Positions 1-64,000 of a DNA stretch of 64,000 nt are shown piece after piece (within the stretch, counting starts at the first letter, position 1; every line of letters starts with the position of its first letter). The stretch is from positions 62,001 through 126,000 of the forward strand of contig NZ_SLWW01000006.1 in assembly GCF_004342445.1 (NCBI RefSeq). Direction: 5' to 3'. The translations under genes were made by a program, and so were the position numbers. The notes beneath the pieces were generated by a model. That model saw only the letters and a program-made list of their open reading frames with translations, ran no database searches and was not told the origin of the DNA. The DNA comes from Rhodovulum euryhalinum. GTDB lineage: Bacteria > Pseudomonadota > Alphaproteobacteria > Rhodobacterales > Rhodobacteraceae.

Positions 1-160
1 TTCCTGCCCATCAGCAGCCTGCCCAAGCACCTGCAGTCCGCGCTTCTGGACGCTGCCCGGACGCTGCTGTTTCCGCTCGGCGCGACGATCTTCGCGCAGG
101 GGAAACCGCCCGCGCGATCTGGGTCGTCCCGAGGTCTGGCCGATCCTCTGACCGCTCGCC
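1..160 (+). pseudogene. Remnant of a Crp/Fnr-type cyclic-nucleotide-binding domain
   Basis: The first 33 codons read like the opening strands of a cNMP-binding domain, including SLPKHLQSALLDAARTLLF and then GATIFAQG. At about position 100 the frame breaks. After a one-base shift the next stretch, GETARAIWVVPRSGR, again fits the family, where the usual form is G-D-P-A-x-x-I-Y-V-V-L-S-G-R. The match is lost by about 160, and no helix-turn-helix follows. This looks like a decayed or truncated regulator that also runs off the window edge. The assignment is by eye from family patterns. Confidence 0.45.
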
Positions 161-261
161 GAGCCGTGCCTCGGCCGCAGCCAAGCGATCCGCGAATCGT
201 GGGGCCGCCGCGGTTGGCCTGAACACGCGGGCCGGAGAGCACCGGGCCGTCGCCACCGTGA

Positions 262-467
262 ACCGCGTGACGGTCGAGCCGCGTGACGGTCGCGATCCAC
301 AACCATCCGAAAAGGCCCGGCACCCCCACGAGCACGTTCACGGTGGAGCGGAACAGCGTCAGCACGAACAGGGCGATCAGGGCAGCGGCCTGGCGCACCG
401 CATCGGCTTCGTCCCAGAGCCTGCGCAGGCCCGACCGGCCCGGTCTGTCGCGCGGCAGCGCGGTCAT
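262..467 (-). pseudogene. Possible small membrane protein, 3' part broken
   Basis: An ATG at 467 opens a frame with codon use like real genes of this genome. It encodes a basic N-terminus (MTALPRDRPGRSGLRRLWDE) and then a strongly hydrophobic segment rich in L, F, V and G that could be one or two membrane helices. At about 262-294 a 16-base unit, CCGCGTGACGGTCGAG, is directly duplicated with one or two differences. Because 16 is not a multiple of three, this shifts the frame, and downstream the sequence runs antisense to the Crp-like remnant. No clear ribosome-binding site was seen. It could be a real short gene or another fragment of the decayed left edge. Confidence 0.3.
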
Positions 468-892
468 CGGCCGCCCCCCGGCGCATCCGCGGATCGGCGA
501 TGGCGTAGGCGATGTCGGACACTGCACACCACATCGCCCAGATCCACCGCCTTCATCCGCGCCGGAAAGCCCACTGGCTTGCCTCGGCATCGTGTGCATT
601 GAAGAGCTTACTGCCGTCCGCTGGTGTTCCGGTTGCCGGGCTTGTCGACACAGGTCGACACGGAAGCTGGTTGGTCGGGCATTGAGCCGCACCGGGTTGC
701 GCGCCAACGGCTGTGGCGAGGCCCGGCGGGACACGCCGTAGGCACGCTGCGCAAATCGGATAGCATTGCCGTCAAAGGCCGCCGATCATCCCCCGAGTCG
801 CCGCGCAGCCCAGGCGGCAGGTCTGCGCCTGCGACGGGCGGCGGCCGTGCGGGGCAGGGCGGCATCCGGTTGAACCAGGAAGGGAGCCGAGG
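468..892. other. Gap without a recognisable gene
   Basis: About 425 bases with no frame showing family motifs, a signal peptide or a convincing start. The last 60 bases must hold the promoter and leader of the exported-protein operon. A GGGAG-type ribosome-binding site lies just before the ATG at 893. I see no terminator or repeat here. Confidence 0.5.
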
Positions 893-1576
893 ATGATCGA
901 AGGACTGCGGCGGGACGGCGGGACGCGGCGGGCAGGATGGGCCGCCCTGCTGGTGGCGGCGCTGGCGGCGGGCGGCGCGTCGGCCGAGGGCTTCACCGCG
1001 CGGAGTGGCGGACCGGGCCACGCAGAGATGGTCGGGCGGAATGGACAGAGCCCGGCCGAGGGACTGGCCTTCGTCCGCCCGGTGCTGTCGGGGGTGCTGT
1101 ACCGTGCAGGCTTCAAGGGTGGCGACAAGGGCCGCACGGGACTGAACGATACCCAGCGCAAGCAGCTGTGCGCGGCCGGCTTCTCGTCGGCGCGCTACAT
1201 CGACTTCGGCAAGAACACGAAGTTCGGCGAAACCTCCTGCGGCGGCGGGCGGCTGGCCTATGCGCCGGGCAAGTCGACCCGGCCGGACGACGTGCTGAAG
1301 GAAATCCACGCCATCATCAAGGATCCGGGCCGCGGGCCGATGCTGGTGCACTGCATGTGGGGCGTACATTCCTCGGGCGCGATCTCGGCGATGGCGCTGG
1401 TGCAGTTCTGCGGCTGGAGCGAGGACCGCGCCAAGGCCTATTGGGACGAGGCGCGCAACGGTGCCGATTGTTCCGACGGCTGCGATGCCTGGATCGACCA
1501 CCATTTCGAGCATTTCTCTCCCAGCCCGGCGCTGGCCATCTCGGCGGCCGAACGCGCCGCCATCTGCCCCGACTGA
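893..1576 (+). CDS. Exported protein tyrosine phosphatase-fold protein, catalytic Arg absent
   Basis: A 227-residue protein with an N-terminal signal peptide (hydrophobic core about residues 15-30, ending ASA). The C-terminal half resembles dual-specificity/tyrosine phosphatases. Residues 153-162 read HCMWGVHSSG, matching the phosphate loop H-C-x5-R-S/T in the nucleophile Cys154 and the following Ser-Gly. The position of the essential Arg (160) is Ser, so it may bind rather than hydrolyse phosphate, or use another residue. Several further Cys (93, 116, 173, 193, 197) suit an exported, disulfide-bearing protein. Start chosen at ATG 893 after a GGGAG Shine-Dalgarno. It is the first of three closely packed genes, all for exported proteins linked to phosphate chemistry. 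Confidence 0.6.
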   Translation: MIEGLRRDGGTRRAGWAALLVAALAAGGASAEGFTARSGGPGHAEMVGRNGQSPAEGLAFVRPVLSGVLYRAGFKGGDKGRTGLNDTQRKQLCAAGFSSARYIDFGKNTKFGETSCGGGRLAYAPGKSTRPDDVLKEIHAIIKDPGRGPMLVHCMWGVHSSGAISAMALVQFCGWSEDRAKAYWDEARNGADCSDGCDAWIDHHFEHFSPSPALAISAAERAAICPD

Positions 1577-1588
1577 AAGGACCGAGCC

Positions 1589-3016
1589 TTGCGCCTGACC
1601 CTGACCGCCGCCCTGTGCCTCACCGCTTCCGCCGTCTCGGCCTCTGACGCGGTCGAGGGCACGGCCACGCGATTCACCAGCCCCAACGGCGTGACCGAGA
1701 CCTGCGTCCGCATCGCGCCGATGCCCGGCGCGGTCTATTCCGAGGCCGACCTCGCCGCCGAGGCTGCCTTCTGCGCCATCGACCTTTACGACCCGGCCGT
1801 GGGGCTCTGCCCCAAGACCTGGAGCACCAGCCCCGGGATGATCCTGCACGACCTGTCCGAAGGGCCCTATGCCGGCGACCGGCGCGGGTTCGAGGCCAAT
1901 GCCTGCCCTCAGGGCAAGGAGGCGAAGGAGGCGTCGGGCGGCGAACTGGCCAAGTTCAAGCCGACGATGAACGCCAGGGGCACCAGCGGCACCTTCTCGC
2001 CCTCGCCGCTGCTCTACTACCACCTGTCCCGCTACTTCGGCATGGACATCGGCGTGCCGGTGGCGGTCTGGCGCAGCATGGACCGGGGCGCGCACCTGTC
2101 AGAGGTCGCGCGCCCGGGCGTCGCGATCTCGGGGCACAGCCATTCGTCCGACATGAACCGCTCGGGCTGGCAGATTCTGGTCGCGGCCGACCAGGACCCC
2201 GGCACCTACAGCCCGACCGATGAACTGTTCACCGCCGACCGCAGCGCGCTTTACGGCGTGATGCTCAAGTCGAAGGGCGACCGCTACAATTCCGAGGTCA
2301 ACGGCACCCGCGCCTCGGGCTGGGGCAAGGGGCAGAACCTCGACTTCCAGAAGACGGCGCCCTTCCTCGCCCTGCGTGCCGCGGGCCCGATCGAGGCCGC
2401 GATCGCGGCGGGCGTGGCCGAGGCGGTGAAGGACCCCCAGATCGCCAGGGACATGGGGGCCGGTGTCGCCCCCGCGCAGGTCGCATACTGGATGGAGGAC
2501 CTGACCGGACTCGTGCTGCTGGACTTCATCCTCAGCCAGCAGGACCGGGTCGGCAACATCGACTTCGTTCCGGTCTGGCACTGGGTCGAGACCGGCGCGG
2601 TGCGGACCCAGGCCGCCGCCAAGCATGGCGACGACGCGCCGCCCGCACCCGGCGCGATCCGGATCAAGCGCACGCATCTGAACGACAACGACGCGGGCGC
2701 GCGGGTGGAATACGCCAACTATGCCAAGTCCACGGGCATGCTGGAGGGGCTGCGCCATTTCCCGGCCGGGACCTATTCCCGGCTGATGGCGCTCAATGAG
2801 GACCTGGCCGCCGGGGGGCCGCTGCATGCCTATCTGAAGGACAGCTTCGGACTGACCGAGGCGCAGTTCGGCCAGCTTGTGCGCAATACCGCGATGGCGG
2901 CCGATATCCTGTCGGCGGCCTGCGCCGGGGGGACGCTGGCCTTCGATCTGGAGGCCGAGGCGTTCCTGAAGGACGGCAAGGTGAGCCCGGCCGCGGTCGA
3001 CTGCGCGGGGCGGTAG
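1589..3016 (+). CDS. Predicted secreted Fam20C-like protein kinase
   Basis: A 475-residue protein with a signal peptide (residues 1-19, cut near SAS-D). I see no close named family at first sight, but landmarks in order fit atypical secretory-pathway kinases of the Fam20C/PI3K-like group. LAKFKP at 120-125 offers an ATP-binding lysine. LLYYHLSRYFG then GVPVAVWR (141-162) matches the E-x-A-A-F-x-L-dR-I-L-G...V-P-P-V-x-x-R region. LLDFILSQQDRVGN (310-323) resembles the catalytic D-R-x-x-N loop. HLNDNDAG (363-370) resembles the metal-binding L-D-N-G/DFG segment. Six Cys fit export. The start is TTG 1589 with AAAGGA seven bases upstream; no ATG is suitably placed. The gene begins 12 bases after the PTP-fold gene and ends 2 bases before the metallophosphoesterase gene. 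The kinase call is inference; a non-catalytic relative is possible. Confidence 0.5.
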   Translation: MRLTLTAALCLTASAVSASDAVEGTATRFTSPNGVTETCVRIAPMPGAVYSEADLAAEAAFCAIDLYDPAVGLCPKTWSTSPGMILHDLSEGPYAGDRRGFEANACPQGKEAKEASGGELAKFKPTMNARGTSGTFSPSPLLYYHLSRYFGMDIGVPVAVWRSMDRGAHLSEVARPGVAISGHSHSSDMNRSGWQILVAADQDPGTYSPTDELFTADRSALYGVMLKSKGDRYNSEVNGTRASGWGKGQNLDFQKTAPFLALRAAGPIEAAIAAGVAEAVKDPQIARDMGAGVAPAQVAYWMEDLTGLVLLDFILSQQDRVGNIDFVPVWHWVETGAVRTQAAAKHGDDAPPAPGAIRIKRTHLNDNDAGARVEYANYAKSTGMLEGLRHFPAGTYSRLMALNEDLAAGGPLHAYLKDSFGLTEAQFGQLVRNTAMAADILSAACAGGTLAFDLEAEAFLKDGKVSPAAVDCAGR

Positions 3017-3018
3017 GG

Positions 3019-3888
3019 ATGGACCGCCGCGGCTTCGTTGCGGGGGCGCTGGCGGCGGGCGCCTTGCCCTCGGCCGTGCATGCGGGGCATCCGCGGCGCA
3101 TCGCGTTGATCTCGGATCTGAACGGGAGCTACGGCTCGACCGGGTATGGCCGCCCCGTGCACGCGGCCATCGCCCGGATCGTGGCCGACCGTCCCGATCT
3201 GGTCATCGTCGCGGGCGACATGGTGGCCGGTCAGCGGGCGGCGCCGAAACTGACCGGGCCCGAGCTGGCCGCGATGTGGGCGGGATTCGATCTGGCCGTG
3301 GCCGCCCCCCTGCGCCGGGCGGGCATCCCGATGCTGGCGGTCGCGGGCAACCACGACGCCTCGGCCTATCCCGGATTCGAGGCCGAACGCCGGGCCTTCG
3401 CCACGGCCGCGGCGTCCTGGCAGCCGGGCCTGCCCTTCGTCGCGGATCGCGCCTGGCCGTTCCACTTCGCCGCGCGGGCGGGGGATGTGCTGGTGGTCGG
3501 GCTGGACGTGACGGTGCCCGGCCTGCCCGCGCCGCCGCAGATGACGTGGCTGCGCGACCTGCTGGCCGCGGGGCGGGGGCGCAATCGCGCGATCCTCGTG
3601 GTCGGCCACCTGCCGCTGGTGCCCGTCGCGCAGGGGCGCGAGCGCGACATCATCGGCGACGCGGCGTTCCAGCGGGTGCTGGAGACGGGGCAGGCCGCCG
3701 CCTATCTCAGCGGCCACCACCACGCCTTCGCCGCGCGGCGCATCGGCTCGGTCCTGCATGTCGCGCAGGGTGCGCTGGGAGGCGGGCCGCGCAAGCGCAT
3801 CGGCGAGACCGCCCGCGCGCCGCAATCCTTCACTTGGCTGGAGATCTCCGATTCCGGCGGGCTGACGGTTCGCGAGGTCCTGCCCTGA
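3019..3888 (+). CDS. Tat-exported calcineurin-like metallophosphoesterase
   Basis: A 289-residue protein. The N-terminus, MDRRGFVAGALAAGALPSAVHA, is a Tat-type signal (RRGF core, AHA-like cut). The metallophosphoesterase motifs follow in order: SDLN (32-35), GD (66-67), GNHD (110-113), GH (196-197) and GHHH (232-235). The first motif has Asn where the family normally has His (D-x-H), which could alter metal site 1. It probably acts on a phosphoester in the periplasm; the substrate is unknown. It starts 2 bases after the kinase-like gene and is surely in the same operon, so it may remove phosphate that the neighbour adds. Confidence 0.75.
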   Translation: MDRRGFVAGALAAGALPSAVHAGHPRRIALISDLNGSYGSTGYGRPVHAAIARIVADRPDLVIVAGDMVAGQRAAPKLTGPELAAMWAGFDLAVAAPLRRAGIPMLAVAGNHDASAYPGFEAERRAFATAAASWQPGLPFVADRAWPFHFAARAGDVLVVGLDVTVPGLPAPPQMTWLRDLLAAGRGRNRAILVVGHLPLVPVAQGRERDIIGDAAFQRVLETGQAAAYLSGHHHAFAARRIGSVLHVAQGALGGGPRKRIGETARAPQSFTWLEISDSGGLTVREVLP

Positions 3889-3899
3889 GCGGGTCCCGG

Positions 3900-4052
3900 C
3901 GCGCGGCGTTGCGCATCAGGTAGACGTCGATCCGGTAGTCGCCGCTGGAGGGCAGAACAGCCTTGAACCGGTTGCCGACGATCGAGCCGGCATGCATCGC
4001 CTCGGCCACCTTGCCGCTGGTTTCGGCGACGCAGCGCCTCGTCGCCAGCAGG
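3900..4052 (-). pseudogene. Fragment resembling a periplasmic lysozyme-inhibitor (PliI-like) protein
   Basis: The minus strand encodes EAMHAGSIVGNRFKAVLP followed by SGDYRIDVYLMRNAARRD. The G-D-Y-x-I-x-V-Y-L-M-R-x-A-A-R-R block is characteristic of the last strands of PliI-like inhibitors and related small exported proteins. The N-terminal part and signal peptide are absent upstream in any frame I can follow. The final strand after ARRD is replaced by sequence antisense to the end of the metallophosphoesterase gene. It is therefore a fragment cut at its C-terminus, apparently at the border of the neighbouring operon. Confidence 0.45.
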
Positions 4053-4598
4053 CGCGTTCCCGCCTCGGATGGCGGGCACGTTCGGATCGCTCATATGCGA
4101 AGTGCCCGGCGAGACGTCGTTCCCGGTTTCGGCCCTTCTGCGCAAGATGCGTCGACCGGCTTTTACGGCCGGTCGATCGAGGCGATGCCCGCGTCGCGCG
4201 CGGGTCGACAATGGCCGTGCCGGGTGACCCGCCTTGCGGAGAACCCGACCGCCCGCGCCGCCCCGGTAGAGCCCGCGCGGATGTCCTTGGCGAGCGCGTT
4301 TTGGCGTGGTGATGGCTTTCGCTCGGCGGCGGCGCAGCTTTTGCACAACCCGCCAGGATCGGCAGGTCTAGGTAGAATCCTGGTGCCGTGATCCTTGGAC
4401 TGTCGCGGCACGGCAACCGGCATTGCACGGGCGCCGGTCGACTCCATCAGGCCAGACGATGCCCCATGACAGAAGTTGCCATGGCGGACGATCCAGATTG
4501 GCGTGACTGACGGGCGGGTATCACCGCGGACGCACCCATGGCGGCGTTGCGGGCACCAGCCCCGGCACTTGAAACAGGCTGTAGAGGAGCCCGCCCCG
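4053..4598. other. Decayed intergenic DNA, no supported gene
   Basis: Open frames exist on both strands, as expected at this GC content, but none shows conserved motifs, a ribosome-binding site or sensible composition. A 20-base sequence at 4220-4239 (CCGGGTGACCCGCCTTGCGG) recurs exactly at 50831-50850, also in non-coding DNA. The segment may be a graveyard of older genes. Confidence 0.45.
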
Positions 4599-4718
4599 AT
4601 GAAAATTCTTAAAGCGATCCTGCGCGTGCTGACGGCGCGCGCCAGATGCACCCGCTGCGGAGAGAGGTTGCATGACGGCCTCTGCCCCAGATGCCATTTC
4701 GCGGCCTCCGAGGACTGA
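4599..4718 (+). CDS. 39-residue zinc-ribbon mini-protein
   Basis: MKILKAILRVLTARARCTRC begins the protein. Two CxxC pairs, CTRC (residues 17-20) and CPRC (30-33), are separated by nine residues, so one zinc-ribbon or rubredoxin-like knuckle is likely. The first 15 residues form a basic amphipathic helix. An ATG at 4599 preceded by GAGGAG (about 4584-4589) gives good translation signals. No neighbour explains its role. It sits between decayed DNA and a faulty homopolymer region, but its codon use and ribosome-binding site favour a real gene. Function is unknown; metal binding is inferred from the cysteines. Confidence 0.55.
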   Translation: MKILKAILRVLTARARCTRCGERLHDGLCPRCHFAASED

Positions 4719-4750
4719 AGTCACATCACATTCACGCGCCTCGGGGGCTG

Positions 4751-5029
<279 letters not shown>

Positions 5030-5277
5030 GGACCGGCACAGGGTCTTGTCGGTCGCGGTTGCGCCAGCGGGCGCCACCCTGCGCGTATCAAGGGCCATGG
5101 GGGCCTTCCGTCGATCCGGATGCAGGGTGATGGTCCCTGCGGGCAACGTCGCGACCGAGGCGCGAGTTCTGCAACAGCGCCCCTGCTGGTGGTGAACCTG
5201 CTTGATCGCAGGCCCGATTCAGGCGACATTGAAACCGTCTGGCAGGCCGCTTCGGGAATGTCGGCTGAGCAGCGGTG
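5030..5277. other. Leader region of the lipid-glycan operon
   Basis: About 250 bases without a supported gene. It should hold the promoter of the following four-gene operon, but I cannot point to clear -35/-10 boxes. Its left border lies in the suspect homopolymer region, so its true extent is uncertain. Confidence 0.4.
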
Positions 5278-6084
5278 ATGATCTCTATAGTAATACCTGC
5301 CCACGACGAGGCCGAAAACGTCGAGTCGCTGATCCGCGAGATCCATGCGGCTTGCGCGGACTTGCCGTGCAAGGAGGTCATTGTCGTCGATGACGGGTCG
5401 CGCGATGGCACGGGCGATATCGTGCAGGGGCTGCGGTCCGAGTTTCCCTGGCTTCGTCTCGTCCGTCACGACCGGGCGGGCGGCCAGTCCGCCGCGGTTC
5501 ACAGTGGGGTCGCGGCCGCAAAGGGCGAGATCATCTGCACACTTGACGGTGATCTCCAGAACCCGCCCGCAGAGATTCCGCGCCTGGTCGCGCCGTTCCT
5601 GAAGGGCGATGCCGACCCGGCGCTGGGACTTGTTGCGGGACAGCGGGTCAAACGGCATGATACCTGGTCGAAGCGCGCCGCCTCGCGCTTTGCCAACGGG
5701 CTTCGTGGCTGGGTGCTGTCGGACAATACGCGCGACACCGGATGCGGGCTCAAGGCGTTCCGCCGGGACGCCTTTCTCGCGCTGCCGTTCTTCAATCACA
5801 TGCACCGATACTTGCCGGCGCTTTTTTCCGCGCATGGCTGGACGATTGCGCATGTCGACGTCTCCCACCGCGCCCGCGTCGCTGGCCGGTCGAAATACAG
5901 CAACCTGCAACGGGGACTGGTCGGGGCTTATGACCTTGTCGGGGTGGGCTGGCTGCTCCGCCGTAGGAAATCCGTGCGGCCAACGGAAGTCGCGCCGAAC
6001 GGGCAGATTGTCATGCAAAAGGAAGCAAGGATGGACGCGCAGCCGGCCGTTCCGCGCAGAACCGAAAAGGAGAGCGCAGCGTGA
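5278..6084 (+). CDS. GT2 polyprenyl-phosphate sugar transferase (DPM1-like)
   Basis: A 268-residue family 2 glycosyltransferase of the dolichyl/undecaprenyl-phosphate mannosyltransferase type. It moves a sugar from a nucleotide donor to a polyprenyl phosphate on the cytoplasmic face. The N-terminus ISIVIPAHDEAENV, the DDGS motif (38-41) and DGDLQNPP (about 93-100) are typical of this GT-A fold. It has no C-terminal membrane helices, unlike ArnC or GtrB. Start ATG 5278 (a GTG lies directly before it at 5275); the ribosome-binding site is weak. The stop overlaps the next start. With the LABN and GT39-like neighbours it resembles the donor-lipid module used for lipid A or LPS sugars, for example RgtE-type systems. 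Confidence 0.8.
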   Translation: MISIVIPAHDEAENVESLIREIHAACADLPCKEVIVVDDGSRDGTGDIVQGLRSEFPWLRLVRHDRAGGQSAAVHSGVAAAKGEIICTLDGDLQNPPAEIPRLVAPFLKGDADPALGLVAGQRVKRHDTWSKRAASRFANGLRGWVLSDNTRDTGCGLKAFRRDAFLALPFFNHMHRYLPALFSAHGWTIAHVDVSHRARVAGRSKYSNLQRGLVGAYDLVGVGWLLRRRKSVRPTEVAPNGQIVMQKEARMDAQPAVPRRTEKESAA

Positions 6085-6398
6085 TCGAAGCGGCTCTCCA
6101 GTTCTTCGGGGTTGATACCCGTGCCGAACTTGTCTGGATCATGGTCGGCCTCGGGGCGCAGACCTTGTTCTCGATGCGGTTCATCGTGCAGTGGATCGCT
6201 TCGGAGCGGCAGAGCCGGTCTGTGGTGCCCGAGCTTTTCTGGTGGTTCTCGATCTTCGGGGGGATCACGCTGCTGGCCTATGCGATCCATCGCAAGGATC
6301 CTGTCTTCATTCTCGGCCAGGCGCTTGGGGTGATCATCTACACACGCAACCTCTGGCTGATCCATGCAGAAAAGCGTAGCCTCCGGCTGGAAACCTGA
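6081..6398 (+). CDS. Lipid-A-disaccharide synthase N-terminal-like (LABN) membrane protein
   Basis: A 105-residue small membrane protein with about three hydrophobic segments. The signature segments Q-T-L-F-S-M-R-F-I-V-Q-W, S-V-V-P-E-L-F-W-W-F-S and DPVFILGQALG are those of the LABN domain. This domain occurs alone next to GT2/GT39 pairs or fused to LpxB. It may help flip or position polyprenyl-linked sugars; the biochemical role is not settled. GTG start 6081 overlaps the previous stop (GTGA), and its 3' end overlaps the following gene by 35 bases, showing tight translational coupling. Confidence 0.8.
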   Translation: MIEAALQFFGVDTRAELVWIMVGLGAQTLFSMRFIVQWIASERQSRSVVPELFWWFSIFGGITLLAYAIHRKDPVFILGQALGVIIYTRNLWLIHAEKRSLRLET

Positions 6399-7836
6399 GC
6401 CGCTCGTCCTTGGACTTGCCGCGGTCGCCTTCATCACGATTTACAGGCTTGTCTTGCTGCCCCTGGCAACGACAGACCTTTTCGTGGACGAGGCGCAGTA
6501 CTGGCAGTGGGGGCAAGAGCTTGATTGGGGCTATTACTCGAAGCCGCCGCTGATCGGCTGGGTGCTGCGCGCTGTGACCGACCTTGCGGGCAGCGACGGC
6601 CCGTTCTGGGTGCGGCTTCCCGGCGCGATCTTCCATGCGGCTGCAGCGGTCCTGATCATCGGGGTCGCACGGCGCTATGCCGATCCGGTCTCTGCCGCGT
6701 TCTGCGGGATCGCCTATCTTACCATGCCTGCGATCGGGGTCGGGTCGCTGTTGATCTCGACCGACACGATCCTGCTGCCGTTCTGGGCGGCCTCGGTCTG
6801 GTTATACTTGCGGCTGACCGATGGCCGCTCGGCGTTGGCCGCCGCCCTGCTGGGCCTGTGCCTGGGACTCGGGTTCCTGGGAAAATACGCCGCGATCTAC
6901 TTTCCGCTCTGCGCCGCGCTGGGCGCGCTCTTCATCCCGGCGTCGCGGATCGCGGCGCGCGATGCCGCGATCGCGGCCGCGGTCTTCGCGGCCGTGGCCG
7001 CGCCCAACATCGTCTGGAACCTGCAGAACGACCTGATCACCGTGGCGCATACCGCCGACAATGTCGGTTGGATCAAGAAGCCGGGCCTTGCGCTGAATGA
7101 CAGCGGGATGCTGCACTTCTTCGGGTCGCAGTTCATGGTCATGGGGCCTCTTCTGTTCGCGTCCTTTCTGCTGGCGGGCGTCTGGACAGTCGCCCGGGGC
7201 GACTGGCAGGCGCGCTGGCTGGTGTGGATGTCCGCGCCGATCCTAGCGATCGTGACGACGCAGGCGCTTTTGTCGAAAGCCTATGCAAACTGGGCCGTCA
7301 CGGCCTATGTCGCCGCGATCCTGCTGACCGTGCCGTGGCTCTGGCGCCGGTCGCGGCGACTCCTCTGGGCGGCCTTGGGGGTCAACCTCGTGCTTGCGCT
7401 GGCGCTGCCGGTGGCGGTCACCCAGGCCACCCGGTGGCGCGTCGGGGGCGATCTGGTCTTCGAGCGCTATACCGGCCGGGCAGAGCTGAGCGAGCATGTG
7501 CTTTCCGCGGCAGCCGCGGCCGGCCTGACCGACATCGTCGCAGTCGAGCGGCAGGTCCTTGCCGATCTCTTCTACACCGCGCGCGACCGCGACGTGACGA
7601 TCTTCAGCCTGCCTCCTGCGGGGCGGCCGAAGAATTTCTACGCGCAGCAGCACCCTTATCCCACAGGCCGCAGCACGCCTTCCCTTTTCGTGCGAATGGA
7701 CGGCGGTGTGCTGCCCTGCGCTGATGCGGCCGAGGAACTTGGCCGCTGGACGCCGGGGCCCGGTGCCTATGACGGGCGGATGGTGCGCGTCTACCGCTTG
7801 CCGCCAAGTTGCCTTGCCGCAGGGGGCGGGGCATGA
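6364..7836 (+). CDS. ArnT-like GT39/GT83 glycosyltransferase
   Basis: A 490-residue multi-pass integral membrane enzyme. The first periplasmic loop carries FVDEAQYWQWGQ (about 39-50), with the catalytic acidic pair, then YYSKPPLIGWVLR, the hallmark of ArnT/PMT-type transferases that take a sugar from a polyprenyl phosphate. Roughly ten to twelve hydrophobic segments follow, then a soluble periplasmic tail. Likely acceptors are lipid A, LPS core or a related surface lipid. The donor lipid is presumably made by the GT2 enzyme two genes upstream. The stop overlaps the next start (ATGA). Confidence 0.8.
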   Translation: MQKSVASGWKPEPLVLGLAAVAFITIYRLVLLPLATTDLFVDEAQYWQWGQELDWGYYSKPPLIGWVLRAVTDLAGSDGPFWVRLPGAIFHAAAAVLIIGVARRYADPVSAAFCGIAYLTMPAIGVGSLLISTDTILLPFWAASVWLYLRLTDGRSALAAALLGLCLGLGFLGKYAAIYFPLCAALGALFIPASRIAARDAAIAAAVFAAVAAPNIVWNLQNDLITVAHTADNVGWIKKPGLALNDSGMLHFFGSQFMVMGPLLFASFLLAGVWTVARGDWQARWLVWMSAPILAIVTTQALLSKAYANWAVTAYVAAILLTVPWLWRRSRRLLWAALGVNLVLALALPVAVTQATRWRVGGDLVFERYTGRAELSEHVLSAAAAAGLTDIVAVERQVLADLFYTARDRDVTIFSLPPAGRPKNFYAQQHPYPTGRSTPSLFVRMDGGVLPCADAAEELGRWTPGPGAYDGRMVRVYRLPPSCLAAGGGA

Positions 7837-8696
7837 GCGTCGGGCGCGTTTTCCTTGTCGTCTGGCTGGCGGCCAGCCTTGTCTTCGCGGTCCTGCCGGG
7901 AATCGACCTTGCGGTGGCGCGAGTCTTTTTCGTCGAGGGCGAAGGCTTCGTTCTGGGCGACGTGCGCCAATTGCAACTGATCCGCGAAGGGTTGTGGAAC
8001 CTGGCCAACCTCGTGGGCTTCGTTGCCCTGGCCTTCGGGATCCATGCCTTGTTGTCCCGGCGGACATGCCGGGTTCCGGGGCGCGTGTGGGGATATGCGG
8101 TCACGCTGATCCTTGTCGTGCCGATCGGGATCGTGAACGGGATCCTGAAGGAATTCTGGGGTCGCGCCCGTCCCGACGATGTGACCGAGTTCGGCGGCCC
8201 GCTGGCCTTCACCCCGCCATGGGAAATTGCCGGTCAGTGTGCCAGGAACTGCTCTTTCGTCTCGGGAGAGGCGGCGTCCGCTGCGACGATGGCCATCCTG
8301 ATCGGCCTGTTCGCCTGGAACGCGGTGCCCGGCGGGCGGCGCCCGTATCTGGTTGCCGTCCTCGTCGCCATTGCCCTGGGCGCGGGGATGCTGCGGGTCT
8401 CGTTCGGGCGTCATTTCCTGTCGGACGTGCTGTGGGCCGACATCATCGTCCTGACGATGGCCTGGGCGCTTGCCCGGGCGTTCCGGCTGCGCGATGTCAT
8501 CGATCGCATCACCTTCGGTGCCGTGGCGGCGGATGCACGGACGGCGGCGCATGATCTGGCGGCGGTTGCCCGCGCGTTTTCCCACTTTGCCAGGGCGCTT
8601 GCCCGCGAGCTACGCGCGGGGTCTGGCGGACGCGCCCCCAAGGTAGCGGATGCGCCCGAAAGCCGGGATGTCGACGCGACACCGCGCAAGACATAG
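7833..8696 (+). CDS. PAP2-family membrane phosphatase
   Basis: A 287-residue PAP2-superfamily enzyme with five to six membrane helices. The three motifs are present: K-x5-RARP in KEFWGRARPDD, SGEAAS in place of the usual PSGH, and SFGRHFLSDVLWAD (SR-x5-H-x3-D type). The loss of the central His of PSGH (here Glu) recurs in some lipid A phosphatases and is worth noting. The extra C-terminal 60 residues are charged and Ala/Arg-rich. Start ATG 7833 overlaps the upstream stop. It probably removes phosphate from lipid A, or recycles the polyprenyl phosphate used by the upstream enzymes. Confidence 0.75.
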   Translation: MSVGRVFLVVWLAASLVFAVLPGIDLAVARVFFVEGEGFVLGDVRQLQLIREGLWNLANLVGFVALAFGIHALLSRRTCRVPGRVWGYAVTLILVVPIGIVNGILKEFWGRARPDDVTEFGGPLAFTPPWEIAGQCARNCSFVSGEAASAATMAILIGLFAWNAVPGGRRPYLVAVLVAIALGAGMLRVSFGRHFLSDVLWADIIVLTMAWALARAFRLRDVIDRITFGAVAADARTAAHDLAAVARAFSHFARALARELRAGSGGRAPKVADAPESRDVDATPRKT

Positions 8697-9074
8697 AAAC
8701 ACCTTTCCGGTGCCGCCGTATTGGTTGAGAACCTGTGCTCGACCAAGGGTTGACCCGAAACCGTCGCGCCGGCAACAGCCATGGATGGCACCGTCATCCC
8801 CGATACCCCTTTCATCTGATGCGAGAGTCCGGCCGAACCTGCGCGAGCACGTCCCGGCGCAGTCCGCTCTTGCGTTGATGCTGCGACCGGACGGACGGCG
8901 ACGTTGCAAGCCCCGGCCCGCTTTTTGTGCTTCTGGATGATCGAGTCTTTTACATGGAATCCTTGCGCGTTGCGGGCTGCGCAAAAGAACTTGCAAGGCC
9001 GCAACGCGCGTGGCACGGTCTGTTGCGTTGCAGAAAATACGCAAGAAAGTTTGCAAGCCAACAGGAGAGCAACC
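8697..9074. other. Control region upstream of glnH-type operon
   Basis: About 380 bases with no supported gene. The right half is poorer in GC and contains repeated GCAA/TTGC tracts (for example CTTGCAAGGC near 8990 and TTGCAAGCC near 9051). These could be regulator sites. A good AGGAG lies at 9063-9067 before the glnH start. Confidence 0.4.
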
Positions 9075-9812
9075 ATGAAGTCCCTTGTGAAACTGGCCGT
9101 CGCGGCGACTCTCGCGCTGGGCGCGTCGCTGGCAGCGGCGGATGAACTGGTCGTGGCGACCGACACCGCCTTCGTGCCCTTCGAATTCAAGCAGGACGGC
9201 AAGTATACCGGCTTTGACATCGACATGTGGGACGCCATCGCCCAGGAAATCGGCATGGATTATGAACTGCAGCCGATGGATTTCGCGGGCATCATCCCGG
9301 CCCTGCAGACCGGCCAGGTCGACGTCGCGCTGGCCGGGATCACGATCAAGCCCGAGCGGCAGGAGGTGATCGATTTTTCCGACGGCTATTACGACAGCGG
9401 CTTTCGCCTGATGGTGCCCGCCGACAGCGAGGTCGACGACTGGGACGATCTGGCGGGCAAGACGCTGGCGGTCAAGACCGGCACCTCGGCGTCGGACTGG
9501 GCCGAGGCGAACCTGCCCGATACCGAGTTGCGCAAGTTCCCCAACATCGACAACGCCTATCTGGAACTGCGTACCGGCCGGGTCGACGCGGCGATGCATG
9601 ACACGCCCAACGTGCTTTACTACATCGCGCAGGCCGGCAACGGCCAGGTCAAGGCGGTGGGCGGGCAGATGATGGCCCATCAATACGGCATCGGCTTTCC
9701 CAAGGGCAGCGCATTGGTCGGCCCGGTGAACGAGGCGCTGGCGAAGATGCGCGCGGACGGCCGCTATGACGCGATCTACGAGAAGTGGTTCGGCGCCAAG
9801 CCGGGCGAGTGA
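9075..9812 (+). CDS. glnH: Polar amino-acid ABC transporter, substrate-binding protein
   Basis: A 245-residue periplasmic binding protein. The signal peptide is residues 1-24 (cut after AAA-D). [26 protein letters not shown] and [14 protein letters not shown] are classic family 3 solute-binding signatures, closest to GlnH. The track of possible starts extends upstream, but ATG 9075 with AGGAG eight bases before it and an immediate signal peptide is clearly right. A perfect hairpin separates it from the permease gene. Glutamine is the likely ligand; other polar amino acids cannot be excluded. Confidence 0.85.
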
Positions 9813-9827
9813 TCCGCATCGCCCCCG

Positions 9828-9851
9828 GGGCCGGGCCAGGGCGCCCGGCCC
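9828..9851 (+). terminator. Intercistronic hairpin after glnH
   Basis: Perfect inverted repeat GGGCCGGGC / GCCCGGCCC with a six-base loop and no U-run. It probably protects the binding-protein message or attenuates read-through, giving more binding protein than permease. Confidence 0.6.
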
Positions 9852-9881
9852 TTGCCGTCCACCTGATCGCGGAGGTTTCCC

Positions 9882-10538
9882 ATGGAAACGGACTGGTCCG
9901 TCGTCATCGACTACATGCCCGCACTGCTGGCAGGCGCAAAGACGACCATCTACATCACGGTTCTGGGCCTTGTCGGCGGGCTGCTTCTGGGAACCATCGC
10001 CGGCCTGATGCGGGCCTATGGCGGGAGCGTCCTCAACGCCATCGCCTTTGCCTATATCGAACTGATCCGCGGCACGCCGATCGTCGTGCAGGTGATGTTC
10101 CTCTACTTCGCGCTGCCGGTGCTGGCAGATATCCGCATCGACCCGATGTCGGCGGCGGTTCTGGCCATCGTGGTCAACGCGGGCGCCTATATCGCCGAGA
10201 TCGTCCGGGGCGCGTTCCTGTCGATCGGCAAGGGGCTGAGCGAGGCGGGGCTGGCCATCGGCCTGCCGCACTGGAAGGTGCTGCTCTACATCGTCGGGCC
10301 GCTGGCCTTCCGCCGGCTGATCCCGCCGCTCGGAAACCAGTTCATCGTCAGCCTCAAGGATACCTCGCTCTTCATCGTGATCGGTGTGGGCGAACTGACC
10401 CGTACCGGGCAGGAGATCATGGCCTCCAATTTCCGCGCGGTGGAAATCTGGTCGGCGGTCGCAGTGATCTACCTGATCATGACCGGCAGCCTGACGCTGG
10501 TTCTGCGCACCATCGAGAGACGGATGAAAATCCTATGA
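9882..10538 (+). CDS. glnP: Polar amino-acid ABC transporter, permease
   Basis: A 218-residue HisM/GlnP-type permease with about five membrane helices. The N-terminal [19 protein letters not shown] and the later [14 protein letters not shown] carry the EAA-loop that contacts the ATPase. A GGAGG-type ribosome-binding site precedes ATG 9882. Only one permease gene is present, so the transporter should be a homodimer as in GlnPQ of enteric bacteria. The stop overlaps the glnQ start. Confidence 0.85.
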
Positions 10539-11263
10539 GCATCATCCAGTTCCGCCAGACATCCAAGCATTTCGGCGCGCTCAAGGTGCTGGACCGCGTG
10601 GACCTGACCATAGACGAGGGCGAGGTGGTGGTGCTGATCGGCCCCTCGGGCTCTGGCAAGTCGACGCTTCTGCGCTGCATCAACGGGCTGGAGACGATCA
10701 CCGGCGGCGACCTGATCGTGGACGGTCTCAGCGTCAAGGGCGGTGCCAGGCAACTGCGTGAAATCCGGCAGGAGGCCGGCATGGTCTTTCAGCAGTTCAA
10801 CCTGTTCCCGCAACTGACCGCACTGGAAAACGTGGCCTTCGGACCGCGCAAGGTGCGCGGGCTGTCGCGGGCCGAAGCGCAGGAGACCGCCATCGACCTT
10901 CTGGACAAGGTGGGGCTGGCCGAAAAGGCGAACCACTATCCCGCGGAGCTTTCGGGTGGCCAGCAGCAGCGCGTGGCGATCGCCCGTGCGCTGGCGGTCA
11001 AGCCCAAGGTGATGCTGTTCGACGAGCCGACCTCGGCGCTCGACCCCGAGCTCAAGCAGGAGGTGCTGAACGTCATGCGCCGCCTGGCTGCCGAGGGCAT
11101 GACGATGGTTGTGGTCACGCACGAGATGGCCTTTGCCAAGCAGGTCGGCACGCGGCTGATCTTCATGGAGCACGGCAAGATCGCCGTCGACGGCAACCCG
11201 CGCGAGGTGATCGACACGCCGCCGAACGCGCGGCTGAAGGACTTTCTGCAACATGTCGAGTGA
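10535..11263 (+). CDS. glnQ: Polar amino-acid ABC transporter, ATPase
   Basis: A 242-residue ABC ATPase of the polar amino-acid type. Visible motifs are Walker [10 protein letters not shown] (about 35-43), signature LSGGQQQR, Walker [13 protein letters not shown] and the switch histidine in VVTHEM. ATG 10535 overlaps the glnP stop. The 3' end overlaps the start of the C45-type hydrolase gene by 11 bases, so the hydrolase is translationally coupled to the importer. Confidence 0.9.
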
Positions 11264-12284
11264 CGGCGCGCGCGACCTGGGCTGGCACCGCGCGGCCGGC
11301 ACTCCCTACGACATCGGGGCGAGCCTCGGGGTGCGGGGGCGGTCATCGGTGCATCGCCACCTGCTCGCGAGTCCGATCTGGCACACGGTCAACGCTCCCG
11401 GCCATGGTGCGCGGCTCGACCGGCTGACGCGCAACACGCAGGACAGGTTCCCCGCCATCTGGGCCGAGATCGAGGGGCTGGCGGCGGGGCTGGACCTGCC
11501 GGTCACCCAAGTCATGGCCTGGAACTGCCGGGGCGATCTGCTGGCCTCGGTGCCCGACGGCTGCACCACGGTGCAACTGCCCGGCAGCGCCCCGCTGATC
11601 GCCCACAACGAGGACGGGCTGCCGTTCTTTCGCGGGGCATGCTTCATCGCGGAGGTCGCGCCCCAGGACGCGCCGGGCTTCATGGCGTTCTGCTATCCGG
11701 GCTCGCTGCCCGGCCATACCTTCGCCCTGACTGCGACGGGGCTGGTGCAGGCGGTCAACAACCTGCGCCTCGTGGGCGTGGACCCCGAAGTGCCGCGTAT
11801 GGTCCTGGGGCGGGCGGTATTGCGGGCGGCGCAGCTTGGCCCGGCGCTCGACCTGCTGTCCGCGGCTCCGCCGGGCGGCGGCTTCCATTTCACGCTTGCC
11901 CAGGTTGGCGATACCCGGATTTGCAGCGTCGAGTTCGGCACCGGCCAACCGGCCGTGACCGAAATCGTGGTGCCGTCAGTTCATGCAAACCATGCGCTTC
12001 GGATGGCGGGGCCGCAGATCGTCACCGACTCGTCGCGCGACCGGCAGGCCCGGGGCGAGGCATTGTTGGCCGCCGGAACGCGCGATCCGCTGGCGATCCT
12101 GCAGGACAGGGCCGGGCCGGGCCTGCCGATCCGCCGTGATGCACCGGACGACCCCGATTGCGAGAACACGCTTGCAACGGCTCTTTTCCGCCTCGGCGCG
12201 GACAAGGTGGAGTGGACAATCCATGACAGGCTCAGCGACCGGCCGGCCTACCACGGCTGCCAGGCACCCCTCACCGCCGCCTGA
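11253..12284 (+). CDS. C45-family autoproteolytic acyltransferase/hydrolase
   Basis: A 343-residue relative of the acyl-CoA:6-aminopenicillanate acyltransferase group (Ntn hydrolases). The segment DGCTTV (about residues 103-108) supplies the cysteine that becomes the N-terminal nucleophile after self-cleavage. AHNEDG, about 18 residues later, matches the conserved N-x-D strand. Members cleave or form amide bonds of N-acyl amino compounds. Overlap with glnQ by 11 bases, and with the RpiR gene by 62 bases, makes it part of the importer operon. It may therefore process an imported N-acyl or peptide-like amino compound in the cytoplasm; no signal peptide is visible. The substrate is unknown. Confidence 0.7.
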   Translation: MSSDGARDLGWHRAAGTPYDIGASLGVRGRSSVHRHLLASPIWHTVNAPGHGARLDRLTRNTQDRFPAIWAEIEGLAAGLDLPVTQVMAWNCRGDLLASVPDGCTTVQLPGSAPLIAHNEDGLPFFRGACFIAEVAPQDAPGFMAFCYPGSLPGHTFALTATGLVQAVNNLRLVGVDPEVPRMVLGRAVLRAAQLGPALDLLSAAPPGGGFHFTLAQVGDTRICSVEFGTGQPAVTEIVVPSVHANHALRMAGPQIVTDSSRDRQARGEALLAAGTRDPLAILQDRAGPGLPIRRDAPDDPDCENTLATALFRLGADKVEWTIHDRLSDRPAYHGCQAPLTAA

Positions 12285-13158
12285 CACCGCGGACGAACTG
12301 CGCGCGTTGCTGCTGCGCATTTCACGGGGAGAGGCTGACATCCCGTTGGGGCCCAAGGCGCGGCGCGCTCTGGGGCAGATGCTCGACCTGCAGGGCGACC
12401 CGGCGCTCATCTCGATCACCACGCTGGGCGAGCGGCTGGGGGTCAACCCCTCGACGATCACCCGGCTGGCCCGCGCACTTGGCTACCCGGGCTTCGGCGC
12501 GCTGCAGGAGGTTCTGCTGCGGTCGCCCATGACCCCGGGCGCCTTCTACTCGCAGCAGGCGCGGCGGGCTCTCGATTCGGCCGACGCGCCCAGCCAGGCC
12601 AACGCGACGCGTCTGTGCCGGGAAAGCCAGGCCAACACCGACCGCCTGATCGACGCTTTCGATGCGCGGGCCTTTGATGAGGCGGTGCAGATGGTCGTCG
12701 CCGCGCCGCGGCTGTCCGTCTATGGCATCCGCCAGTTCCACGCCTTCGCGAGCTTTCTGGTCTACGGGCTGCGGCTGATCCGCTCGGATGTCAGCCTGCT
12801 CGACAGCAACGCGCTGGGCCAGGCCGAGGGCCTGGCGGCGCTCGGTGGGGATGACTTGCTGATCGTGGCCAGTTGCAATCCCTATTCGACCCCGGTCATC
12901 CGGGTGGCGCGCGCCGCCGCGGAAAAGGGTGTGCGATTGCTGGCGATCACCGACATGGCAAGCTCGCCCCTCTTGCGATACGCCGACGTCGCGCTTTTCG
13001 CGCCGCATCAGACGAGCTTCATCTCGAATTCGATGTCCACCTTCATTCTTGCCGCGGAATGTCTGATCAACGGCTGCGCCGCGGCCCGCCCCGAGGCCAC
13101 GCGCCAGGCGCTGGAAGAGCGCGACCGGATGATCCGCGCCCTCGACATCGAGACGTGA
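12223..13158 (+). CDS. RpiR-family transcriptional regulator
   Basis: A 311-residue regulator with an N-terminal RpiR helix-turn-helix (about residues 55-95, containing ITTLGERLGVNPSTITRLAR) and a C-terminal SIS sugar-phosphate-binding domain (about 140-280, with SVYGIRQFHAFASFLVYGL and LLIVASCNPYSTPVI). Start ATG 12223 lies 62 bases inside the hydrolase gene. A later TTG would leave a shorter N-terminus, so the exact start is uncertain. It probably controls the glnHPQ-hydrolase operon in which it lies, and perhaps the TRAP operon downstream. Confidence 0.75.
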   Translation: MTGSATGRPTTAARHPSPPPDTADELRALLLRISRGEADIPLGPKARRALGQMLDLQGDPALISITTLGERLGVNPSTITRLARALGYPGFGALQEVLLRSPMTPGAFYSQQARRALDSADAPSQANATRLCRESQANTDRLIDAFDARAFDEAVQMVVAAPRLSVYGIRQFHAFASFLVYGLRLIRSDVSLLDSNALGQAEGLAALGGDDLLIVASCNPYSTPVIRVARAAAEKGVRLLAITDMASSPLLRYADVALFAPHQTSFISNSMSTFILAAECLINGCAAARPEATRQALEERDRMIRALDIET

Positions 13159-13186
13159 CCCATGGCGCCGGAGGTTCGCAGCTTCA

Positions 13187-13218
13187 GCCGCAGGCTGCCG
13201 CCTGTCCGGACCTGCGGC
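13187..13218 (+). terminator. Hairpin after the RpiR gene
   Basis: Perfect inverted repeat GCCGCAGG / CCTGCGGC with a 16-base loop, 28 bases after the stop. There is no U-run. It may end the glnHPQ-hydrolase-rpiR transcript. The rest of the 284-base gap holds no gene. Confidence 0.35.
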
Positions 13219-13442
13219 TTGCGCATCTGGCGCTGGCTGGCCCGATCCGCGTCGCGGGTTTGGCGGGCGCCGCAGAGGCGCGACTTCACGGGACCGGGAT
13301 CGGCCTGAATGCATGGCGTCGCATCCGCGCATCGCGTCTTGTGCCCGGCGGAGGCTTCTGGTCTTGATATCGCCCGCGGGCCGGCAAGGACCGGTCCCCC
13401 ATACCCGCCCGGAACGGGCGAGCGGAAAACCGGAGGAAATCG

Positions 13443-14447
13443 ATGAAAGCTGGAACACTGGGCAGATGCGCTTTCGCCGCGATGGTCGCGGGCGCGATGA
13501 TGGTCGGGGCCGCCTCGGCCGAGACGCTGCGCCTGTCGCACAATGTTGGCGACACGACCACCTGGCACAAGGGCGCCGAGAAGTTCAACGAGCTGATTTC
13601 CGCGGCAACCGGCGGCGAAATCGATGTGCGCGTTTTTCCCAACGCCCAGCTTGCGGGCGGCGACCAGATGAAGCAGGCCGAGATGATCGGCCGCGGCGCC
13701 CTGGACCTGGTGCTGACCTCGGCGATCAACGTGACGCCCCTGGTGCCCGAGATGGCGGTGTTCTCGCTGCCCTACCTGTATTCCTCTTACGAGGAAGTGG
13801 ACGCGACCACCCAGGGCGAGGCCGGTCAGATGATGGCCGACATCCTTCTTGAGAAGGGCATTGTCGTGCTTGCCTGGGGCGAGAACGGCTTTCGCGAGGT
13901 CACCAACAATGTCCGCCCGATCACGTCGCCCGACGACATGAAGGGACTGAACATGCGCGTCGCGGGGCCGATGTATATCGACGTGATGAACGCGCTCGGC
14001 GCCAACCCGCAACAGATGCAGTGGTCGGAAACGCTGACCGCGCTGCAACAGGGCGTGGTCGACGGGCAGGAAAACCCGATCGGCGCGGTGATCATCCCGC
14101 AGCAGGTCTACGAGATGCAGAAATACCTGACCACCTGGCACTATTCCTACGACCCGATCTTCCTTGGAATCTCGAAGGCCAAGTGGGACAGCTATGACGC
14201 CGGGATGCAGGAAAAGCTGCGGACTGCCGCGCTTGAGGCCATGGAATACCAGCGCGAGATCACCCGCGAGGGAACCGCCAGCGGCATCGATTTCCTGACG
14301 GAGAAGGGGATGGAGATCCACGAACCCAGCCCCGAGGAACTGCAGGCCTTCCGCGAGGCGACCAAACCCGCCTTTGACCAGTGGGCGGCAAAGGTTGGCC
14401 CGGAAATCGTCGCGGCGTTCCAGTCCGCCATCGAGGCGGTTGAATAA
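13443..14447 (+). CDS. dctP: TRAP transporter, DctP-type solute-binding protein
   Basis: A 334-residue periplasmic DctP/TAXI-unlike TRAP receptor. The signal peptide ends VGAASA-E (about residue 27). The family pattern includes GGDQMKQAEMIGRGALDLVLT, FALPYLY-like FSLPYLYSSYEE and MKGLNMRVAGP, where the Arg binds the ligand carboxylate. GGAGGAAATCG precedes ATG 13443. The ligand is an organic acid but not identifiable from sequence alone. A perfect hairpin lies between it and the small permease gene. Confidence 0.85.
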   Translation: MKAGTLGRCAFAAMVAGAMMVGAASAETLRLSHNVGDTTTWHKGAEKFNELISAATGGEIDVRVFPNAQLAGGDQMKQAEMIGRGALDLVLTSAINVTPLVPEMAVFSLPYLYSSYEEVDATTQGEAGQMMADILLEKGIVVLAWGENGFREVTNNVRPITSPDDMKGLNMRVAGPMYIDVMNALGANPQQMQWSETLTALQQGVVDGQENPIGAVIIPQQVYEMQKYLTTWHYSYDPIFLGISKAKWDSYDAGMQEKLRTAALEAMEYQREITREGTASGIDFLTEKGMEIHEPSPEELQAFREATKPAFDQWAAKVGPEIVAAFQSAIEAVE

Positions 14448-14463
14448 CGCCCGGTCAAGGGTG

Positions 14464-14482
14464 GGCCCGCCGCGGGCGGGCC
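14464..14482 (+). terminator. Intercistronic hairpin after dctP
   Basis: Perfect 8-bp stem GGCCCGCC / GGCGGGCC with a three-base loop, 17 bases after the dctP stop. It probably stabilises the receptor message. Confidence 0.55.
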
Positions 14483-14516
14483 TGCCCCTTTCCGCGCCCC
14501 ACAACGAGGCAATCCG

Positions 14517-15008
14517 ATGCGTTTCCTTCTCGACGAGGCGGAAAAGATCGTCTGTGCCGCCCTGTTCCTGGGCATGACCGCGATCGGCTTTGCCAATGTG
14601 GTGGTGCGCTATGGCACCAATTACTCGCTGGCCGCGACAGAGGAACTGCTGACCAACGGCTTTCTGCTGCTGACCGTCTTTGGCGCGGCCATCGCCGCCC
14701 GCCGGGGCGAGCATCTGGCGGTGACGCTGGTCCATGACCTGCTGCCGCGCCCCCTGCAGAAGCCGCTTTTCGTGCTTTCCGCCGCCCTGTCGGTGGCTCT
14801 GCTGGCGCTGTCGGCGTGGTTCGCCTGGGCTACGCTGACGAACCAGATCGACAGCGGCATCCGGTCCTACGCGCTGGGGCTGCCCGCCTGGTACTATCAG
14901 GCCGCGGTGCCCTTCGGCTTTGCGCTGATCCTGATCCGCCATCTGCAACACGCGCTTGACGTGCTGCGCGGCCTGGACGGGGCAGCTCCGGATGTTCCCC
15001 ATGTCTGA
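14517..15008 (+). CDS. dctQ: TRAP transporter, small permease (DctQ)
   Basis: A 163-residue protein with four membrane helices. RFLLDEAEKIVCAALFLGM and VVVRYGTNYSLAATEEL are typical of the DctQ subunit. It partners with the large permease, whose start lies eight bases inside this gene. ATG 14517 is used; CGAGGCAATCC upstream is a moderate ribosome-binding site. Confidence 0.8.
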   Translation: MRFLLDEAEKIVCAALFLGMTAIGFANVVVRYGTNYSLAATEELLTNGFLLLTVFGAAIAARRGEHLAVTLVHDLLPRPLQKPLFVLSAALSVALLALSAWFAWATLTNQIDSGIRSYALGLPAWYYQAAVPFGFALILIRHLQHALDVLRGLDGAAPDVPHV

Positions 15009-16332
15009 CCTGATTCCCGGCCTCGGCGCGGGCACCGAGATGGTGATCCTGTTCTTCCTGCTGATGGCGCTGCGGGTGCCGGTGGCCTTTTCGCTGGGCC
15101 TCTCGGCGATCTACGCCATGTGGCAGATCGGCTTCGGCCTCGACCTTGCCGGAGACCTGATCTCGGCCGGTGTGACCAAGTTCTCGCTGCTGGCCATCCC
15201 CTTCTTCATCCTCGCGGGCACGCTGATGGGAACGCTGGGCATTGCCGAACGCATGATCCGCTTCTTCCGCGTGCTGATCGGATCGACACCCGGCGGCATG
15301 GGCGTCGTCGGAACGGTGGTCTGCCTGTTCTGGGGCGCGGTCAGCGGCTCGGGGCCTGCTTCTGTTGCGGCGATCGGGCCGATGATCGTCAAGGGCATGG
15401 AGGAGGACGGCTACTCCCGCGCCTATGCCGCGGGGCTGGTCTGCACGGGGGCCGCGCTGTCGATCGTGATTCCGCCCTCGATCGGGCTGGTGATCTATGG
15501 CGTGATCGCGGAAACCTCGATCTCGCAGCTTTTCATCGCGGCGATCATCCCCGGCCTGTTCATGGGGCTGATGATGCTGGCAACCCTTCCCTTCGCCCGG
15601 CGCGAGGGGCCAGCCGGCAGCCCCGCGCTGGACGCGCTGAGCCCCGCGCCCCATGCCGGACTGCCCTATGGCACGCGGCTCTGGCTGGCGTTCCGGCAGG
15701 CGTTCTGGGGGCTCGTCACGCCGCTGGTGATCCTCGGCGGGATCTACTCGGGCATCTTTACCCCCACCGAGGCCGCCCTGGTTGCCACAGTCTATGCGCT
15801 GGGGGTGGGCGCGTTTGTCTACCGCACGCTTTCCTTCCGCGGCCTCTACGAGGCGCTTGCCGATGCGGCGGCATCATCGGCGGTGGTGATGCTGGTCGTG
15901 GCCTATGCCGGGCTTTTCGGCTGGGTGGTCACGGTTGAGGATCTGGTTGGCACCTATTCCGAGGCGCTTCTGGGCCTCAGCGGCAACGAATGGGTGATCC
16001 TGCTGGTCATCATGCTGGTGCTGCTGGTCGCGGGGATGTTCATGGACGCGATCACGGTGATGTTCATCTCGTTGCCGATCTTCCTGCCGGTGATGCGGGA
16101 AATGGGCTGGGATCCGGTCTGGTTCGGCGTGGTGGTCATGGTGAACCTTGCCATCGGGTTGTTCACGCCCCCGGTGGGCATCAACCTTTATGTCGCAGCG
16201 AACGTCACGCGCCTGTCGATCGAACGCATCGCGCGGGGTGCGGTGCCGTTCCTGCTGGCCAGCCTTCTGGGACTGGCCGTGATTGCCAGCCTGCCATCGC
16301 TGTCACTCACGCTGGTCGAGGTGCTGCGCTAG
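15001..16332 (+). CDS. dctM: TRAP transporter, large permease (DctM)
   Basis: A 443-residue integral membrane protein with about 12 helices. The DctM hallmarks seen are ALRVPVAFSLGLSA, LAIPFFILAGTLMGTLGIAERM and the repeated pattern near the C-terminus, DAITVMFISLPIFLPV with FTPPVGINLYV. It carries out sodium-coupled import of the substrate captured by DctP. Start ATG 15001 overlaps dctQ by eight bases. Confidence 0.85.
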   Translation: MSDLIPGLGAGTEMVILFFLLMALRVPVAFSLGLSAIYAMWQIGFGLDLAGDLISAGVTKFSLLAIPFFILAGTLMGTLGIAERMIRFFRVLIGSTPGGMGVVGTVVCLFWGAVSGSGPASVAAIGPMIVKGMEEDGYSRAYAAGLVCTGAALSIVIPPSIGLVIYGVIAETSISQLFIAAIIPGLFMGLMMLATLPFARREGPAGSPALDALSPAPHAGLPYGTRLWLAFRQAFWGLVTPLVILGGIYSGIFTPTEAALVATVYALGVGAFVYRTLSFRGLYEALADAAASSAVVMLVVAYAGLFGWVVTVEDLVGTYSEALLGLSGNEWVILLVIMLVLLVAGMFMDAITVMFISLPIFLPVMREMGWDPVWFGVVVMVNLAIGLFTPPVGINLYVAANVTRLSIERIARGAVPFLLASLLGLAVIASLPSLSLTLVEVLR

Positions 16333-16353
16333 GTCGGGGCCGGGCTGACAGCA

Positions 16354-16377
16354 CCGCTGCGGGGGCCTTTGCAGCGG
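16354..16377 (+). terminator. Hairpin after the TRAP operon
   Basis: Inverted repeat CCGCTGC / GCAGCGG with a ten-base loop, 21 bases after the dctM stop. It is a candidate end of the TRAP transcript. Confidence 0.4.
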
Positions 16378-16525
16378 CTCCCGAACCCCGCTCGTCGACG
16401 GGCGGCTGGGGCTGCCGTCAAGGCAGCAGCGGCCGTCCTGCTGCTTTAGCACGGCCATGATCGAAGGTGATGCGCCGGAACTCCGGCTTTCGAATGTCCC
16501 TTGGCCACCCGCCCCCTTGCCAAGG

Positions 16526-16556
16526 CGCCCGCCGCCGTCTGAACCGCCGGCGGGCG
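16526..16556 (-). terminator. Hairpin between convergent TRAP and hydrolase genes
   Basis: Nine-base perfect stem CGCCCGCCG / CGGCGGGCG with a 13-base loop, eight bases after the stop of the minus-strand hydrolase gene. It could serve either direction. No U-run. Confidence 0.4.
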
Positions 16557-16563
16557 TGGCGCG

Positions 16564-17769
16564 TCATGCCGCGCGGGTTGTCCTCAGCCTGTCATAGAAG
16601 GCCGTCTCGAAGTCGAGATAGCCTCCGAAGGAGACCGGGTCGCCGAAGGGCAGGATCTGGGTGGCCCAGAAGCCGCCGAACCCGTTCTGCCGGTCGATCC
16701 AGTAGAAAAGGTTGGCCAGTCCCGCCCAGCCGATCGCGCCCGCAGGCCGGCCGGTCGGCGCCTCGTCTTCGTTGACCATGAAGCTGTAGGACCAGCCCTT
16801 CTTCAGGCCCGGAAAGAACTCGGCATCGTTCGACAGCGACGGGATCACGCCGGGCAGCATCACCACCTTCTGGTGCGGCTGAAGGCCGTTCTGCACCGCC
16901 ATCGCGACCGTCTCGGGTCTCAGCACCGGGCCGTGCGGCCCCATCCCGTCGTTCAGCCACATCCGGATGAACTTCATGTACTCGCCCACCGTGCCGTAAA
17001 GCCCGTGCCCGGCCATGTCGATCTGGGGATTGTCGGGCAGCGCGAAGTCGAGCGGGGTCAGCGACCCATCCGCGTTTCGGGCATGGACCGTCGCGGTCCG
17101 CGCCTTCATGTCATCGGTGCGGGTGAAGGCCATGTCGGTGATCCCCAGCGGCGCAAACACCCGCTCGGCCAGCACCTCGGACAGCCGCCTGCCGCGGATA
17201 CCCTCGACCACCTGGCCCGCCCAGTCGATGTTGCTGCCATATTCCCATCGGGTGCCGGGGTCGAACAGCAGGGGCGTCATCAGCGACGCGTGGCTGGCGG
17301 TCACCACCGAGGGCTGGCCGTGTTCCGAGGCCATCCTGAGGTAATTCTGGTTGAAGAAATCGTAGCCGAACCCAGCCGTGTGCAGCATCAGTTGCCGCGT
17401 GGTGATGTCGGAACCCGGCGGGCGCAGGCGCGGGGTGCCGTCCGCATCGAACCCGTCCAGCACCTGCAACTCGCCGATCGCCGGGGCATACTCCTTTGCC
17501 GGCGCGTCGAGGTCCAGCAGGCCCTCCTCGACGCATTGCAGAACCGCCGTCCCGCCGATCGCCTTGGTGGTCGAGAAGATGGCAAAGACCGTGTCGGTCG
17601 TCATCGCCGCCCCGGTGCCCATATCGCGGACACCGCGCGCGCCCTCGTAGACATTGGCCTCGCGGTCGGTGACCATCGCCACCACACCCGGCACACGCCC
17701 CGCCGCATCGCCCGCCGTCACGCCGTCGAGCACCGCATCAAAGCCTGGTTTCCATCCGTTCGTGTCCAT
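16564..17769 (-). CDS. Beta-lactamase-fold serine hydrolase (family VIII esterase type)
   Basis: A 401-residue serine hydrolase of the class C beta-lactamase superfamily. The S-x-x-K motif is STTK (66-69), and a tyrosine motif RWEYGSN lies at about 175-180. No signal peptide is visible, which argues for a cytoplasmic esterase (EstB/family VIII) rather than a beta-lactamase. GGGAGGAAACG sits directly before ATG 17769. A separate open stretch upstream in frame has no ribosome-binding site. The natural substrate is unknown. Confidence 0.75.
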
Positions 17770-17922
17770 CGTTTCCTCCCTTGGTTTTCCAATCCTGCCC
17801 CGGCTGCTTTCGACCACCCGGGCAAGGGCTCGATGCATATCGAAGCCTTCACATCCTTTTCCTGCCACCTGATGCGGGCGAAGGACCGGCAGTTCTGTCG
17901 CGAAACGGAAGGTTTTCCGGCC

Positions 17923-18954
17923 TCACGCGACCCTGACGACCATCTTGCCGAAATTCCGCCCGGCCAGCAGATCGTTGAGCGCTGCGGGCGCCGCCTCCAG
18001 CCCTTCGACGATCTGCTCCCTGTAGTGGATGCTGCCCTCGGCAAGCCACCGGGACATGTCCCGGATGAAATCGTCATGGGTGCTGTCGGGGAAGCTGTCG
18101 AAGATGATGAAGCCCTGCATCTTCACCTTCATCCTCAGGATCGTGCCCATGATGGCGGGGCCGTGATCGGGCCCCTCGGGCAGTCCCGCGAGGTTGTACC
18201 ACGACACCACGCCGCAGACGGGCACTCGTGCAAACGGGTTGAGCAAAGGCAGGACGGCATAGAGAACCTTGCCGCCCACATTCTCGAAATAGACGTCGAT
18301 CCCGTCCGGACAGGCGGCGGCCAGTCGCGCGGCGAAATCCTCTGCCCGGTGGTCGATGCAGGCATCGAACCCGAGCGTATCGGTCACATGGGCGCATTTC
18401 CCGGCCCCGCCCGCGATGCCGACCACGCGACAGCCCCTGATGCGCGCGATCTGCCCCACCGTGGCGCCGACCGGCCCCGAGGCGGCCGCGACCACCACGG
18501 TTTCGCCCGGTTTTGGCTCGCCGATCTTCAAGAGCCCCGCATAGGCAGTATAACCGGGCATCCCGAGGATGCCGAGCGACCACGAGGGGTTCTCGGGGGC
18601 CTGTCCCAGGTTCAGCACGCCGGTGCCATCGGACAGGGCATAGTCCTGCCAGCCGCTGCCGGCCAGGACATGGTCGCCCGGCGCGAACCCTTCGAGGCTG
18701 GAGGATACGACCTCGGCGATCACCTGTCCTGTCATCACCTCGCCGATCTCCACCGGCTTCGCATAGGATTTGGCGTCGTTCATCCGCCCCCGCATGTAGG
18801 GATCAAGCGAAAGATGGAGCGTGCGCAGCAGCATCTGCCCCTCACCCGGACAGGGCACCTGCGTTTGCTCCAGGCGCAAGGTCCTCTCGTCGGGCAATCC
18901 CCTGGGCCGCTCCGCAAGAACGAAGCGGCGGTTGGTCTCGGCTGTCTGCGGCAT
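17923..18954 (-). CDS. NADP-dependent zinc-free MDR oxidoreductase (CurA/leukotriene B4 dehydrogenase type)
   Basis: A 343-residue medium-chain reductase. GYTAYAGLL at the substrate-binding helix, AAASGPVGATVGQIA as the nucleotide-binding turn and RVVGIAGGAGKCAHV are typical of the YncB/CurA/alkenal reductase group, which reduces the double bond of enones. It lacks the structural zinc cysteines. GGGAG lies seven bases before ATG 18954. It lies 153 bases downstream of nothing else on this strand except the unknown gene at 19192, so it probably has its own promoter in 18955-19191, where I see no gene. Confidence 0.85.
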   Translation of the reverse strand: MPQTAETNRRFVLAERPRGLPDERTLRLEQTQVPCPGEGQMLLRTLHLSLDPYMRGRMNDAKSYAKPVEIGEVMTGQVIAEVVSSSLEGFAPGDHVLAGSGWQDYALSDGTGVLNLGQAPENPSWSLGILGMPGYTAYAGLLKIGEPKPGETVVVAAASGPVGATVGQIARIRGCRVVGIAGGAGKCAHVTDTLGFDACIDHRAEDFAARLAAACPDGIDVYFENVGGKVLYAVLPLLNPFARVPVCGVVSWYNLAGLPEGPDHGPAIMGTILRMKVKMQGFIIFDSFPDSTHDDFIRDMSRWLAEGSIHYREQIVEGLEAAPAALNDLLAGRNFGKMVVRVA

Positions 18955-19191
18955 CCGATGCTCCCTGACCTCGATATCTCGTCGGACTATAGGCTGAATC
19001 ACTCCTCCGCACAGGGCCCCACCCTGGGTCGCCGGGCGCGGGCGGGTCGCAGGAGAGCCATTCGTCCTCTGCAGAGGCAGCCAGGAACCCCACCGGCGTC
19101 TGGCGCCCTTTGCGGTGCGCCATCCTGCTCGAACCGAGGCCGCTTCAACGGCATCGCCGTCCCGAAGCGCCCCCCTTCGATCTGCGCGGCG

Positions 19192-20247
19192 TCACATCTC
19201 CCCCGCCGGGCGGAGTTCCTCCGGCAGTAGCGCGGTCGGGAGAAGTCCGCCAACCGGATCGCTCAGAACCTCCGCGGCCAGGCGCTCCCGCTCGTTGCCG
19301 TCCTCCGTCAGGGCGATGATGCGCCCCAGGTCGTGAGTCAGCCGATCTTCCCCGACAAGCCCGGCAGAATGAAGTTTTCGCAGTTCATCGGCGACCTCGG
19401 CCGCGTAATCCCCAAGACCCAGCGCGCCGAGGGATCCGCCGGTCGCCAGATCCTCGCGCACGGCATGGGCAAAGGCAAAGAGCACCACCTGGCTCAGCGC
19501 ATCCCCCGCCGTTTCGCCGCGCGAAATCCGTTCGCCAACCAGCGCCTCGCCCGCAAAGGTAAGCTCCATCCCGAACCCCGCGAGAACGTCGCGGATGCCG
19601 TCCATGACCTCGGACTCGACGCCGTGTGACAGGGCAACCCCGCCCGTGGCGGCCGGCGCGCCGCCCAGATCCTCGGTGAACGCCTTGGTCAGCTTGCGGT
19701 CGGGGCGCGCCGGACGGGGCCGGGGCATCTCGGCGGGGGCGGGTGCTGCGCCGGTCTCCGCACCCGGGTCCTCGATGCTGTTCTCTGCGGCGCCGTCGGA
19801 AGGCGCGTCCGCCACCCGCGCCGCGGCTTGGGGTGCCGTTGCCGTGGTCTCGTCCAAGGCAACGGCTGCCGGGCCTTCGGCATCCGCGGCCTGTGGCGCC
19901 GTGACGGGCACCTCGGGCGCGGCCTGTGGCGCGGGCGGGGTAGAAAGCGCGGTCTCGGATGCCGCCTCCGGCTCGGTGCCGCAATCGACGGCAAGCCCTG
20001 CTGGCGTGGGTTTCAGAAGCAGGGCGGGCCGCGCCCCGAAAACCCGCGCAAGGAAAAACGGCCGGCGCTGGATTTCCTCGACCAGCCCCCGGCCAACGAG
20101 CGTGGCGAGCGGCCGGGCAACCTCGAGCCCGCGCCCGCGAGCCCGGACCGAAAGTGCGTCGCGGTCGACGGTGCCGCTTTCGGCATCGAGCTCGCGGATG
20201 ACAGCCAGCAGGGCCCGTTCGGCCCGGTCGAGCGGAATGTTCTTCAT
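19192..20247 (-). CDS. Uncharacterised three-part protein with PA-rich linker
   Basis: A 351-residue cytoplasmic protein, not recognised. Residues 1-75 look like a winged-helix fold (MKNIPLDRAERALLAVIREL, then a helix ending in LVEEIQRRPFF). Residues 85-180 are a low-complexity linker dominated by Ala, Pro, Glu and Thr. Residues 185-351 form an alpha-helical domain with conserved-looking SEVMDGIRDVLAGFGMEL and LRKLHSAGLVGEDRL. The arrangement suggests a DNA- or protein-binding head tethered to a helical sensor, but this is inference. ATG 20247 is the only good start. It follows the NifX-domain gene on the same strand with a 310-base gap that may hold one small ORF. Confidence 0.55.
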   Translation of the reverse strand: MKNIPLDRAERALLAVIRELDAESGTVDRDALSVRARGRGLEVARPLATLVGRGLVEEIQRRPFFLARVFGARPALLLKPTPAGLAVDCGTEPEAASETALSTPPAPQAAPEVPVTAPQAADAEGPAAVALDETTATAPQAAARVADAPSDGAAENSIEDPGAETGAAPAPAEMPRPRPARPDRKLTKAFTEDLGGAPAATGGVALSHGVESEVMDGIRDVLAGFGMELTFAGEALVGERISRGETAGDALSQVVLFAFAHAVREDLATGGSLGALGLGDYAAEVADELRKLHSAGLVGEDRLTHDLGRIIALTEDGNERERLAAEVLSDPVGGLLPTALLPEELRPAGEM

Positions 20248-20352
20248 AGGCGCCTCGCAGGAAATGGGCCCGCGACCTCGCAGATCGGGCGCACAGCGTC
20301 AATCCGGCCGATCGAAGTTTGCGGCGCGGCCATTCCTTCAATGTTTCGTCCC

Positions 20353-20505
20353 TCAGGGAGTCGCAGGACCCACCGGCCCATCCTCGGCAAAGCCGCACAG
20401 TTGCGCAACACTGCACGTGTCGCATGGGCGATCAGGATGATGTCCCGGCTTCCGGTTGTCGAGATTTGACTGGCAGCGCGGGGCCCGCTTTCCCGGCGCG
20501 GTCAT
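20353..20505 (-). CDS. Possible 50-residue cysteine-bearing ORF
   Basis: An ATG at 20505 opens a short frame ending in RPCDTCSVAQLCGFAEDGP, a C-x2-C-x6-C pattern that could bind iron-sulfur or zinc. It lies 52 bases downstream of the NifX-domain gene and 105 bases upstream of the unknown protein gene, all on the minus strand. There is no clear Shine-Dalgarno, and the first half has no obvious character. It may be a real small metal-binding protein or chance. Confidence 0.3.
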   Translation of the reverse strand: MTAPGKRAPRCQSNLDNRKPGHHPDRPCDTCSVAQLCGFAEDGPVGPATP

Positions 20506-20557
20506 GGAAGGGTGCCGGCCTCGCGCAGAACGAACGCGCCCGCGGTGAGCGGCGCCC

Positions 20558-20923
20558 TCAGTCGTGAGAGCACCCCGCGTCGTCGTGATCGTGCGGGGCG
20601 CCGGGTGCGAGGCGGCCTTCAACGAAGGCCAGCGCGGCGGCCGCCGGATCGGTTTCCGATGTGGCGACCGCGGCGATGCCACGGGCGGCCATGCGCCGGG
20701 CGAAGCCGTCGCCGACGCTGCCGGCGATGATTGCGGCCACATCATAAAGCGGGTGATGACCCTCGCCGCGGAACTCGTGGATCGACATGTCCTTCGGAAG
20801 GTCAAGCCGGTCCACCTCGCGAGCGGGCTCGCCCGGCACGGCCTCGAAGATGAAGAACCGGCGCGTCCGGCCGACATGAGATGTCACATTGCGGAAGTTC
20901 TGGCTGGCGACGGCGATACGCAT
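20558..20923 (-). CDS. NifX/NafY-type iron-molybdenum cofactor-binding domain protein
   Basis: A 121-residue single-domain protein of the dinitrogenase iron-molybdenum cofactor family. MRIAVASQNFRNVTSHVG opens the ribonuclease-H-like fold. IAGSVGDGFARRMAARGI resembles the I-x-x-x-x-G-x-G-x-x-A segment. The C-terminal tail PHDHDDAGCSHD is rich in His, Asp and Cys and could hold metal. Start ATG 20923 follows AGGAGCCTTCA. Stand-alone members carry or store FeMo-cofactor precursors, or act in other FeS assembly. No nif genes adjoin it here, so the exact role is open. Confidence 0.75.
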   Translation of the reverse strand: MRIAVASQNFRNVTSHVGRTRRFFIFEAVPGEPAREVDRLDLPKDMSIHEFRGEGHHPLYDVAAIIAGSVGDGFARRMAARGIAAVATSETDPAAAALAFVEGRLAPGAPHDHDDAGCSHD

Positions 20924-21428
20924 TGAAGGCTCCTTTGGATGGGCGGGAAGGGATGGCACAAGACCCTGGCAGGGGAAACACTTTTACCCGCGGCGATGCT
21001 GGATCAGGCATGGCCGCGCATGGCCCCCTTTGGCCTGTCCGGCGTCGCGGCGCCGGCATGCTGCGGCGGGTCGTCCCGGACGACTGTCCGCAGGTGGCCG
21101 GACCGGTCCAGGCGCGCAAGGCGAACGGGAAAGCGGTTGTCGAAACATCCTTGTACCTTGGCGGCAGCGGCAGATCGGGCGGAGCGGCCTGGAATGGGCA
21201 TCCGCCCGCCCTGTTGTCGCCGGCAGCGGGGTGGACCCATTTTATGAGATACCGACAAAGGCGCGCGGTCTGTGACTCCATCACGAAAACCGATGGATTT
21301 TGTCGGGATCGCGCCATCCCGGCCGGCCCCGTCGCGTGGTCCGAGGGGCTTGGGGCTGGTTTGAACGCCGTGCCCGGCCGCCCGGAGATCGGGGTGGGTT
21401 TTTTGTCGGGCGTCCGCTCGCGCGGGCC
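20924..21428. other. 505-base intergenic region with a nested inverted repeat
   Basis: The region lies between the NifX-domain gene start and the end of the chemotaxis operon. No frame has family motifs or a ribosome-binding site. It must contain the NifX-domain promoter. I looked for sigma-54 -24/-12 boxes in the right orientation and found none. A structured stretch lies at 21252-21306 (separate entry). Confidence 0.5.
21252..21306. other. Nested inverted repeat, possible structured RNA or operator
   Basis: Outer arms CCGACAAA (21252-21259) and TTTGTCGG (21299-21306) are perfect complements. Inside them, TCCATC (21277-21282) and GATGGA (21292-21297) form a second perfect stem with loop ACGAAAACC. 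The two stems would stack nearly directly on the 3' side, with a 17-base bulge on the 5' side. Function unknown. Confidence 0.35.
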
Positions 21429-23090
21429 TCAGAAAAAGATGTCCAAAGCCTCCGCCTCCCGCGCTACGACATCCTGCCGAGGGAGGGCGAGGCCGTGATC
21501 GCTGCAGAACGCAAGGTGGATGTCGCGTTCCTCATCCATCGAATACCTGACCCAGATGGATGCCAGCACCTCTTCGATCGCGGGCCCGGGCATGAGGGGC
21601 GGGATCTCTCTGGCCGCCATGGACCTGACTTCCACGTTGAGGCGGGCGACTTCGGCGCGCATCGCGTTGCACGTGGCGGGAACCGTCCTTCTGAGATTCG
21701 CGACCAGGTCGCCGGTTCTTTCCGTCACGAGGCGACCGGCATGGAACACGTCATCAAGTTCCCGTGCGGCGATCGCGCCGCGGTCTTCGATCTCGGCGAT
21801 CGCGCGGGCGGCGCCGCCACGGATATCCTCGATCAGTTCGGAGATACGGACGCTGCTTGCGACCAGTGCGTCGACGACCGCGCGAAGCTCCAGCGCGGAC
21901 TCGGCCGCGAGCAGCCGCAACTGGCCGGCGATTTCCCTGAGCGCGTCGCCTTCCTCGGCAAGTTCCGAACTGGCCAGTACCGCGTTCGTGCCGACGAGGC
22001 GAAGATCCTCGGCCAGTGAGGACATGTCACCCAGAACCCGGCGCAGATCGGTCATGCGGCCCATCACTGCCTCTGCGGAGCCAAGCAACCGCTCGCGCCG
22101 CGCCCTGAGGCCGTCGACCGCCGCTTGCGCCCGATCAACGCCGGCAAGCAGCGTTTCGAAGGCGCGAACCCTCTCGTCGGTCGTCGCGGCGCCCTGCAGG
22201 CCTGCAATTTCCTCGAACCGGACCACGCCATCGGCCAACGCATGGGTAATCCGGGCCGTTTCGGCATCGAGATCGGCGAGCGCCCCTGCGAACTGCGCAT
22301 CTGCAAGCGCAACCAGACCGGCCGCCCCCGGCACGGTCGTGGCGTCGCGCAGGATCTGTTCGGCGTGGTCGATCCGCTGGCTCGCGCGGTCGCCCGACTG
22401 CAGGCTGACGATCACGGCCTCGAATTCCGCCCGGAGGGTGTCGAGATGGTCGGCAAGCCGGCGTCCGAAGGCCGCTTCGTTCCGGCGATCGCCTCCGAAG
22501 GCCGCGACCGCCCGGCCAAGAGCGTCGAAGCCCGGAAGCAGGCGGGATGCTTCGGCACGCAGGTCGGGGAAGGCACGCCGGGTCAGTGCGCCGAGTTCGC
22601 CGGTCGTGCCGCAAACTGTCGCCTCGACGCTGTTCAGGATGGCCGAGGAACTGTCGAGCAGAACGCGCGCGTTGTCCGCAAAGCTCTCAAGGCGGGTATG
22701 GCGTGGGCGCAGCGAAAAGACGTGGATTCGCGCATTCGTGGCGACGAATCGCATCATCTTCAGGTTGCGGGCGACACTTGTCACCTTGCCGTTCAGCGCC
22801 TCGACATTGCGCCGAAGCGCGTCGATGTCGGCGCTGCGGCGCGCGAGGTCCACATCAAGCCCCTCAACCGTGCGCGTCAGGTCGCTTGCATAGGTTCCCA
22901 CCGCCTCGATCACGGCGGGCGCCTGGTCGGCCAGCACGCCGAGCGGCGCGTGAAGTTCGCCAAAGCGATTGTCCATCGCGATGAGCGAGTCCCCGGCGGC
23001 GAGGAAAACCCGCTCGAGGTCGGCGCGAAGCGCGCCGAAGTCCGGATGTTCTCCGGTCGTCGGGGGCGTGGGGCGTGCGCGCGCCGTCAC
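21429..23090 (-). CDS. Soluble MCP-like coiled-coil protein of the che operon
   Basis: A 553-residue predicted all-helical cytoplasmic protein. No membrane segment, response-regulator or CheW motif is visible. Two stretches look like worn copies of the MCP signalling hairpin: FVATNARIHVFSL (about 115-127) and LVGTNAVLASSELAEEGDAL (about 385-405), the latter followed by REIAGQLRLLAAES. Both recall L-A-L-N-A-A-I-E-A-A-R-A-G and F-A-V-V-A-x-E-V-R. GTG 23090 overlaps the cheB stop (GTGA), so I prefer it to upstream in-frame starts in antisense-like Arg-rich sequence. It ends the che operon and probably belongs to the signalling array or adaptation machinery. Confidence 0.6.
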   Translation of the reverse strand: MTARARPTPPTTGEHPDFGALRADLERVFLAAGDSLIAMDNRFGELHAPLGVLADQAPAVIEAVGTYASDLTRTVEGLDVDLARRSADIDALRRNVEALNGKVTSVARNLKMMRFVATNARIHVFSLRPRHTRLESFADNARVLLDSSSAILNSVEATVCGTTGELGALTRRAFPDLRAEASRLLPGFDALGRAVAAFGGDRRNEAAFGRRLADHLDTLRAEFEAVIVSLQSGDRASQRIDHAEQILRDATTVPGAAGLVALADAQFAGALADLDAETARITHALADGVVRFEEIAGLQGAATTDERVRAFETLLAGVDRAQAAVDGLRARRERLLGSAEAVMGRMTDLRRVLGDMSSLAEDLRLVGTNAVLASSELAEEGDALREIAGQLRLLAAESALELRAVVDALVASSVRISELIEDIRGGAARAIAEIEDRGAIAARELDDVFHAGRLVTERTGDLVANLRRTVPATCNAMRAEVARLNVEVRSMAAREIPPLMPGPAIEEVLASIWVRYSMDEERDIHLAFCSDHGLALPRQDVVAREAEALDIFF

Positions 23091-24217
23091 GATGCGACCC
23101 TTGCATCGCCCTGGCCGACGCGCGAAACGATCTCGCTTGCGATCCGGTCGAGCGGAAGGCTCTCGCTGGCGGCGCCGAGTTCCACCGCCGCGCGCGGCAT
23201 GCCGTAGACCACGCACGAGACTTCGTCCTGGGCGATCGTCCAGGCCCCGGCGGCGTGCATCTCGGCCAGCCCTGCCGCCCCGTCATCGCCCATCCCGGTC
23301 AGCAGGACGCCCAGTGCGGACGGCCCGGCACCCTGCGCCACCGAGCGGAAAAGAACGTCGACCGAGGGACGGTGGCGCGCGACGCAGGGGCCATTCCGCA
23401 GCTCGGCGCGGAAGGCCTTGCCCGCGGGGCGCAGCACGAGATGGCGGTCGCCGTGGGCGATCACCGCCTGGCCGGGAAGCAGGATGTCGCCGTCCTCGGC
23501 TTCCTTGACCGAGATCCTGCAAAGCGTGTTCAGCCGTTCGGCGAAAGCACGGGTAAAATGTTCGGGCATGTGCTGGACCACGGCGATCGGCGGCAGGCCC
23601 AGGGGCAGCCGTTCCAGGACCTCGCGGACGGCCTCGGTGCCGCCGGTCGAGGCGCCGATCGCGATCACCGGCGGACCGGCGACACCGCTGCGCGCGGGGG
23701 CTGGCGGCAGGATCACGTCCGCGGTCAAGCGTTCTCCAGGGGCAAGCGCGCGCAGCCGCCCGGCGTTTCGCCGCGCGCCCCTGGCCGCGGCGCCGGTCCC
23801 GCTCTGGTAGGCGGCGTGGATTGCGTCGCAGATGCGGATCGCCGCCTCGCGCCGTTCCTCGGGCGTGGCGATGCTGGGCTTGGCCAGCACCTCGGCCGCG
23901 CCGAATTCCAGCGCCTTCAGCGATGTGTGCGAGCCCGACTCGGTCAGGGACGAGATCACGACCACCGGCATCGGGCGCTGCGACATGATCTTCTTCAGGA
24001 AGGTCAGCCCGTCCATTCGCGGCATCTGCAGATCCAGCAGCAGCACGTCGGGCAGCCGTTCGCGCATCATGTCGGCGGCCTGGAACGGATCGGTGGCGGT
24101 GCCGATCAGTTCGAGGCCCGGATCCTCGGCTATGAGCTTCTTGAAGGCGATGCGGATCGAGGCGCTGTCGTCGATCACGAGGACGCGAACGGGGTCCCGC
24201 CGGTCTCTGGCCTGCAT
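23087..24217 (-). CDS. cheB: CheB: receptor methylesterase/deamidase response regulator
   Basis: A 376-residue protein. The N-terminal receiver has VLVIDDSAS (13-20) and phospho-acceptor Asp62 in LLLDLQMPRMDG, with Lys in LAKPS. The C-terminal methylesterase domain carries the triad in GASTGGT (Ser), VQHMP (His) and GMGDDG (Asp). It removes methyl groups from chemoreceptors after phosphorylation by CheA. ATG 24217 starts one base after the cheR stop. An in-frame upstream extension into cheR is not needed. Confidence 0.92.
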   Translation of the reverse strand: MQARDRRDPVRVLVIDDSASIRIAFKKLIAEDPGLELIGTATDPFQAADMMRERLPDVLLLDLQMPRMDGLTFLKKIMSQRPMPVVVISSLTESGSHTSLKALEFGAAEVLAKPSIATPEERREAAIRICDAIHAAYQSGTGAAARGARRNAGRLRALAPGERLTADVILPPAPARSGVAGPPVIAIGASTGGTEAVREVLERLPLGLPPIAVVQHMPEHFTRAFAERLNTLCRISVKEAEDGDILLPGQAVIAHGDRHLVLRPAGKAFRAELRNGPCVARHRPSVDVLFRSVAQGAGPSALGVLLTGMGDDGAAGLAEMHAAGAWTIAQDEVSCVVYGMPRAAVELGAASESLPLDRIASEIVSRVGQGDARVAS

Positions 24218-24218
24218 G

Positions 24219-25115
24219 TCACACCACCCTTCTGAAGGTTGCCGGCGCAATCTGGGCCAGGGTCGGGCTCTGCGCGATCATCGATTCCGAATGGCCGAGA
24301 TAGAGCACACCCCCCGGCACGATATGGTTTGCCACACGCTCGACGATGCGCGCCTGGTCTTCGGCCGAGAAGTAGATCAGCACGTTCCGCAGGAAGACGA
24401 TGTCGATATCGTGGTCCAGCGCGTAGTTGTCGTCGAGAAGGTTCAGTTGCTCGAAACGGACGTGGCGGCGCAGTTCCGGCACGATCCGCGCATGCCCGAT
24501 CTGCGCCCCCTGTCCCTGCATCGTCCAGCGCGCGCGAAGCTCGGGGGGCACCGGGGCAAGGATCTGGTCGGAATAGATCGCGCGCCGCGCGGTGCCGATC
24601 ACCCTTGTGTTGATGTCGGTGGCGAGGATTGCCCACGCAAAGGCGCCCGCGGCACGCGCGTATTCCCCTGCGCAGATCGCCATCGTCCAGGCCTCGGCCC
24701 CGGTCGAGGCCGCTGCGGACCACATCTTGACCGGACGGTGCGTGCCGCCGCGCCGCGCGATCGCCTGCGGCAGCGCCTCGGCCGTCAGGTGTGCGAAATG
24801 CGAGGGTTCGCGGAAGAAATCCGTCTTGTTGGTGGTCACGGCGTCGAAGATTTCGGTCCGCTCGGCATCAAGCGCGCCGTCCCGGAACAGGTGCCGCATG
24901 TAGTCCTCGAGCGTTGCATAGCCAAGTTCGACCATGCGCCGGCGCAGCCGCCCGGCCACCATCATCCGCTTGCTCGGGGCCAGCCGGACACCGATCTCGG
25001 CCTCGACATAGGCTGCGAACCGGCCGAAGATGTCACCCGCAGGGTGCGCGCCTTTCGGTGCGCCTGCCGCGCCGGGCTTTGGCCCTTGTCCTTCGGCTTG
25101 CAGAACTGAGTTCAT
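24219..25115 (-). CDS. cheR: CheR: chemoreceptor glutamate methyltransferase
   Basis: A 298-residue SAM-dependent methyltransferase. The CheR N-terminal helical domain (RRRMVELGYATLEDYMRHL) is followed by TTNKTDFFREPSHF, WSAAASTGAEAWTMAI (motif I), LATDINTRVI and DIVFLRNVLIYFS. It has an N-terminal extension of about 25 residues. It methylates glutamates on the receptor encoded two genes upstream. GGACGGGGACC precedes ATG 25115. Confidence 0.9.
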   Translation of the reverse strand: MNSVLQAEGQGPKPGAAGAPKGAHPAGDIFGRFAAYVEAEIGVRLAPSKRMMVAGRLRRRMVELGYATLEDYMRHLFRDGALDAERTEIFDAVTTNKTDFFREPSHFAHLTAEALPQAIARRGGTHRPVKMWSAAASTGAEAWTMAICAGEYARAAGAFAWAILATDINTRVIGTARRAIYSDQILAPVPPELRARWTMQGQGAQIGHARIVPELRRHVRFEQLNLLDDNYALDHDIDIVFLRNVLIYFSAEDQARIVERVANHIVPGGVLYLGHSESMIAQSPTLAQIAPATFRRVV

Positions 25116-25133
25116 GGTCCCCGTCCGTTAAGT

Positions 25134-25610
25134 TCACGCCACCGATGCCGCCGCGGGAGCGCCCGCAGGAAAGGTCGCGAAAAGCCGGTCGAGATCGAGC
25201 AACGTGACGAACTCGCCCTCGCGCCGGCCGATCCCCTTGACCAGCCGATGATCCCAGTTCAGCAGATCTGCCTCGGGCACGGGCTCGACCCGGTCGTCGT
25301 CGAAGGCCGCAACCTCGAATACCCGGTCGGTGCGCAGCGCGACCTGGGCGCGTCGCCCCGCGGTCTCGACCCACAGCACGACGATCCGCGTTGCGTCGTC
25401 CTCGGCGGCACTTGGCAGCCCCAGCACGGCGCGCAGGTCGACGACCGAAACTCCGGCGCCACGGACATCGATCACGCCCATGACATGGGCCGGCGCGTTC
25501 GGGATACGCGAGATCCGCCGCCGGTCTAGGATCTCCTGCACCCTGCCGACGGGGACGGCGAACCGCTCGTCCCCGACGCCCAGCGTCACGACCTGGCCGA
25601 TCCCGGTCAT
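25134..25610 (-). CDS. cheW: CheW scaffold protein (second copy)
   Basis: A 158-residue CheW-like beta-barrel protein that couples receptor to Che[17 protein letters not shown] and [23 protein letters not shown] are signature stretches. The RISRIP segment fits the family's R-x-P-x-x-P turn. ATG 25610 overlaps the mcp stop. Confidence 0.88.
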
Positions 25611-27253
25611 GCGGCGCTCTCTTTCTTCCAGTCGCGCATGAACTGCGCGTCAAGCTCGTCCGCGTCCTTGCCCATGTCGAAGTCGAAGCCCATCGGCGTG
25701 CCCTTCTTCGCGGGCGCCTTTCTCGCGGCCACAGGCGCGGGGGCGCGGGCCGGCGCGGCGGCATCGGTCACCCGGAAATAGGAGATCGAGGACTGCAACT
25801 GCTCGGCCTGGCTGGCCAGTTCCTCGGCGGTCGCCGACAGTTCTTCGGAGGCCGACGTGTTCTCCTGCGTGACCTTGTCGAGCTGCTGGATCGCCATGTT
25901 GACCTGGGCGGCCCCGGTCGCCTGTTCCTGGTTCGAGCGCGAGATTTCGGTGACCAGGTCCGAGGTCCGCTCGATGTCGGGCACCAGGCTGGTCAGCATC
26001 TCGCCGGCCATCTGGGCCGCCTTGACCGTGCTGGCCGACAGCGACGAGATCTCGCCCGCGGCGCTCTGGCTGCGTTCGGCAAGCTTGCGCACCTCGGAGG
26101 CCACCACCGCGAAGCCGCGGCCATGTTCGCCGGCGCGCGCCGCCTCGACCGCGGCGTTCAGCGCCAGAAGGTCGGTCTGGCGCGCGATCTCCTGCACGAC
26201 CATGATCTTCTCGGCGATGGTCTGCATCGCCTCGACCGCCTGTTTCACCGCCGCACCGCTTTCGCGGGCATCGTTGGCCGCCTTGCGGGCGGTCTTCTCG
26301 GTCTCGTTGGCGTTCTCGGCGTTCTTCTCGATATTGGCGGCCATCTGCTCCATCGAGGCCGAGGCCTCTTCGGTCGAGGAAGCCTGTTCGGTCGCGCCCT
26401 GGCTCAGTTCCTCCGATGTCGAGGCCATCTGTTCCGCCCCCGACGACACGTTGCGCGCGGCACCGTTCACCTCGGTCACCACCGAGCGCAGCTTTTCCGA
26501 CATCCGGTTCAGCGCGTTCAGAAGGTCGGTGATCTCGTCATTGCCGCTGGCCTGCGCTGTCCGGGTCAGGTCGCCCTCGGCGACGGACCGGGCCAGGCTG
26601 TTGGCGCGGTTGAGCCCGCGGCTGGTGGTCACGAGGATCCAGGTGGCGGCGATGGTGCCGATGGTCACAGCGCCGATCAGCAGCATGATCGCAAGCGTGC
26701 GGGCGTCCTCGTACCGGTTCTGGGCGTTCGCCACGGCGACGTCCTTGGCCTCGAGGTTGCGGGTGCGCATGGCCTCGAGTTCGCCTTCCATCTCCTTCCA
26801 GATCGTCTGCCCTTCGCTCGCAAGAAGGCGGTAGGCCTGAAGATCCTCGCCCGAGTCGGCCAGTGCCATCGCGCGGCGCGAGACGTCGCCGATCTTGGCG
26901 TAGATCCCGAGATAGACCTCGACCTGCGCGCGGCCTTCCTCGGTCGCGATGCCGCGCAATTCTTCGACCATGGCGTTGTGGCTGACGCGGAAGGCGTCCA
27001 TCCGGTCCTTGATCTCGGCGATCACGGCGGGGTCCTCGGCGAGGATGTACTCGCGCACGTCGCGCTGGATGCGCAACTGTTCGGCGGCGATCGACTGGGT
27101 CAGTTCGATCCGCTTGGCGTCGACATTCACCAGTTGTTCGAGCCGGGTGTTCATTGCCGACAGGTCCTTGAGCGTCAGGCCGATGCCGACGGCGGACATG
27201 CCGATCAGCACGATGAAGGCCGAGGCCAGCTTGACTTTGATCGTGAGGCGCAT
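25607..27253 (-). CDS. Methyl-accepting chemotaxis protein
   Basis: A 548-residue transmembrane receptor. TM1 spans about residues 8-28. A periplasmic four-helix-bundle sensor spans 29-188, TM2 about 189-210, then a HAMP linker ([22 protein letters not shown]). The signalling domain has the invariant hairpin [20 protein letters not shown] followed by [18 protein letters not shown]. Candidate methylation sites occur in [20 protein letters not shown]. The C-terminus carries a flexible PA-rich linker and DWKKESAA, not the NWETF-type CheR pentapeptide. Start ATG 27253 gives TM1 directly; an in-frame extension upstream runs into the next cheW. Confidence 0.9.
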
Positions 27254-27255
27254 TT

Positions 27256-27729
27256 TCAGATTTCCTTGTCGTATTGGGGGGTGCCGGAAGCGGTGCCGAG
27301 CGAGGCGGCATAGATCCGCTCCAGATCCGGCAGGATCACGAAGCCGGCATCGGTACGGGCGATGCCGGACAGGAATTCGGGCGGCCATTTCATGCCCACC
27401 TCGGGGATGTCGCCGAGGGCGGCATCGTCGATCTCGGTCACGTCGAGCACGCGGTCGGCGATGACCGCGACCGTTGTCTGTTCGCCCGCCACCGGTACGT
27501 CGAGCACCAGCATCCGTGTGTGCTCGTCCGGCTCGGCCCGCGTCATGCCAAGCGCGACGCGCAGGTCGGTGAGGGGGATCACCGCGCCGCGCACATTGAT
27601 AAGCCCGAAGGCAAAGCGCCCGGCGCGGGGCACCCGCGTGACCGGCACGGGTTCGAGGATCTCGCGCAGGTTCCGCGTCGGAACGGCGAGCGTCTCGCCC
27701 GAAAGGGTCAGGGTCACGACCTGCATCAC
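27256..27729 (-). CDS. cheW: CheW scaffold protein (first copy)
   Basis: A 157-residue Che[21 protein letters not shown] and [22 protein letters not shown] are diagnostic. It lies between cheA and mcp. The start overlaps the cheA stop, and the stop is two bases before the mcp start. Two CheW copies flanking one receptor gene suggest distinct contacts in the array, or separate control of a second receptor set elsewhere. Confidence 0.9.
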
Positions 27730-29663
27730 GCCGCTCCTTGCTGAATACGCATCCGGTCTTCCAGTGTCCGGCCGAGCGAGATCAGGTGCCCGACATCGAG
27801 GATCAGCGCGACCTTGCCGTCGCCCAGGATCGTCGCGCCCGAGAATGCCTTGACCCCGGCATGGACGCGCGACAGCTGCTTGATGACGGTCTGGGCGTTG
27901 GACACGATCCGGTCGACCACCAGGCCGACGCGGCCGTTTAGCCCCGCGACGATCACCACCTTCTGAAACTCCGACCGGGGGCCCGGCGTCTCGAACACGT
28001 CCGCAAGCCGCAGGAAGGGCACCAACTCGCCGCGGATGTCGAGAAAGCTCGACCGGCCGCTGCCGGAGATCAGGTCATGGGGCAGCTCGACACATTCTTC
28101 CACCGCCGAAACGGGGATCGAGTAGCGCTCGCCGCCGACATCGACGAGCAGCCCGTCGGCGATGGCCAGCGTCAGCGGCAGGCGCAACGTCACGGTGGTG
28201 CCGTGACCGGGTTCGCTGTCGACATCGATCTGGCCGCGCAGGCTCTGGATCGCGCTGCGGACCACGTCCATGCCGACGCCGCGGCCCGACAGTTCGGTTA
28301 CCGTTGTCGCAGTCGAGAAACCCGGCTCGAAGATCAGCCGGTAGAGATCGGGGCCCGATACGGTCGAGCCCGGCGGCAGCAGATCACGCTCGATCGCGCG
28401 GTTGCGCAGCCGCTCGTCGTCAAGCCCGCGCCCGTCGTCGTGGATGCGGATATGCACCTCGGCACCCGCATGGGCCGCGCTCAGCGAGATCGTGCCCGAA
28501 TGCGGCTTGCCCGCCGCGGCGCGCGCCTCGCCATTCTCCAGCCCGTGATCGGCGGCGTTTCTCAGGATGTGGACCAGCGGATCGGTGAGCACCTCGATCA
28601 CGGTCTTGTCGAGTTCGGTCTCGCCGCCCGAACAGGCGCACTCCATGGGCTTGCCGAGTTGTTCCGAAAGGTCGTGGACCAGGCGGCGGAAGCGGCCGAA
28701 CAGGTTGCCGATCGGTACCATGCGGATCGACATCGTGGTTTCCCGCATGCCCGACGCAAGGCGGCGGATATCCTCGGCGACGGCCATGAGAGTGGCGTCG
28801 CGCAGCGTCTGCGACAGGTCGTGAAGCCGCGATTCGGCGATCACCAACTCGCCCACCCGGTCCATGATCTCGTCAAGCCGGGTCGTGGCGACGCGCATTG
28901 TGGCATGCTCGGCGGCGCCGCGCCTCTCGGGCCGCGCGGTGGCACTGTCCGGCGCGGTGTCGACGGTTGTCGCGGCCGCTTCCTGGCCGAAAGGTTCTAC
29001 CGTCAGGGTCAGGTCGTCGCGCACGAATAGGAAGACTTCGTCGATCGCCTCGCGGCTGACCGGCGCTGCGACCACCACGGTCCAGGACATCTGCGGCGCC
29101 AGCGGGTTAAGCGTCTCGAGCGGCGGCAGGCCGGAAAGGTCGCAGTTCACGCGCACATGGCCGGGCGCCAGCGCCTCAAGCTCGCTCAGCAAGGCGGGCA
29201 CGTTCGTTCCCAGCCCCAGTGCATCGGGGCCCAGGGCAAAGTCGATGCGCCAGCCCACCTCGGCCAGGCTTTCCGGGGCGTCGCCGGGCGTCTTGTCCAG
29301 GGCGGCGGCAAGGCGGTCAAGGATCGGGGTGTTGCCGGGGCTTGCGGCCGAGGGGTTTTCCAGCAGCGCGCCGATCTGGTCGCAGGCCTGCAGCGCGACG
29401 CGGATCAGCGGGTCGCTTGCGGTGCCGCCGGGCTCGCGCAGCGCCTCGAACGCGGTCTCGAAACCGTGCAGGAAATGCGCAAGCTCGACATGGCCGAACA
29501 TCGCGCCCGATCCCTTGAGCGTGTGCAGGTCGCGGAACAGCGCGTCGATCAGGTCGCGATTGTCCGGCGCCTCGGCAAGGTCAAGGAGGTTGCGTTCGAT
29601 CCCGGCCTGCAGTTCGGCCGCCTCGGCCAGAAATACAGAGTCTGCATCTTCGTCCTGGGTCAT
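27726..29663 (-). CDS. cheA: CheA chemotaxis histidine kinase
   Basis: A 645-residue kinase. The HPt domain holds phospho-acceptor His47 in [16 protein letters not shown] middle segment (about 130-250) resembles a reduced P2 domain. Dimerisation helices follow, then the ATPase boxes [12 protein letters not shown] (N), [10 protein letters not shown] (G1) and GRGVGMDVV (G2), and a C-terminal CheW-like domain ([20 protein letters not shown]). It phosphorylates CheY and CheB. ATG 29663 overlaps the cheY stop. Confidence 0.92.
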
Positions 29664-30028
29664 GCGCCCACCATCCTTTTCACCACGGTCAGAAGCTGCG
29701 TCTGGTCGAAGGGCTTGGTCATCCAGCCCAGCGCACCGGCGGCCTTGGCCGCCTGGCGCAGGTCGTCGCGCGTTTCGGTGGAGAGAAAGACGATCGGTAC
29801 GCCGCGCGCGTCCGGGCGGGCGCGATAGCTGCGGATGAAGGACAGCCCGTCCATGCGCGGCATGTTCTGGTCGGTCAGGATCGCGTCGGGTCGCGCATGG
29901 TCGAGCGCCGACAGCGCCTGCTCGCCGTCGCCGGCCTCGAGCACCTGATAGCCTGCGCCCGTGAGCGTCTGCTTGACCATCTGCCGCACGGACGGCGAGT
30001 CGTCGACGATGAGGATTGTTTTCGCCAT
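29660..30028 (-). CDS. cheY: CheY-type single-domain response regulator
   Basis: A 122-residue receiver. The acidic pair is Asp9-Asp10 in LIVDDSPS, the phospho-acceptor Asp53 is in LTDQNMPRMDG, Thr/Ser switch in FLSTETR, and Lys in WMTKPFDQTQL. It lies between the STAS gene (3 bases away) and cheA. The target is probably a flagellar motor switch or another output not in the window. Confidence 0.9.
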   Translation of the reverse strand: MAKTILIVDDSPSVRQMVKQTLTGAGYQVLEAGDGEQALSALDHARPDAILTDQNMPRMDGLSFIRSYRARPDARGVPIVFLSTETRDDLRQAAKAAGALGWMTKPFDQTQLLTVVKRMVGA

Positions 30029-30031
30029 TCG

Positions 30032-30361
30032 TCAGGTTCCTTGGTACGTGCCCGTTCGAAGGCCGATCGCGCGGCCCTCGTGCATTTCGAGTTGCGTGTC
30101 AGGGTCGATGCCGCAGGCGCGCATCCGGTCCATGACCAGGCCGTCGGGCGGCATCTCGATGGCAAGCCGTGCGCCGATTGCTTCGGCCGACCGGAGGGCC
30201 GAAAGCAGGACCGCCACACCAGAGAGGTCGCAATGCGTCCAGCTTCGGGTGTCGATCCGGTAGTCTCCGCCCGGCGCGATCGCCTCGGCTACTTGCGGAA
30301 CAATCAATTCGGCGTGGCCCAGGTCGAGGCCGGCAATGTCTGGGATCAGGTCAAAGGGCAT
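30032..30361 (-). CDS. STAS-domain protein, first gene of the che operon
   Basis: A 109-residue single STAS (anti-sigma antagonist-like) domain. THCDLSGVAVLLSALRSA fits the D-x-S-G-x-x-x-L signature, and the Ser of DLSG is the residue phosphorylated in SpoIIAA-type proteins. ATG 30361 follows AAGGAGG at a good distance; a TTG directly before it is less likely. Stand-alone STAS genes at the head of che operons occur in several alphaproteobacteria and probably tune the pathway by partner switching. No matching kinase or phosphatase is in this window. Confidence 0.8.
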   Translation of the reverse strand: MPFDLIPDIAGLDLGHAELIVPQVAEAIAPGGDYRIDTRSWTHCDLSGVAVLLSALRSAEAIGARLAIEMPPDGLVMDRMRACGIDPDTQLEMHEGRAIGLRTGTYQGT

Positions 30362-30669
30362 CAAAAGCCTCCTTGTAGGGTATCCGCACTAGGTCGCGGC
30401 AATTAACGGATCGTGAAGACGCTTTGGGAGCGCCTGCGACAAACGAGGGCGAATTAATCGACGATGGTGTTCCACATGCGGTTTCTCACGCCGGAACAGC
30501 CAGTTGGCCCGAGCGCGCCACAATCACACATTTAAAGTTCATCTTTAACGAACGTGCGGCACGCCCGGGGCAATTCGGTGTTTGTTGGGGGGATTCATGG
30601 CGCGCGCGTGGCGGCATTGCGCGGATCGCGCCCCGACGCCGGTGCGAGTCGCCAGCGCCGAAGGCGGAG
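30362..30669 (-). promoter_or_regulatory. Che operon promoter region with AT-rich palindrome
   Basis: About 300 bases, markedly richer in A and T than its surroundings. It holds a 17-base palindrome TTAAAG-N5-CTTTAA at 30532-30548 (TTAAAGTTCATCTTTAA). It lies about 170 bases upstream of the STAS start and could be an operator or part of an AT-rich promoter. I could not identify a convincing sigma-28 box. No gene is visible. Confidence 0.45.
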
Positions 30670-31767
30670 TCAAATTCCGGGGCAGACCGGGGGGAGCACG
30701 CCCTCGGGCAAGGCGATCACCTGAACCGGGGACGGAAAGCCACCCGGCACAGGTTCGAGCCGCGCGTTCATCTCGGGCGTGGCCTGGATCGTGCCATCAT
30801 CGGCAATCACCATCGCCGCGCGGATCCCCATTGCCGCGGCCACGCGCGGCCAGTCCTCGCGCCCGGCCACGGCCAGCGCCGTCGCGGCCGCATCGGCCCG
30901 CGCACCGCTGGTGTCCAGAACCGAGACCGACACGATGCCTTGAACGGGGTGGCCGGTCCGCGGGTCGATGAGGTGGGAAAAGCGCACGCCGCCCTGATCG
31001 AAGTAGCGCTCGTAATTGCCCGAGGTGTGCAGCGCCTCGCCGGGGCGGAGCGCGATTGCCGCCACCACGCCCCACTGGAACGGGTCGCGGATCGCCACCC
31101 GCCAGGGGCGTGCGCCATGGCTGCCGATCACCTGCACGCCGCCGCCCGCGTTCAGCACCGCGTCCGCGACGCCCGCGGCGCGCAGCTCGTGCGCGGCCAG
31201 ATCGAGTGCCGCGCCTTTCGCATAGGCCCCGAGGTCAAGCTGTACCGCGCGGTTGGCCGAGCGGATCTCGGCGCCGGAAATCGACAGATCTGTCATCCGG
31301 GGCTGGCGCGCGACGAGCGCGGCGATCACCGTCCCGGGCGGCGCGGCGCCCTCGGGCGGGGTGTCTGCGTGAAAGCCCCAGGCCTCGATCAGGGCGCCGA
31401 TCGCCGGATCGAACAGCCCGCCGCTGGTACAGGACAGCTGCTGCCCCTCGCGCAGAACCTGCGCCAGCAGGGGGGCGACCACGTGGGGGCGGCCTTCGGC
31501 GATCGCGGCGTTCAGATCCTCCAGCGCGCCCGGCCGCCAGGCGTGCCAGTCGCTGTGCAGCGCCTGCAGGCGCTGCTCCACCCGGGCGATGGCCGCCCGC
31601 GCCACGGGTTCGGGCACGCCATGGGTTTCGACCTCGACAAGCGTGCCGAAAAGGTAAAGCGTTTCGCGGATGTCGGGGGCCGGGCGCAGGGCGAGAACAC
31701 CGCCGGCCAGCCCCAGCATCGCAAGCGCGGCCAGCGCAAGGCGCAGCAGCGGCCGCCGGGCCGTCAC
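30670..31767 (-). CDS. rnfF: ApbE-type FAD:protein FMN transferase (RnfF)
   Basis: A 365-residue exported flavin transferase that attaches FMN covalently to Thr/Ser of RnfG and RnfD. A signal/anchor occupies residues 8-28. Family signatures are FGTLVEVE, GLFDPAIGALIEAWGF, LDLGAYAKGAALD, LNAGGGVQVIG and HLIDPRTGHPV. GTG 31767 overlaps the upstream stop (GTGA). It is the last gene of the minus-strand unit divergent from rnfABCDGEH, and fits the RnfF position in Rhodobacter capsulatus. Confidence 0.85.
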   Translation of the reverse strand: MTARRPLLRLALAALAMLGLAGGVLALRPAPDIRETLYLFGTLVEVETHGVPEPVARAAIARVEQRLQALHSDWHAWRPGALEDLNAAIAEGRPHVVAPLLAQVLREGQQLSCTSGGLFDPAIGALIEAWGFHADTPPEGAAPPGTVIAALVARQPRMTDLSISGAEIRSANRAVQLDLGAYAKGAALDLAAHELRAAGVADAVLNAGGGVQVIGSHGARPWRVAIRDPFQWGVVAAIALRPGEALHTSGNYERYFDQGGVRFSHLIDPRTGHPVQGIVSVSVLDTSGARADAAATALAVAGREDWPRVAAAMGIRAAMVIADDGTIQATPEMNARLEPVPGGFPSPVQVIALPEGVLPPVCPGI

Positions 31768-32261
31768 GTCCCGCACCGCGGCAGGCTGGCTGCGGGATAT
31801 ACGGCGTCGATCCGCATCGCGCGGGAAAGCCGCCCGCGGCGTTCCGCCCGGGCGGCCGGGACAAGGGCAAGCGCCAGCACCGGCAGACAGAGAAGCGCCG
31901 CCCAGAGGTCGGACAGCCCCAAAGCCAGCGAAAGCGCCGCCACGATCACGACCGCCATGGTCGGCAGCAGATAGGCCAGGCCGACCGCGGCCAGGAAACG
32001 GCCGCCGGGGATCGAGACCTCGACCTCGTCGCCGGGCGCAACCAGGATCCCGGCGGGGCACGCGATCTCGATGACCGCGGGGCGGACCCCGGCCGACAGC
32101 GCCGCCGCGCCGCAGCCCTTGCGCATCGCGCAGGCCGCGCACCCGGCGGCGCGATCGGCCGCAAGGTGCAGCCGGCCGCCCGAGACCGCGATGACCCTCA
32201 GCCTTTCGCTGAGCGCCCGGGGGGCGAGGTCATCGCCCAGGCTGTCGTCCTGCCGGTGCAT
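31764..32261 (-). CDS. rseC: RseC/MucC-family membrane protein
   Basis: A 165-residue protein. The N-terminal cysteine-rich cytoplasmic part has AGCAACAMRKGCG (about 40-52), which may hold an iron-sulfur cluster. Two membrane helices follow (about 85-105 and 110-130), then a short basic tail. RseC acts with Rsx/Rnf complexes to reduce SoxR in enteric bacteria. Here it lies between fdxN and rnfF, so a role in Rnf electron transfer or assembly is reasonable. The symbol is by family. Confidence 0.75.
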   Translation of the reverse strand: MHRQDDSLGDDLAPRALSERLRVIAVSGGRLHLAADRAAGCAACAMRKGCGAAALSAGVRPAVIEIACPAGILVAPGDEVEVSIPGGRFLAAVGLAYLLPTMAVVIVAALSLALGLSDLWAALLCLPVLALALVPAARAERRGRLSRAMRIDAVYPAASLPRCGT

Positions 32262-32268
32262 CCCGTCC

Positions 32269-32463
32269 TCAGTCGAGCGGCGTGATGCAGTCCGCGGTGC
32301 ACACGTTCAGGCATTGCGGCAGATCGAACTCGCCCTCGCATTCGGTGCAGGCCTCGGCATTAATGAAGTACAAGCCCTTCCTGGTGCTGATCGCGTTGGT
32401 CGGGCAGACCGGTTCGCAATCGCCACAGGCGGTGCAGAGATCGGCGTCAATCGTCATGGCCAT
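32269..32463 (-). CDS. fdxN: FdxN-type 2[4Fe-4S] ferredoxin
   Basis: A 64-residue low-potential ferredoxin. The first cluster motif is CTACGDCEPVC. The second is the expanded CTECEGEFDLPQCLNVC, with eight residues between the second and third cysteines, as in FdxN ferredoxins that feed nitrogenase. Start ATG 32463 follows AAGGA seven bases upstream. An ATG two codons further in is also possible. It is transcribed with fdxC, rseC and rnfF. Confidence 0.85.
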   Translation of the reverse strand: MAMTIDADLCTACGDCEPVCPTNAISTRKGLYFINAEACTECEGEFDLPQCLNVCTADCITPLD

Positions 32464-32487
32464 GGTGGGGTCCTTTCCTGGGTATGA

Positions 32488-32504
32488 GCGGGCGGTTTGC
32501 CCGC
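32488..32504 (-). terminator. Hairpin between fdxC and fdxN
   Basis: Perfect stem GCGGGC / GCCCGC with a five-base loop in the 64-base gap, without a U-run. It may be a processing or attenuation signal that sets the ratio of the two ferredoxins. Confidence 0.4.
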
Positions 32505-32527
32505 GGTTGGGGATCGGTGCGCCGCGG

Positions 32528-32836
<309 letters not shown>

Positions 32837-34180
32837 TCAGCGGGCGGCAAGGTCGGCGAAGTCGATCTCGCGCGGTTGGGCGCGGCCGGTCAGGTGCTGG
32901 GCAAGCCGCACCCCGAAGGCGCGGGCCTCGTCCAGATCGGCCTCATTCGGATGAAACTTGACCCTGAGCCCCGGTTCCGGCAGCCGCATCTTCAGCGCCT
33001 GAAGCCGCGCCTCGACAAGGCGCACCGCCTCGCCGGACCAGCCATAGGACCCGAAGGCGGCGCCAAGCTTGCCCCGGGTCTCGACGTCGCCCAGCGTCAC
33101 GAGCAGGTCCCAGATCGTGCGCACCGCGTCGCCGTTGATCGTGGGGGTGCCCAGCACGATCCCGTCGGCGCCCTCGATCAGGTCGATGAAGGGGGCGATC
33201 TCGCCGCCTTCCAGATCGAACAGCGACACCCGTACACCGGGTTCCTCTGCCGCGCCGGCCTCGATCGCCCGTGCCATCTGTCCGGTCGCGCCATGTGCGC
33301 TGACATAGAAGATCAGCAGCGATCGGTCCGTGCCGGCCGCGTCGGCAAAGCGCGGGCTGGTCAGGCGCCGGTACTGGCGCAGGTAGTCGCGCGGGCGGGT
33401 GCGCAGGATCGGCCCGTGCGAGGGCGCGATCACGGCGATGTCCAGCGGTTCGATCAGGTCGAGCGCCGCCGCGACGAAGCTGCGGAAAGGGCGCATCAGC
33501 CGGTCGTAGTAGTACTCGAAACAGAAGCGGAAATCGCCCACGAGGTCGTCGAACAGGCGTCCGTCGCAATAATGGCTGCCGAACAGGTCGCAGGTGAACA
33601 GGATCCCGTCCTCCTCGACCCAGGTGCATTGCGTGTCGGGCCAGTGCACGTTGGGCGTGGTGAAGAAGCGCAGGCTGCGGCCGCCCAGCGGGATGCTGTC
33701 GCCGGTCTTGACCGCCGAGATGCGGTAGCGGTCGGCCTCGTCCCCCAGCAGCGCGCGCAGGATCTGCATCCCGCGCGGCGAGACAAGGACATGCGCCTGC
33801 GGCGCCCGGCGCAGCAATTCATGCACCGCGCCGGTATGGTCGGGCTCGAGATGGTTCAGTACCAGAACGGTGATCTCGTCATAGCGCGCCACCGCCTCGA
33901 GGCGGGCAAGAAACTCGGCGGCGCACGCCCGGTCCACCGTGTCGATGACCGCGACCCCGTCCGTTCCGCGCACCGCATAGGCGTTGTAGGTCGTCCCGTT
34001 CGCGGTCTTCATGATGACGTCAAAGCTGCGCAGGCCCGGATCGAGTGCGCCGATCCAGTGGATGCCCGGAACGATCTCGACCGGACCATCCGGCCGGAGC
34101 GAGAGCGGGGAGGCCGGGATCGGCGCGGGGCTGGGGGCTGACAAGGGAGTCTCCGACAAGGTCCGGTTTTGGGTGCGCAT
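32837..34180 (-). CDS. fprA: Flavodiiron protein (FprA type)
   Basis: A 447-residue A-type flavoprotein: N-terminal metallo-beta-lactamase-like diiron domain plus flavodoxin domain. Diiron ligands appear as NHLEPDH (109-115), VHWPDT and TCDLFGSH. The flavodoxin part begins near [16 protein letters not shown] and includes GTPTINGD. Such proteins reduce oxygen or nitric oxide to protect oxygen-sensitive enzymes, or carry electrons. The start is uncertain: ATG 34180 would leave an eight-base leader from the sigma-54 promoter at 34200-34214, whereas ATG 34189 lies at or before the expected transcript start. A later TTG is also possible. First gene of the unit fprA-fdxC-fdxN-rseC-rnfF. Confidence 0.85.
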
Positions 34181-34199
34181 GGGGCGCATCACGAGATAA

Positions 34200-34214
34200 G
34201 CAATCTTCGTGCCA
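34200..34214 (-). promoter_or_regulatory. Sigma-54 promoter for fprA-fdxC-fdxN
   Basis: On the minus strand the sequence reads TGGCAC-GAAGA-TTGC, an exact match to the -24/-12 consensus TGGCAC-N5-TTGC. The transcript should start near 34188. Confidence 0.8.
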
Positions 34215-34342
34215 ACCTTGCGCCGCTTGTTGGCGTGCGTCGGATGAGGGGGGAAGGCGCGACAGCGTACAGCCTTGGTCGGGTGCTGTTCGGCCGGGAG
34301 CCGCGCGCCAAGCTGCGCGGCGCGCCGGAGTGTTCGACGAAT

Positions 34343-34358
34343 TGTCGGAAACGCGACA
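34343..34358. promoter_or_regulatory. NifA-type upstream activator site
   Basis: TGT-CGGAAACGCG-ACA is an exact TGT-N10-ACA site. Its centre (34350.5) is about 162 bases from each predicted transcript start of the two divergent sigma-54 promoters, so one NifA dimer set could serve both. Confidence 0.7.
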
Positions 34359-34484
34359 TGTCCCGACGAAGCAGACACACCGCCGGCAGGCCGCCACCGC
34401 CCCGCCCGCATCCGGGCCCGTCCGCGTGCACAGCCCCCTCATGCCACGCCTGCGGCCGTGGCTGGTCTCGTTACCGCGATGCAG

Positions 34485-34502
34485 ATGGCACGCTTCTTGC
34501 TT
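34485..34502 (+). promoter_or_regulatory. Sigma-54 promoter for rnfABCDGEH
   Basis: TGGCAC-GCTTC-TTGCT at 34486-34501 matches the -24/-12 consensus exactly. The transcript should start near 34512, about 67 bases before the rnfA start. The rest of the 34215-34578 region holds no gene. Confidence 0.85.
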
Positions 34503-34578
34503 CTTCCATCGCAAAGCCACTGCGCCTGGCGCGATGTCAGGCGCGGCGGGGCCACTCCGAGCCAGCACGGGGAGCGTG

Positions 34579-35160
34579 ATGCACGACTTCTTCCTGATCC
34601 TGCTGAGCACCGCGCTCGTCAACAACGTGGTTCTCGTCAAGTTCCTGGGGCTCTGCCCCTTCATGGGCGTGTCGCGCAAGACCGACGCGGCCATCGGCAT
34701 GGGGTTGGCCACGACCTTCGTGCTGACGCTGGCGGCGGGGGCAAGCTGGATCGTCGAGACGCTGATCCTGGTGCCGCTGGACCTGGGTTACCTGCGCATC
34801 CTCAGCCTGATCCTGGTGATCGCCGCGATCGTCCAGTTCATCGAGACGGTGCTGCGCAAGGTCTCGCCCGGGCTCTATCGCGCGCTCGGCATCTACCTGC
34901 CGCTGATCACCACCAACTGCGCGGTCCTTGGCGTCGCACTGCTGAACATCCAGGAGGGACACGGGCTGGCCGAAAGCCTGCTTTACGGCTTCGGCTCGGC
35001 CATGGGCTTCACCCTCGTTCTGGTCATCTTTGCGGGCATGCGCGAGCGGCTTGCCCAGCTTGCCGTTCCCGCGCCCTTCGCGGGCACCCCCATCGCCTTC
35101 ATTTCTGCGGGGCTTCTGTCGATGGCCTTCATGGGCTTCGCCGGCCTCGCACCCAACTGA
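34579..35160 (+). CDS. rnfA: Rnf complex subunit A
   Basis: A 193-residue integral membrane protein with six helices. [20 protein letters not shown] and [13 protein letters not shown] start the protein. The second inverted half has [14 protein letters not shown]. The two Cys in L-C-P-F and T-N-C-A hold the intramembrane iron-sulfur cluster shared with RnfE/NqrD/E. The start is fixed by homology and a GGGAGCG ribosome-binding site. First gene of rnfABCDGEH. Confidence 0.92.
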
Positions 35161-35182
35161 GCACTGACAGGACACGAATGCC

Positions 35183-35752
35183 ATGATCCATGCCGCTGTC
35201 TCGATGTCGGCCCTCGGGCTCGGGCTCGGCCTGCTTCTGGGGCTTGCCGCGCGCAGGTTCCATGTCGAGACGCCGCCCATCGTGGACGAGATCGACGGCA
35301 TCCTGCCCGGCACCAATTGCGGCGCCTGCGGTTATCCTGGCTGCCGGGGCCTGGCCGAGGCGATGGCCGAGGGCAGCGCCCCGGTGACCGCCTGCCCGCC
35401 CGGTGGTCGCGACGTGGCGCTGCAACTGGCCGCGATCGTGGTGCCCGACGCCGACCCCGAGACCGCGTTGAGCGGCATGGCCGAGGCCGAACCGACCGTG
35501 GCCTTCATCTTCGAGGATCACTGCACGGGCTGCATGAAGTGCTTCAAGCGCTGCCCGACCGACGCCATCATCGGCGCCAACAAGCAGATCCACACCGTGG
35601 TGGTGGATGCCTGCATCGGTTGCGACGCCTGCATCGAGGTCTGCCCGACCGAGGCCATCGTCAAGCGGGTCAAGCCGACGACCCTCAGGGGCTGGTACTG
35701 GACCAAGCCGCAATCGGCCTTCGACGCGGACAGCAGGGAGAATGCGGCATGA
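35183..35752 (+). CDS. rnfB: Rnf complex subunit B, iron-sulfur protein
   Basis: A 189-residue protein with an N-terminal membrane anchor (residues 8-26). GTNCGACGYPGC with a later Cys forms a [4Fe-4S] site. Two ferredoxin motifs follow: CTGCMKCFKRCPTDAI and CIGCDACIEVCPTEAI. It is the likely docking point that passes electrons to or from ferredoxin. The stop overlaps the rnfC start (ATGA). Confidence 0.92.
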   Translation: MIHAAVSMSALGLGLGLLLGLAARRFHVETPPIVDEIDGILPGTNCGACGYPGCRGLAEAMAEGSAPVTACPPGGRDVALQLAAIVVPDADPETALSGMAEAEPTVAFIFEDHCTGCMKCFKRCPTDAIIGANKQIHTVVVDACIGCDACIEVCPTEAIVKRVKPTTLRGWYWTKPQSAFDADSRENAA

Positions 35753-37311
35753 GCCTTCCGTCCTTTGCAGCTCTGTTCCGGCCTTCGCAGCTTTTCACGA
35801 TCCGCGGCGGGGTGCATCCGGAAACCCGCAAGTCCCTCAGTTCCGAGTCCGCCATCGAGGACATGCCACTTCCCTCGCTGATCCGAGTGCCGCTGCAACA
35901 GCATATCGGCGCCGAGGCCGAACCGCTGGTGCAGCGCGACGATCTGGTGCTGAAGGGGCAACTGATCGGCAAGGCGCGGGGCCCGGTCTCTGCCAACATC
36001 CATGCGCCGACCTCGGGCCGGGTCATCGCGGTCGGCCATTTCACGGCGCCGCACCCCTCGGGCCTGCCGGTGCCGACGATCACCATCCGCCCTGACGGCG
36101 AGGATCGCTGGGGGCCGCGTCTTGCGCGCCTGCGCCCCGAGGACGCCCCGCCCGAAGAGATCGCCGCCAAGGTCGCCGAGGCCGGGATCGTCGGCATGGG
36201 CGGCGCGACCTTCCCCGCCGCCGTCAAGCTGAACCTGCGGGCCAAGTTCGACCTGCACACGCTGATCATCAACGGCGCCGAGTGCGAACCCTACCTGACC
36301 TGCGACGACCGGCTGATGCGCGAACGCGCCGAGGAACTGGCCGACGGCATCGGCATCATGGCCCGGGCGCTGGGGGTGCAGCGGGTCATTGTCGCCATCG
36401 AGTCGAACAAGCCGCAGGCCATCGAGGCGATGCAGCGCCACAACCGCGCGCTCGGCTTCACGCTGCGTGTCAAGGTGGTGCCGACCCAGTACCCGATGGG
36501 ATCGGAAAAGCACCTAGTCAAGATCCTGACCGGCAAGGAGACCCCGGCGCGGGCGCTGACCGCCGAACTGGGCGTCGTGGTCCATAACGCGGCGACCGCC
36601 TATGCCGTGCACCTGGCGGTGCGCTATGGCGAGCCGCTGATCTCGCGCGTCGTCACCGTGTCGGGGCGCGGCGTGCGGCGGCCTGCCAACATCCGGGCCC
36701 TTATCGGTACGCCCGTGGCCGACCTTCTGGCGCATTGCGGCGGGCTGGCGGAAGAGCCCGAGCGGCTCTTGCTGGGCGGGCCGATGATGGGCCAGCCGAT
36801 CCAGAACCGGCGCGTGCCGATCGTCAAGGGCACGAACGGCGTGCTTGCCCTGACCGCGGGCGAAACCCGGGAACGCGACGTGATGCCCTGCATCCGCTGC
36901 GGCCTGTGCGTGCAGGTCTGTCCGGTCGGCCTGACGCCGTTCGAACTGAACGCGAGGATCCAGGCCGACGATCTGCAAGGCGCGGCAAAGGTCGGGTTGC
37001 TGGACTGCATCGCCTGCGGCTGCTGTTCCTATACCTGTCCGTCCAACATTTCGCTGGTGCAGACCATCCATTTCGCCAAGGGCAAGCTGGCCGAAGAGGA
37101 AAGCCGCAAGCACAAGCAGGAAGAGACCAGACGCCTGGCCGCCGCGCGCAAGGCGCGCGAGGAGGCCGCCGCCGAGGCCAAGCGCCAGGCGATGGCCAGG
37201 CGCAAGGCCGAGATGGAGGCCAAGAAGAAACGCGAGGCCGAGGCGGCCGCCCAGGCGCAGACCGCCGCGCCCGAGGCCGAGCCGGTCCAGCACGGAGATG
37301 CCACGCCATGA
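35749..37311 (+). CDS. rnfC: Rnf complex subunit C, NADH/FMN and iron-sulfur protein
   Basis: A 520-residue peripheral subunit, the NADH-oxidising end. [13 protein letters not shown] (about 145-157) is the FMN/NADH-binding region, followed by [13 protein letters not shown]. Two [4Fe-4S] motifs appear near the C-terminal third: [12 protein letters not shown] and [12 protein letters not shown]. The last 70 residues are a Lys/Glu/Ala/Arg-rich helix, probably a coiled coil, as in the long proteobacterial RnfC. ATG 35749 overlaps the rnfB stop. Confidence 0.92.
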
Positions 37312-38396
37312 CCGCCCCCCTGATCGTCTCCGGGCCCCATACCCACAGGGTGTTCACCGTCTCGCGCACGATGCTGGCGGTGATCGGGGCGCTGACGCCC
37401 GCCACGGTCTTTGGCCTGTACCAGTTCGGCTGGCCGGCGATCTTCCTGTTCCTTGTCACCGTCCTGTCCGCCTGGGCGTTCGAGATCGCGTGCCTGTGGG
37501 TTGCGGGCCGGCCGGTGGCGTCCTTCGCGCGGGATGGCTCGGCGCTGTTGTCGGGATGGCTGGTGGCGATGACCCTGCCGCCCTATGCGCCGTGGTGGGT
37601 GGGCGTGCTGGGTGCGGGCATCGCCATCGTGATCGGCAAGCATCTCTTTGGCGGGCTCGGACAGAACCTCTTCAACCCGGCGATGGTGGCCCGCGCCATG
37701 CTGCTGGTCGCGTTGCCGGTGCAGATGACCACCTGGGTCGCGCCGGTGGGCCTGATGAACGGACCGGATTTCTGGCAGGGCCTCGCCATCACCTTTTCCG
37801 GCGCGCAGGATTTCGACGCGGTGTCCAGCGCCTCGACGCTGAGCCTGGTCAAGAGCCAGCTCGACGCGGGTGCGTCGATGGCGCAGATCATGCCCGACCT
37901 CGCCGATCTGCGCGACCGCCTGATCGGGCTGGTTCCGGGAAGCCTGGGCGAGACCAGCACGATCCTTCTGTTGCTGGGCGGGCTTGCGCTGATCTCGATG
38001 CGGATCATCACGCCGGTGATCCCGTTGTCGGTGCTGGGCACCATCGCCGCGCTGTCCGGCCTGTGCTGGCTGATCGCGCCCGACCGCTTTGCCCCGCCGG
38101 TGCTGCACCTGACCGCGGGCTCGACGATGCTGTGCGCCTTCTTCATCGCGACGGATTACGTCACCTCGCCGGTCACGGCGATGGGCAAGATGATCTACGG
38201 CATCGCCATCGGGGCGCTGATCTTCGTGATCCGGACCTGGGGGTCATTCCCCGAGGGCGTTGCCTTTGCGGTGCTCTTGATGAATGCCTGCACGCCGCTG
38301 ATCGAGACCTATGTGCGGCCCCGCGTGTTCGGCCGCACCCGCACCGGCAAGCCGCTGCCGATCAAGACCACCAAGCCGCGTGGGGGTGCCAGATGA
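37308..38396 (+). CDS. rnfD: Rnf complex subunit D, flavinylated membrane protein
   Basis: A 362-residue membrane protein with about nine or ten helices, including [13 protein letters not shown]. The periplasmic segment that normally carries the S(T)-G-A-T flavin motif reads DAVSSASTL (170-178): Gly and the acceptor Thr are replaced by Ser174 and Ser176. RnfF presumably attaches FMN here, possibly to Ser176 or Thr177. ATG 37308 overlaps the rnfC stop. Confidence 0.9.
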
Positions 38397-39049
38397 CCGA
38401 AGACGCCATCCTTCCCCCGAAGGCGCGACCCGCAGGGTTCCTGCGCGCGCCGCTCGGGCTTGGGCTGATGCTGGGGCTGTTCTCGCTGGTGGCGGCGCTG
38501 ATGCTGGCCTTTGCCAACGACCTGACCCGCGCGCCCATTGCCGCGCGCCACGCCGAGGATCTGCTGGCCGCGCTGGCGCAGGTTGTTCCGGCCGATCTGC
38601 ACGACAACGACCTGGCCGCCGACATCCGCACCGTCGAAGACGCCGTGGAAGGCGCGGTTCCCATTCACGTTGCGGCCCGGGATGGCGCCGTCAGCGGCGT
38701 GGCCTTCGAACTGACCGGATATGGCTATAGCGGCGCGATCCGCGTGCTGATGGGCGTTGCACCCGATGGCACGCTTCTCGGGGTGCGGGTGCTGTCCCAT
38801 GCGGAAACGCCCGGCCTTGGCGACAAGATCGAGGTCGCCAAGGGCGAGTGGATCCTGGGCTTTGCCGGCCGCTCGCTGACCGACCCCGCGCCCGAGGGCT
38901 GGAAGGTCCGGCGCGATGGCGGCGTCTTCGACCAGTTCGCGGGCGCGACCATCACGCCGCGCGCGGTGGTGGGCACCGTCCATCGCGGCCTGACCCTGTT
39001 CCGGCGCCACCGCGACGCGCTGCTCGCCCCCATGCCCCCGAAATCGTGA
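38393..39049 (+). CDS. rnfG: Rnf complex subunit G, covalent FMN protein
   Basis: A 218-residue protein with one N-terminal helix (about 20-42) and a periplasmic domain. [11 protein letters not shown] and [11 protein letters not shown] (182-192) are the key stretches. Thr186 in A-G-A-T-I-T is the expected covalent FMN site. ATG 38393 overlaps the rnfD stop. Confidence 0.9.
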
Positions 39050-39064
39050 CGGAGGACAGCACCG

Positions 39065-39796
39065 ATGCCGACAAGCTATGCCAAGATCGCCCGCGACGGG
39101 TTCTGGGACAAGAACATCGTCTTCGGGCAGATGCTGGCGCTGTGCCCCGCGCTGGCCATCACCGGCACGGCGACCAACGGCCTGGGCATGGGGCTGGCGA
39201 CGACCGCGGTGCTGGTCGTGTCGAACCTGACGATCTCGGTGCTGCGCCGTGCCATCAGCCCGGAAATCCGTATTCCCGTCTTCGTGCTGGTCATCGCCTG
39301 TATCGTGACGGTGGTCGACATGATGCTGAACGCCTGGGCGCATGATCTGCACAAGGTGCTGGGCCTGTTCATCCCGCTGATCGTGACCAACTGCGCCATT
39401 CTCGGCCGCGCCGAGGCATTCGCCTCGCGCAATGGCCCGGTGGTGTCGGTTCTGGATGGTCTGACGATGGGGCTGGGATTCACGCTGGTGCTGATCGTGC
39501 TGGGCGCGCTGCGCGAGGTGTTCGGATCGGGGACGCTGTTTGCCGATGCCGCGGTTCTGCTGGGGCCGCAATTCGCCTTTCTCGAAATGACCGTCTTTCC
39601 GCAGTATCCGGGCTTTCTGCTGCTGATCCTGCCGCCTGGCGGCTTTCTCGTGCTGGGGCTGCTGATGGCGCTGAAGGCGGTGATCGACCGCAGCAAGGCG
39701 CGCCTGGAGGCCGAGATCGAGGAGATCCGCGTCGAGCGCGTGTTCACCGCCGCGGGTGTGCTCAAGCCCAGGCTCGAAACGGGAGAAGACGAATGA
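39065..39796 (+). CDS. rnfE: Rnf complex subunit E
   Basis: A 243-residue membrane protein, partner of RnfA. FGQMLALCPALAITG and LIVTNCAILGRAEAFAS supply the two membrane Cys that share an iron-sulfur cluster with RnfA. The C-terminal cytoplasmic helix is charged and extends about 35 residues. GGAGGACAGCACC precedes ATG 39065. Confidence 0.9.
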   Translation: MPTSYAKIARDGFWDKNIVFGQMLALCPALAITGTATNGLGMGLATTAVLVVSNLTISVLRRAISPEIRIPVFVLVIACIVTVVDMMLNAWAHDLHKVLGLFIPLIVTNCAILGRAEAFASRNGPVVSVLDGLTMGLGFTLVLIVLGALREVFGSGTLFADAAVLLGPQFAFLEMTVFPQYPGFLLLILPPGGFLVLGLLMALKAVIDRSKARLEAEIEEIRVERVFTAAGVLKPRLETGEDE

Positions 39797-40050
39797 TCGT
39801 GGGTGTCGCCTATGCCAAGCCGACCGTGCAGGTCTGGAAGCATGTCGACGTGGCCGAAACCGCGACGGCGCGCGAGGCGATCGAACGCTCGGGGTTGCTT
39901 GCACAATTCCCCGAGATCGACCTGGAGGTGAACAAGATCGGCATCTTCGGCGCGATCTGTCCCCTCGACAAGCCGCTGAAGGAGGGGGACCGGGTCGAGA
40001 TCTACCGCCCGATCCATCCCGAAGCCGAACTGCTGGAAAAGAAGCGATGA
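39793..40050 (+). CDS. rnfH: Rnf-associated protein H
   Basis: An 85-residue ubiquitin-like beta-grasp protein of the RnfH/YfjF family. MIVGVAYAKPTVQVWKHVDV starts it, and FGAICPLDKPLKEGDRVEIY is the signature. It overlaps the rnfE stop by ATGA. Its function in Rnf is not established. Confidence 0.88.
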   Translation: MIVGVAYAKPTVQVWKHVDVAETATAREAIERSGLLAQFPEIDLEVNKIGIFGAICPLDKPLKEGDRVEIYRPIHPEAELLEKKR

Positions 40051-40076
40051 CCCCCGAGCCGCAAGGAGACCCCGTG

Positions 40077-41105
40077 ATGCAGAGTCCGAGCCGCCGCCAC
40101 TTCACCCTCGGCCTCGCCGCCGTCTCCGCGCTTGCGGGGGCAGGGGGGCTTGCCGCCACGTTGCGCCCGGGCCTGCGCGCCATCGTCATCGGCGGCGGGC
40201 CCGCCGGGGCCGCTGCCGCGCTGTCGTTGCGGGCTGCCAACCCGGCCGCCTCGGTGCTGCTGGTCGAACGTGATCCCGGCCGGCTTTCGCGTGCGCAAGA
40301 GGGGATCGAGGGCGCTGCCTTTACCCGGCCCCGCGCCCGTGCGGACCTGGACGCGCTGCGCCAGGCGGGCGTGGGCGTGGTGCTGGACGATGTGGTGGGC
40401 ATCGACTGGGCGTCGGCGCGGCTTTCGCTTTTCAGTGGCCGGACGCTCGCCTTCGACCGCCTGTTGCTGGCCCCGGGCACCTCGCCCCGCGATGAGGCAA
40501 TCCCCGGGCTCGACGCCGTGGCGCGCCACGCCTGGCCTGCCGCCTGGGGCAGTGCGCGCGAGGCGCGGCGGCTGGCCGGGCAACTGGCGGCGCTGCCCGA
40601 GCGCGGGCATGTCGTGCTGCGCCTGCCCGCCGAGATCAGCCATCCGCATGCCGCGCTGACCCGCGCAGTCGATCTGGCGCGTCACCTGGCCGCCGCGCGC
40701 CCCGCCGCCCGGCTGACCGTGCTTGACGGATCGGCGACCGATGATCTGGCCAGCGCCTTTGTCAGGGCCGTTCCGAACGGGGTGGCGGCGGGGGTGCAAT
40801 GGCGGACCGCCGCCGATGGTGGCATCGTTCGCGCGGTCGACGCGCGCCGTGGCCTGATCGAGACCGATGCCGGCGGGCTTCGGGCCGACGTGGTGAACTT
40901 CGTACCCGCGCTCACGGCAGGCGCGATCGCGAGCACCGCGGGGCTTGTCGATCACAGCGGCTGGTGCCCCTGCGATACCGCCGGGCGGTCGTCGCTCCGC
41001 CGCGATGTGCTGGTCCTTGGCGATGCCCGCAAATCCGCGCTACGTACCTTGGCGGGCGCGTTGCGCTCGGCCGAGGTTGCGACGAAAGGGGGGCTGGTCG
41101 GTTAG
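40077..41105 (+). CDS. Tat-exported FAD protein resembling flavocytochrome c sulfide dehydrogenase
   Basis: A 342-residue exported flavoprotein. A Tat signal (SRRHFTLGLAAVSALAG) is followed by AIVIGGGPAGAAAALSLR, a Rossmann FAD site. VNFVPALTAGAIA and SGWCPCDTAGRSS match the FccB/sulfide:quinone reductase group. The only cysteines are the two in WCPC. The first redox-active Cys, expected in the C-P-P-G-P-Y-E-R-like region, is absent where the protein reads SHPHAALTRA. AAGGAG lies eight bases before ATG 40077; an upstream in-frame ATG at 40047 overlaps the rnfH stop. It is 26 bases after rnfH, so it is co-transcribed with rnf. Sulfide oxidation is therefore doubtful. Confidence 0.7.
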   Translation: MQSPSRRHFTLGLAAVSALAGAGGLAATLRPGLRAIVIGGGPAGAAAALSLRAANPAASVLLVERDPGRLSRAQEGIEGAAFTRPRARADLDALRQAGVGVVLDDVVGIDWASARLSLFSGRTLAFDRLLLAPGTSPRDEAIPGLDAVARHAWPAAWGSAREARRLAGQLAALPERGHVVLRLPAEISHPHAALTRAVDLARHLAAARPAARLTVLDGSATDDLASAFVRAVPNGVAAGVQWRTAADGGIVRAVDARRGLIETDAGGLRADVVNFVPALTAGAIASTAGLVDHSGWCPCDTAGRSSLRRDVLVLGDARKSALRTLAGALRSAEVATKGGLVG

Positions 41106-41146
41106 CGCGGCGCAGCGGCCCGGGATCGCCGACAGACCCGGCCGGC

Positions 41147-42349
41147 TCAGATCTGATCGGCCTTGGTAAGGACGCCCTGATCGACGAGGAACCGTTTGGA
41201 AAGGGCAAGGCAGGCGGCGCCGAGCGATCGCGCATCGGGCCCGATCGTGCCCTCCTCGATCCGCGGAAGGATCAGGCCGGCGGTGTTCAGCCCGGCAAGG
41301 GCGACGCCCGTGCGCTCGACAAGCCTTGCGCGGATCGGCGGCGGAAGCCACCCGTCGATCAGCACCGCTTCGAAGTCGATCACGGCGCAGGTCGCGGCGA
41401 CCGCATGCGCAAGCCCCCCCGCGGCGCTCTCCAGCCAGGCGTGCAACACCTCCTGGTCGATCCGCCAGTCAATCGGCCGGTTCCACAGGCAATCTGCCGC
41501 CGCACCCCGCGCGCCCAGCATCCGCTCCAGCACCGCAAGCGATGCAACCTCGATCAGTTGCCGGCTTTTCCCGTCCGGCCCCGGCACCGGCAGTGACCCG
41601 ATTGCGCCCGCGTTTCCCGTCGGACCGGTGAAGAGGCTGCCGTTCAGAACCACGCCGCCGCCGATGAAGTAACCGACGAAGATGTGCAGCAGGTTGGGCG
41701 GCAGAGCCGCCGTGCCAAGGACGAGTTCCGCGCCGCAGGCGGCCGAGGCGTCGTTCTGCAGATAGACCGGGGTATCCAGCCCCACGGCCAGTTCCGCGCG
41801 GATGTCCCGGTGGCGCCAGGCGTCCATGTCGCTGCGGGGCGCGCCGATCGCGTCCGCCCAGTCCCATAGCTGGAACGGGATCGCGATCCCCAGGCCCGAG
41901 ATGCGCGCACGTTCCACGGCCGGGCGGGCGGCGGCGATCTCGGCCAGGGCGTGGCGTGCGAAGGCAAGGGTGGCATCGGGGGTCGGGTAGCGGTGGCGGG
42001 CCTGGCGACGATCGACCACCCGGCCCAGGAAATCGGTCAGAACCAGTTCCAGGCTGCGCCGGCCGACCTTGAGCCCGAAGAAATATGCCCCCCCCGGCGC
42101 CAGCCCGATCGGTACCGAGGGCTGTCCGACGCGCCCGCGCTGGGGTTGGCCCTTGACCAGGAACCCCTCGGCCTCGAGTGCGCGCATGATGACCGAGACG
42201 GTCTGCGCCGACAGCCCGGTCATCCGCGCGATCTGTGCCTTGGGCTGCGGGCCGTGGCGGCGCAGCAGCGTCAGCACCAGCCGCTCGTTATGGGCGCGCA
42301 TGCCGCTCTGGTTCGACCCCCGGATCGACACCGGGGAGGGTTCCGCCAT
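41147..42349 (-). CDS. ROK-family transcriptional repressor
   Basis: A 400-residue regulator. An N-terminal winged helix (about 30-85, with AQIARMTGLSAQTVSVIMRALEAEGF) is followed by a ROK sugar-kinase-like domain with GLGIAIPF, VYLQNDASAACGAE and IGGGVVLNGSLFTG. The usual zinc-binding cysteine cluster of NagC/Mlc is not obvious. Start ATG 42349 follows AAGGA at 12 bases; a GTG at 42397 is an alternative. It is divergent from the sugar importer and should control it by binding the AT-rich site between them. Confidence 0.85.
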   Translation of the reverse strand: MAEPSPVSIRGSNQSGMRAHNERLVLTLLRRHGPQPKAQIARMTGLSAQTVSVIMRALEAEGFLVKGQPQRGRVGQPSVPIGLAPGGAYFFGLKVGRRSLELVLTDFLGRVVDRRQARHRYPTPDATLAFARHALAEIAAARPAVERARISGLGIAIPFQLWDWADAIGAPRSDMDAWRHRDIRAELAVGLDTPVYLQNDASAACGAELVLGTAALPPNLLHIFVGYFIGGGVVLNGSLFTGPTGNAGAIGSLPVPGPDGKSRQLIEVASLAVLERMLGARGAAADCLWNRPIDWRIDQEVLHAWLESAAGGLAHAVAATCAVIDFEAVLIDGWLPPPIRARLVERTGVALAGLNTAGLILPRIEEGTIGPDARSLGAACLALSKRFLVDQGVLTKADQI

Positions 42350-42406
42350 GTTCACTGCCGCATCCTTCGTTTCCGTACGGATGATGGCGGCTGGCACGGC
42401 GGGCTG

Positions 42407-42438
42407 TCAATAATAATTCAGAGTGATTTATTTATTGA
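42407..42438. promoter_or_regulatory. AT-rich operator of the sugar importer
   Basis: TCAATAATAA (42407-42416) and TTATTTATTGA (42428-42438) form an imperfect inverted repeat in otherwise GC-rich DNA, like known ROK-repressor sites. It overlaps the predicted -35 box. Confidence 0.65.
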
Positions 42439-42466
42439 CAGACTCCCCTCGAATCGCGCTCATATG
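42435..42466 (+). promoter_or_regulatory. Promoter of the frcBCA-type operon
   Basis: TTGACA at 42435-42440 is a perfect -35 box. A -10-like CATATG/TCATAT lies at 42460-42466, a slightly long spacing of 18-20. A GGGAGGAGAGACC ribosome-binding site precedes the binding-protein start at 42528. Confidence 0.5.
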
Positions 42467-42527
42467 ACCTTGAGGAAAGCGGAAACCGGGGCACAGGCTC
42501 CGGGCCGACAAGACGGGAGGAGAGACC

Positions 42528-43559
42528 GTGACACATTCTGCCAGCATCAAGACCGCCCTGATGGGCGCCGCGGCCCTGATCGCGCTGGGCGCGGGTGGGG
42601 CCGCTGCCGAAGACATCGGCGCCTGCCTCGTCACCAAGACCGACACGAACCCGTTCTTCGTCAAGATGAAGGAGGGCGCGCAGCAGGGTGCCGAGGCCAA
42701 TGGAATCAGGCTCTCGACCTTTGCGGGCAAGATCGACGGTGACGTGGAAACCCAGATCGCGGCGGTGGAAACATGCATCGCATCGGGCGCCAAGGGCATC
42801 CTGATCACGCCGTCCGACAGCCGCGCGCTGGCCCCCGTGGTCACCCAGGCGCGCGAGGCCGGACTGCTGGTGATCGCGCTCGACACGCCGTTCGAACCGG
42901 CGGACGTGGCCGACGCGACCTTTGCCACCGACAATTTCAAGGCGGGCGAACTGATCGGTCAGTGGGCTGCCGCCAAGCTGGGCGACGCCGCGGCGGACGC
43001 ACGGATCGCCTTCCTCGACCTCAACCCGTCCGAAGTGTCGGTGGACTACCTGCGCAACCAGGGCTTCATGCAGGGCTTCGGCATCGATATCAGGAACCCC
43101 ACCGATATCGGAGACGAGGAGGATCCGCGGATTGTCGGCCATGACGTGACCAACGGCAACGAGGAGGGCGGGCGCACCGCGATGGAGAACCTCCTGCAGA
43201 AGGATCCCTCGATCAACGTCGTCTACACCATCAACGAGCCCGCCGCCGCCGGTGCCTACGAGGCGCTCAAGGCCGTGGGCCGTCAGGACGATGTACTGAT
43301 CGTGTCAGTCGATGGCGGCTGCCCCGGCGTGCAGAATATCGCCGATGGCGTGATCGGGGCGACCTCGATGCAGTTCCCGCTTCTGATGGCGTCAAAGGGG
43401 ATCGAGGCCATCAAGACCTTCGCCGAGACCGGCGAAAGGCCGCAGAACTCCGAGGGGCTCGACTTCTTCAACACCGGGGTCGAACTGATTACCGATGCGC
43501 CCGTCGACGGCGTTCCGTCGAAGACCTCGGCCGAAGGGCTCGGGATGTGCTGGGGCTGA
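42528..43559 (+). CDS. frcB: Sugar ABC transporter, substrate-binding protein (FrcB-like)
   Basis: A 343-residue periplasmic binding protein of the ribose/fructose class. The signal peptide ends GGAAA-E (about residue 27). [20 protein letters not shown] and [15 protein letters not shown] are typical, with the family's N-P-F-F and hinge residues. Downstream permease and ATPase plus a ROK repressor match the rhizobial frcBCA fructose/mannose/ribose importer. The ligand is inferred. Confidence 0.8.
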
Positions 43560-43578
43560 GGGCCCGGGCCTGACCCTT

Positions 43579-43602
43579 GGCGCGGTGACCAGTCACCGCG
43601 CC
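43579..43602 (+). terminator. Intercistronic hairpin after frcB
   Basis: Perfect 10-bp stem GGCGCGGTGA / TCACCGCGCC with a four-base loop (CCAG), about 20 bases after the frcB stop. It resembles the hairpins after glnH and dctP. Confidence 0.65.
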
Positions 43603-43670
43603 CCCATCTTGCTTGATCGCTTTGACCGAAACACCCGGGGCGGGCATGCTTCCCCAGGGAGGGCAGTGTT

Positions 43671-44753
43671 ATGACCGACAAGACCGGCTCCACGGGGGGC
43701 AGACAGGAGTTCGAAGGCAGCCTTGCCGAAAGCGACACCCGCGTCGCCCGGTTCGAGAACGGGTCCCGCGGGATGGCCGGAACGATCCAGCACCTGTTGC
43801 ACGGCAATCCGACCCTCGTGCCCGTGATCGTGCTGGCCGCCTCCGTTGCTGTCTTTGGTCTTGTCGCGGGCGAGCGGTTCTTCTCGCCCTTCAACCTGAC
43901 GCTCATCATGCAGCAGGTCTCGATCATCGGGATGCTGGCCGCGGCGCAAAGCCTGATCATCCTCACCGCCGGCATCGACCTGTCGGTCGCGGCGGTGATG
44001 GTGCTGATGTCGGTGATCGCGGGCAACCTGGCGGTCAAGATGGGCGTTCCGGCGCCCCTGGCCCTGCTGGTGGCCTTTGCGGGCGGCACGCTTGCGGGGC
44101 TTCTGAACGGGCTGCTGGTGACGAAGGTCAAGCTGCCGCCCTTCATCACCACCCTCGGCACATGGAACATCTTCTTCGCGCTGAACCTCTGGCTCTCGGG
44201 GGCGCAGTCGATCCGCAGCCAGGACATCGACGCCGCGGCACCGATGCTGAAGGTCTTCGGCAATGCCCTCGAATTCGGCGAGGCACGGATCACCTACGGC
44301 TCGATCCTCATGTTCGCCACCTTCGGCGTGCTCTGGTTCCTGCTGAACAAGACGGCCTGGGGCCGCCACGTCTATGCCGTGGGTGACGACAAGGAGGCGG
44401 CGGAACTGGCCGGCATCCGCACCGACCGGACGCTGGTCTCGGTCTACATGCTGGCCGGTTTCGTCTGCGCCATCGCCGCGTGGTCGTCGATCGGGCGCGT
44501 CGGATCGATCAGCCCGCAGGCGTTCTACGAAGGCAATCTGCAATCCATCACCGCCGTCGTGATCGGGGGCATCTCGCTGTTCGGCGGGCGCGGCTCGATC
44601 CTGGGTGCGCTGTTCGGTGCGCTGATCGTCGGGGTGTTCCAGTCGGGCCTCCGGCTCGCGGGGGTCGACGTGCTGTGGCAGGTCTTCGCCATCGGCTGGC
44701 TCATCATCCTTGCCGTCGCCATCGACCAGTGGATCAGAAAGGTGTCCGCATGA
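43671..44753 (+). CDS. frcC: Sugar ABC transporter, permease (FrcC-like)
   Basis: A 360-residue permease of the ribose/xylose (BPD_transp_2) type with about nine or ten helices. LITAGIDLSVAAVMVL-like (ILTAGIDLSVAAVM), LPPFITTLGTWNI, YAVGDDKEAAELAGI and GGISLFGGRGSI are the standard signatures. It has a 45-residue hydrophilic N-terminus. GGGAGGGCAGTGTT precedes ATG 43671. The stop overlaps the ATPase start. Confidence 0.85.
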   Translation: MTDKTGSTGGRQEFEGSLAESDTRVARFENGSRGMAGTIQHLLHGNPTLVPVIVLAASVAVFGLVAGERFFSPFNLTLIMQQVSIIGMLAAAQSLIILTAGIDLSVAAVMVLMSVIAGNLAVKMGVPAPLALLVAFAGGTLAGLLNGLLVTKVKLPPFITTLGTWNIFFALNLWLSGAQSIRSQDIDAAAPMLKVFGNALEFGEARITYGSILMFATFGVLWFLLNKTAWGRHVYAVGDDKEAAELAGIRTDRTLVSVYMLAGFVCAIAAWSSIGRVGSISPQAFYEGNLQSITAVVIGGISLFGGRGSILGALFGALIVGVFQSGLRLAGVDVLWQVFAIGWLIILAVAIDQWIRKVSA

Positions 44754-45535
44754 CCGCCCCTCAGCCCATCCTGACCGCCCGCGGCATCGTGAAACGCTAT
44801 GGCCGCGTCACCGCGCTGGACCGTGCCGATTTCGACCTTTACCCGGGCGAGATCCTTGCCGTGATCGGTGACAACGGCGCGGGCAAGTCCTCGCTGATCA
44901 AGGCGATCTCGGGGGCGATCACGCCCGACGAAGGGGAAATCAGGCTGGAAGGAAAACCCGTCCGGTTCACCTCTCCGATCGAGGCGCGCGACGCGGGGAT
45001 CGAGACCGTCTACCAGACCCTTGCCCTGTCACCGGCGCTGTCGATCACCGACAACATGTTCGTGGGCCGCGAGATCCGCAAGCCTGGCGTGCTGGGCACC
45101 TGGTTCAGGATCCTCGATCGCAAGGCGATGGAGGATTTTGCCCGCGACAAGCTGTCGGAACTGGGCCTGATGACGATCCAGAACATCAACCAGGCGGTGG
45201 AAACGCTGTCGGGCGGCCAGCGCCAGGGGGTGGCCGTGGCGCGTGCGGCGGCCTTCGGGTCCAAGGTCATCATCCTTGACGAGCCCACCGCCGCGCTGGG
45301 CGTGAATGAAAGCCGCCGGGTGCTGGAACTGATCTGTGACGTGCGGGCGCGCGGCATCCCGATCGTGCTGATCAGCCACAACATGCCCCATGTATTCGAG
45401 GTGGCCGACCGCATCCATATCCACCGCCTCGGCCGGCGTCTCTGCGTGATCGACCCCGGCGAGCATACGATGTCCGATGCGGTCGCGTTGATGACCGGGG
45501 CCAAGGAACCACCCGCGTCGGCGCAGGCGGCCTGA
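44750..45535 (+). CDS. frcA: Sugar ABC transporter, ATPase (FrcA-like)
   Basis: A 261-residue single-domain ABC ATPase. Walker A GDNGAGKSS, signature LSGGQRQG, Walker B VIILDEPTAALG and LISHNM with the switch His are all present. Single-domain rather than duplicated RbsA-type ATPases are typical of frcBCA systems. ATG 44750 overlaps the permease stop. No gene lies in the following 107 bases. Confidence 0.85.
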   Translation: MTAPQPILTARGIVKRYGRVTALDRADFDLYPGEILAVIGDNGAGKSSLIKAISGAITPDEGEIRLEGKPVRFTSPIEARDAGIETVYQTLALSPALSITDNMFVGREIRKPGVLGTWFRILDRKAMEDFARDKLSELGLMTIQNINQAVETLSGGQRQGVAVARAAAFGSKVIILDEPTAALGVNESRRVLELICDVRARGIPIVLISHNMPHVFEVADRIHIHRLGRRLCVIDPGEHTMSDAVALMTGAKEPPASAQAA

Positions 45536-45642
45536 GAGGGGATCCCGGACGGGGCCGCCGAGGGCGCAGGTGCCATGCCGGGGCCAGTCAGTGCCGAACG
45601 CGCGTTCCAGGTACCCCGTGCGCGGTGTTTCGGCGGGTCACC

Positions 45643-46347
45643 TCAGTCGCTTGTCGATGGCATCCGGGCAAGAGCCTCGAACATCAGTTCGGCGCGACGC
45701 CAGTCTTCTGGGGTGTCGATGTCCTGCACAAGGTAACGCGGCATCAGGATCGTGCGGGAATGGGCGGCATAGACCGGCGCCCCGGCCTCCCAGGCTTCGG
45801 CGCGGCCCCAGTAGAACTGGCCCGCGTCGTGGACGTATTCCTGCAGGTCCTGCGAGCGGGTGATCTGGTGTTCCGGTTCACGCATCGTCACGCTGCCATC
45901 GGCGGCGCGGGCCAAAGCGCGCTGGATCGGGAAATCGAAGGCCGTCACCGGAAAGCAGAACTGCACCGACGAGTCATCCAGCGCCGCCAGACCCGCGCGC
46001 AGGTCGGCAGGTCGCACGAAGGGGGCGGTGGCATAAAGGCAGCAGACCTCGGCCGGGGTCCGGCCCGCCGCGCGCAGCCAGGCGACCGCATGGGTGACGA
46101 CCGCGACCGAGGTGGCCTGATCGTCCGACAGGTCGGCCGGGCGGCGGAACGGCACCTCGGCACCGCCGTCGCGGGCGATCTCGGCGATCTCGTCGTCGTC
46201 GGTCGACACGAGGATCGCATCGAACAGGCCGCTTTCCCGTGCGGCCAGGATGCTGTGCAGGATCATCGGGCGGCCGGCAAAGGGGCGGATATTCTTGCGC
46301 GGAATACGCTTGGATCCGCCGCGCGCCGGGATCACGGCATATCTCAT
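45643..46347 (-). CDS. pseF: Pseudaminic acid cytidylyltransferase
   Basis: A 234-residue CMP-nonulosonate synthetase. It activates pseudaminic acid with CTP. MRYAVIPARGGSKRIPRKNI carries the nucleotide-binding loop, and VSTDDDEIAEIARDGGAEVP follows. The YVHDAGQFYWGRAEAW segment is typical of PseF rather than NeuA. It lies at the 3' end of the minus-strand run pseB-pseC-transferase-methyltransferase-pseF and overlaps its upstream neighbour by ATGA. Confidence 0.85.
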   Translation of the reverse strand: MRYAVIPARGGSKRIPRKNIRPFAGRPMILHSILAARESGLFDAILVSTDDDEIAEIARDGGAEVPFRRPADLSDDQATSVAVVTHAVAWLRAAGRTPAEVCCLYATAPFVRPADLRAGLAALDDSSVQFCFPVTAFDFPIQRALARAADGSVTMREPEHQITRSQDLQEYVHDAGQFYWGRAEAWEAGAPVYAAHSRTILMPRYLVQDIDTPEDWRRAELMFEALARMPSTSD

Positions 46348-47489
46348 GCCGGGCCCGTTCCTGCGGGCGGCGCGGCGGTCGACGGCGTGCCGGCCGGTCC
46401 GTGGCGCTCCATCACGACGACCTCGGAATCGTAGGTGCCGGTTTCGTTCGTCTCGCCGTAGACGAACGAATCCTTCGCGATGGTGCGGAATTCGGCAAAG
46501 CAGGACTGGACAAAATCCGACCGGACCTGCCGGATGACACCGACGTCGCCCTCCTTGCGGGCGACGCGCTTGCCGACAGCGGTATTCCGCATCAGCACAT
46601 GCCGTGCGATCAGCGGCTGGACGAGGGTGACGTAGTTCCGCACGATCTCGGGTTCCATTTCCTGGAAGGACATGAAGTTCGCGAACAGATCGACCTGCCC
46701 CCGGACCCGCGGCAACTGCCAGGGGCAGAGCACGGCGGCCTTGTAGCGGCGCCGGATGTCGTCGAGGTCGATCACCTCCATGGTGCGGCTGTCGCGGTAG
46801 GACAGGACGTTTTCCGCCCCGAAGACCTGCCCGAGGTAATAGGTCGAGACCGCAGCCACGGGCGGGATGTCGACATTGACAAAGAACGCCTCGGGATTGG
46901 CCTTGAGCAGGATTTCGCCCAGCGTGCCGTAGCCGCCGCCGCTCTCGAGGCAGCTTTGCAGCCCGGCGCTGTCGGTATGGCGCTTGTAGAGGTTCAGCGC
47001 GCGCAGGTAGTTCAGCATCGACCGGCTGTAGCTGCGACCGTCGAAGGCGAACCGCTCGCCCCCGCCCACATCGCTTTCGCTGACCTGGTCGAGCGGCAGC
47101 CCGCCCGCGACCTCGGTCGCGCGATAGATGCGGTAGTCCAGGAACGCCCGGTCCGACCGGGTCAGCCGCCGCATCATCCGCGCCCGCTTGCGGGCGGGCA
47201 GGCGCCGGACCAGCGGCATCAGCCAGCGCCCCCGTTTCCGCAAGGTGTTCGACGCGTACAGCGGCACGTAGAAGAAGGCGGCCGAGGGGTGGGTCCGGAA
47301 GCCGTCGAGGCCAAGGGTCTCGATGTCCTCGATGATCCGCGTCAGGCCGGAAGACCAGAAATTCGTCGGCCGGAACTCGGCCGGGGCGCTTTCCATGTCC
47401 GCGAGCATCAACGCGAGCGTCGGGTCCGACGCCGCAGAATCGCCTTGCCCCTTGGCAGGTCTTCCGTTTCGCGAGTCGCGTTCCGTCAT
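46344..47489 (-). CDS. Putative sugar O-methyltransferase
   Basis: A 381-residue protein of the putative sugar O-methyltransferase family. The SAM-binding loop is CLESGGGYGTLGEILLK (about 185-201), and DLFANFMSFQEME is another conserved stretch. GGAGGCGGC precedes ATG 47489, which overlaps the stop of the upstream gene. In the Pse cluster it may methylate pseudaminic acid or a glycan carrying it. Confidence 0.7.
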   Translation of the reverse strand: MTERDSRNGRPAKGQGDSAASDPTLALMLADMESAPAEFRPTNFWSSGLTRIIEDIETLGLDGFRTHPSAAFFYVPLYASNTLRKRGRWLMPLVRRLPARKRARMMRRLTRSDRAFLDYRIYRATEVAGGLPLDQVSESDVGGGERFAFDGRSYSRSMLNYLRALNLYKRHTDSAGLQSCLESGGGYGTLGEILLKANPEAFFVNVDIPPVAAVSTYYLGQVFGAENVLSYRDSRTMEVIDLDDIRRRYKAAVLCPWQLPRVRGQVDLFANFMSFQEMEPEIVRNYVTLVQPLIARHVLMRNTAVGKRVARKEGDVGVIRQVRSDFVQSCFAEFRTIAKDSFVYGETNETGTYDSEVVVMERHGPAGTPSTAAPPAGTGPA

Positions 47490-48586
47490 GCCGCCTCCAG
47501 AAGCGTGCGTTCTATGGCGGCGGCGGCGCGGTCGAGATTGTCGTCGAACGCACCGAACCGGTCCCTCAGCGCCGCCTGTTCGGGCCCCGGATTGTCGATC
47601 TGCGAAAGGAACGCCTCCAGCGCCTCGATCCCGTCGATCTGCGGCAGGTCGGGGAAGATATCCAGGTTCTCGGCGAAGACCGCGGCCGGTTTGCCGCGAT
47701 AGACGCAGTCCAGAACCGTGGTCGAGGTGGGCGAGACCATCGCGTGACACAGATCAAGCGCGTCGTGGATCGTCGCCTTGGCCAGAGGGCCCGAATAGTA
47801 ATGCGAGAACAGCACGTTCGGGTGCCGCGCCCGCAGCGCCCTGTCATGCGCCCGGTGGTTCCGGCGTACCTTGCCCCGGTGCGAGCGGATGACGATGCCC
47901 AGGTCGGGATGCCGGGTCAGCGCCGCATCCATGAGCGCGTAGAAATGATCGATATGGTCGGCCGAATACCGGCCATTGCCCCAGCGGAAGGACTGGCAGA
48001 CCAGAAGCCGGCGCGGATGGCGCGCAACCCAGTCCGTGACCTCGGCCCCCCAGCTGCGGGGCGGCAGGATGTTCTGCTTGGTGAAACCAACTACGCTTAC
48101 CCTGTCTGAAAATCTGTCAGACACGCCAATATGGTTCTTGCCTATTGGTTCCCAGAAAAGGAGGTGTTGAGAATAAAATTCCATTGGAATGTTGTTTGGT
48201 CGCGAACCGTTGATACCAAGTTGATATGCGCCGTGCTGAATAAAATAACTTCGCTTTTTCATACTGCGTATGAAGTTTGATCGTCTGCGCCGGCTTGTCG
48301 TGTCCCAGCTCGCATCGGCTATAGTCAGGATAGCATCGGCCTCGATAATGTCTTGTTGGAAAAAAAACTTCATCCGCAGCTTGGAGGCAGGCTCGGGGGT
48401 GAACCCATTCTTCGCAAAGGCCTCAGCCAAGCGCGGCTCTTTACGAAGAACTTTGGAATAGACCAGCGCGCGCACCCGCACCCGGCCGCGGGCATGCAGC
48501 CGGGCCAGAACGGGATAGGTGCTTTCGACGTCCGGCATGCCGTTCAGATAGGCCAGCAGGACCGGCGTGTTCGGCTCAGAGGGCAT
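47486..48586 (-). CDS. Putative GT-B glycan/phosphoglycerol transferase of the Pse cluster
   Basis: A 366-residue protein, not firmly assigned. YFIQHGAYQLGINGSRP (about 113-129), LLVCQSFRWGNGRY and MVSPTSTTVLDCVYRGKPAAVF look like the two-domain CDP-glycerol glycerophosphotransferase/GT-B group, where H-G and a Ser/Thr-rich nucleotide loop are conserved. A role in adding a pseudaminate or modifying the glycan is inferred from the neighbours. The part encoded by 48060-48460 is far richer in A and T than the rest of the gene and the window, suggesting a mosaic origin. The start overlaps pseC by 11 bases. Confidence 0.5.
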   Translation of the reverse strand: MPSEPNTPVLLAYLNGMPDVESTYPVLARLHARGRVRVRALVYSKVLRKEPRLAEAFAKNGFTPEPASKLRMKFFFQQDIIEADAILTIADASWDTTSRRRRSNFIRSMKKRSYFIQHGAYQLGINGSRPNNIPMEFYSQHLLFWEPIGKNHIGVSDRFSDRVSVVGFTKQNILPPRSWGAEVTDWVARHPRRLLVCQSFRWGNGRYSADHIDHFYALMDAALTRHPDLGIVIRSHRGKVRRNHRAHDRALRARHPNVLFSHYYSGPLAKATIHDALDLCHAMVSPTSTTVLDCVYRGKPAAVFAENLDIFPDLPQIDGIEALEAFLSQIDNPGPEQAALRDRFGAFDDNLDRAAAAIERTLLEAA

Positions 48587-49712
48587 CGCGCAGGGCCTCG
48601 ACCACCCGGTCCTGGTCTGCCTCGGTCAGCCCGAAGTAAAGCGGGATGCTGATCGCCCGCGCGTAATACGCTTCGGCCACCGGGAAATCCCCCGGCCCGA
48701 AGCCGCGGGCCTGCCAGAAGGGCTGGGTGTGGACCGGGATGTAATGGACGTTCACGCCGATCCCCGATGCGCGCAACTGGCCAAAGACGCGGGCGCGGTC
48801 CTCCACCTGGATCGGGTAAAGGTGCCAGGCCGAAAGATTGGCCGGACCCAGCACCGGCCGGACCAGCGGCAGCCCGTCCAGCATCGCGTCATAGCGGTCA
48901 GCCAGCGTGTTCCGGCGGGCGACGAAATCCGCCAGCCGGTCCATCTGCGACAGCCCCAGCGCGGCCTGCATCTCGGTCATGCGGTAGTTGTAGCCCAGCG
49001 TGACCATCTGATAATACCAGCCGCCCTCGCTGGACTTGTCCATGAGCGCCGGGTCGCGCGTCACACCGTGCGAACGGGCCAGTTCCATCCTTTGGGCAAG
49101 GCCGGGGTCATTGGTGGTCGCCAGTCCGCCTTCGGCGGTGGTGATGATCTTCACCGGGTGAAACGAGAAGACGCAGATGTCGGAATGGGCGCAGTCGCCG
49201 ACCGGACGGTCGCGGTGGCGTGCGCCGATCGCGTGCGAGGCGTCCTCGATCACCCGGAATCCGTAGCGCCGGGCCAGATCGCCGATCGCGGCCATGTCGC
49301 AGCTTTGCCCGGCGAAATGGACCGGGATCACGACCTTGGGCAGGGTTCCCTCGCGTTCGGCCCGGTCCAGCTTTTCGGCCAGCCGCGCGGGGCACATCAG
49401 GTAGGTGGCCGGGTCGATGTCGACGAAATCGACCTCGGCGCCACAATAGACCCCCACATTGGCCGAGGCCACGAAGGTGTTGGGCACGGTCCACAGCCGG
49501 TCTCCGGGGCCGAGGCCCAGCGCCATGCATGCGATGTGCAGTGCCGAGGTGGCCGAATTTGCGGCGACCGCATGGGCTGCGCCGCACTGGCCGGCCACCG
49601 CCGCCTCGAACCGGGGCACCACCGGACCCTGCGTCAGGAAATCGGACTTGAGGACATCGAGCACCGCCCGAATGTCCTCGTCGCCGATGTCCTGCCGGCC
49701 ATAGGGGATCAT
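48576..49712 (-). CDS. pseC: PseC aminotransferase
   Basis: A 378-residue PLP enzyme of the DegT/DnrJ/EryC1 family. It forms UDP-4-amino-4,6-dideoxy-N-acetyl-beta-L-altrosamine. IPYGRQDIGDEDIRAVLDVL and DFLTQGPVVPRFE open it. FSFHPVKIITTAEGG holds the PLP lysine, and WTVPNTFVASANVGVYCGA matches PseC. ATG 49712 overlaps the pseB stop (TGATG). Confidence 0.88.
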   Translation of the reverse strand: MIPYGRQDIGDEDIRAVLDVLKSDFLTQGPVVPRFEAAVAGQCGAAHAVAANSATSALHIACMALGLGPGDRLWTVPNTFVASANVGVYCGAEVDFVDIDPATYLMCPARLAEKLDRAEREGTLPKVVIPVHFAGQSCDMAAIGDLARRYGFRVIEDASHAIGARHRDRPVGDCAHSDICVFSFHPVKIITTAEGGLATTNDPGLAQRMELARSHGVTRDPALMDKSSEGGWYYQMVTLGYNYRMTEMQAALGLSQMDRLADFVARRNTLADRYDAMLDGLPLVRPVLGPANLSAWHLYPIQVEDRARVFGQLRASGIGVNVHYIPVHTQPFWQARGFGPGDFPVAEAYYARAISIPLYFGLTEADQDRVVEALRDAL

Positions 49713-50710
49713 CAGACCTTTCCGATCCTGTCCCGGTTGGCGTCGATCCAGGCGGCGAGTTCCTCGCGCTTCATCCAGTCGCGGTTGTTGTCCGAGGCAT
49801 AGGTAAAGCCCTCGGGCACCGGCTTGCCGTCCTTGATCCGGGCCGGGTCGGCCGACCAGTTGTGGATGGCCGGGATGATCTTGAAGTGATCGTCATATTC
49901 GTAGGTGTGCGGCGCATCCTCGAAGCCGATCATCTGTTCGTGCAGCTTTTCGCCCGGGCGGATGCCGATGACCGTGTGGGCGGCCCCCGGACGAACGGTT
50001 TCAGCGATCTCGACGATGTTCATCGACGGGATCTTGCGGACATAGATCTCGCCACCTTCCATGTCCTCGAAGGCGTGCCAGACCAGTTCGACGCCCTGTT
50101 CCAGCGTGATCATGAAACGCGTCATGCGCGGATCGGTGATCGGCACCTCTGCGCCGTCGCCCAGCGACAGGAAGAACGGGATGACCGACCCGCGCGAGCC
50201 CATCACGTTGCCATAGCGCACCACGGCAAAGCGGCACTTCGTGGCGCCCGAATAGGAGTTCCCTGCGACGAACAGCTTGTCCGAGGCCAGCTTGGTCGCA
50301 CCATAGAGGTTGACCGGGTTCGACGCCTTGTCGGTGGACAGCGCCACGCAGCGTTTCACGCCCTTGTCGATGCAGGCGTCGATCAGGTTCATCGCGCCGT
50401 TGATGTTGGTCTTGACGCATTCGAAGGGGTTGTATTCCGCGGTCGGCACGATCTTGGTCGCCGCGGCGTGGACAACGTAGTCCACCCCGTCGAGCGCACG
50501 GTAAAGCCGGTCGCGGTCGCGCACGTCACCGATGAAGAACCGGATGCGGGGATCGTCGCCGTAGATCTTGGCCATCTCCCACTGCTTCATCTCGTCGCGC
50601 GAGTAGATGATGATCCGGCGCGGGTTGTAACGCTCCAACGTCATCGGAACAAAGCACGAGCCGAAAGAGCCTGTCCCCCCGGTGACAAGGATGGTGGAAC
50701 CGGTCAGCAC
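49712..50710 (-). CDS. pseB: PseB UDP-GlcNAc 4,6-dehydratase (C5-inverting)
   Basis: A 332-residue extended short-chain dehydrogenase, first step to pseudaminic acid. ILVTGGTGSFGSCFV is the NAD(P) site, SRDEMKQWEM follows, and the family's modified active site appears in STDKASNPVNLYGATKL (K replaces the first motif residue, Y-x3-K seen). Start GTG 50710, since homologues begin M-L-x-G-x-x-I-L-I-T-G-G; AAGGA lies about 11 bases upstream. Confidence 0.88.
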   Translation of the reverse strand: MLTGSTILVTGGTGSFGSCFVPMTLERYNPRRIIIYSRDEMKQWEMAKIYGDDPRIRFFIGDVRDRDRLYRALDGVDYVVHAAATKIVPTAEYNPFECVKTNINGAMNLIDACIDKGVKRCVALSTDKASNPVNLYGATKLASDKLFVAGNSYSGATKCRFAVVRYGNVMGSRGSVIPFFLSLGDGAEVPITDPRMTRFMITLEQGVELVWHAFEDMEGGEIYVRKIPSMNIVEIAETVRPGAAHTVIGIRPGEKLHEQMIGFEDAPHTYEYDDHFKIIPAIHNWSADPARIKDGKPVPEGFTYASDNNRDWMKREELAAWIDANRDRIGKV

Positions 50711-50947
50711 AGCCGTGTGTCCTTCTCTGGTTCGTATGCCCTCAGGCGCCCGTACTGGCAAATTCCGGCCTTGTCCAGCCTGTGATGGCTGCCTTGCGCG
50801 GTCTCTGTCCATCTGTGGGCGGCGCGCTGTCCGGGTGACCCGCCTTGCGGTGCGGCCCTTCTGGTCGCTTCGGCCTTGGTCCCGCCTTTCCTGGATGCGA
50901 CGGACGGGTTAGACCGGGGCAGCACGCAGAAAAGGTGAGCAGACGGT
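50711..50947. other. Divergent gap between pseB and the acyltransferase gene
   Basis: 237 bases with no supported gene. It should hold both promoters. It includes the second copy (50831-50850) of the 20-base sequence found at 4220-4239. Confidence 0.4.
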
Positions 50948-51883
50948 ATGGCCCAGGCGAGGCGAGAGGCGCCGATCTCCCTCAGGGAATGGCTGGAATA
51001 TGCCCCGATCGCCCTCGGGGTCCGGGGATTGCGGCTCTTGCCGTTTCGCTGGCGCGTGCCGGTTGCGGGTTGGCTGGCGTCGCAGGTCGTGGCGCCGGTG
51101 TCTGGGATGCGCAGGCGGATCAGGGACAATCTGGACTGGGTCTGTCCGGACCTGGGCGCGGCCGAACGGGCGCGGCTGGTACGCGAGGTGCCCGACAATC
51201 TGGGGCGGGCCTTCATCGAGCTGTTCTCGCCCGACGATCTGTTCCGTCTGGCCGGCCAGACCCCTTTCGAAGGGCCGGGGCTCGCGGCGCTGGAGGCGGC
51301 CCGGGCGGCGGGCCGGCCGGTGGTCGCCGTGTCCGGCCATTTCGGCAATTACGACGTCTTCCGCGCGGGCCTGATCCTCAGGGGCTTTGACGTGGGGGCG
51401 CTGTACCGGCCGATGAACAACCGGCTGTTCAATGCACGCTACGAGGCCGCCATCCGCGCCACGGGCGAGCCGCTGTTCCCGCGCGGGCGGAAAGGCAATG
51501 CCGACATGGTGCGGCACCTGAAACAGGGCAAGCTACTGGCGCTGTTGATCGACCAGCACATGAACCGCGGGGCCGAGTTGCGGTTTTTCGGCCGTCCCGC
51601 CCTTACCGCGGTGTCGGCGGCGCAACTGGCGCTGAGGTATGACGCGCTGCTGGTGCCGATCTATGCGATCCGCCAGCCCGACGGCCGATCGTTCCGGGTG
51701 GTGGTCGAAGACCCCGTGCCGCGGACCGACCAGGAGACCATGACCCAGGTCCTGAACGACAGCCTTGAAGCCCGGGTCCGTGCCAATATGGGCCAGTGGC
51801 TGTGGACGCACAGGCGCTGGAAGGTGCGGCGGGGCGGCATGGTCGGCGATCAGATCATGTCTGCCGGAGGCGACGGCCCCTGA
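50948..51883 (+). CDS. LpxL/HtrB-like lysophospholipid or lipid A acyltransferase
   Basis: A 311-residue membrane-associated acyltransferase. VSGHFGNYD contains the catalytic His131-x4-Asp136 pair. GALYRPMNNRLFNARYE and LLIDQHMNRG are conserved in LpxL/LpxM. It is the only plus-strand gene inside the Pse cluster, lying between pseB and pseI. It may modify lipid A or another lipid in step with glycan production. TGAGCAGACGGT before ATG 50948 is a weak ribosome-binding site. Confidence 0.75.
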   Translation: MAQARREAPISLREWLEYAPIALGVRGLRLLPFRWRVPVAGWLASQVVAPVSGMRRRIRDNLDWVCPDLGAAERARLVREVPDNLGRAFIELFSPDDLFRLAGQTPFEGPGLAALEAARAAGRPVVAVSGHFGNYDVFRAGLILRGFDVGALYRPMNNRLFNARYEAAIRATGEPLFPRGRKGNADMVRHLKQGKLLALLIDQHMNRGAELRFFGRPALTAVSAAQLALRYDALLVPIYAIRQPDGRSFRVVVEDPVPRTDQETMTQVLNDSLEARVRANMGQWLWTHRRWKVRRGGMVGDQIMSAGGDGP

Positions 51884-51933
51884 CGGCGCCTGTGCCCGGT
51901 TGCCCGATGCGAGCCGGCTGGCGGGGCCGGACC

Positions 51934-52983
51934 TCAGGCCAGCATGGACCAGTCCAAGGGCTCGCCCCGCGTCAGCGCCCGTGCCGCCCGCTGGCCCAGC
52001 ACCTTGGGCAGGTGCTTTGGCGCGAGGCCGAGGCCCGGCCGGATCGAGCGGACATGCGCCTCGGTCAGCACTTCGCCCGCGGCCACATCCGCCACGACAT
52101 AGAGCGAGCGGCGGAACTGGGCGTTCGCGCCGCCGATGCCCTGCCGGTCGTGCCGCGCGGGGCCTAGCGCGGCATGGGCCATGCGGCAATCTTCGACCAG
52201 GCGGCGGAACTCGTCTGGCTCCAGCGAGAATTCGGCATCCGGCCCGCCATCGGCCCGGCGCAGCGTCAGGTGTTTTTCGACGATGCACGCGCCGCGCGCG
52301 ATGGCCGCTACCGCCACCGCCGAGCCCAGCGTGTGGTCCGACAGCCCCACCGGCAGGCCGAAGGCCCGGGTCAGCGCCTCGATCGTGCCAAGGCGCATGT
52401 CCTCGGGCCGGGCGGGGTAGGCCGAGATGCAGTGCAACAGCGCCACGCCTGCCGCGCCCCCCTCGCGCGCGGCGCGGCAGGCGTCTTCGATCTCGCCGTA
52501 ATCGGCGATGCCGGTGGACATGATGAGCGGCTTGCCCGTTCCGGCGGCCTTGCGGATCAAGGGCGTGTCCACCAGTTCGAACGAGGCGATCTTGTAGGCC
52601 GGCGCGTCGAGTCCCTCCAGGAAATCCACCGCCGTTGGATCGAAGGGCGAGGAAAAGCAGGTCAACCCGTGCCCCCGCGCACGATCAAAGAGCGCACCGT
52701 GCCAGTCCCAGGGGGTCGAGGCCTCGCGGTAAAGCTCGTGCAGGCTGCGGCCGTCCCATAGCCCGCCCGATATGCGGAACTCGGGGCGGTCCACGTCGAT
52801 GGTGATCGTGTCGGCGGTATAGGTCTGGAGCTTGACCGCATCCGCGCCGGACGCCGCCGCCGCATCGATCAGGTCAAGCGCGCGCGACAGCTCGCCGTTA
52901 TGGTTCCCCGACAGTTCCGCGATGATATAGGGAGGATGATCCGGGCCGATCGGCCGGCCTGCGATCTCGAAACGCTCTGCCAT
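51934..52983 (-). CDS. pseI: Pseudaminic acid synthase
   Basis: A 349-residue NeuB-family enzyme that condenses 6-deoxy-AltdiNAc with phosphoenolpyruvate. IIAELSGNHNGELSRAL starts the TIM barrel. KLQTYTADTITID, CFSSPFDPTAVDFLE, and the C-terminal antifreeze-like SAF domain (from about 285, VLTEAHVRSIRPGLGLAPKH) are all present. It is two bases from the pseG-pseH fusion upstream. Confidence 0.88.
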   Translation of the reverse strand: MAERFEIAGRPIGPDHPPYIIAELSGNHNGELSRALDLIDAAAASGADAVKLQTYTADTITIDVDRPEFRISGGLWDGRSLHELYREASTPWDWHGALFDRARGHGLTCFSSPFDPTAVDFLEGLDAPAYKIASFELVDTPLIRKAAGTGKPLIMSTGIADYGEIEDACRAAREGGAAGVALLHCISAYPARPEDMRLGTIEALTRAFGLPVGLSDHTLGSAVAVAAIARGACIVEKHLTLRRADGGPDAEFSLEPDEFRRLVEDCRMAHAALGPARHDRQGIGGANAQFRRSLYVVADVAAGEVLTEAHVRSIRPGLGLAPKHLPKVLGQRAARALTRGEPLDWSMLA

Positions 52984-52985
52984 GG

Positions 52986-54500
52986 TCAGGCTCCGTGGTC
53001 GATGGTCTGGTCATGGCAGACCTCCCTTCGGAAGACAAGGATGCCGGGCTGGCCGGTCGCGACCTGCCGGAACCCCAGCCGCCGGTGCAGCGCCGCCGAG
53101 GGATCGTTGCCCTCGATCACCTCGCCCTCCAGCCACCGGCATCCGGGCGTGTCGGCGAGCAGACGCAGGAACGCCGCGAGCATTCGCCCCCCGGCGCCGG
53201 GCGGGGCGTCCGGCTCGCCGACATGGAAGCTCCATTGCCAGCGCCCTTCGCCCCGGTCGACCGCGGAAACCACGCCCAGATCGCGGCCGCCCTCGCGGTA
53301 GATTCGCCAAAGCCCGTCCTTGCGGGAAAGGCTCTGCGCGAACCAGGCGGCGTGGGTCGCCGGGTCCAGCGGCGCGGGATCGTGGCTTGCCGCGCGGATA
53401 TGGGGCTGGTTGCGCCAGTCGAAGAGCCGCTGCATGTCCGAAGATTCCAACGGGCGCAACCGCGCCTCGATCGCGTCCAGCACCCGCGCCGCGCCTTGCC
53501 CGTCGCACAGCGCCGCCGCCGCCCGGGCCATCGCAGGGGCCCGGGCGATCGTTGCCTCAAGGGCCCCGCGCAACCCGCCCGCCCGCGCCTCGGCCAGCGA
53601 CAATGGCTCGACCGCGCCCCGCGCCGCGAGGGCGTCTATCCAGGCGACCTGGTTCTCGGCCACGGCCACGGCCACCGTCGGCAGGCCGAGGCAGCAGCGT
53701 TCCCATGCGGTGCCGCCGCCCGCGCCGATGCAGAGATCGGCGCGCAGCATCCGGTCGGCCATATCCGTGGCGTCCAGCGTCAGGCTGCGGCCGGCGCGTC
53801 CCGCCACGCGGCGGCGCACTTCGGCCAGGCTTTGCGCCGTCGCGCCCATCACGACCTCGGCCTCCAGGCCCGAACCTGCCAGCGCATCCAGCGCCAGCGG
53901 CGCAAGCCCCGCCGCATCCATCAATCCGGGCAGGATCAGCACGCGCCGGACTTCGCCGCCACGGCGGGCCAGCGCCTCGGCGCGTCGTGCGGCGAACTCG
54001 GGGCGCAGCAGGGCAAAGGCCGGACCGGTCAGCGTGCCGGGCACAGGGTGGCGCCGCGGGGGGCCGCCAAACCGTCCGGCATCGAGCAGGAGATCGGCGC
54101 CAAGCGGCCGGTCGTCCAGATCGTCCAGCACCAGAAGGCGCAGCCCCGGGCGGGCCTTGCGCACCCGTTCTGACCAGCGGGAATCGAGCCCGTAATGGTC
54201 CAGGATCACCCAGTCCACCCCGTGAGCCGCCACCAGATCGGCGCAAAGCCGCGCGTCCTCGTCCCAGGGCAGGGACAGCCAGGGCGCATGGGGCGGTGCG
54301 GACTCGGGCGTGTGCGGCAGGGGCGCAAGTTCGACCAGCGGAAAGCCCGCCGCTGCAATCCGCTGGTTGAGGTCCGACCGCGCCGCGGCGAACAGAACCT
54401 GGTGCCCGCGCGCGGCCGCCGCGCCCGCCAGCGTGAGACAGCGCATCAGATGCCCGCCGCCGATAAGCTGGCCGCCATCGGCCCGGATCAGCACCCGCAC
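52986..54500 (-). CDS. pseG-pseH: PseG-PseH fusion: UDP-sugar hydrolase plus N-acetyltransferase
   Basis: A 504-residue fusion. Residues 1-330 are PseG-like GT-B: RADGGQLIGGGHLMRCLTLA, LDHYGLDSRWSERVR, and CIGAGGGTAWERCCLGLP with the C-terminal diphosphate-binding Ser/Thr/Gly loop. Residues about 335-504 are a GNAT acetyltransferase (PseH): LFDWRNQPHIRAASHDPAPL, VVSAVDRGEGRWQWSFHVGE and LEGEVIEGNDPSAALHRRLG. The usual separate pathway steps (acetylation, then UDP release) are thus linked. Start GTG 54500 with GGGAGG eight bases upstream; an upstream in-frame extension has no ribosome-binding site. Confidence 0.8.
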   Translation of the reverse strand: MRVLIRADGGQLIGGGHLMRCLTLAGAAAARGHQVLFAAARSDLNQRIAAAGFPLVELAPLPHTPESAPPHAPWLSLPWDEDARLCADLVAAHGVDWVILDHYGLDSRWSERVRKARPGLRLLVLDDLDDRPLGADLLLDAGRFGGPPRRHPVPGTLTGPAFALLRPEFAARRAEALARRGGEVRRVLILPGLMDAAGLAPLALDALAGSGLEAEVVMGATAQSLAEVRRRVAGRAGRSLTLDATDMADRMLRADLCIGAGGGTAWERCCLGLPTVAVAVAENQVAWIDALAARGAVEPLSLAEARAGGLRGALEATIARAPAMARAAAALCDGQGAARVLDAIEARLRPLESSDMQRLFDWRNQPHIRAASHDPAPLDPATHAAWFAQSLSRKDGLWRIYREGGRDLGVVSAVDRGEGRWQWSFHVGEPDAPPGAGGRMLAAFLRLLADTPGCRWLEGEVIEGNDPSAALHRRLGFRQVATGQPGILVFRREVCHDQTIDHGA

Positions 54501-54729
54501 CGCAGACCCCTCCCGTCGCTGGGCCGGGCATCGACAGGATGCGTGGCGTTCGTCTTTCCCATGGTGCGGCATACTACCCGGGTGAACGGGCCGGACAACT
54601 CCCCCCGCACCGTCGCGCCGCGCGGATGCGCTCCGCCACACCGTCCCGCACCTGTTTCCCATATTGTCCCAACGCCCGTGACGGCCTAGGGTTCGAAGGA
54701 TGGATGGGTTTCCTTTTTCCTGGGTTTCG
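54501..54729. other. Divergent promoter region of pseGH and the Sel1 gene
   Basis: About 230 bases without a supported gene. It should carry promoters in both directions. The 3' part is T-rich just before the Sel1-repeat gene. Confidence 0.4.
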
Positions 54730-56193
54730 ATGAAAAAACTCGCAAAAACAAAGTTCACGATGCGCCCAAGGGCTCGTGCCCGCGGTCTTGTGCTGGCGGC
54801 TGTCGTCGCGATGGCGGCCGCATCGGGTGTCGGGGCGCAGGGGATCGAACTGGCGGATGTCGAAGCCGCCGCCGCGCGGGGCGACACAACCGCGCAGCGG
54901 ATGCTTGGCGAGGCCAGGATCTATGGCCTTGCGGGCGTTCCGCAGGATGTCGCGGCAGGCCGGGGCCTGCTGGAACGGTCGGCAGCATCGGGCGATGGGC
55001 TGGCCAAGACCAGTCTGGGCAAGATCCTTCTCGACGGCTATTACCTGCCCGCGGAACCGGACAGGGCCGTGTCGCTGCTGGAGGAGGCAGCGGCGGCCGG
55101 TGTCGTGCGGGCGCAGACGACCCTGGGCAGCGCCCTGTTCTGGGGCGGACCGATCGCCGCCGACCCGGCGCGGGGGCGCGCACTTCTGGACCAGGCGGCG
55201 CGGGCGGGGGATGTTGAGGCGCTGCGGATTCTCGGCGAGCAACTGGTGGGCGGCTGGGTTCTGGACCCCGAGCCAAAGGTCGGCTTCGCGATGCTGGAAC
55301 AGGCGATCGCGCAGGGCGATCCCAAGGCGAGTGTCGCGCTGGGCGCACTGTTGCTTTCCGGGTCCGGGCTGCCGGCCGACCCCGACCGCGCGCGGATGCT
55401 GTTCGAAGCGGCCGCGAAATCCGGCAACGGCGAGGGGCTGGAGCGCTATGGCGACTGGCTGATGTGGAGCAGGCGCAACCCGGCCGGGGCCGAGACCTAT
55501 CTGCGCCAGGCGGGCGAGCTTGGCCGCGGCTCGGCCTGGTCGCGTCTTGCCGAGGGCGCGATGTACGGCTATCTGCCGCCGCGCTCGCGGGCCAAGTTCG
55601 AAGGCTACGCCGAAAAGGCGCGGTCTGCCGGCGATGAGCGGATCGCGGTGCTTGAGGCCGAACGGCGGATGTGGGGCATCAGCATGCGCGCCAGCGGCCC
55701 GGGCGCGATCGCCGTGCTGGAACAGGCCGTCGAAGCGGGCAACGCGACCGCGCTGAAATACCTGATCGGGCTGGTTCGCGACGGCAACGGCATGAACGTG
55801 CGCAAGCGACCCGAGCGGGCGCGGGCCTACCTGTCGCGGTTCTCCGACCTGCTGACGCCGACAGAGGCCGCCCAGCTTGCGATGACGATCGATGCGGCCA
55901 CGGCGAACAGTCCCGCGGCCCAGGCGGCTGTTGCCGAGGATCTGGCCCGCCACCCCGAGTTCAGGTCGCCCTGGTTCGGGCGGGAACTGTTCAAGGCCAA
56001 TCCGAACCTGGCGGTCCGCTTGCTGCAGACCGACATGAAGCGGCGGGGGCTTTATTCCGGCCCGCTTGACGGTCTTGCGACGCGGCCGACGCTGCGCGCG
56101 CTCTTGCAGGATTGCATGACCCTGCAGGATGGCGCGCGCTGTCGTGACGGCGTGATGGACCCGGTGGTGATCGGCGCCCTTCTCGCGCGATAG
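54730..56193 (+). CDS. Exported Sel1-repeat protein
   Basis: A 487-residue periplasmic protein. The signal peptide hydrophobic core lies about residues 19-35 (LVLAAVVAMAAASGVGA), cut before QG. It is followed by at least ten Sel1-like repeats of 35-37 residues, each with an A-x-x-x-L-G-x-x-L/Y-G core (for example AKTSLGKILLDGYYLPAE, AQTTLGSALFWGGPIA, ASVALGALLLSGSGLPAD). Sel1 proteins are scaffolds, and some (ExoR, AlgK) control or assist polysaccharide export. ATG 54730 is preferred; ATG 54700 or 54760 would also keep the signal. It is divergent from the Pse cluster, so a role in surface glycan is possible. Confidence 0.7.
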   Translation: MKKLAKTKFTMRPRARARGLVLAAVVAMAAASGVGAQGIELADVEAAAARGDTTAQRMLGEARIYGLAGVPQDVAAGRGLLERSAASGDGLAKTSLGKILLDGYYLPAEPDRAVSLLEEAAAAGVVRAQTTLGSALFWGGPIAADPARGRALLDQAARAGDVEALRILGEQLVGGWVLDPEPKVGFAMLEQAIAQGDPKASVALGALLLSGSGLPADPDRARMLFEAAAKSGNGEGLERYGDWLMWSRRNPAGAETYLRQAGELGRGSAWSRLAEGAMYGYLPPRSRAKFEGYAEKARSAGDERIAVLEAERRMWGISMRASGPGAIAVLEQAVEAGNATALKYLIGLVRDGNGMNVRKRPERARAYLSRFSDLLTPTEAAQLAMTIDAATANSPAAQAAVAEDLARHPEFRSPWFGRELFKANPNLAVRLLQTDMKRRGLYSGPLDGLATRPTLRALLQDCMTLQDGARCRDGVMDPVVIGALLAR

Positions 56194-56203
56194 GGGGCCG
56201 CGA

Positions 56204-56959
56204 TCAGGCGGGAAGGGTGGCAAGGACCTGTTGCATCGCGTCGATCCGTGCGGCGGGGGCGGGGTGGGTCGCCAGGAATTCGGGGCCGCGTGCCCCGCCT
56301 TCCAGTTCCATCCGCCGCCACAGGTCAAGCGCCTGCCGCGCATCGTAACCCGCCCCGGCCATCGCCCGCAGGCCGAAGGCATCGGCCTCGAGTTCCTGAT
56401 TGCGCGAATACGGCAGCAAGAGCCCGACCTGCGCCCCAAGCCCCAGCGCGGCGGTGATGACGTCGGCATTGCCCACATTTCGCGCGCCCAACAGCCCGCC
56501 GACCAGTTGCAGCGCGGTGTCGGTCGCAACCTCGGCGCTGATCCGTTCCTGCGGGTGGTTGGCCGACAGATGCCCGATCTCGTGGCCCACCACCGCCGCC
56601 AGATGGTCGGCCGACCGTGCGACGCGGAACATTCCCTCGTAGACGCCGATCTTGCGTCCCGGCAGCGCGAAGGCGTTCACCTCGGGCGAGGCGAAGACCT
56701 GCACCTCCCAGGCCTCGGGCGTCTCGCCGGCATGGACAAGCAACCGGCGCGACACCTGGTCCAGCGTCGAGCGGTAAGCGGTCTCGCGCGACAACGGCAC
56801 CTGCGCGCGCAACTCTGACCACGCCTGCAGACCCATCGCCTCGACTTCGTAGGACGACACCATCGCCGGCGGCGCCCCGACGCAACCGGACAGCGACAGC
56901 ACCGATCCGGCGGCGGTCGTGGCGAGGAACCCGCGGCGGGTCATGCAGGAACAGGCCAA
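56204..56959 (-). CDS. M48-family metallopeptidase lipoprotein
   Basis: A 251-residue periplasmic metalloprotease (BepA/LoiP type). A lipobox-like SLSGC ends at Cys26 after a TRRGF Tat-like start. The zinc site HEIGH is at 126-130, with the third ligand in NQELEADAFG. Homologues act in outer-membrane quality control. The start is TTG 56959, with AAAGGAGACCACC directly before it. The ATG at 56944 lacks a well-placed ribosome-binding site. It converges on the Sel1-repeat gene, whose stop is 10 bases away. Confidence 0.85.
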   Translation of the reverse strand: MACSCMTRRGFLATTAAGSVLSLSGCVGAPPAMVSSYEVEAMGLQAWSELRAQVPLSRETAYRSTLDQVSRRLLVHAGETPEAWEVQVFASPEVNAFALPGRKIGVYEGMFRVARSADHLAAVVGHEIGHLSANHPQERISAEVATDTALQLVGGLLGARNVGNADVITAALGLGAQVGLLLPYSRNQELEADAFGLRAMAGAGYDARQALDLWRRMELEGGARGPEFLATHPAPAARIDAMQQVLATLPA

Positions 56960-57286
56960 GGTGGTCTCCTTTCAGGTTGCGGAACGATCGGGCGTGCGAC
57001 GTTGCCCCGCACGTGGAACGGCAACGGTTATGCTTGCCCGGACGGCCTTCAGATAGGGGACTGGCGGGCCCATCGTCCAGAGCGGATCGCGTCGAAAGCC
57101 GGCAAAAGCGATGCGGGGTCCGGGCTGGCGATGCTTCGGGGCCGTTTCACACTGGCCCTCGGTTCCGTTCGGGTCGGGCCGACCAGACTTGTCCGTGCAA
57201 ACCCGATCTTCGCATTTCGGCCGGCCTGCGGTATCCTTGGACCCGAGAGGATGCTTGCCATGCCAATAGCCCCGAACAGGACACCC
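56960..57286. other. Divergent promoter gap between the M48 and helical protein genes
   Basis: About 330 bases. An open frame from 57002 runs in phase into the next gene, but it has no ribosome-binding site, no hydrophobic start and atypical composition. I see no other feature. Confidence 0.4.
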
Positions 57287-58429
57287 ATGTTCAAGGCCCT
57301 CCTGGGGGCCGCCGCACTGGCCGTGCTTGTCCAGCCCGCCTTCGCCGACGGTTCTGACCTTGTCGAGTTCCTGTCGCAGGAGCTTGACGACATCCGCCGC
57401 GGTATCGAGGCACGCGAGGCCGCGCCCGAGAGTCCGGGGGTGTTCGAGCGCGGCAAGGACGGGTTCGAAGCGGATATCGACCGGCTGCTGGACGAGGGGC
57501 TGGATATCGTCGCACCCGAGACATTCCGCACATGGGCGCGGCGTCTCGACCGGATCGACGGGGCTACGGCCGAGGCCGAGACCCGGCAGGCGGACCTGAT
57601 GCTGGAACGGACGGATGCGCGGACCTCGCAAGGCGTCGGGATGGTCGACCGGCTGCTCGGCCGCGAACACGCCGCGGGCAGCGCCGAGGACATCGATCGC
57701 AAACTGGCAGAGACCGCCACGGCGCTTGACCAGCTCAAGGCGGACCGCGAGGCGGTGGTCGCGGGCCTTGTCGCGGACATGGACCGTTTGCACGGCATCA
57801 CGCTGACGCCGAACGAGGCTCGCGCGCTGCTCTACTCGGTGAACGGGGCGCTTCTGGTCGATGCGACGCTGGTGATGCGCGCGCTCGAGGGGATCGAACG
57901 CAAGCTGGCCGAGGTGATGGGCCAGCAGATCGGGCCTGACGCACGGCGGACCTATGCCGGCATCGCCTCGGTCACGCGGCTGTTGCAGGCGCGGATGCTG
58001 GAACGCCACCTTGCCGCCTATGACAAGGACTGGCTGCCCGAGCTGCAGGCGATGCGCACAGAGACCGAGGCGCTGCTTGCCCAGACCCGCGAAAATGCCA
58101 GCACCGCATCCCAGGAAGGCGTGCGCGCGACCTATGCCGCCAACATGATGGTGCAAGAGCAGATCCTGCACGTGATCGACCGCTACGAGGCGATGCTGGA
58201 ACGCCAGCGCGACGCCACGCGCGACGCGCTCGGCCTTGCCGAGGAACGTGCAGGCGCTGCGGTCAACACGCTGTTGACGCTGGAGACGGCGGCCAATCTG
58301 GCGACGGTGATCTCTGACGCCACGGCGGGCTACGAGGCGCTGATGGAGATCGACCTGCCCGAGCTGGAAACCCTGGATCTGGAAGAGTTCGAGCAGATGC
58401 TCGACATCTCGCGCCGCCTCGGGTCCTGA
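57287..58429 (+). CDS. Secreted all-helical protein of unknown function
   Basis: A 380-residue exported protein. MFKALLGAAALAVLVQPAFA is a clean signal peptide, with AGGA six bases before ATG 57287. Starts at 57251 and 57260 would add a hydrophilic head. The mature part is almost wholly alpha-helical with long heptad-like runs (for example KLAETATALDQLKADREAVV and MRTETEALLAQTRENASTAS), suggesting a periplasmic coiled coil or four-helix bundle. The C-terminus is acidic (LPELETLDLEEFEQML). I do not recognise the family. Confidence 0.6.
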   Translation: MFKALLGAAALAVLVQPAFADGSDLVEFLSQELDDIRRGIEAREAAPESPGVFERGKDGFEADIDRLLDEGLDIVAPETFRTWARRLDRIDGATAEAETRQADLMLERTDARTSQGVGMVDRLLGREHAAGSAEDIDRKLAETATALDQLKADREAVVAGLVADMDRLHGITLTPNEARALLYSVNGALLVDATLVMRALEGIERKLAEVMGQQIGPDARRTYAGIASVTRLLQARMLERHLAAYDKDWLPELQAMRTETEALLAQTRENASTASQEGVRATYAANMMVQEQILHVIDRYEAMLERQRDATRDALGLAEERAGAAVNTLLTLETAANLATVISDATAGYEALMEIDLPELETLDLEEFEQMLDISRRLGS

Positions 58430-58450
58430 ACCGGGCAGCCGCCCCGACCG

Positions 58451-59362
58451 TCAGACCGGCCCGGCCGAGGACGCGCGGCCACCGCATCCTGGCAGCATCC
58501 GCGCGATCCCGGCGAATTGCGGGGCCAGCGGGCTGGTCTTGCGCCAGACCATGCCGACGGTGCGCCGCGGCCGCGGCGCGGGCAGCCGGACGACCGACAC
58601 CTCGGCCGAACGCGTTTCGGTCGCGATCGCCATCTCGGGGATCAGGGTGACACCGATTCCGGCCCCCACCATCTGCACCAGCGTCGACAGCGAACTGCCC
58701 TCCATCAGGTCGCGGGGCGCCAGCGACGAAGGATTGCAGAAGGACAGCGCCTGATCGCGGAAACAATGCCCTTCTTCCAGCAACAGAAGCCGCATCTCGC
58801 GCAGACTTTCGGCGCAGGGCACCGGCTTGTCGGCATCCGCAAGGGGACGAACCAGCAGGAACTCTTCGTCGAAAAGCGGTTCCTCGTGCAATGCGGGTTC
58901 CGAGACCGGCAGCGCGACGATGGCCAGATCGAGACGCCCCGCGACCAGATCGCGGATCAGGGTCTGTGTGACCGCTTCGCGCGGACGGATGTCGAGTGCC
59001 GGATTCCGTGTGCCGAGTTCCTTGATCAGCCCGGGCAGCAGATAGGGCGCGATGGTGGGGATCACCCCGATCCTCAGCCGGCCGCTCAGCGTTCCGCGCG
59101 AGGCGCGGGCCAGGTCGTCAAGCTCGTCGACCGCGCGCAGGATCTCGCGCGCACGTTCGGCCAGCGCCTCGCCCAGTCCGCTGAGGCGGATCTGGCGGGC
59201 GCCACGCTCGATCAGCGGCGCGCCCAGCAGCGCCTCCAGTTCCTTCATCTGCACCGAAAGGGCAGGCTGCGAAATCCCGCAGGCTTCCGCCGCGCGGCCG
59301 AAATGACCGTGCCGGGCCAGCGCCTCGAAATATCGCAGATGCTTCATGGTCAATCCAATCAT
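58451..59362 (-). CDS. oxyR: OxyR hydrogen-peroxide-sensing regulator
   Basis: A 303-residue LysR-type regulator. The helix-turn-helix is FGRAAEACGISQPALSVQMK (21-40). The redox pair Cys200 and Cys209 sits in GHCFRDQALSFC, with the same spacing as Cys199 and Cys208 of Escherichia coli OxyR. ATG 59362 is preferred because homologues have a few residues before the L-R-Y-F-E-A-L start; ATG 59347 is possible. It is divergent from katG. Confidence 0.9.
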   Translation of the reverse strand: MIGLTMKHLRYFEALARHGHFGRAAEACGISQPALSVQMKELEALLGAPLIERGARQIRLSGLGEALAERAREILRAVDELDDLARASRGTLSGRLRIGVIPTIAPYLLPGLIKELGTRNPALDIRPREAVTQTLIRDLVAGRLDLAIVALPVSEPALHEEPLFDEEFLLVRPLADADKPVPCAESLREMRLLLLEEGHCFRDQALSFCNPSSLAPRDLMEGSSLSTLVQMVGAGIGVTLIPEMAIATETRSAEVSVVRLPAPRPRRTVGMVWRKTSPLAPQFAGIARMLPGCGGRASSAGPV

Positions 59363-59382
59363 AGGCTCAGGTTATCGCAGTG

Positions 59383-61703
<2,321 letters not shown>

Positions 61704-61712
61704 GTGATGCGG

Positions 61713-61733
61713 GCCACCCCCGGCGGGGGTGGC
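61713..61733 (+). terminator. katG terminator hairpin
   Basis: Perfect nine-base stem GCCACCCCC / GGGGGTGGC with a three-base loop, 10 bases after the katG stop. TCTGCCTCTTT follows, a weak U-rich tail. Confidence 0.75.
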
Positions 61734-61757
61734 TCTGCCTCTTTGGACAAGAAAAGG

Positions 61758-61783
61758 GCGGCCGCATCGCAGGATGCGGCCGC
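61758..61783. terminator. Second, bidirectional terminator hairpin
   Basis: Perfect 11-base stem GCGGCCGCATC / GATGCGGCCGC with loop GCAG, between convergent katG and the minus-strand membrane protein gene. It probably ends transcription in both directions. Confidence 0.7.
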
Positions 61784-61816
61784 TTCGATGTGAGGGATGC
61801 CCCGGGTCCGGTCTTG

Positions 61817-62383
61817 CTAGGCGCGGCTGCGCCAATAGGAATAGACGACGCCCGATCCAACAAGGATGCACAGCGCGCCGACGACGCTGAGAACCCGGCC
61901 GATCCAGGACAGCACCGGCCAGTCGGGAAGGGCGACGCCGGTCAGCAGCAGCGCAACCCCCGCAAGCCCCAGCAGAACGAAGTCGCGGGCCATCTCGCGC
62001 GGGCTGCGCCAGCCCCGGATCAGCGGCAGGCGCAGCAGGGGCGAACCCGCCGGGAGACCGCGTTCTGCCTCCGTCCCCGATGCGGTGGGCATTGCAAGGG
62101 ACATGTCGCGGTGCCGGGCCACCAGAGGGACGGCCCGGTCCCGAGGGCGGCGCGCGGCCCCCCGCCGGACAGGATCGCGACGGACGAAACGCGAAAACCA
62201 GCGCCGCGTGGCCTCGGGGTTCTTCAGATGGGCGACTGTTGCCGCCACACCGGCCGCCGCCAGCAGGATCAGCACGGGAACCGCCGGGCCGATCAGGAGG
62301 CCGGACAGGAACAGCAGATAGGCCAGCAGCGCAACCGCAGCCAACAGCCCGCCGCGCCCGAAGAAATCGCGTTCCGAAGACAT
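61817..62383 (-). CDS. Four-helix membrane protein of unknown function
   Basis: A 188-residue protein with two hydrophobic hairpins, residues about 12-50 (LLAAVALLAYLLFLSGLLIG) and 133-180 (DFVLLGLAGVALLLTGVALP). Between them is a basic Arg/Pro-rich cytoplasmic loop. ATG 62383 is preceded by AAAGGGGTGTGTGCAGG. I do not recognise the family. It has no clear link to its neighbours. Confidence 0.55.
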   Translation of the reverse strand: MSSERDFFGRGGLLAAVALLAYLLFLSGLLIGPAVPVLILLAAAGVAATVAHLKNPEATRRWFSRFVRRDPVRRGAARRPRDRAVPLVARHRDMSLAMPTASGTEAERGLPAGSPLLRLPLIRGWRSPREMARDFVLLGLAGVALLLTGVALPDWPVLSWIGRVLSVVGALCILVGSGVVYSYWRSRA

Positions 62384-62786
62384 CCTGCACACACCCCTTT
62401 CGTTGCAGCGGTTCCGACCGGAGATGGTTCGCCCGCACGATAAAAACGAGCGGCGTTTTGACGCGCCCCGTGGCGGGTGCCGGGCCGGATGGATCATTTC
62501 CCGCCCTCCGTGCTATCCGACCGCAAGAGCGTTGCAAAGATGTTGAAATTGCCTGTGCAGGTGCGCCGGACCGGCATGGGTGTTCCTTGCTCCGGCCCGC
62601 GCCTGCCTTTGGAGCAGGCCAGGGCAAGCGCGGTCCGCCGCTGGACGGTATGTCGCACCCACCATTTCTTGATAAAAATGATCAGGTAAGATTTGATGAC
62701 CTGTGTAACCACCCCAAGCCTGCCGCCAGGGGAATCGTAAAATCCATGCGGCGGCCGTGATGCCGCTCCGAACATGCGAGGACCCG
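62384..62786. promoter_or_regulatory. Upstream region of the metal-uptake-like operon, with AT-rich inverted repeat
   Basis: About 400 bases without a supported gene. It contains an AT-rich stretch (about 62665-62700). Within it, CAGGT (62683-62687) and ACCTG (62699-62703) form an inverted repeat with an 11-base spacer, overlapped by TTGAT-N7-ATCAG. These could bind a regulator. I checked for the core motifs of a cobalamin riboswitch and did not find them. Confidence 0.4.
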
Positions 62787-63110
62787 ATGCCTGTTCCCAC
62801 AAGATCTTCTCTGCTTCTGGCGGCCTTGGCCACGCTTGGCCTGGCGAGCGCCGCCTTGGCCCACACGCCGCTTTGCTCGTGCTACGACAATGGCGACGGC
62901 ACGGTTCTTTGCGAGGGCGGGTTCTCGGACGGCTCGTCGGCGTCGGGCGTGAAGATGTCCGTGCAGGATGCGTCGGGCAACGTGCTGATCGAGGGCGCGA
63001 TCGACGAGAACGGCGAATACAGCTTCGACAAGCCCGAAGGCGCCTTCACGGTGAATTTCGAGGGGGGCGAGGGCCATTCCATCGTCATCAAGTCGGACGA
63101 GATCTACTGA
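62787..63110 (+). CDS. Small exported protein, partner of the DUF4198-type protein
   Basis: A 107-residue exported protein. The signal peptide ends ASAALA-H at about residue 25, so His is the first mature residue. CSCYDNGDGTVLCEGGFSDG follows, with three Cys. The remainder looks like a small beta-sandwich (VQDASGNVLIEGAIDENGEY), a carboxypeptidase-regulatory-like fold. Start ATG 62787 with GAGGA upstream. The next gene is 11 bases away. A role with the periplasmic metal-uptake protein is inferred from position. Confidence 0.6.
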   Translation: MPVPTRSSLLLAALATLGLASAALAHTPLCSCYDNGDGTVLCEGGFSDGSSASGVKMSVQDASGNVLIEGAIDENGEYSFDKPEGAFTVNFEGGEGHSIVIKSDEIY

Positions 63111-63121
63111 GGGGACAGACC

Positions 63122-63907
63122 ATGAACCGCATCCTTGCCTCGGTCGCCCTGGCCGCCACGCTCGCCACGCCCGCTACCGCGCATTTTCAGCTGATCTATG
63201 CGCCCGATCCCAACATGGCTGCGCCCGTGGACCAGCCGCTCAAGCTGATCTTCTGGCATCCGATGGAGAACGGGCACGCGATGGACATGGGCGCCCCGAC
63301 CGAGTTCTTCTATGTCTTCAAGGGCGACAAGGTGGACCTGTCGCCCAGTCTGACCCCGATCACCTTCAAGGGCACCGACAACGAGGCCGCGGCCTATGAG
63401 GGCGTGCTGCCGGTCAAGCGCAACGGCGACTACATCGTCGGTCTGGTGCCCGCGCCCTATTACGAGGGGTCCGAGGACATCTACATCCAGCAGATCACCA
63501 AGGCGTTCTTCAACAAGGGCGGCCTGCCGACCGGCTGGAACGAGCCCCTGGGCCTGCCCACCGAGATCGTGCCGCTGAACAAGCCCACCAACGTGATCGC
63601 GGGCTCGACCTTCTCGGGGCAACTGTTGTCGGACGGGCAACCGGTGGCGGGCGCCGAGATCGAGATCGAATACATCGCCGCCGAACCCGACATGGAGACG
63701 AACGCGGTCGGCGAGGCCACCGTCAAGCCGATGCCGGCCGGTGCGATCGTGGCGATCACCGACGCCAACGGCATCTTCACCTTCGGGATTCCGCGGGCGG
63801 GCCACTGGGGCTTTGCCGCGCTGGGCTCCGGCCCGGTGAAGGAGCACGAGGGCAAGGAGTTGAGCCAGGACGCGGTGATCTGGATCAAGGCCTATGATCT
63901 GAAATGA
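63122..63907 (+). CDS. DUF4198-type periplasmic protein, probable nickel/cobalt uptake component
   Basis: A 261-residue exported protein. The signal peptide ends TPATA-H, again placing His at the mature N-terminus. HFQLIYAPD, LKLIFWHPMENGHAMDMG and EFFYVFKGDK fit the DUF4198 (NikK-like) family, found beside ECF-type nickel/cobalt transporters. The His- and Met-rich segment could bind metal. The C-terminal RAGHWGFAALGSGPVKEHEG is also typical. An imperfect hairpin and a possible next start follow. Confidence 0.65.
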   Translation: MNRILASVALAATLATPATAHFQLIYAPDPNMAAPVDQPLKLIFWHPMENGHAMDMGAPTEFFYVFKGDKVDLSPSLTPITFKGTDNEAAAYEGVLPVKRNGDYIVGLVPAPYYEGSEDIYIQQITKAFFNKGGLPTGWNEPLGLPTEIVPLNKPTNVIAGSTFSGQLLSDGQPVAGAEIEIEYIAAEPDMETNAVGEATVKPMPAGAIVAITDANGIFTFGIPRAGHWGFAALGSGPVKEHEGKELSQDAVIWIKAYDLK

Positions 63908-63940
63908 TGCACCGTGCCGCTTGGGCGCGGCATTGCAAAA

Positions 63941-63966
63941 GGCGGTCCGGGTGTTTCCCGGCCGCC
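63941..63966 (+). terminator. Hairpin after the DUF4198-type gene
   Basis: GGCGGTCCGGG / CCCGGCCGCC pair with one bulged base and loop TGTTT, about 34 bases after the stop. It resembles the intercistronic hairpins after the other binding-protein genes. Confidence 0.45.
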
Positions 63967-63989
63967 AAACGGTAGGACAGGACCGGACG

Positions 63990-64000
63990 ATGGAATGTGG
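63990..64000 (+). CDS. Possible start of the next gene, cut by the window edge
   Basis: ATG at 63990 follows AGGACAGGACCGGACG, a plausible ribosome-binding site. Only three codons (M-E-C) are visible, so nothing can be said about the product. By synteny a metal transporter permease would fit. Confidence 0.25.

Follow-up and report, generated by a model that had tools for sequence, protein, structure and literature searches.

A conserved three-gene set in Rhodovulum euryhalinum encodes a protein with a predicted Fam20-like kinase fold and two phosphatase-like partners

The stretch of DNA analysed here (the window) comprises 64,000 nucleotides of Rhodovulum euryhalinum and carries, between positions 893 and 3888 of its + strand, three closely spaced genes that had already been noted from the sequence, separated by gaps of 12 bases (g1-g2) and 2 bases (g2-g3). 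The first gene, g1 (893..1576, +), encodes a protein of 227 residues with a predicted PTP/DUSP fold, in which Cys154 is conserved and the catalytic Arg is absent. The second, g2 (1589..3016, +), has a TTG start and encodes a kinase-like protein of 475 residues with a predicted Fam20 fold, and the third, g3 (3019..3888, +), encodes a calcineurin-like metallophosphoesterase of 289 residues with a twin-Arg N-terminus. Export is predicted for all three proteins, the N-termini of which, as judged by eye, are hydrophobic, possess A-x-A-type ends and resemble signal peptides, as had been proposed. Open reading frames antisense to the three genes are probably GC-rich artefacts. The original prediction regarded the locus as an operon that phosphorylates and dephosphorylates targets outside the cytoplasm; its folds, candidate residues and gene set held up in the present analysis, but Lys122 is not invariant, a phosphatase role for g1 is doubtful, and Tat export is not general.

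The g1-g2-g3 set is conserved in relatives and is far from chance, because in a synteny survey g1, g2 and g3 stand next to one another in the same order at 23 of the 28 distinct loci carrying g2. One of these 23 loci (L003) has a stop codon within the g2 frame, and its g2 was left out of alignments A3, A4, and A7 on account of this internal stop; loci L059-L064 and L066/L067 (the last two entered as L047/L048) were included in A7 only. Gene distances correlate across the 23 trio loci (Mantel r 0.53-0.76, reached by 0/999 permutations, with no species-tree correction). Among 394 genomes of the family, all 15 full-length matches to g1 fall in the 17 genomes with an intact g2, and in the genome G515 the linkage between g1 and g2 is kept at 34% and 28% identity. 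The distribution is patchy (18/394 family genomes), and broken remnants of the cassette genes are also present. Four loci lack g1 or g3 for reasons other than a contig end: L015 contains g2, apparently without a signal peptide, and neither g1 nor a true g3; g1 is absent from L066 and L067, and g3 from L067 and L026. L015 also has a phosphoesterase-like open reading frame two genes upstream, which does not qualify as g3, since the SD-x-N-G motif is missing and the neighbours, judged by eye, are glycerol-metabolism-like; the raw count of 25 g3 loci includes this frame, and true g3 is present in 24. Two matches to g1 were also set aside, one in G830 that belongs to an ordinary PTP whose HCHHGADRTG loop is intact and one in G1110 that is a broken fragment.

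The AlphaFold2 model of g2 (pLDDT 86.4, pTM 0.87) supports a kinase fold with Fam20 as the best match, so that the kinase assignment is upheld at the level of predicted fold and motifs. The structure comparison with Fam20C that had been suggested gave a VIA Z of 16.8 for hydra Fam20 (rmsd 4.3, 288 aligned), followed by DrFam20C1 (15.7), human Fam20C (14.7), ceFam20 (14.1), and Fam20A (12.5). HipA, CtkA and PI3K have a related kinase fold and match clearly more weakly than Fam20; among the matches listed, the best VIA Z outside Fam20 was 10.5 (CtkA), with HipT at 10.1, HipA at 8.9, and PI3K at about 7. DrFam20C1 filled the four best Foldseek rows (lowest E 1.6e-3, prob 1.00), and the remaining rows among the matches listed had prob ≤0.08. 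A reading of g2 as a “HipA-like toxin” was dropped because the N-termini are of the export type and the HipA fold match is weaker.

Membership of the Fam20C or CotH families, which had also been considered, found no backing in profile searches. g2 has no Pfam or NCBIfam family match, and 0 of 19 g2 members matched the Pfam Fam20C model, any other kinase model or Pfam CotH at E up to 10 (HMMER filters on). In another search the Pfam Fam20C model matched 0/21 relatives but also 0/14 controls, and therefore shows no absence in the relatives. The 50 VIA entries listed for g2 included no CotH row, which speaks neither against a CotH fold nor against other families missing from the VIA lists. Profile comparison of g2 with Fam20 was not significant (hhalign E 0.03-0.12): the C-lobe match spans 17 columns, and its score of 18.8 compares with the 18.6 reached by the top-scoring of 100 column shuffles, and the N-lobe matches fall outside the register paired by eye. 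Matches of the g2 profile to phosphorylase kinase among PDB sequences (E 0.4-1.2) and weak Pfam matches of single g2 members (CopK, DprA_WH, CCDC144C, DUF2857) were taken as chance, and P0001 gave no match to PDB sequences. On the best reading, g2 represents a new family with a Fam20 kinase fold.

The motifs previously quoted for g2 are located at the named residues. AKFK (residues 121-124; 1949..1960, +) lies in strand E119-125 and contains Lys124, the candidate ATP lysine; the catalytic-loop segment DRVGN (319-323; 2543..2557, +) follows a helix at 295-315; and NDND (365-368; 2681..2692, +) is a putative metal-binding segment comparable to HLDNG of Fam20C, for which local model confidence is low (pLDDT about 71 for 361-370 and <50 for 369-375). 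The proposed active-site residues Lys124, Asp319, Asn323, Asp366, and Asp368 are invariant in 27/27 aligned sequences, down to 28% identity, as are Arg320 and Asn367. Lys122 is not, being Lys in 25/27 and Arg in the two sequences from L047 and L048. Four cysteines of g2 (Cys74, Cys106, Cys445, and Cys472) are also invariant, which fits with an oxidising compartment. By eye, g2 shares with Fam20A/B/C of the metazoan secretory pathway (PF06702), which are exported, as g2 is predicted to be, and likewise have invariant cysteines, an FKP lysine, an H-L-x-R-x-L...V-P segment, a D-R loop, an H-L-x-N metal segment, and a T-Y-x-R-L helix, and the invariant Lys124 and Asp366 can be paired in this by-eye alignment with Lys271 and Asp478 of Fam20. 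On the other hand, g2 has DRVGN where Fam20 has DRHHYE, and it belongs to a bacterial operon with phosphatase-like partners. Fam20 kinases require an acidic residue in the N-lobe (Glu306/Glu213/Asp152), according to the sections cited here (PMC5865150). The by-eye counterpart of this essential acid in g2, position 135, is Thr in 25, Ser in 1, and Ala in 1 of the 27 sequences, and the counterpart of the ion-pair Glu (Pro140) is never acidic. Judging by sequence, both N-lobe acids of Fam20 appear to be missing from g2.

The model of g1 (pLDDT 79.9) bears out the PTP fold proposed for the first protein and is predicted to resemble DUSPs, the matches including DUSP23 (Z 14.2), AtPFA-DSP1 (13.5), Siw14 (13.2; named as an inositol pyrophosphate phosphatase in the fold-match listing), and TpbA (12.2). 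Like TpbA and other DUSP/PTP phosphatases, g1 has its Cys in a V-H-C loop and is probably exported. Its P-loop, HCMWGVHSSG (residues 153-162; 1349..1378, +), differs from theirs in that H-C-x2-G-x-H-[S/A]-S-G replaces C-x5-R, a pattern found at 25/25 loci with g1 and in 19/19 aligned rows. The Cys is kept at all 25 loci, whereas the catalytic Arg gives way to Ser at 18 of them and to Ala at the other 7; g1 therefore probably does not act as an ordinary phosphatase, and the phosphatase role originally assigned to it is doubtful.

The identity of g3 as a metallophosphoesterase was corroborated by a match to Pfam Metallophos (PF00149; E 7.1e-14, 53.1 bits, cut-off 21.5), and its profile matches purple acid phosphatases (E 1.7e-9). 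Calcineurin-like metallophosphoesterases carry the metal motifs D-x-H (the usual first motif), GD, GNH, H, and GHxH, and purple acid phosphatases have a GDxxY motif, the tyrosine of which is not seen in g3. Of the calcineurin-like motifs, everything except the first His is present in 17/17 g3 sequences, in which nine checked residues are invariant; the first motif is D33-x-N35 (3115..3123, +), and D-x-N occurs at 24/24 loci with true g3. The Tat export proposed for this protein agrees with the twin-Arg motif of the g3 in the window (MDRRGFVAG), but Tat-like motifs occur in just 6/17 g3 sequences under a loose pattern, and Tat export is therefore not a trait of the family.

Some neighbouring genes point to the envelope or to exopolysaccharide, although envelope-type neighbours vary from locus to locus. 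In L066, a GT2-polysaccharide deacetylase fusion and a DUF3131 protein are encoded upstream of g2, with same-cluster homologs in L067. Small membrane proteins of a single cluster, for which one of two scanned members gave a weak match to DUF4956, are found at 15/28 loci, and SdiA-regulated/phytase-like propellers, likewise of one cluster, at 10/28. FAM20 and CotH are spoken of as one group (PMC9758233), and Gram-positive Pel loci, in the sections of the report cited, also contain genes for CotH kinases, DUF4956 proteins, and polyphosphate polymerases (PMC7112168). The g2 loci resemble those of bacterial CotH kinases in the DUF4956-type neighbour at some loci and the exopolysaccharide context of L066 and L067, but the partners differ, and no polyphosphate polymerase was noticed among the neighbours scanned in an unsystematic look.

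We hold with middling confidence that the operon is a module for phosphorylation outside the cytoplasm, in which a new Fam20-like kinase and co-inherited phospho-partners act on an envelope or exopolysaccharide target. In such a module, g2 would be an exported, disulfide-bearing phosphotransferase in which Lys124 and Asp366/Asp368 bind a nucleotide-metal complex and Asp319 is the catalytic base; its substrate would be a surface protein or else a glycan, in the way that Fam20B phosphorylates xylose. g3, also exported, would take the phosphate off or recycle a by-product, and g1 would more likely serve in substrate recognition or as a scaffold for the g2/g3 pair than as an ordinary phosphatase. 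The Fam20 fold match, the residues conserved in 27/27 sequences, the invariant cysteines, the trio at 23/28 loci, the distance correlation, the co-occurrence of g1 and g2, and the envelope- and Pel-type neighbours argue for this reading. Against it stand the insignificant homology to Fam20, the missing N-lobe acids, three non-canonical active sites, the incomplete loci, and the variable envelope-type neighbours; moreover, the periplasm is not expected to contain ATP. A rather unlikely form of the idea is a self-contained system with a donor that is perhaps not periplasmic ATP, in which g2, devoid of the N-lobe acids, would mark an envelope glycan or protein, the Arg-less g1 would read the mark, and g3 would erase it.

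The same departures from canonical active sites would also suit an unlikely alternative, that g2 is a pseudokinase or catalyses other chemistry (AMPylation, glutamylation, or binding only) within a binding or sensing complex in which g1 and g3 are equally altered: both N-lobe acids are lost by sequence, as are the Arg of g1 and the first His of g3 wherever these genes occur, and Fam20A is a pseudokinase partly through a missing acid, as stated in the sections cited (PMC5865150, PMC5413348). A pure binder, however, would not need the five residues of g2 that persist to 28% identity, and g3 retains the other eight checked positions in all 17 sequences. Scavenging of phosphate from phytate-like compounds or sugar phosphates, with g3 freeing phosphate and g2 acting as a small-molecule or sugar kinase, is quite improbable; a cluster of SdiA-regulated/phytase-like propellers near the cassette at 10/28 loci and the fold likeness of g1 to Siw14 and AtPFA-DSP1 fit with it, but the kinase would have no clear role, no propeller gene borders the cassette in the window, and an unsystematic look at the adjoining genes revealed neither a phosphate transporter nor a Pho gene.

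The patchy distribution and broken remnants give the set the appearance of an accessory trait, and kinase folds are known in antibiotic phosphotransferases, both of which would accord with a module secreted as a weapon, for defence, or for detoxification, whose extracellular target would be a foreign protein or compound that it modifies. We consider this highly doubtful, as PADLOC matched none of the three proteins, g2 had no match in PLSDB plasmids (tblastn), viral contigs yielded nothing useful with the g2 alignment (pattern scan) or with P0001, and no toxin-immunity-like gene pair was recognised in an unsystematic look. That the genes are co-located leftovers without a joint function, as the four incomplete loci might suggest, is very improbable indeed in view of the ordered trio and of the g1-g2 linkage that persists in G515.

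Little is understood of how phosphate groups are reversibly attached outside the cytoplasm of bacteria. One example is TpbA, a tyrosine phosphatase of the periplasm, for whose likely target TpbB the cited sections of the report mention no kinase (PMC2691606). Having the predicted fold of an animal secretory kinase, no counterpart in Pfam or NCBIfam, and two phosphatase-like partners, the g2 family would offer a direct system for testing extracytoplasmic phosphorylation and may shed light on how the Fam20 fold arose. The cassette hints that phosphate tagging may take place outside the bacterial cytoplasm.

Three open reading frames on the same strand, g1 (893-1576), g2 (1589-3016, with a TTG start) and g3 (3019-3888), follow one another at intervals of 12 and 2 bases, and all three products carry N-termini that resemble signal peptides by eye. 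Against Pfam, g3 matched Metallophos (E 7.1e-14), g1 gave a sub-threshold Y_phosphatase match (E 0.084) and g2 gave no match; an NCBIfam scan of the three proteins matched only g3, weakly. A contig scan for g2 yielded 17 loci, of which 16 come from records whose titles name Rhodobacterales-type organisms or MAGs (one MAG contributing two) and the 17th, L015, from a record titled as an Aquificaceae MAG. With the window, L028 (genome G010) and nine genomes from the phylum and family searches, these make 28 distinct g2 loci, the most similar pair of which share 90% identity in g2; in one (L003) g2 is interrupted by an internal stop. g1 is present at 25 of the 28 loci, and g3 was counted at 25, of which 24 are true g3; the match at L015 was discarded as a different phosphoesterase two genes away. 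The ordered trio occurs at 23 loci, which bears out the original prediction of a conserved set, and its spacing is close, with g2 and g3 often overlapping. At the other five, the contig stops after g2 (L005), g2 stands alone (L015 and L067), g1-g2 lacks g3 (L026, in genome G515) or g2-g3 is found (L066). Pairwise distances across the 23 trio loci are correlated (r 0.75 for g1-g2, 0.53 for g1-g3 and 0.76 for g2-g3; 0 of 999 permutations for each pair), a pattern that, uncorrected for species phylogeny, fits co-inheritance.

The distribution of the set is patchy. A search of relatives found g2 in 4 of 61 genomes (one a remnant); the 16 genomes there that belong to the window's genus include 2 carriers, one being the window's own. 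Of 385 genomes sampled across the class, the window's own was the one carrier, and of 398 sampled across the phylum, the window's own and G515 were the two. The family sample of 394 genomes had g2 in 18, intact in 17 and as a remnant in G028, and a search of 100 genomes among G515 relatives gave 1 (G515 itself). g1 matches numbered 17 of 394 in the family sample, 15 of them full length and all in genomes with intact g2; the match in G830 is an ordinary PTP and that in G1110 a broken piece. Two genomes (G947 and G1019) have intact g2 without g1, and G028 has broken g2 and g3 pieces near ORFs that look transposase-like by eye. On contig C29 of the window's own genome lies part of a further g2 copy, broken by an in-frame stop (L030:7320-7643); it is 86% identical over 108 residues and ends up 90 bases from the contig end. 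The three-gene module is real, conserved and patchily distributed, and the patchiness and broken pieces read as an accessory unit that is gained and lost.

The Fam20C-like kinase fold proposed for g2 is upheld by an AlphaFold2 model built from 19 aligned sequences (pLDDT 86.4, pTM 0.87). Foldseek returned nothing under E 0.001 against the PDB; its first four rows are DrFam20C1 (E 1.6e-3 to 3.5e-3, probability 1.00), and the remaining rows among the matches listed have probabilities of at most 0.08. In VIA, the model matched hydra Fam20 at Z 16.8 (rmsd 4.3, 288 aligned), DrFam20C1 at 15.7, human Fam20C at 14.7, ceFam20 at 14.1 and Fam20A at 12.5, compared with 10.5 for CtkA, 10.1 for HipT, 9.4 for actin-fragmin kinase, 8.9 for HipA and approximately 7 for PI3K. 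Because of this margin over other kinase folds, Fam20 is the closest fold neighbor among the chains compared, and the case for a Fam20 fold in g2, an exported kinase candidate, is strong. By profile, the statistical support is weak: hhalign against Fam20 fragments gave E 0.03-0.12, the C-lobe match (17 columns) scored 18.8 versus 18.6 for the top of 100 column shuffles, and the N-lobe matches differ in register from the pairing by eye.

The predicted motif residues Asp319, Asn323, Asp366 and Asp368 all proved invariant among 27 aligned g2 sequences, as are Lys124, Arg320, Asn367, Lys76, Asp54, Asp65, Arg148, Asp165 and Asp312. Of the two lysines proposed to contact ATP, Lys124, which lies within a predicted strand (119-125), is the better candidate, because Lys122 is Arg at L047 and L048. 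The F-K-P context of Lys124 resembles FKPM of Fam20C, and by eye YYHLSRYF...VPVAVWR, LLDFILSQQDR, HLNDND and TYSRL of g2 resemble AAFHLDRIL...VPPVAGR, IFDFLMGNMDR, HLDNG and TYLRL of Fam20. The essential acid of Fam20C (Glu306/Glu213) is Gln in the pseudokinase Fam20A (available text of PMC5865150 and PMC5413348). By eye, its counterpart in g2 is Thr135 (Thr in 25, Ser in 1 and Ala in 1 of 27), and the Glu of the ion pair falls opposite position 140 (Pro in 15, Ser in 8, Ala in 3 and Ile in 1). The core of the model is least certain at 369-375 (pLDDT <50), adjoining the metal segment. The predicted kinase activity of g2 is likely.

Four cysteines of g2, Cys74, Cys106, Cys445 and Cys472, are invariant. 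L015 lacks both Cys39 and Cys62, which suggests that these two pair, although L004 lacks Cys39 alone. The L015 relative (5980-7347, 45%) begins directly after in-frame stops; since it has no visible signal peptide and neither g1 nor true g3 alongside, a stand-alone, probably cytoplasmic g2 may exist. The Aquificaceae label of this MAG may be a binning error.

The PTP fold predicted for g1 is recovered as a DUSP fold (AlphaFold2 pLDDT 79.9, pTM 0.75), with DUSP23 (Z 14.2), AtPFA-DSP1 (13.5), Siw14 (13.2) and TpbA (12.2) as neighbors and TpbA and human DUSPs leading in Foldseek. The loop reads H-C-x2-G-x-H-[S/A]-S-G at all 25 loci, and the catalytic Arg position is Ser in 18 and Ala in seven, which makes g1 an unlikely candidate for an ordinary phosphatase. 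Each of the 19 aligned rows has Cys 93, 116, 154, 173 and 225 wherever it covers them (L001 g1 ends before residue 225), and these five could form two disulfides and leave Cys154 free. In calcineurin-like g3, D33, N35, D67, N111, H112, H197, H233, H234 and H235 are invariant (17/17). Its first metal motif is D-x-N at 24/24 loci; that of calcineurin-like metallophosphoesterases is usually D-x-H. The metallophosphoesterase assignment stands on the Pfam match. The Tat signal is not general, with Tat-like N-termini in 6 of 17 g3 by a loose pattern (two starting at residue 1); all the other 16 are longer than the window's g3. The strangest feature is that each of the three proteins departs from its canonical active site.

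Bacterial Fam20 proteins did not come up in a word search of the accessible text of two Fam20 papers (PMC5865150 and PMC7948968). In its available portion, PMC9758233 groups four Legionella kinase families with FAM20/CotH, so bacterial relatives of the fold are known, and describes the FAM20 cluster as eukaryotic- or Metazoa-specific within its sample. No paper was recognized as describing the g1-g2-g3 operon in a literature search that most subscription papers lay outside.

No one neighboring gene is common to all 28 loci. By single linkage over home-made gene calls, without further alignment, a small-membrane-protein cluster lies near the set at 15 loci, and an SdiA-regulated/phytase-like propeller cluster at 10, immediately upstream of g1 in several. 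Two scanned small-membrane members matched DUF4956 (L063, E 9.4e-6) and DUF456 (L059, E 0.0075), both below the Pfam cut-off. Gram-positive Pel loci carry cotH, polyphosphate polymerase and DUF4956 genes (PMC7112168, in part), and mutants of CotH-like SIR_1594 or transmembrane SIR_1592 show less aggregation and altered Pel levels (PMC12345266, in part). Upstream of its g2, L066 has a DUF3131 protein and a fusion of GT2 with polysaccharide deacetylase (3117-9180; Pfam on this pair only), and homologs of both occur at L067 (11647-17573); the pair is an apparent exopolysaccharide synthesis unit. In G515, a 7.5 Mb alphaproteobacterial genome, g1-g2 adjoins a weak histidine-phosphatase match (E 2.4e-4, 21.3 bits versus a cut-off of 21.7) and P0001 (L026:5176-6339), a second exported kinase-like ORF with Fam20-like stretches by eye (IEIAAFNLSAILGY, DRYSGGN, DNGGA), no Pfam or PDB match and an occurrence of 1 in 100 genomes searched (G515 itself). 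By eye, P0001 has the EIAAF acid that is absent from g2. Downstream of the set in the window, GT2, LAB_N, PMT_2 glycosyltransferase and PAP2 phosphatase genes stand in a row (5275-8696), separated from the set by a poly-G tract (4839-4921), and probably form a cluster that modifies lipid A or lipid-linked sugars. The poly-G tract lies between direct repeats of 97 bases that are 84% identical to each other, and a 17-base poly-C tract (5013-5029) follows; this region (4743-5029) is likely hard to assemble or artefactual. Taken together, the neighbors would favor an envelope or exopolysaccharide substrate. A joint phosphorylation cycle of g1, g2 and g3 is plausible.
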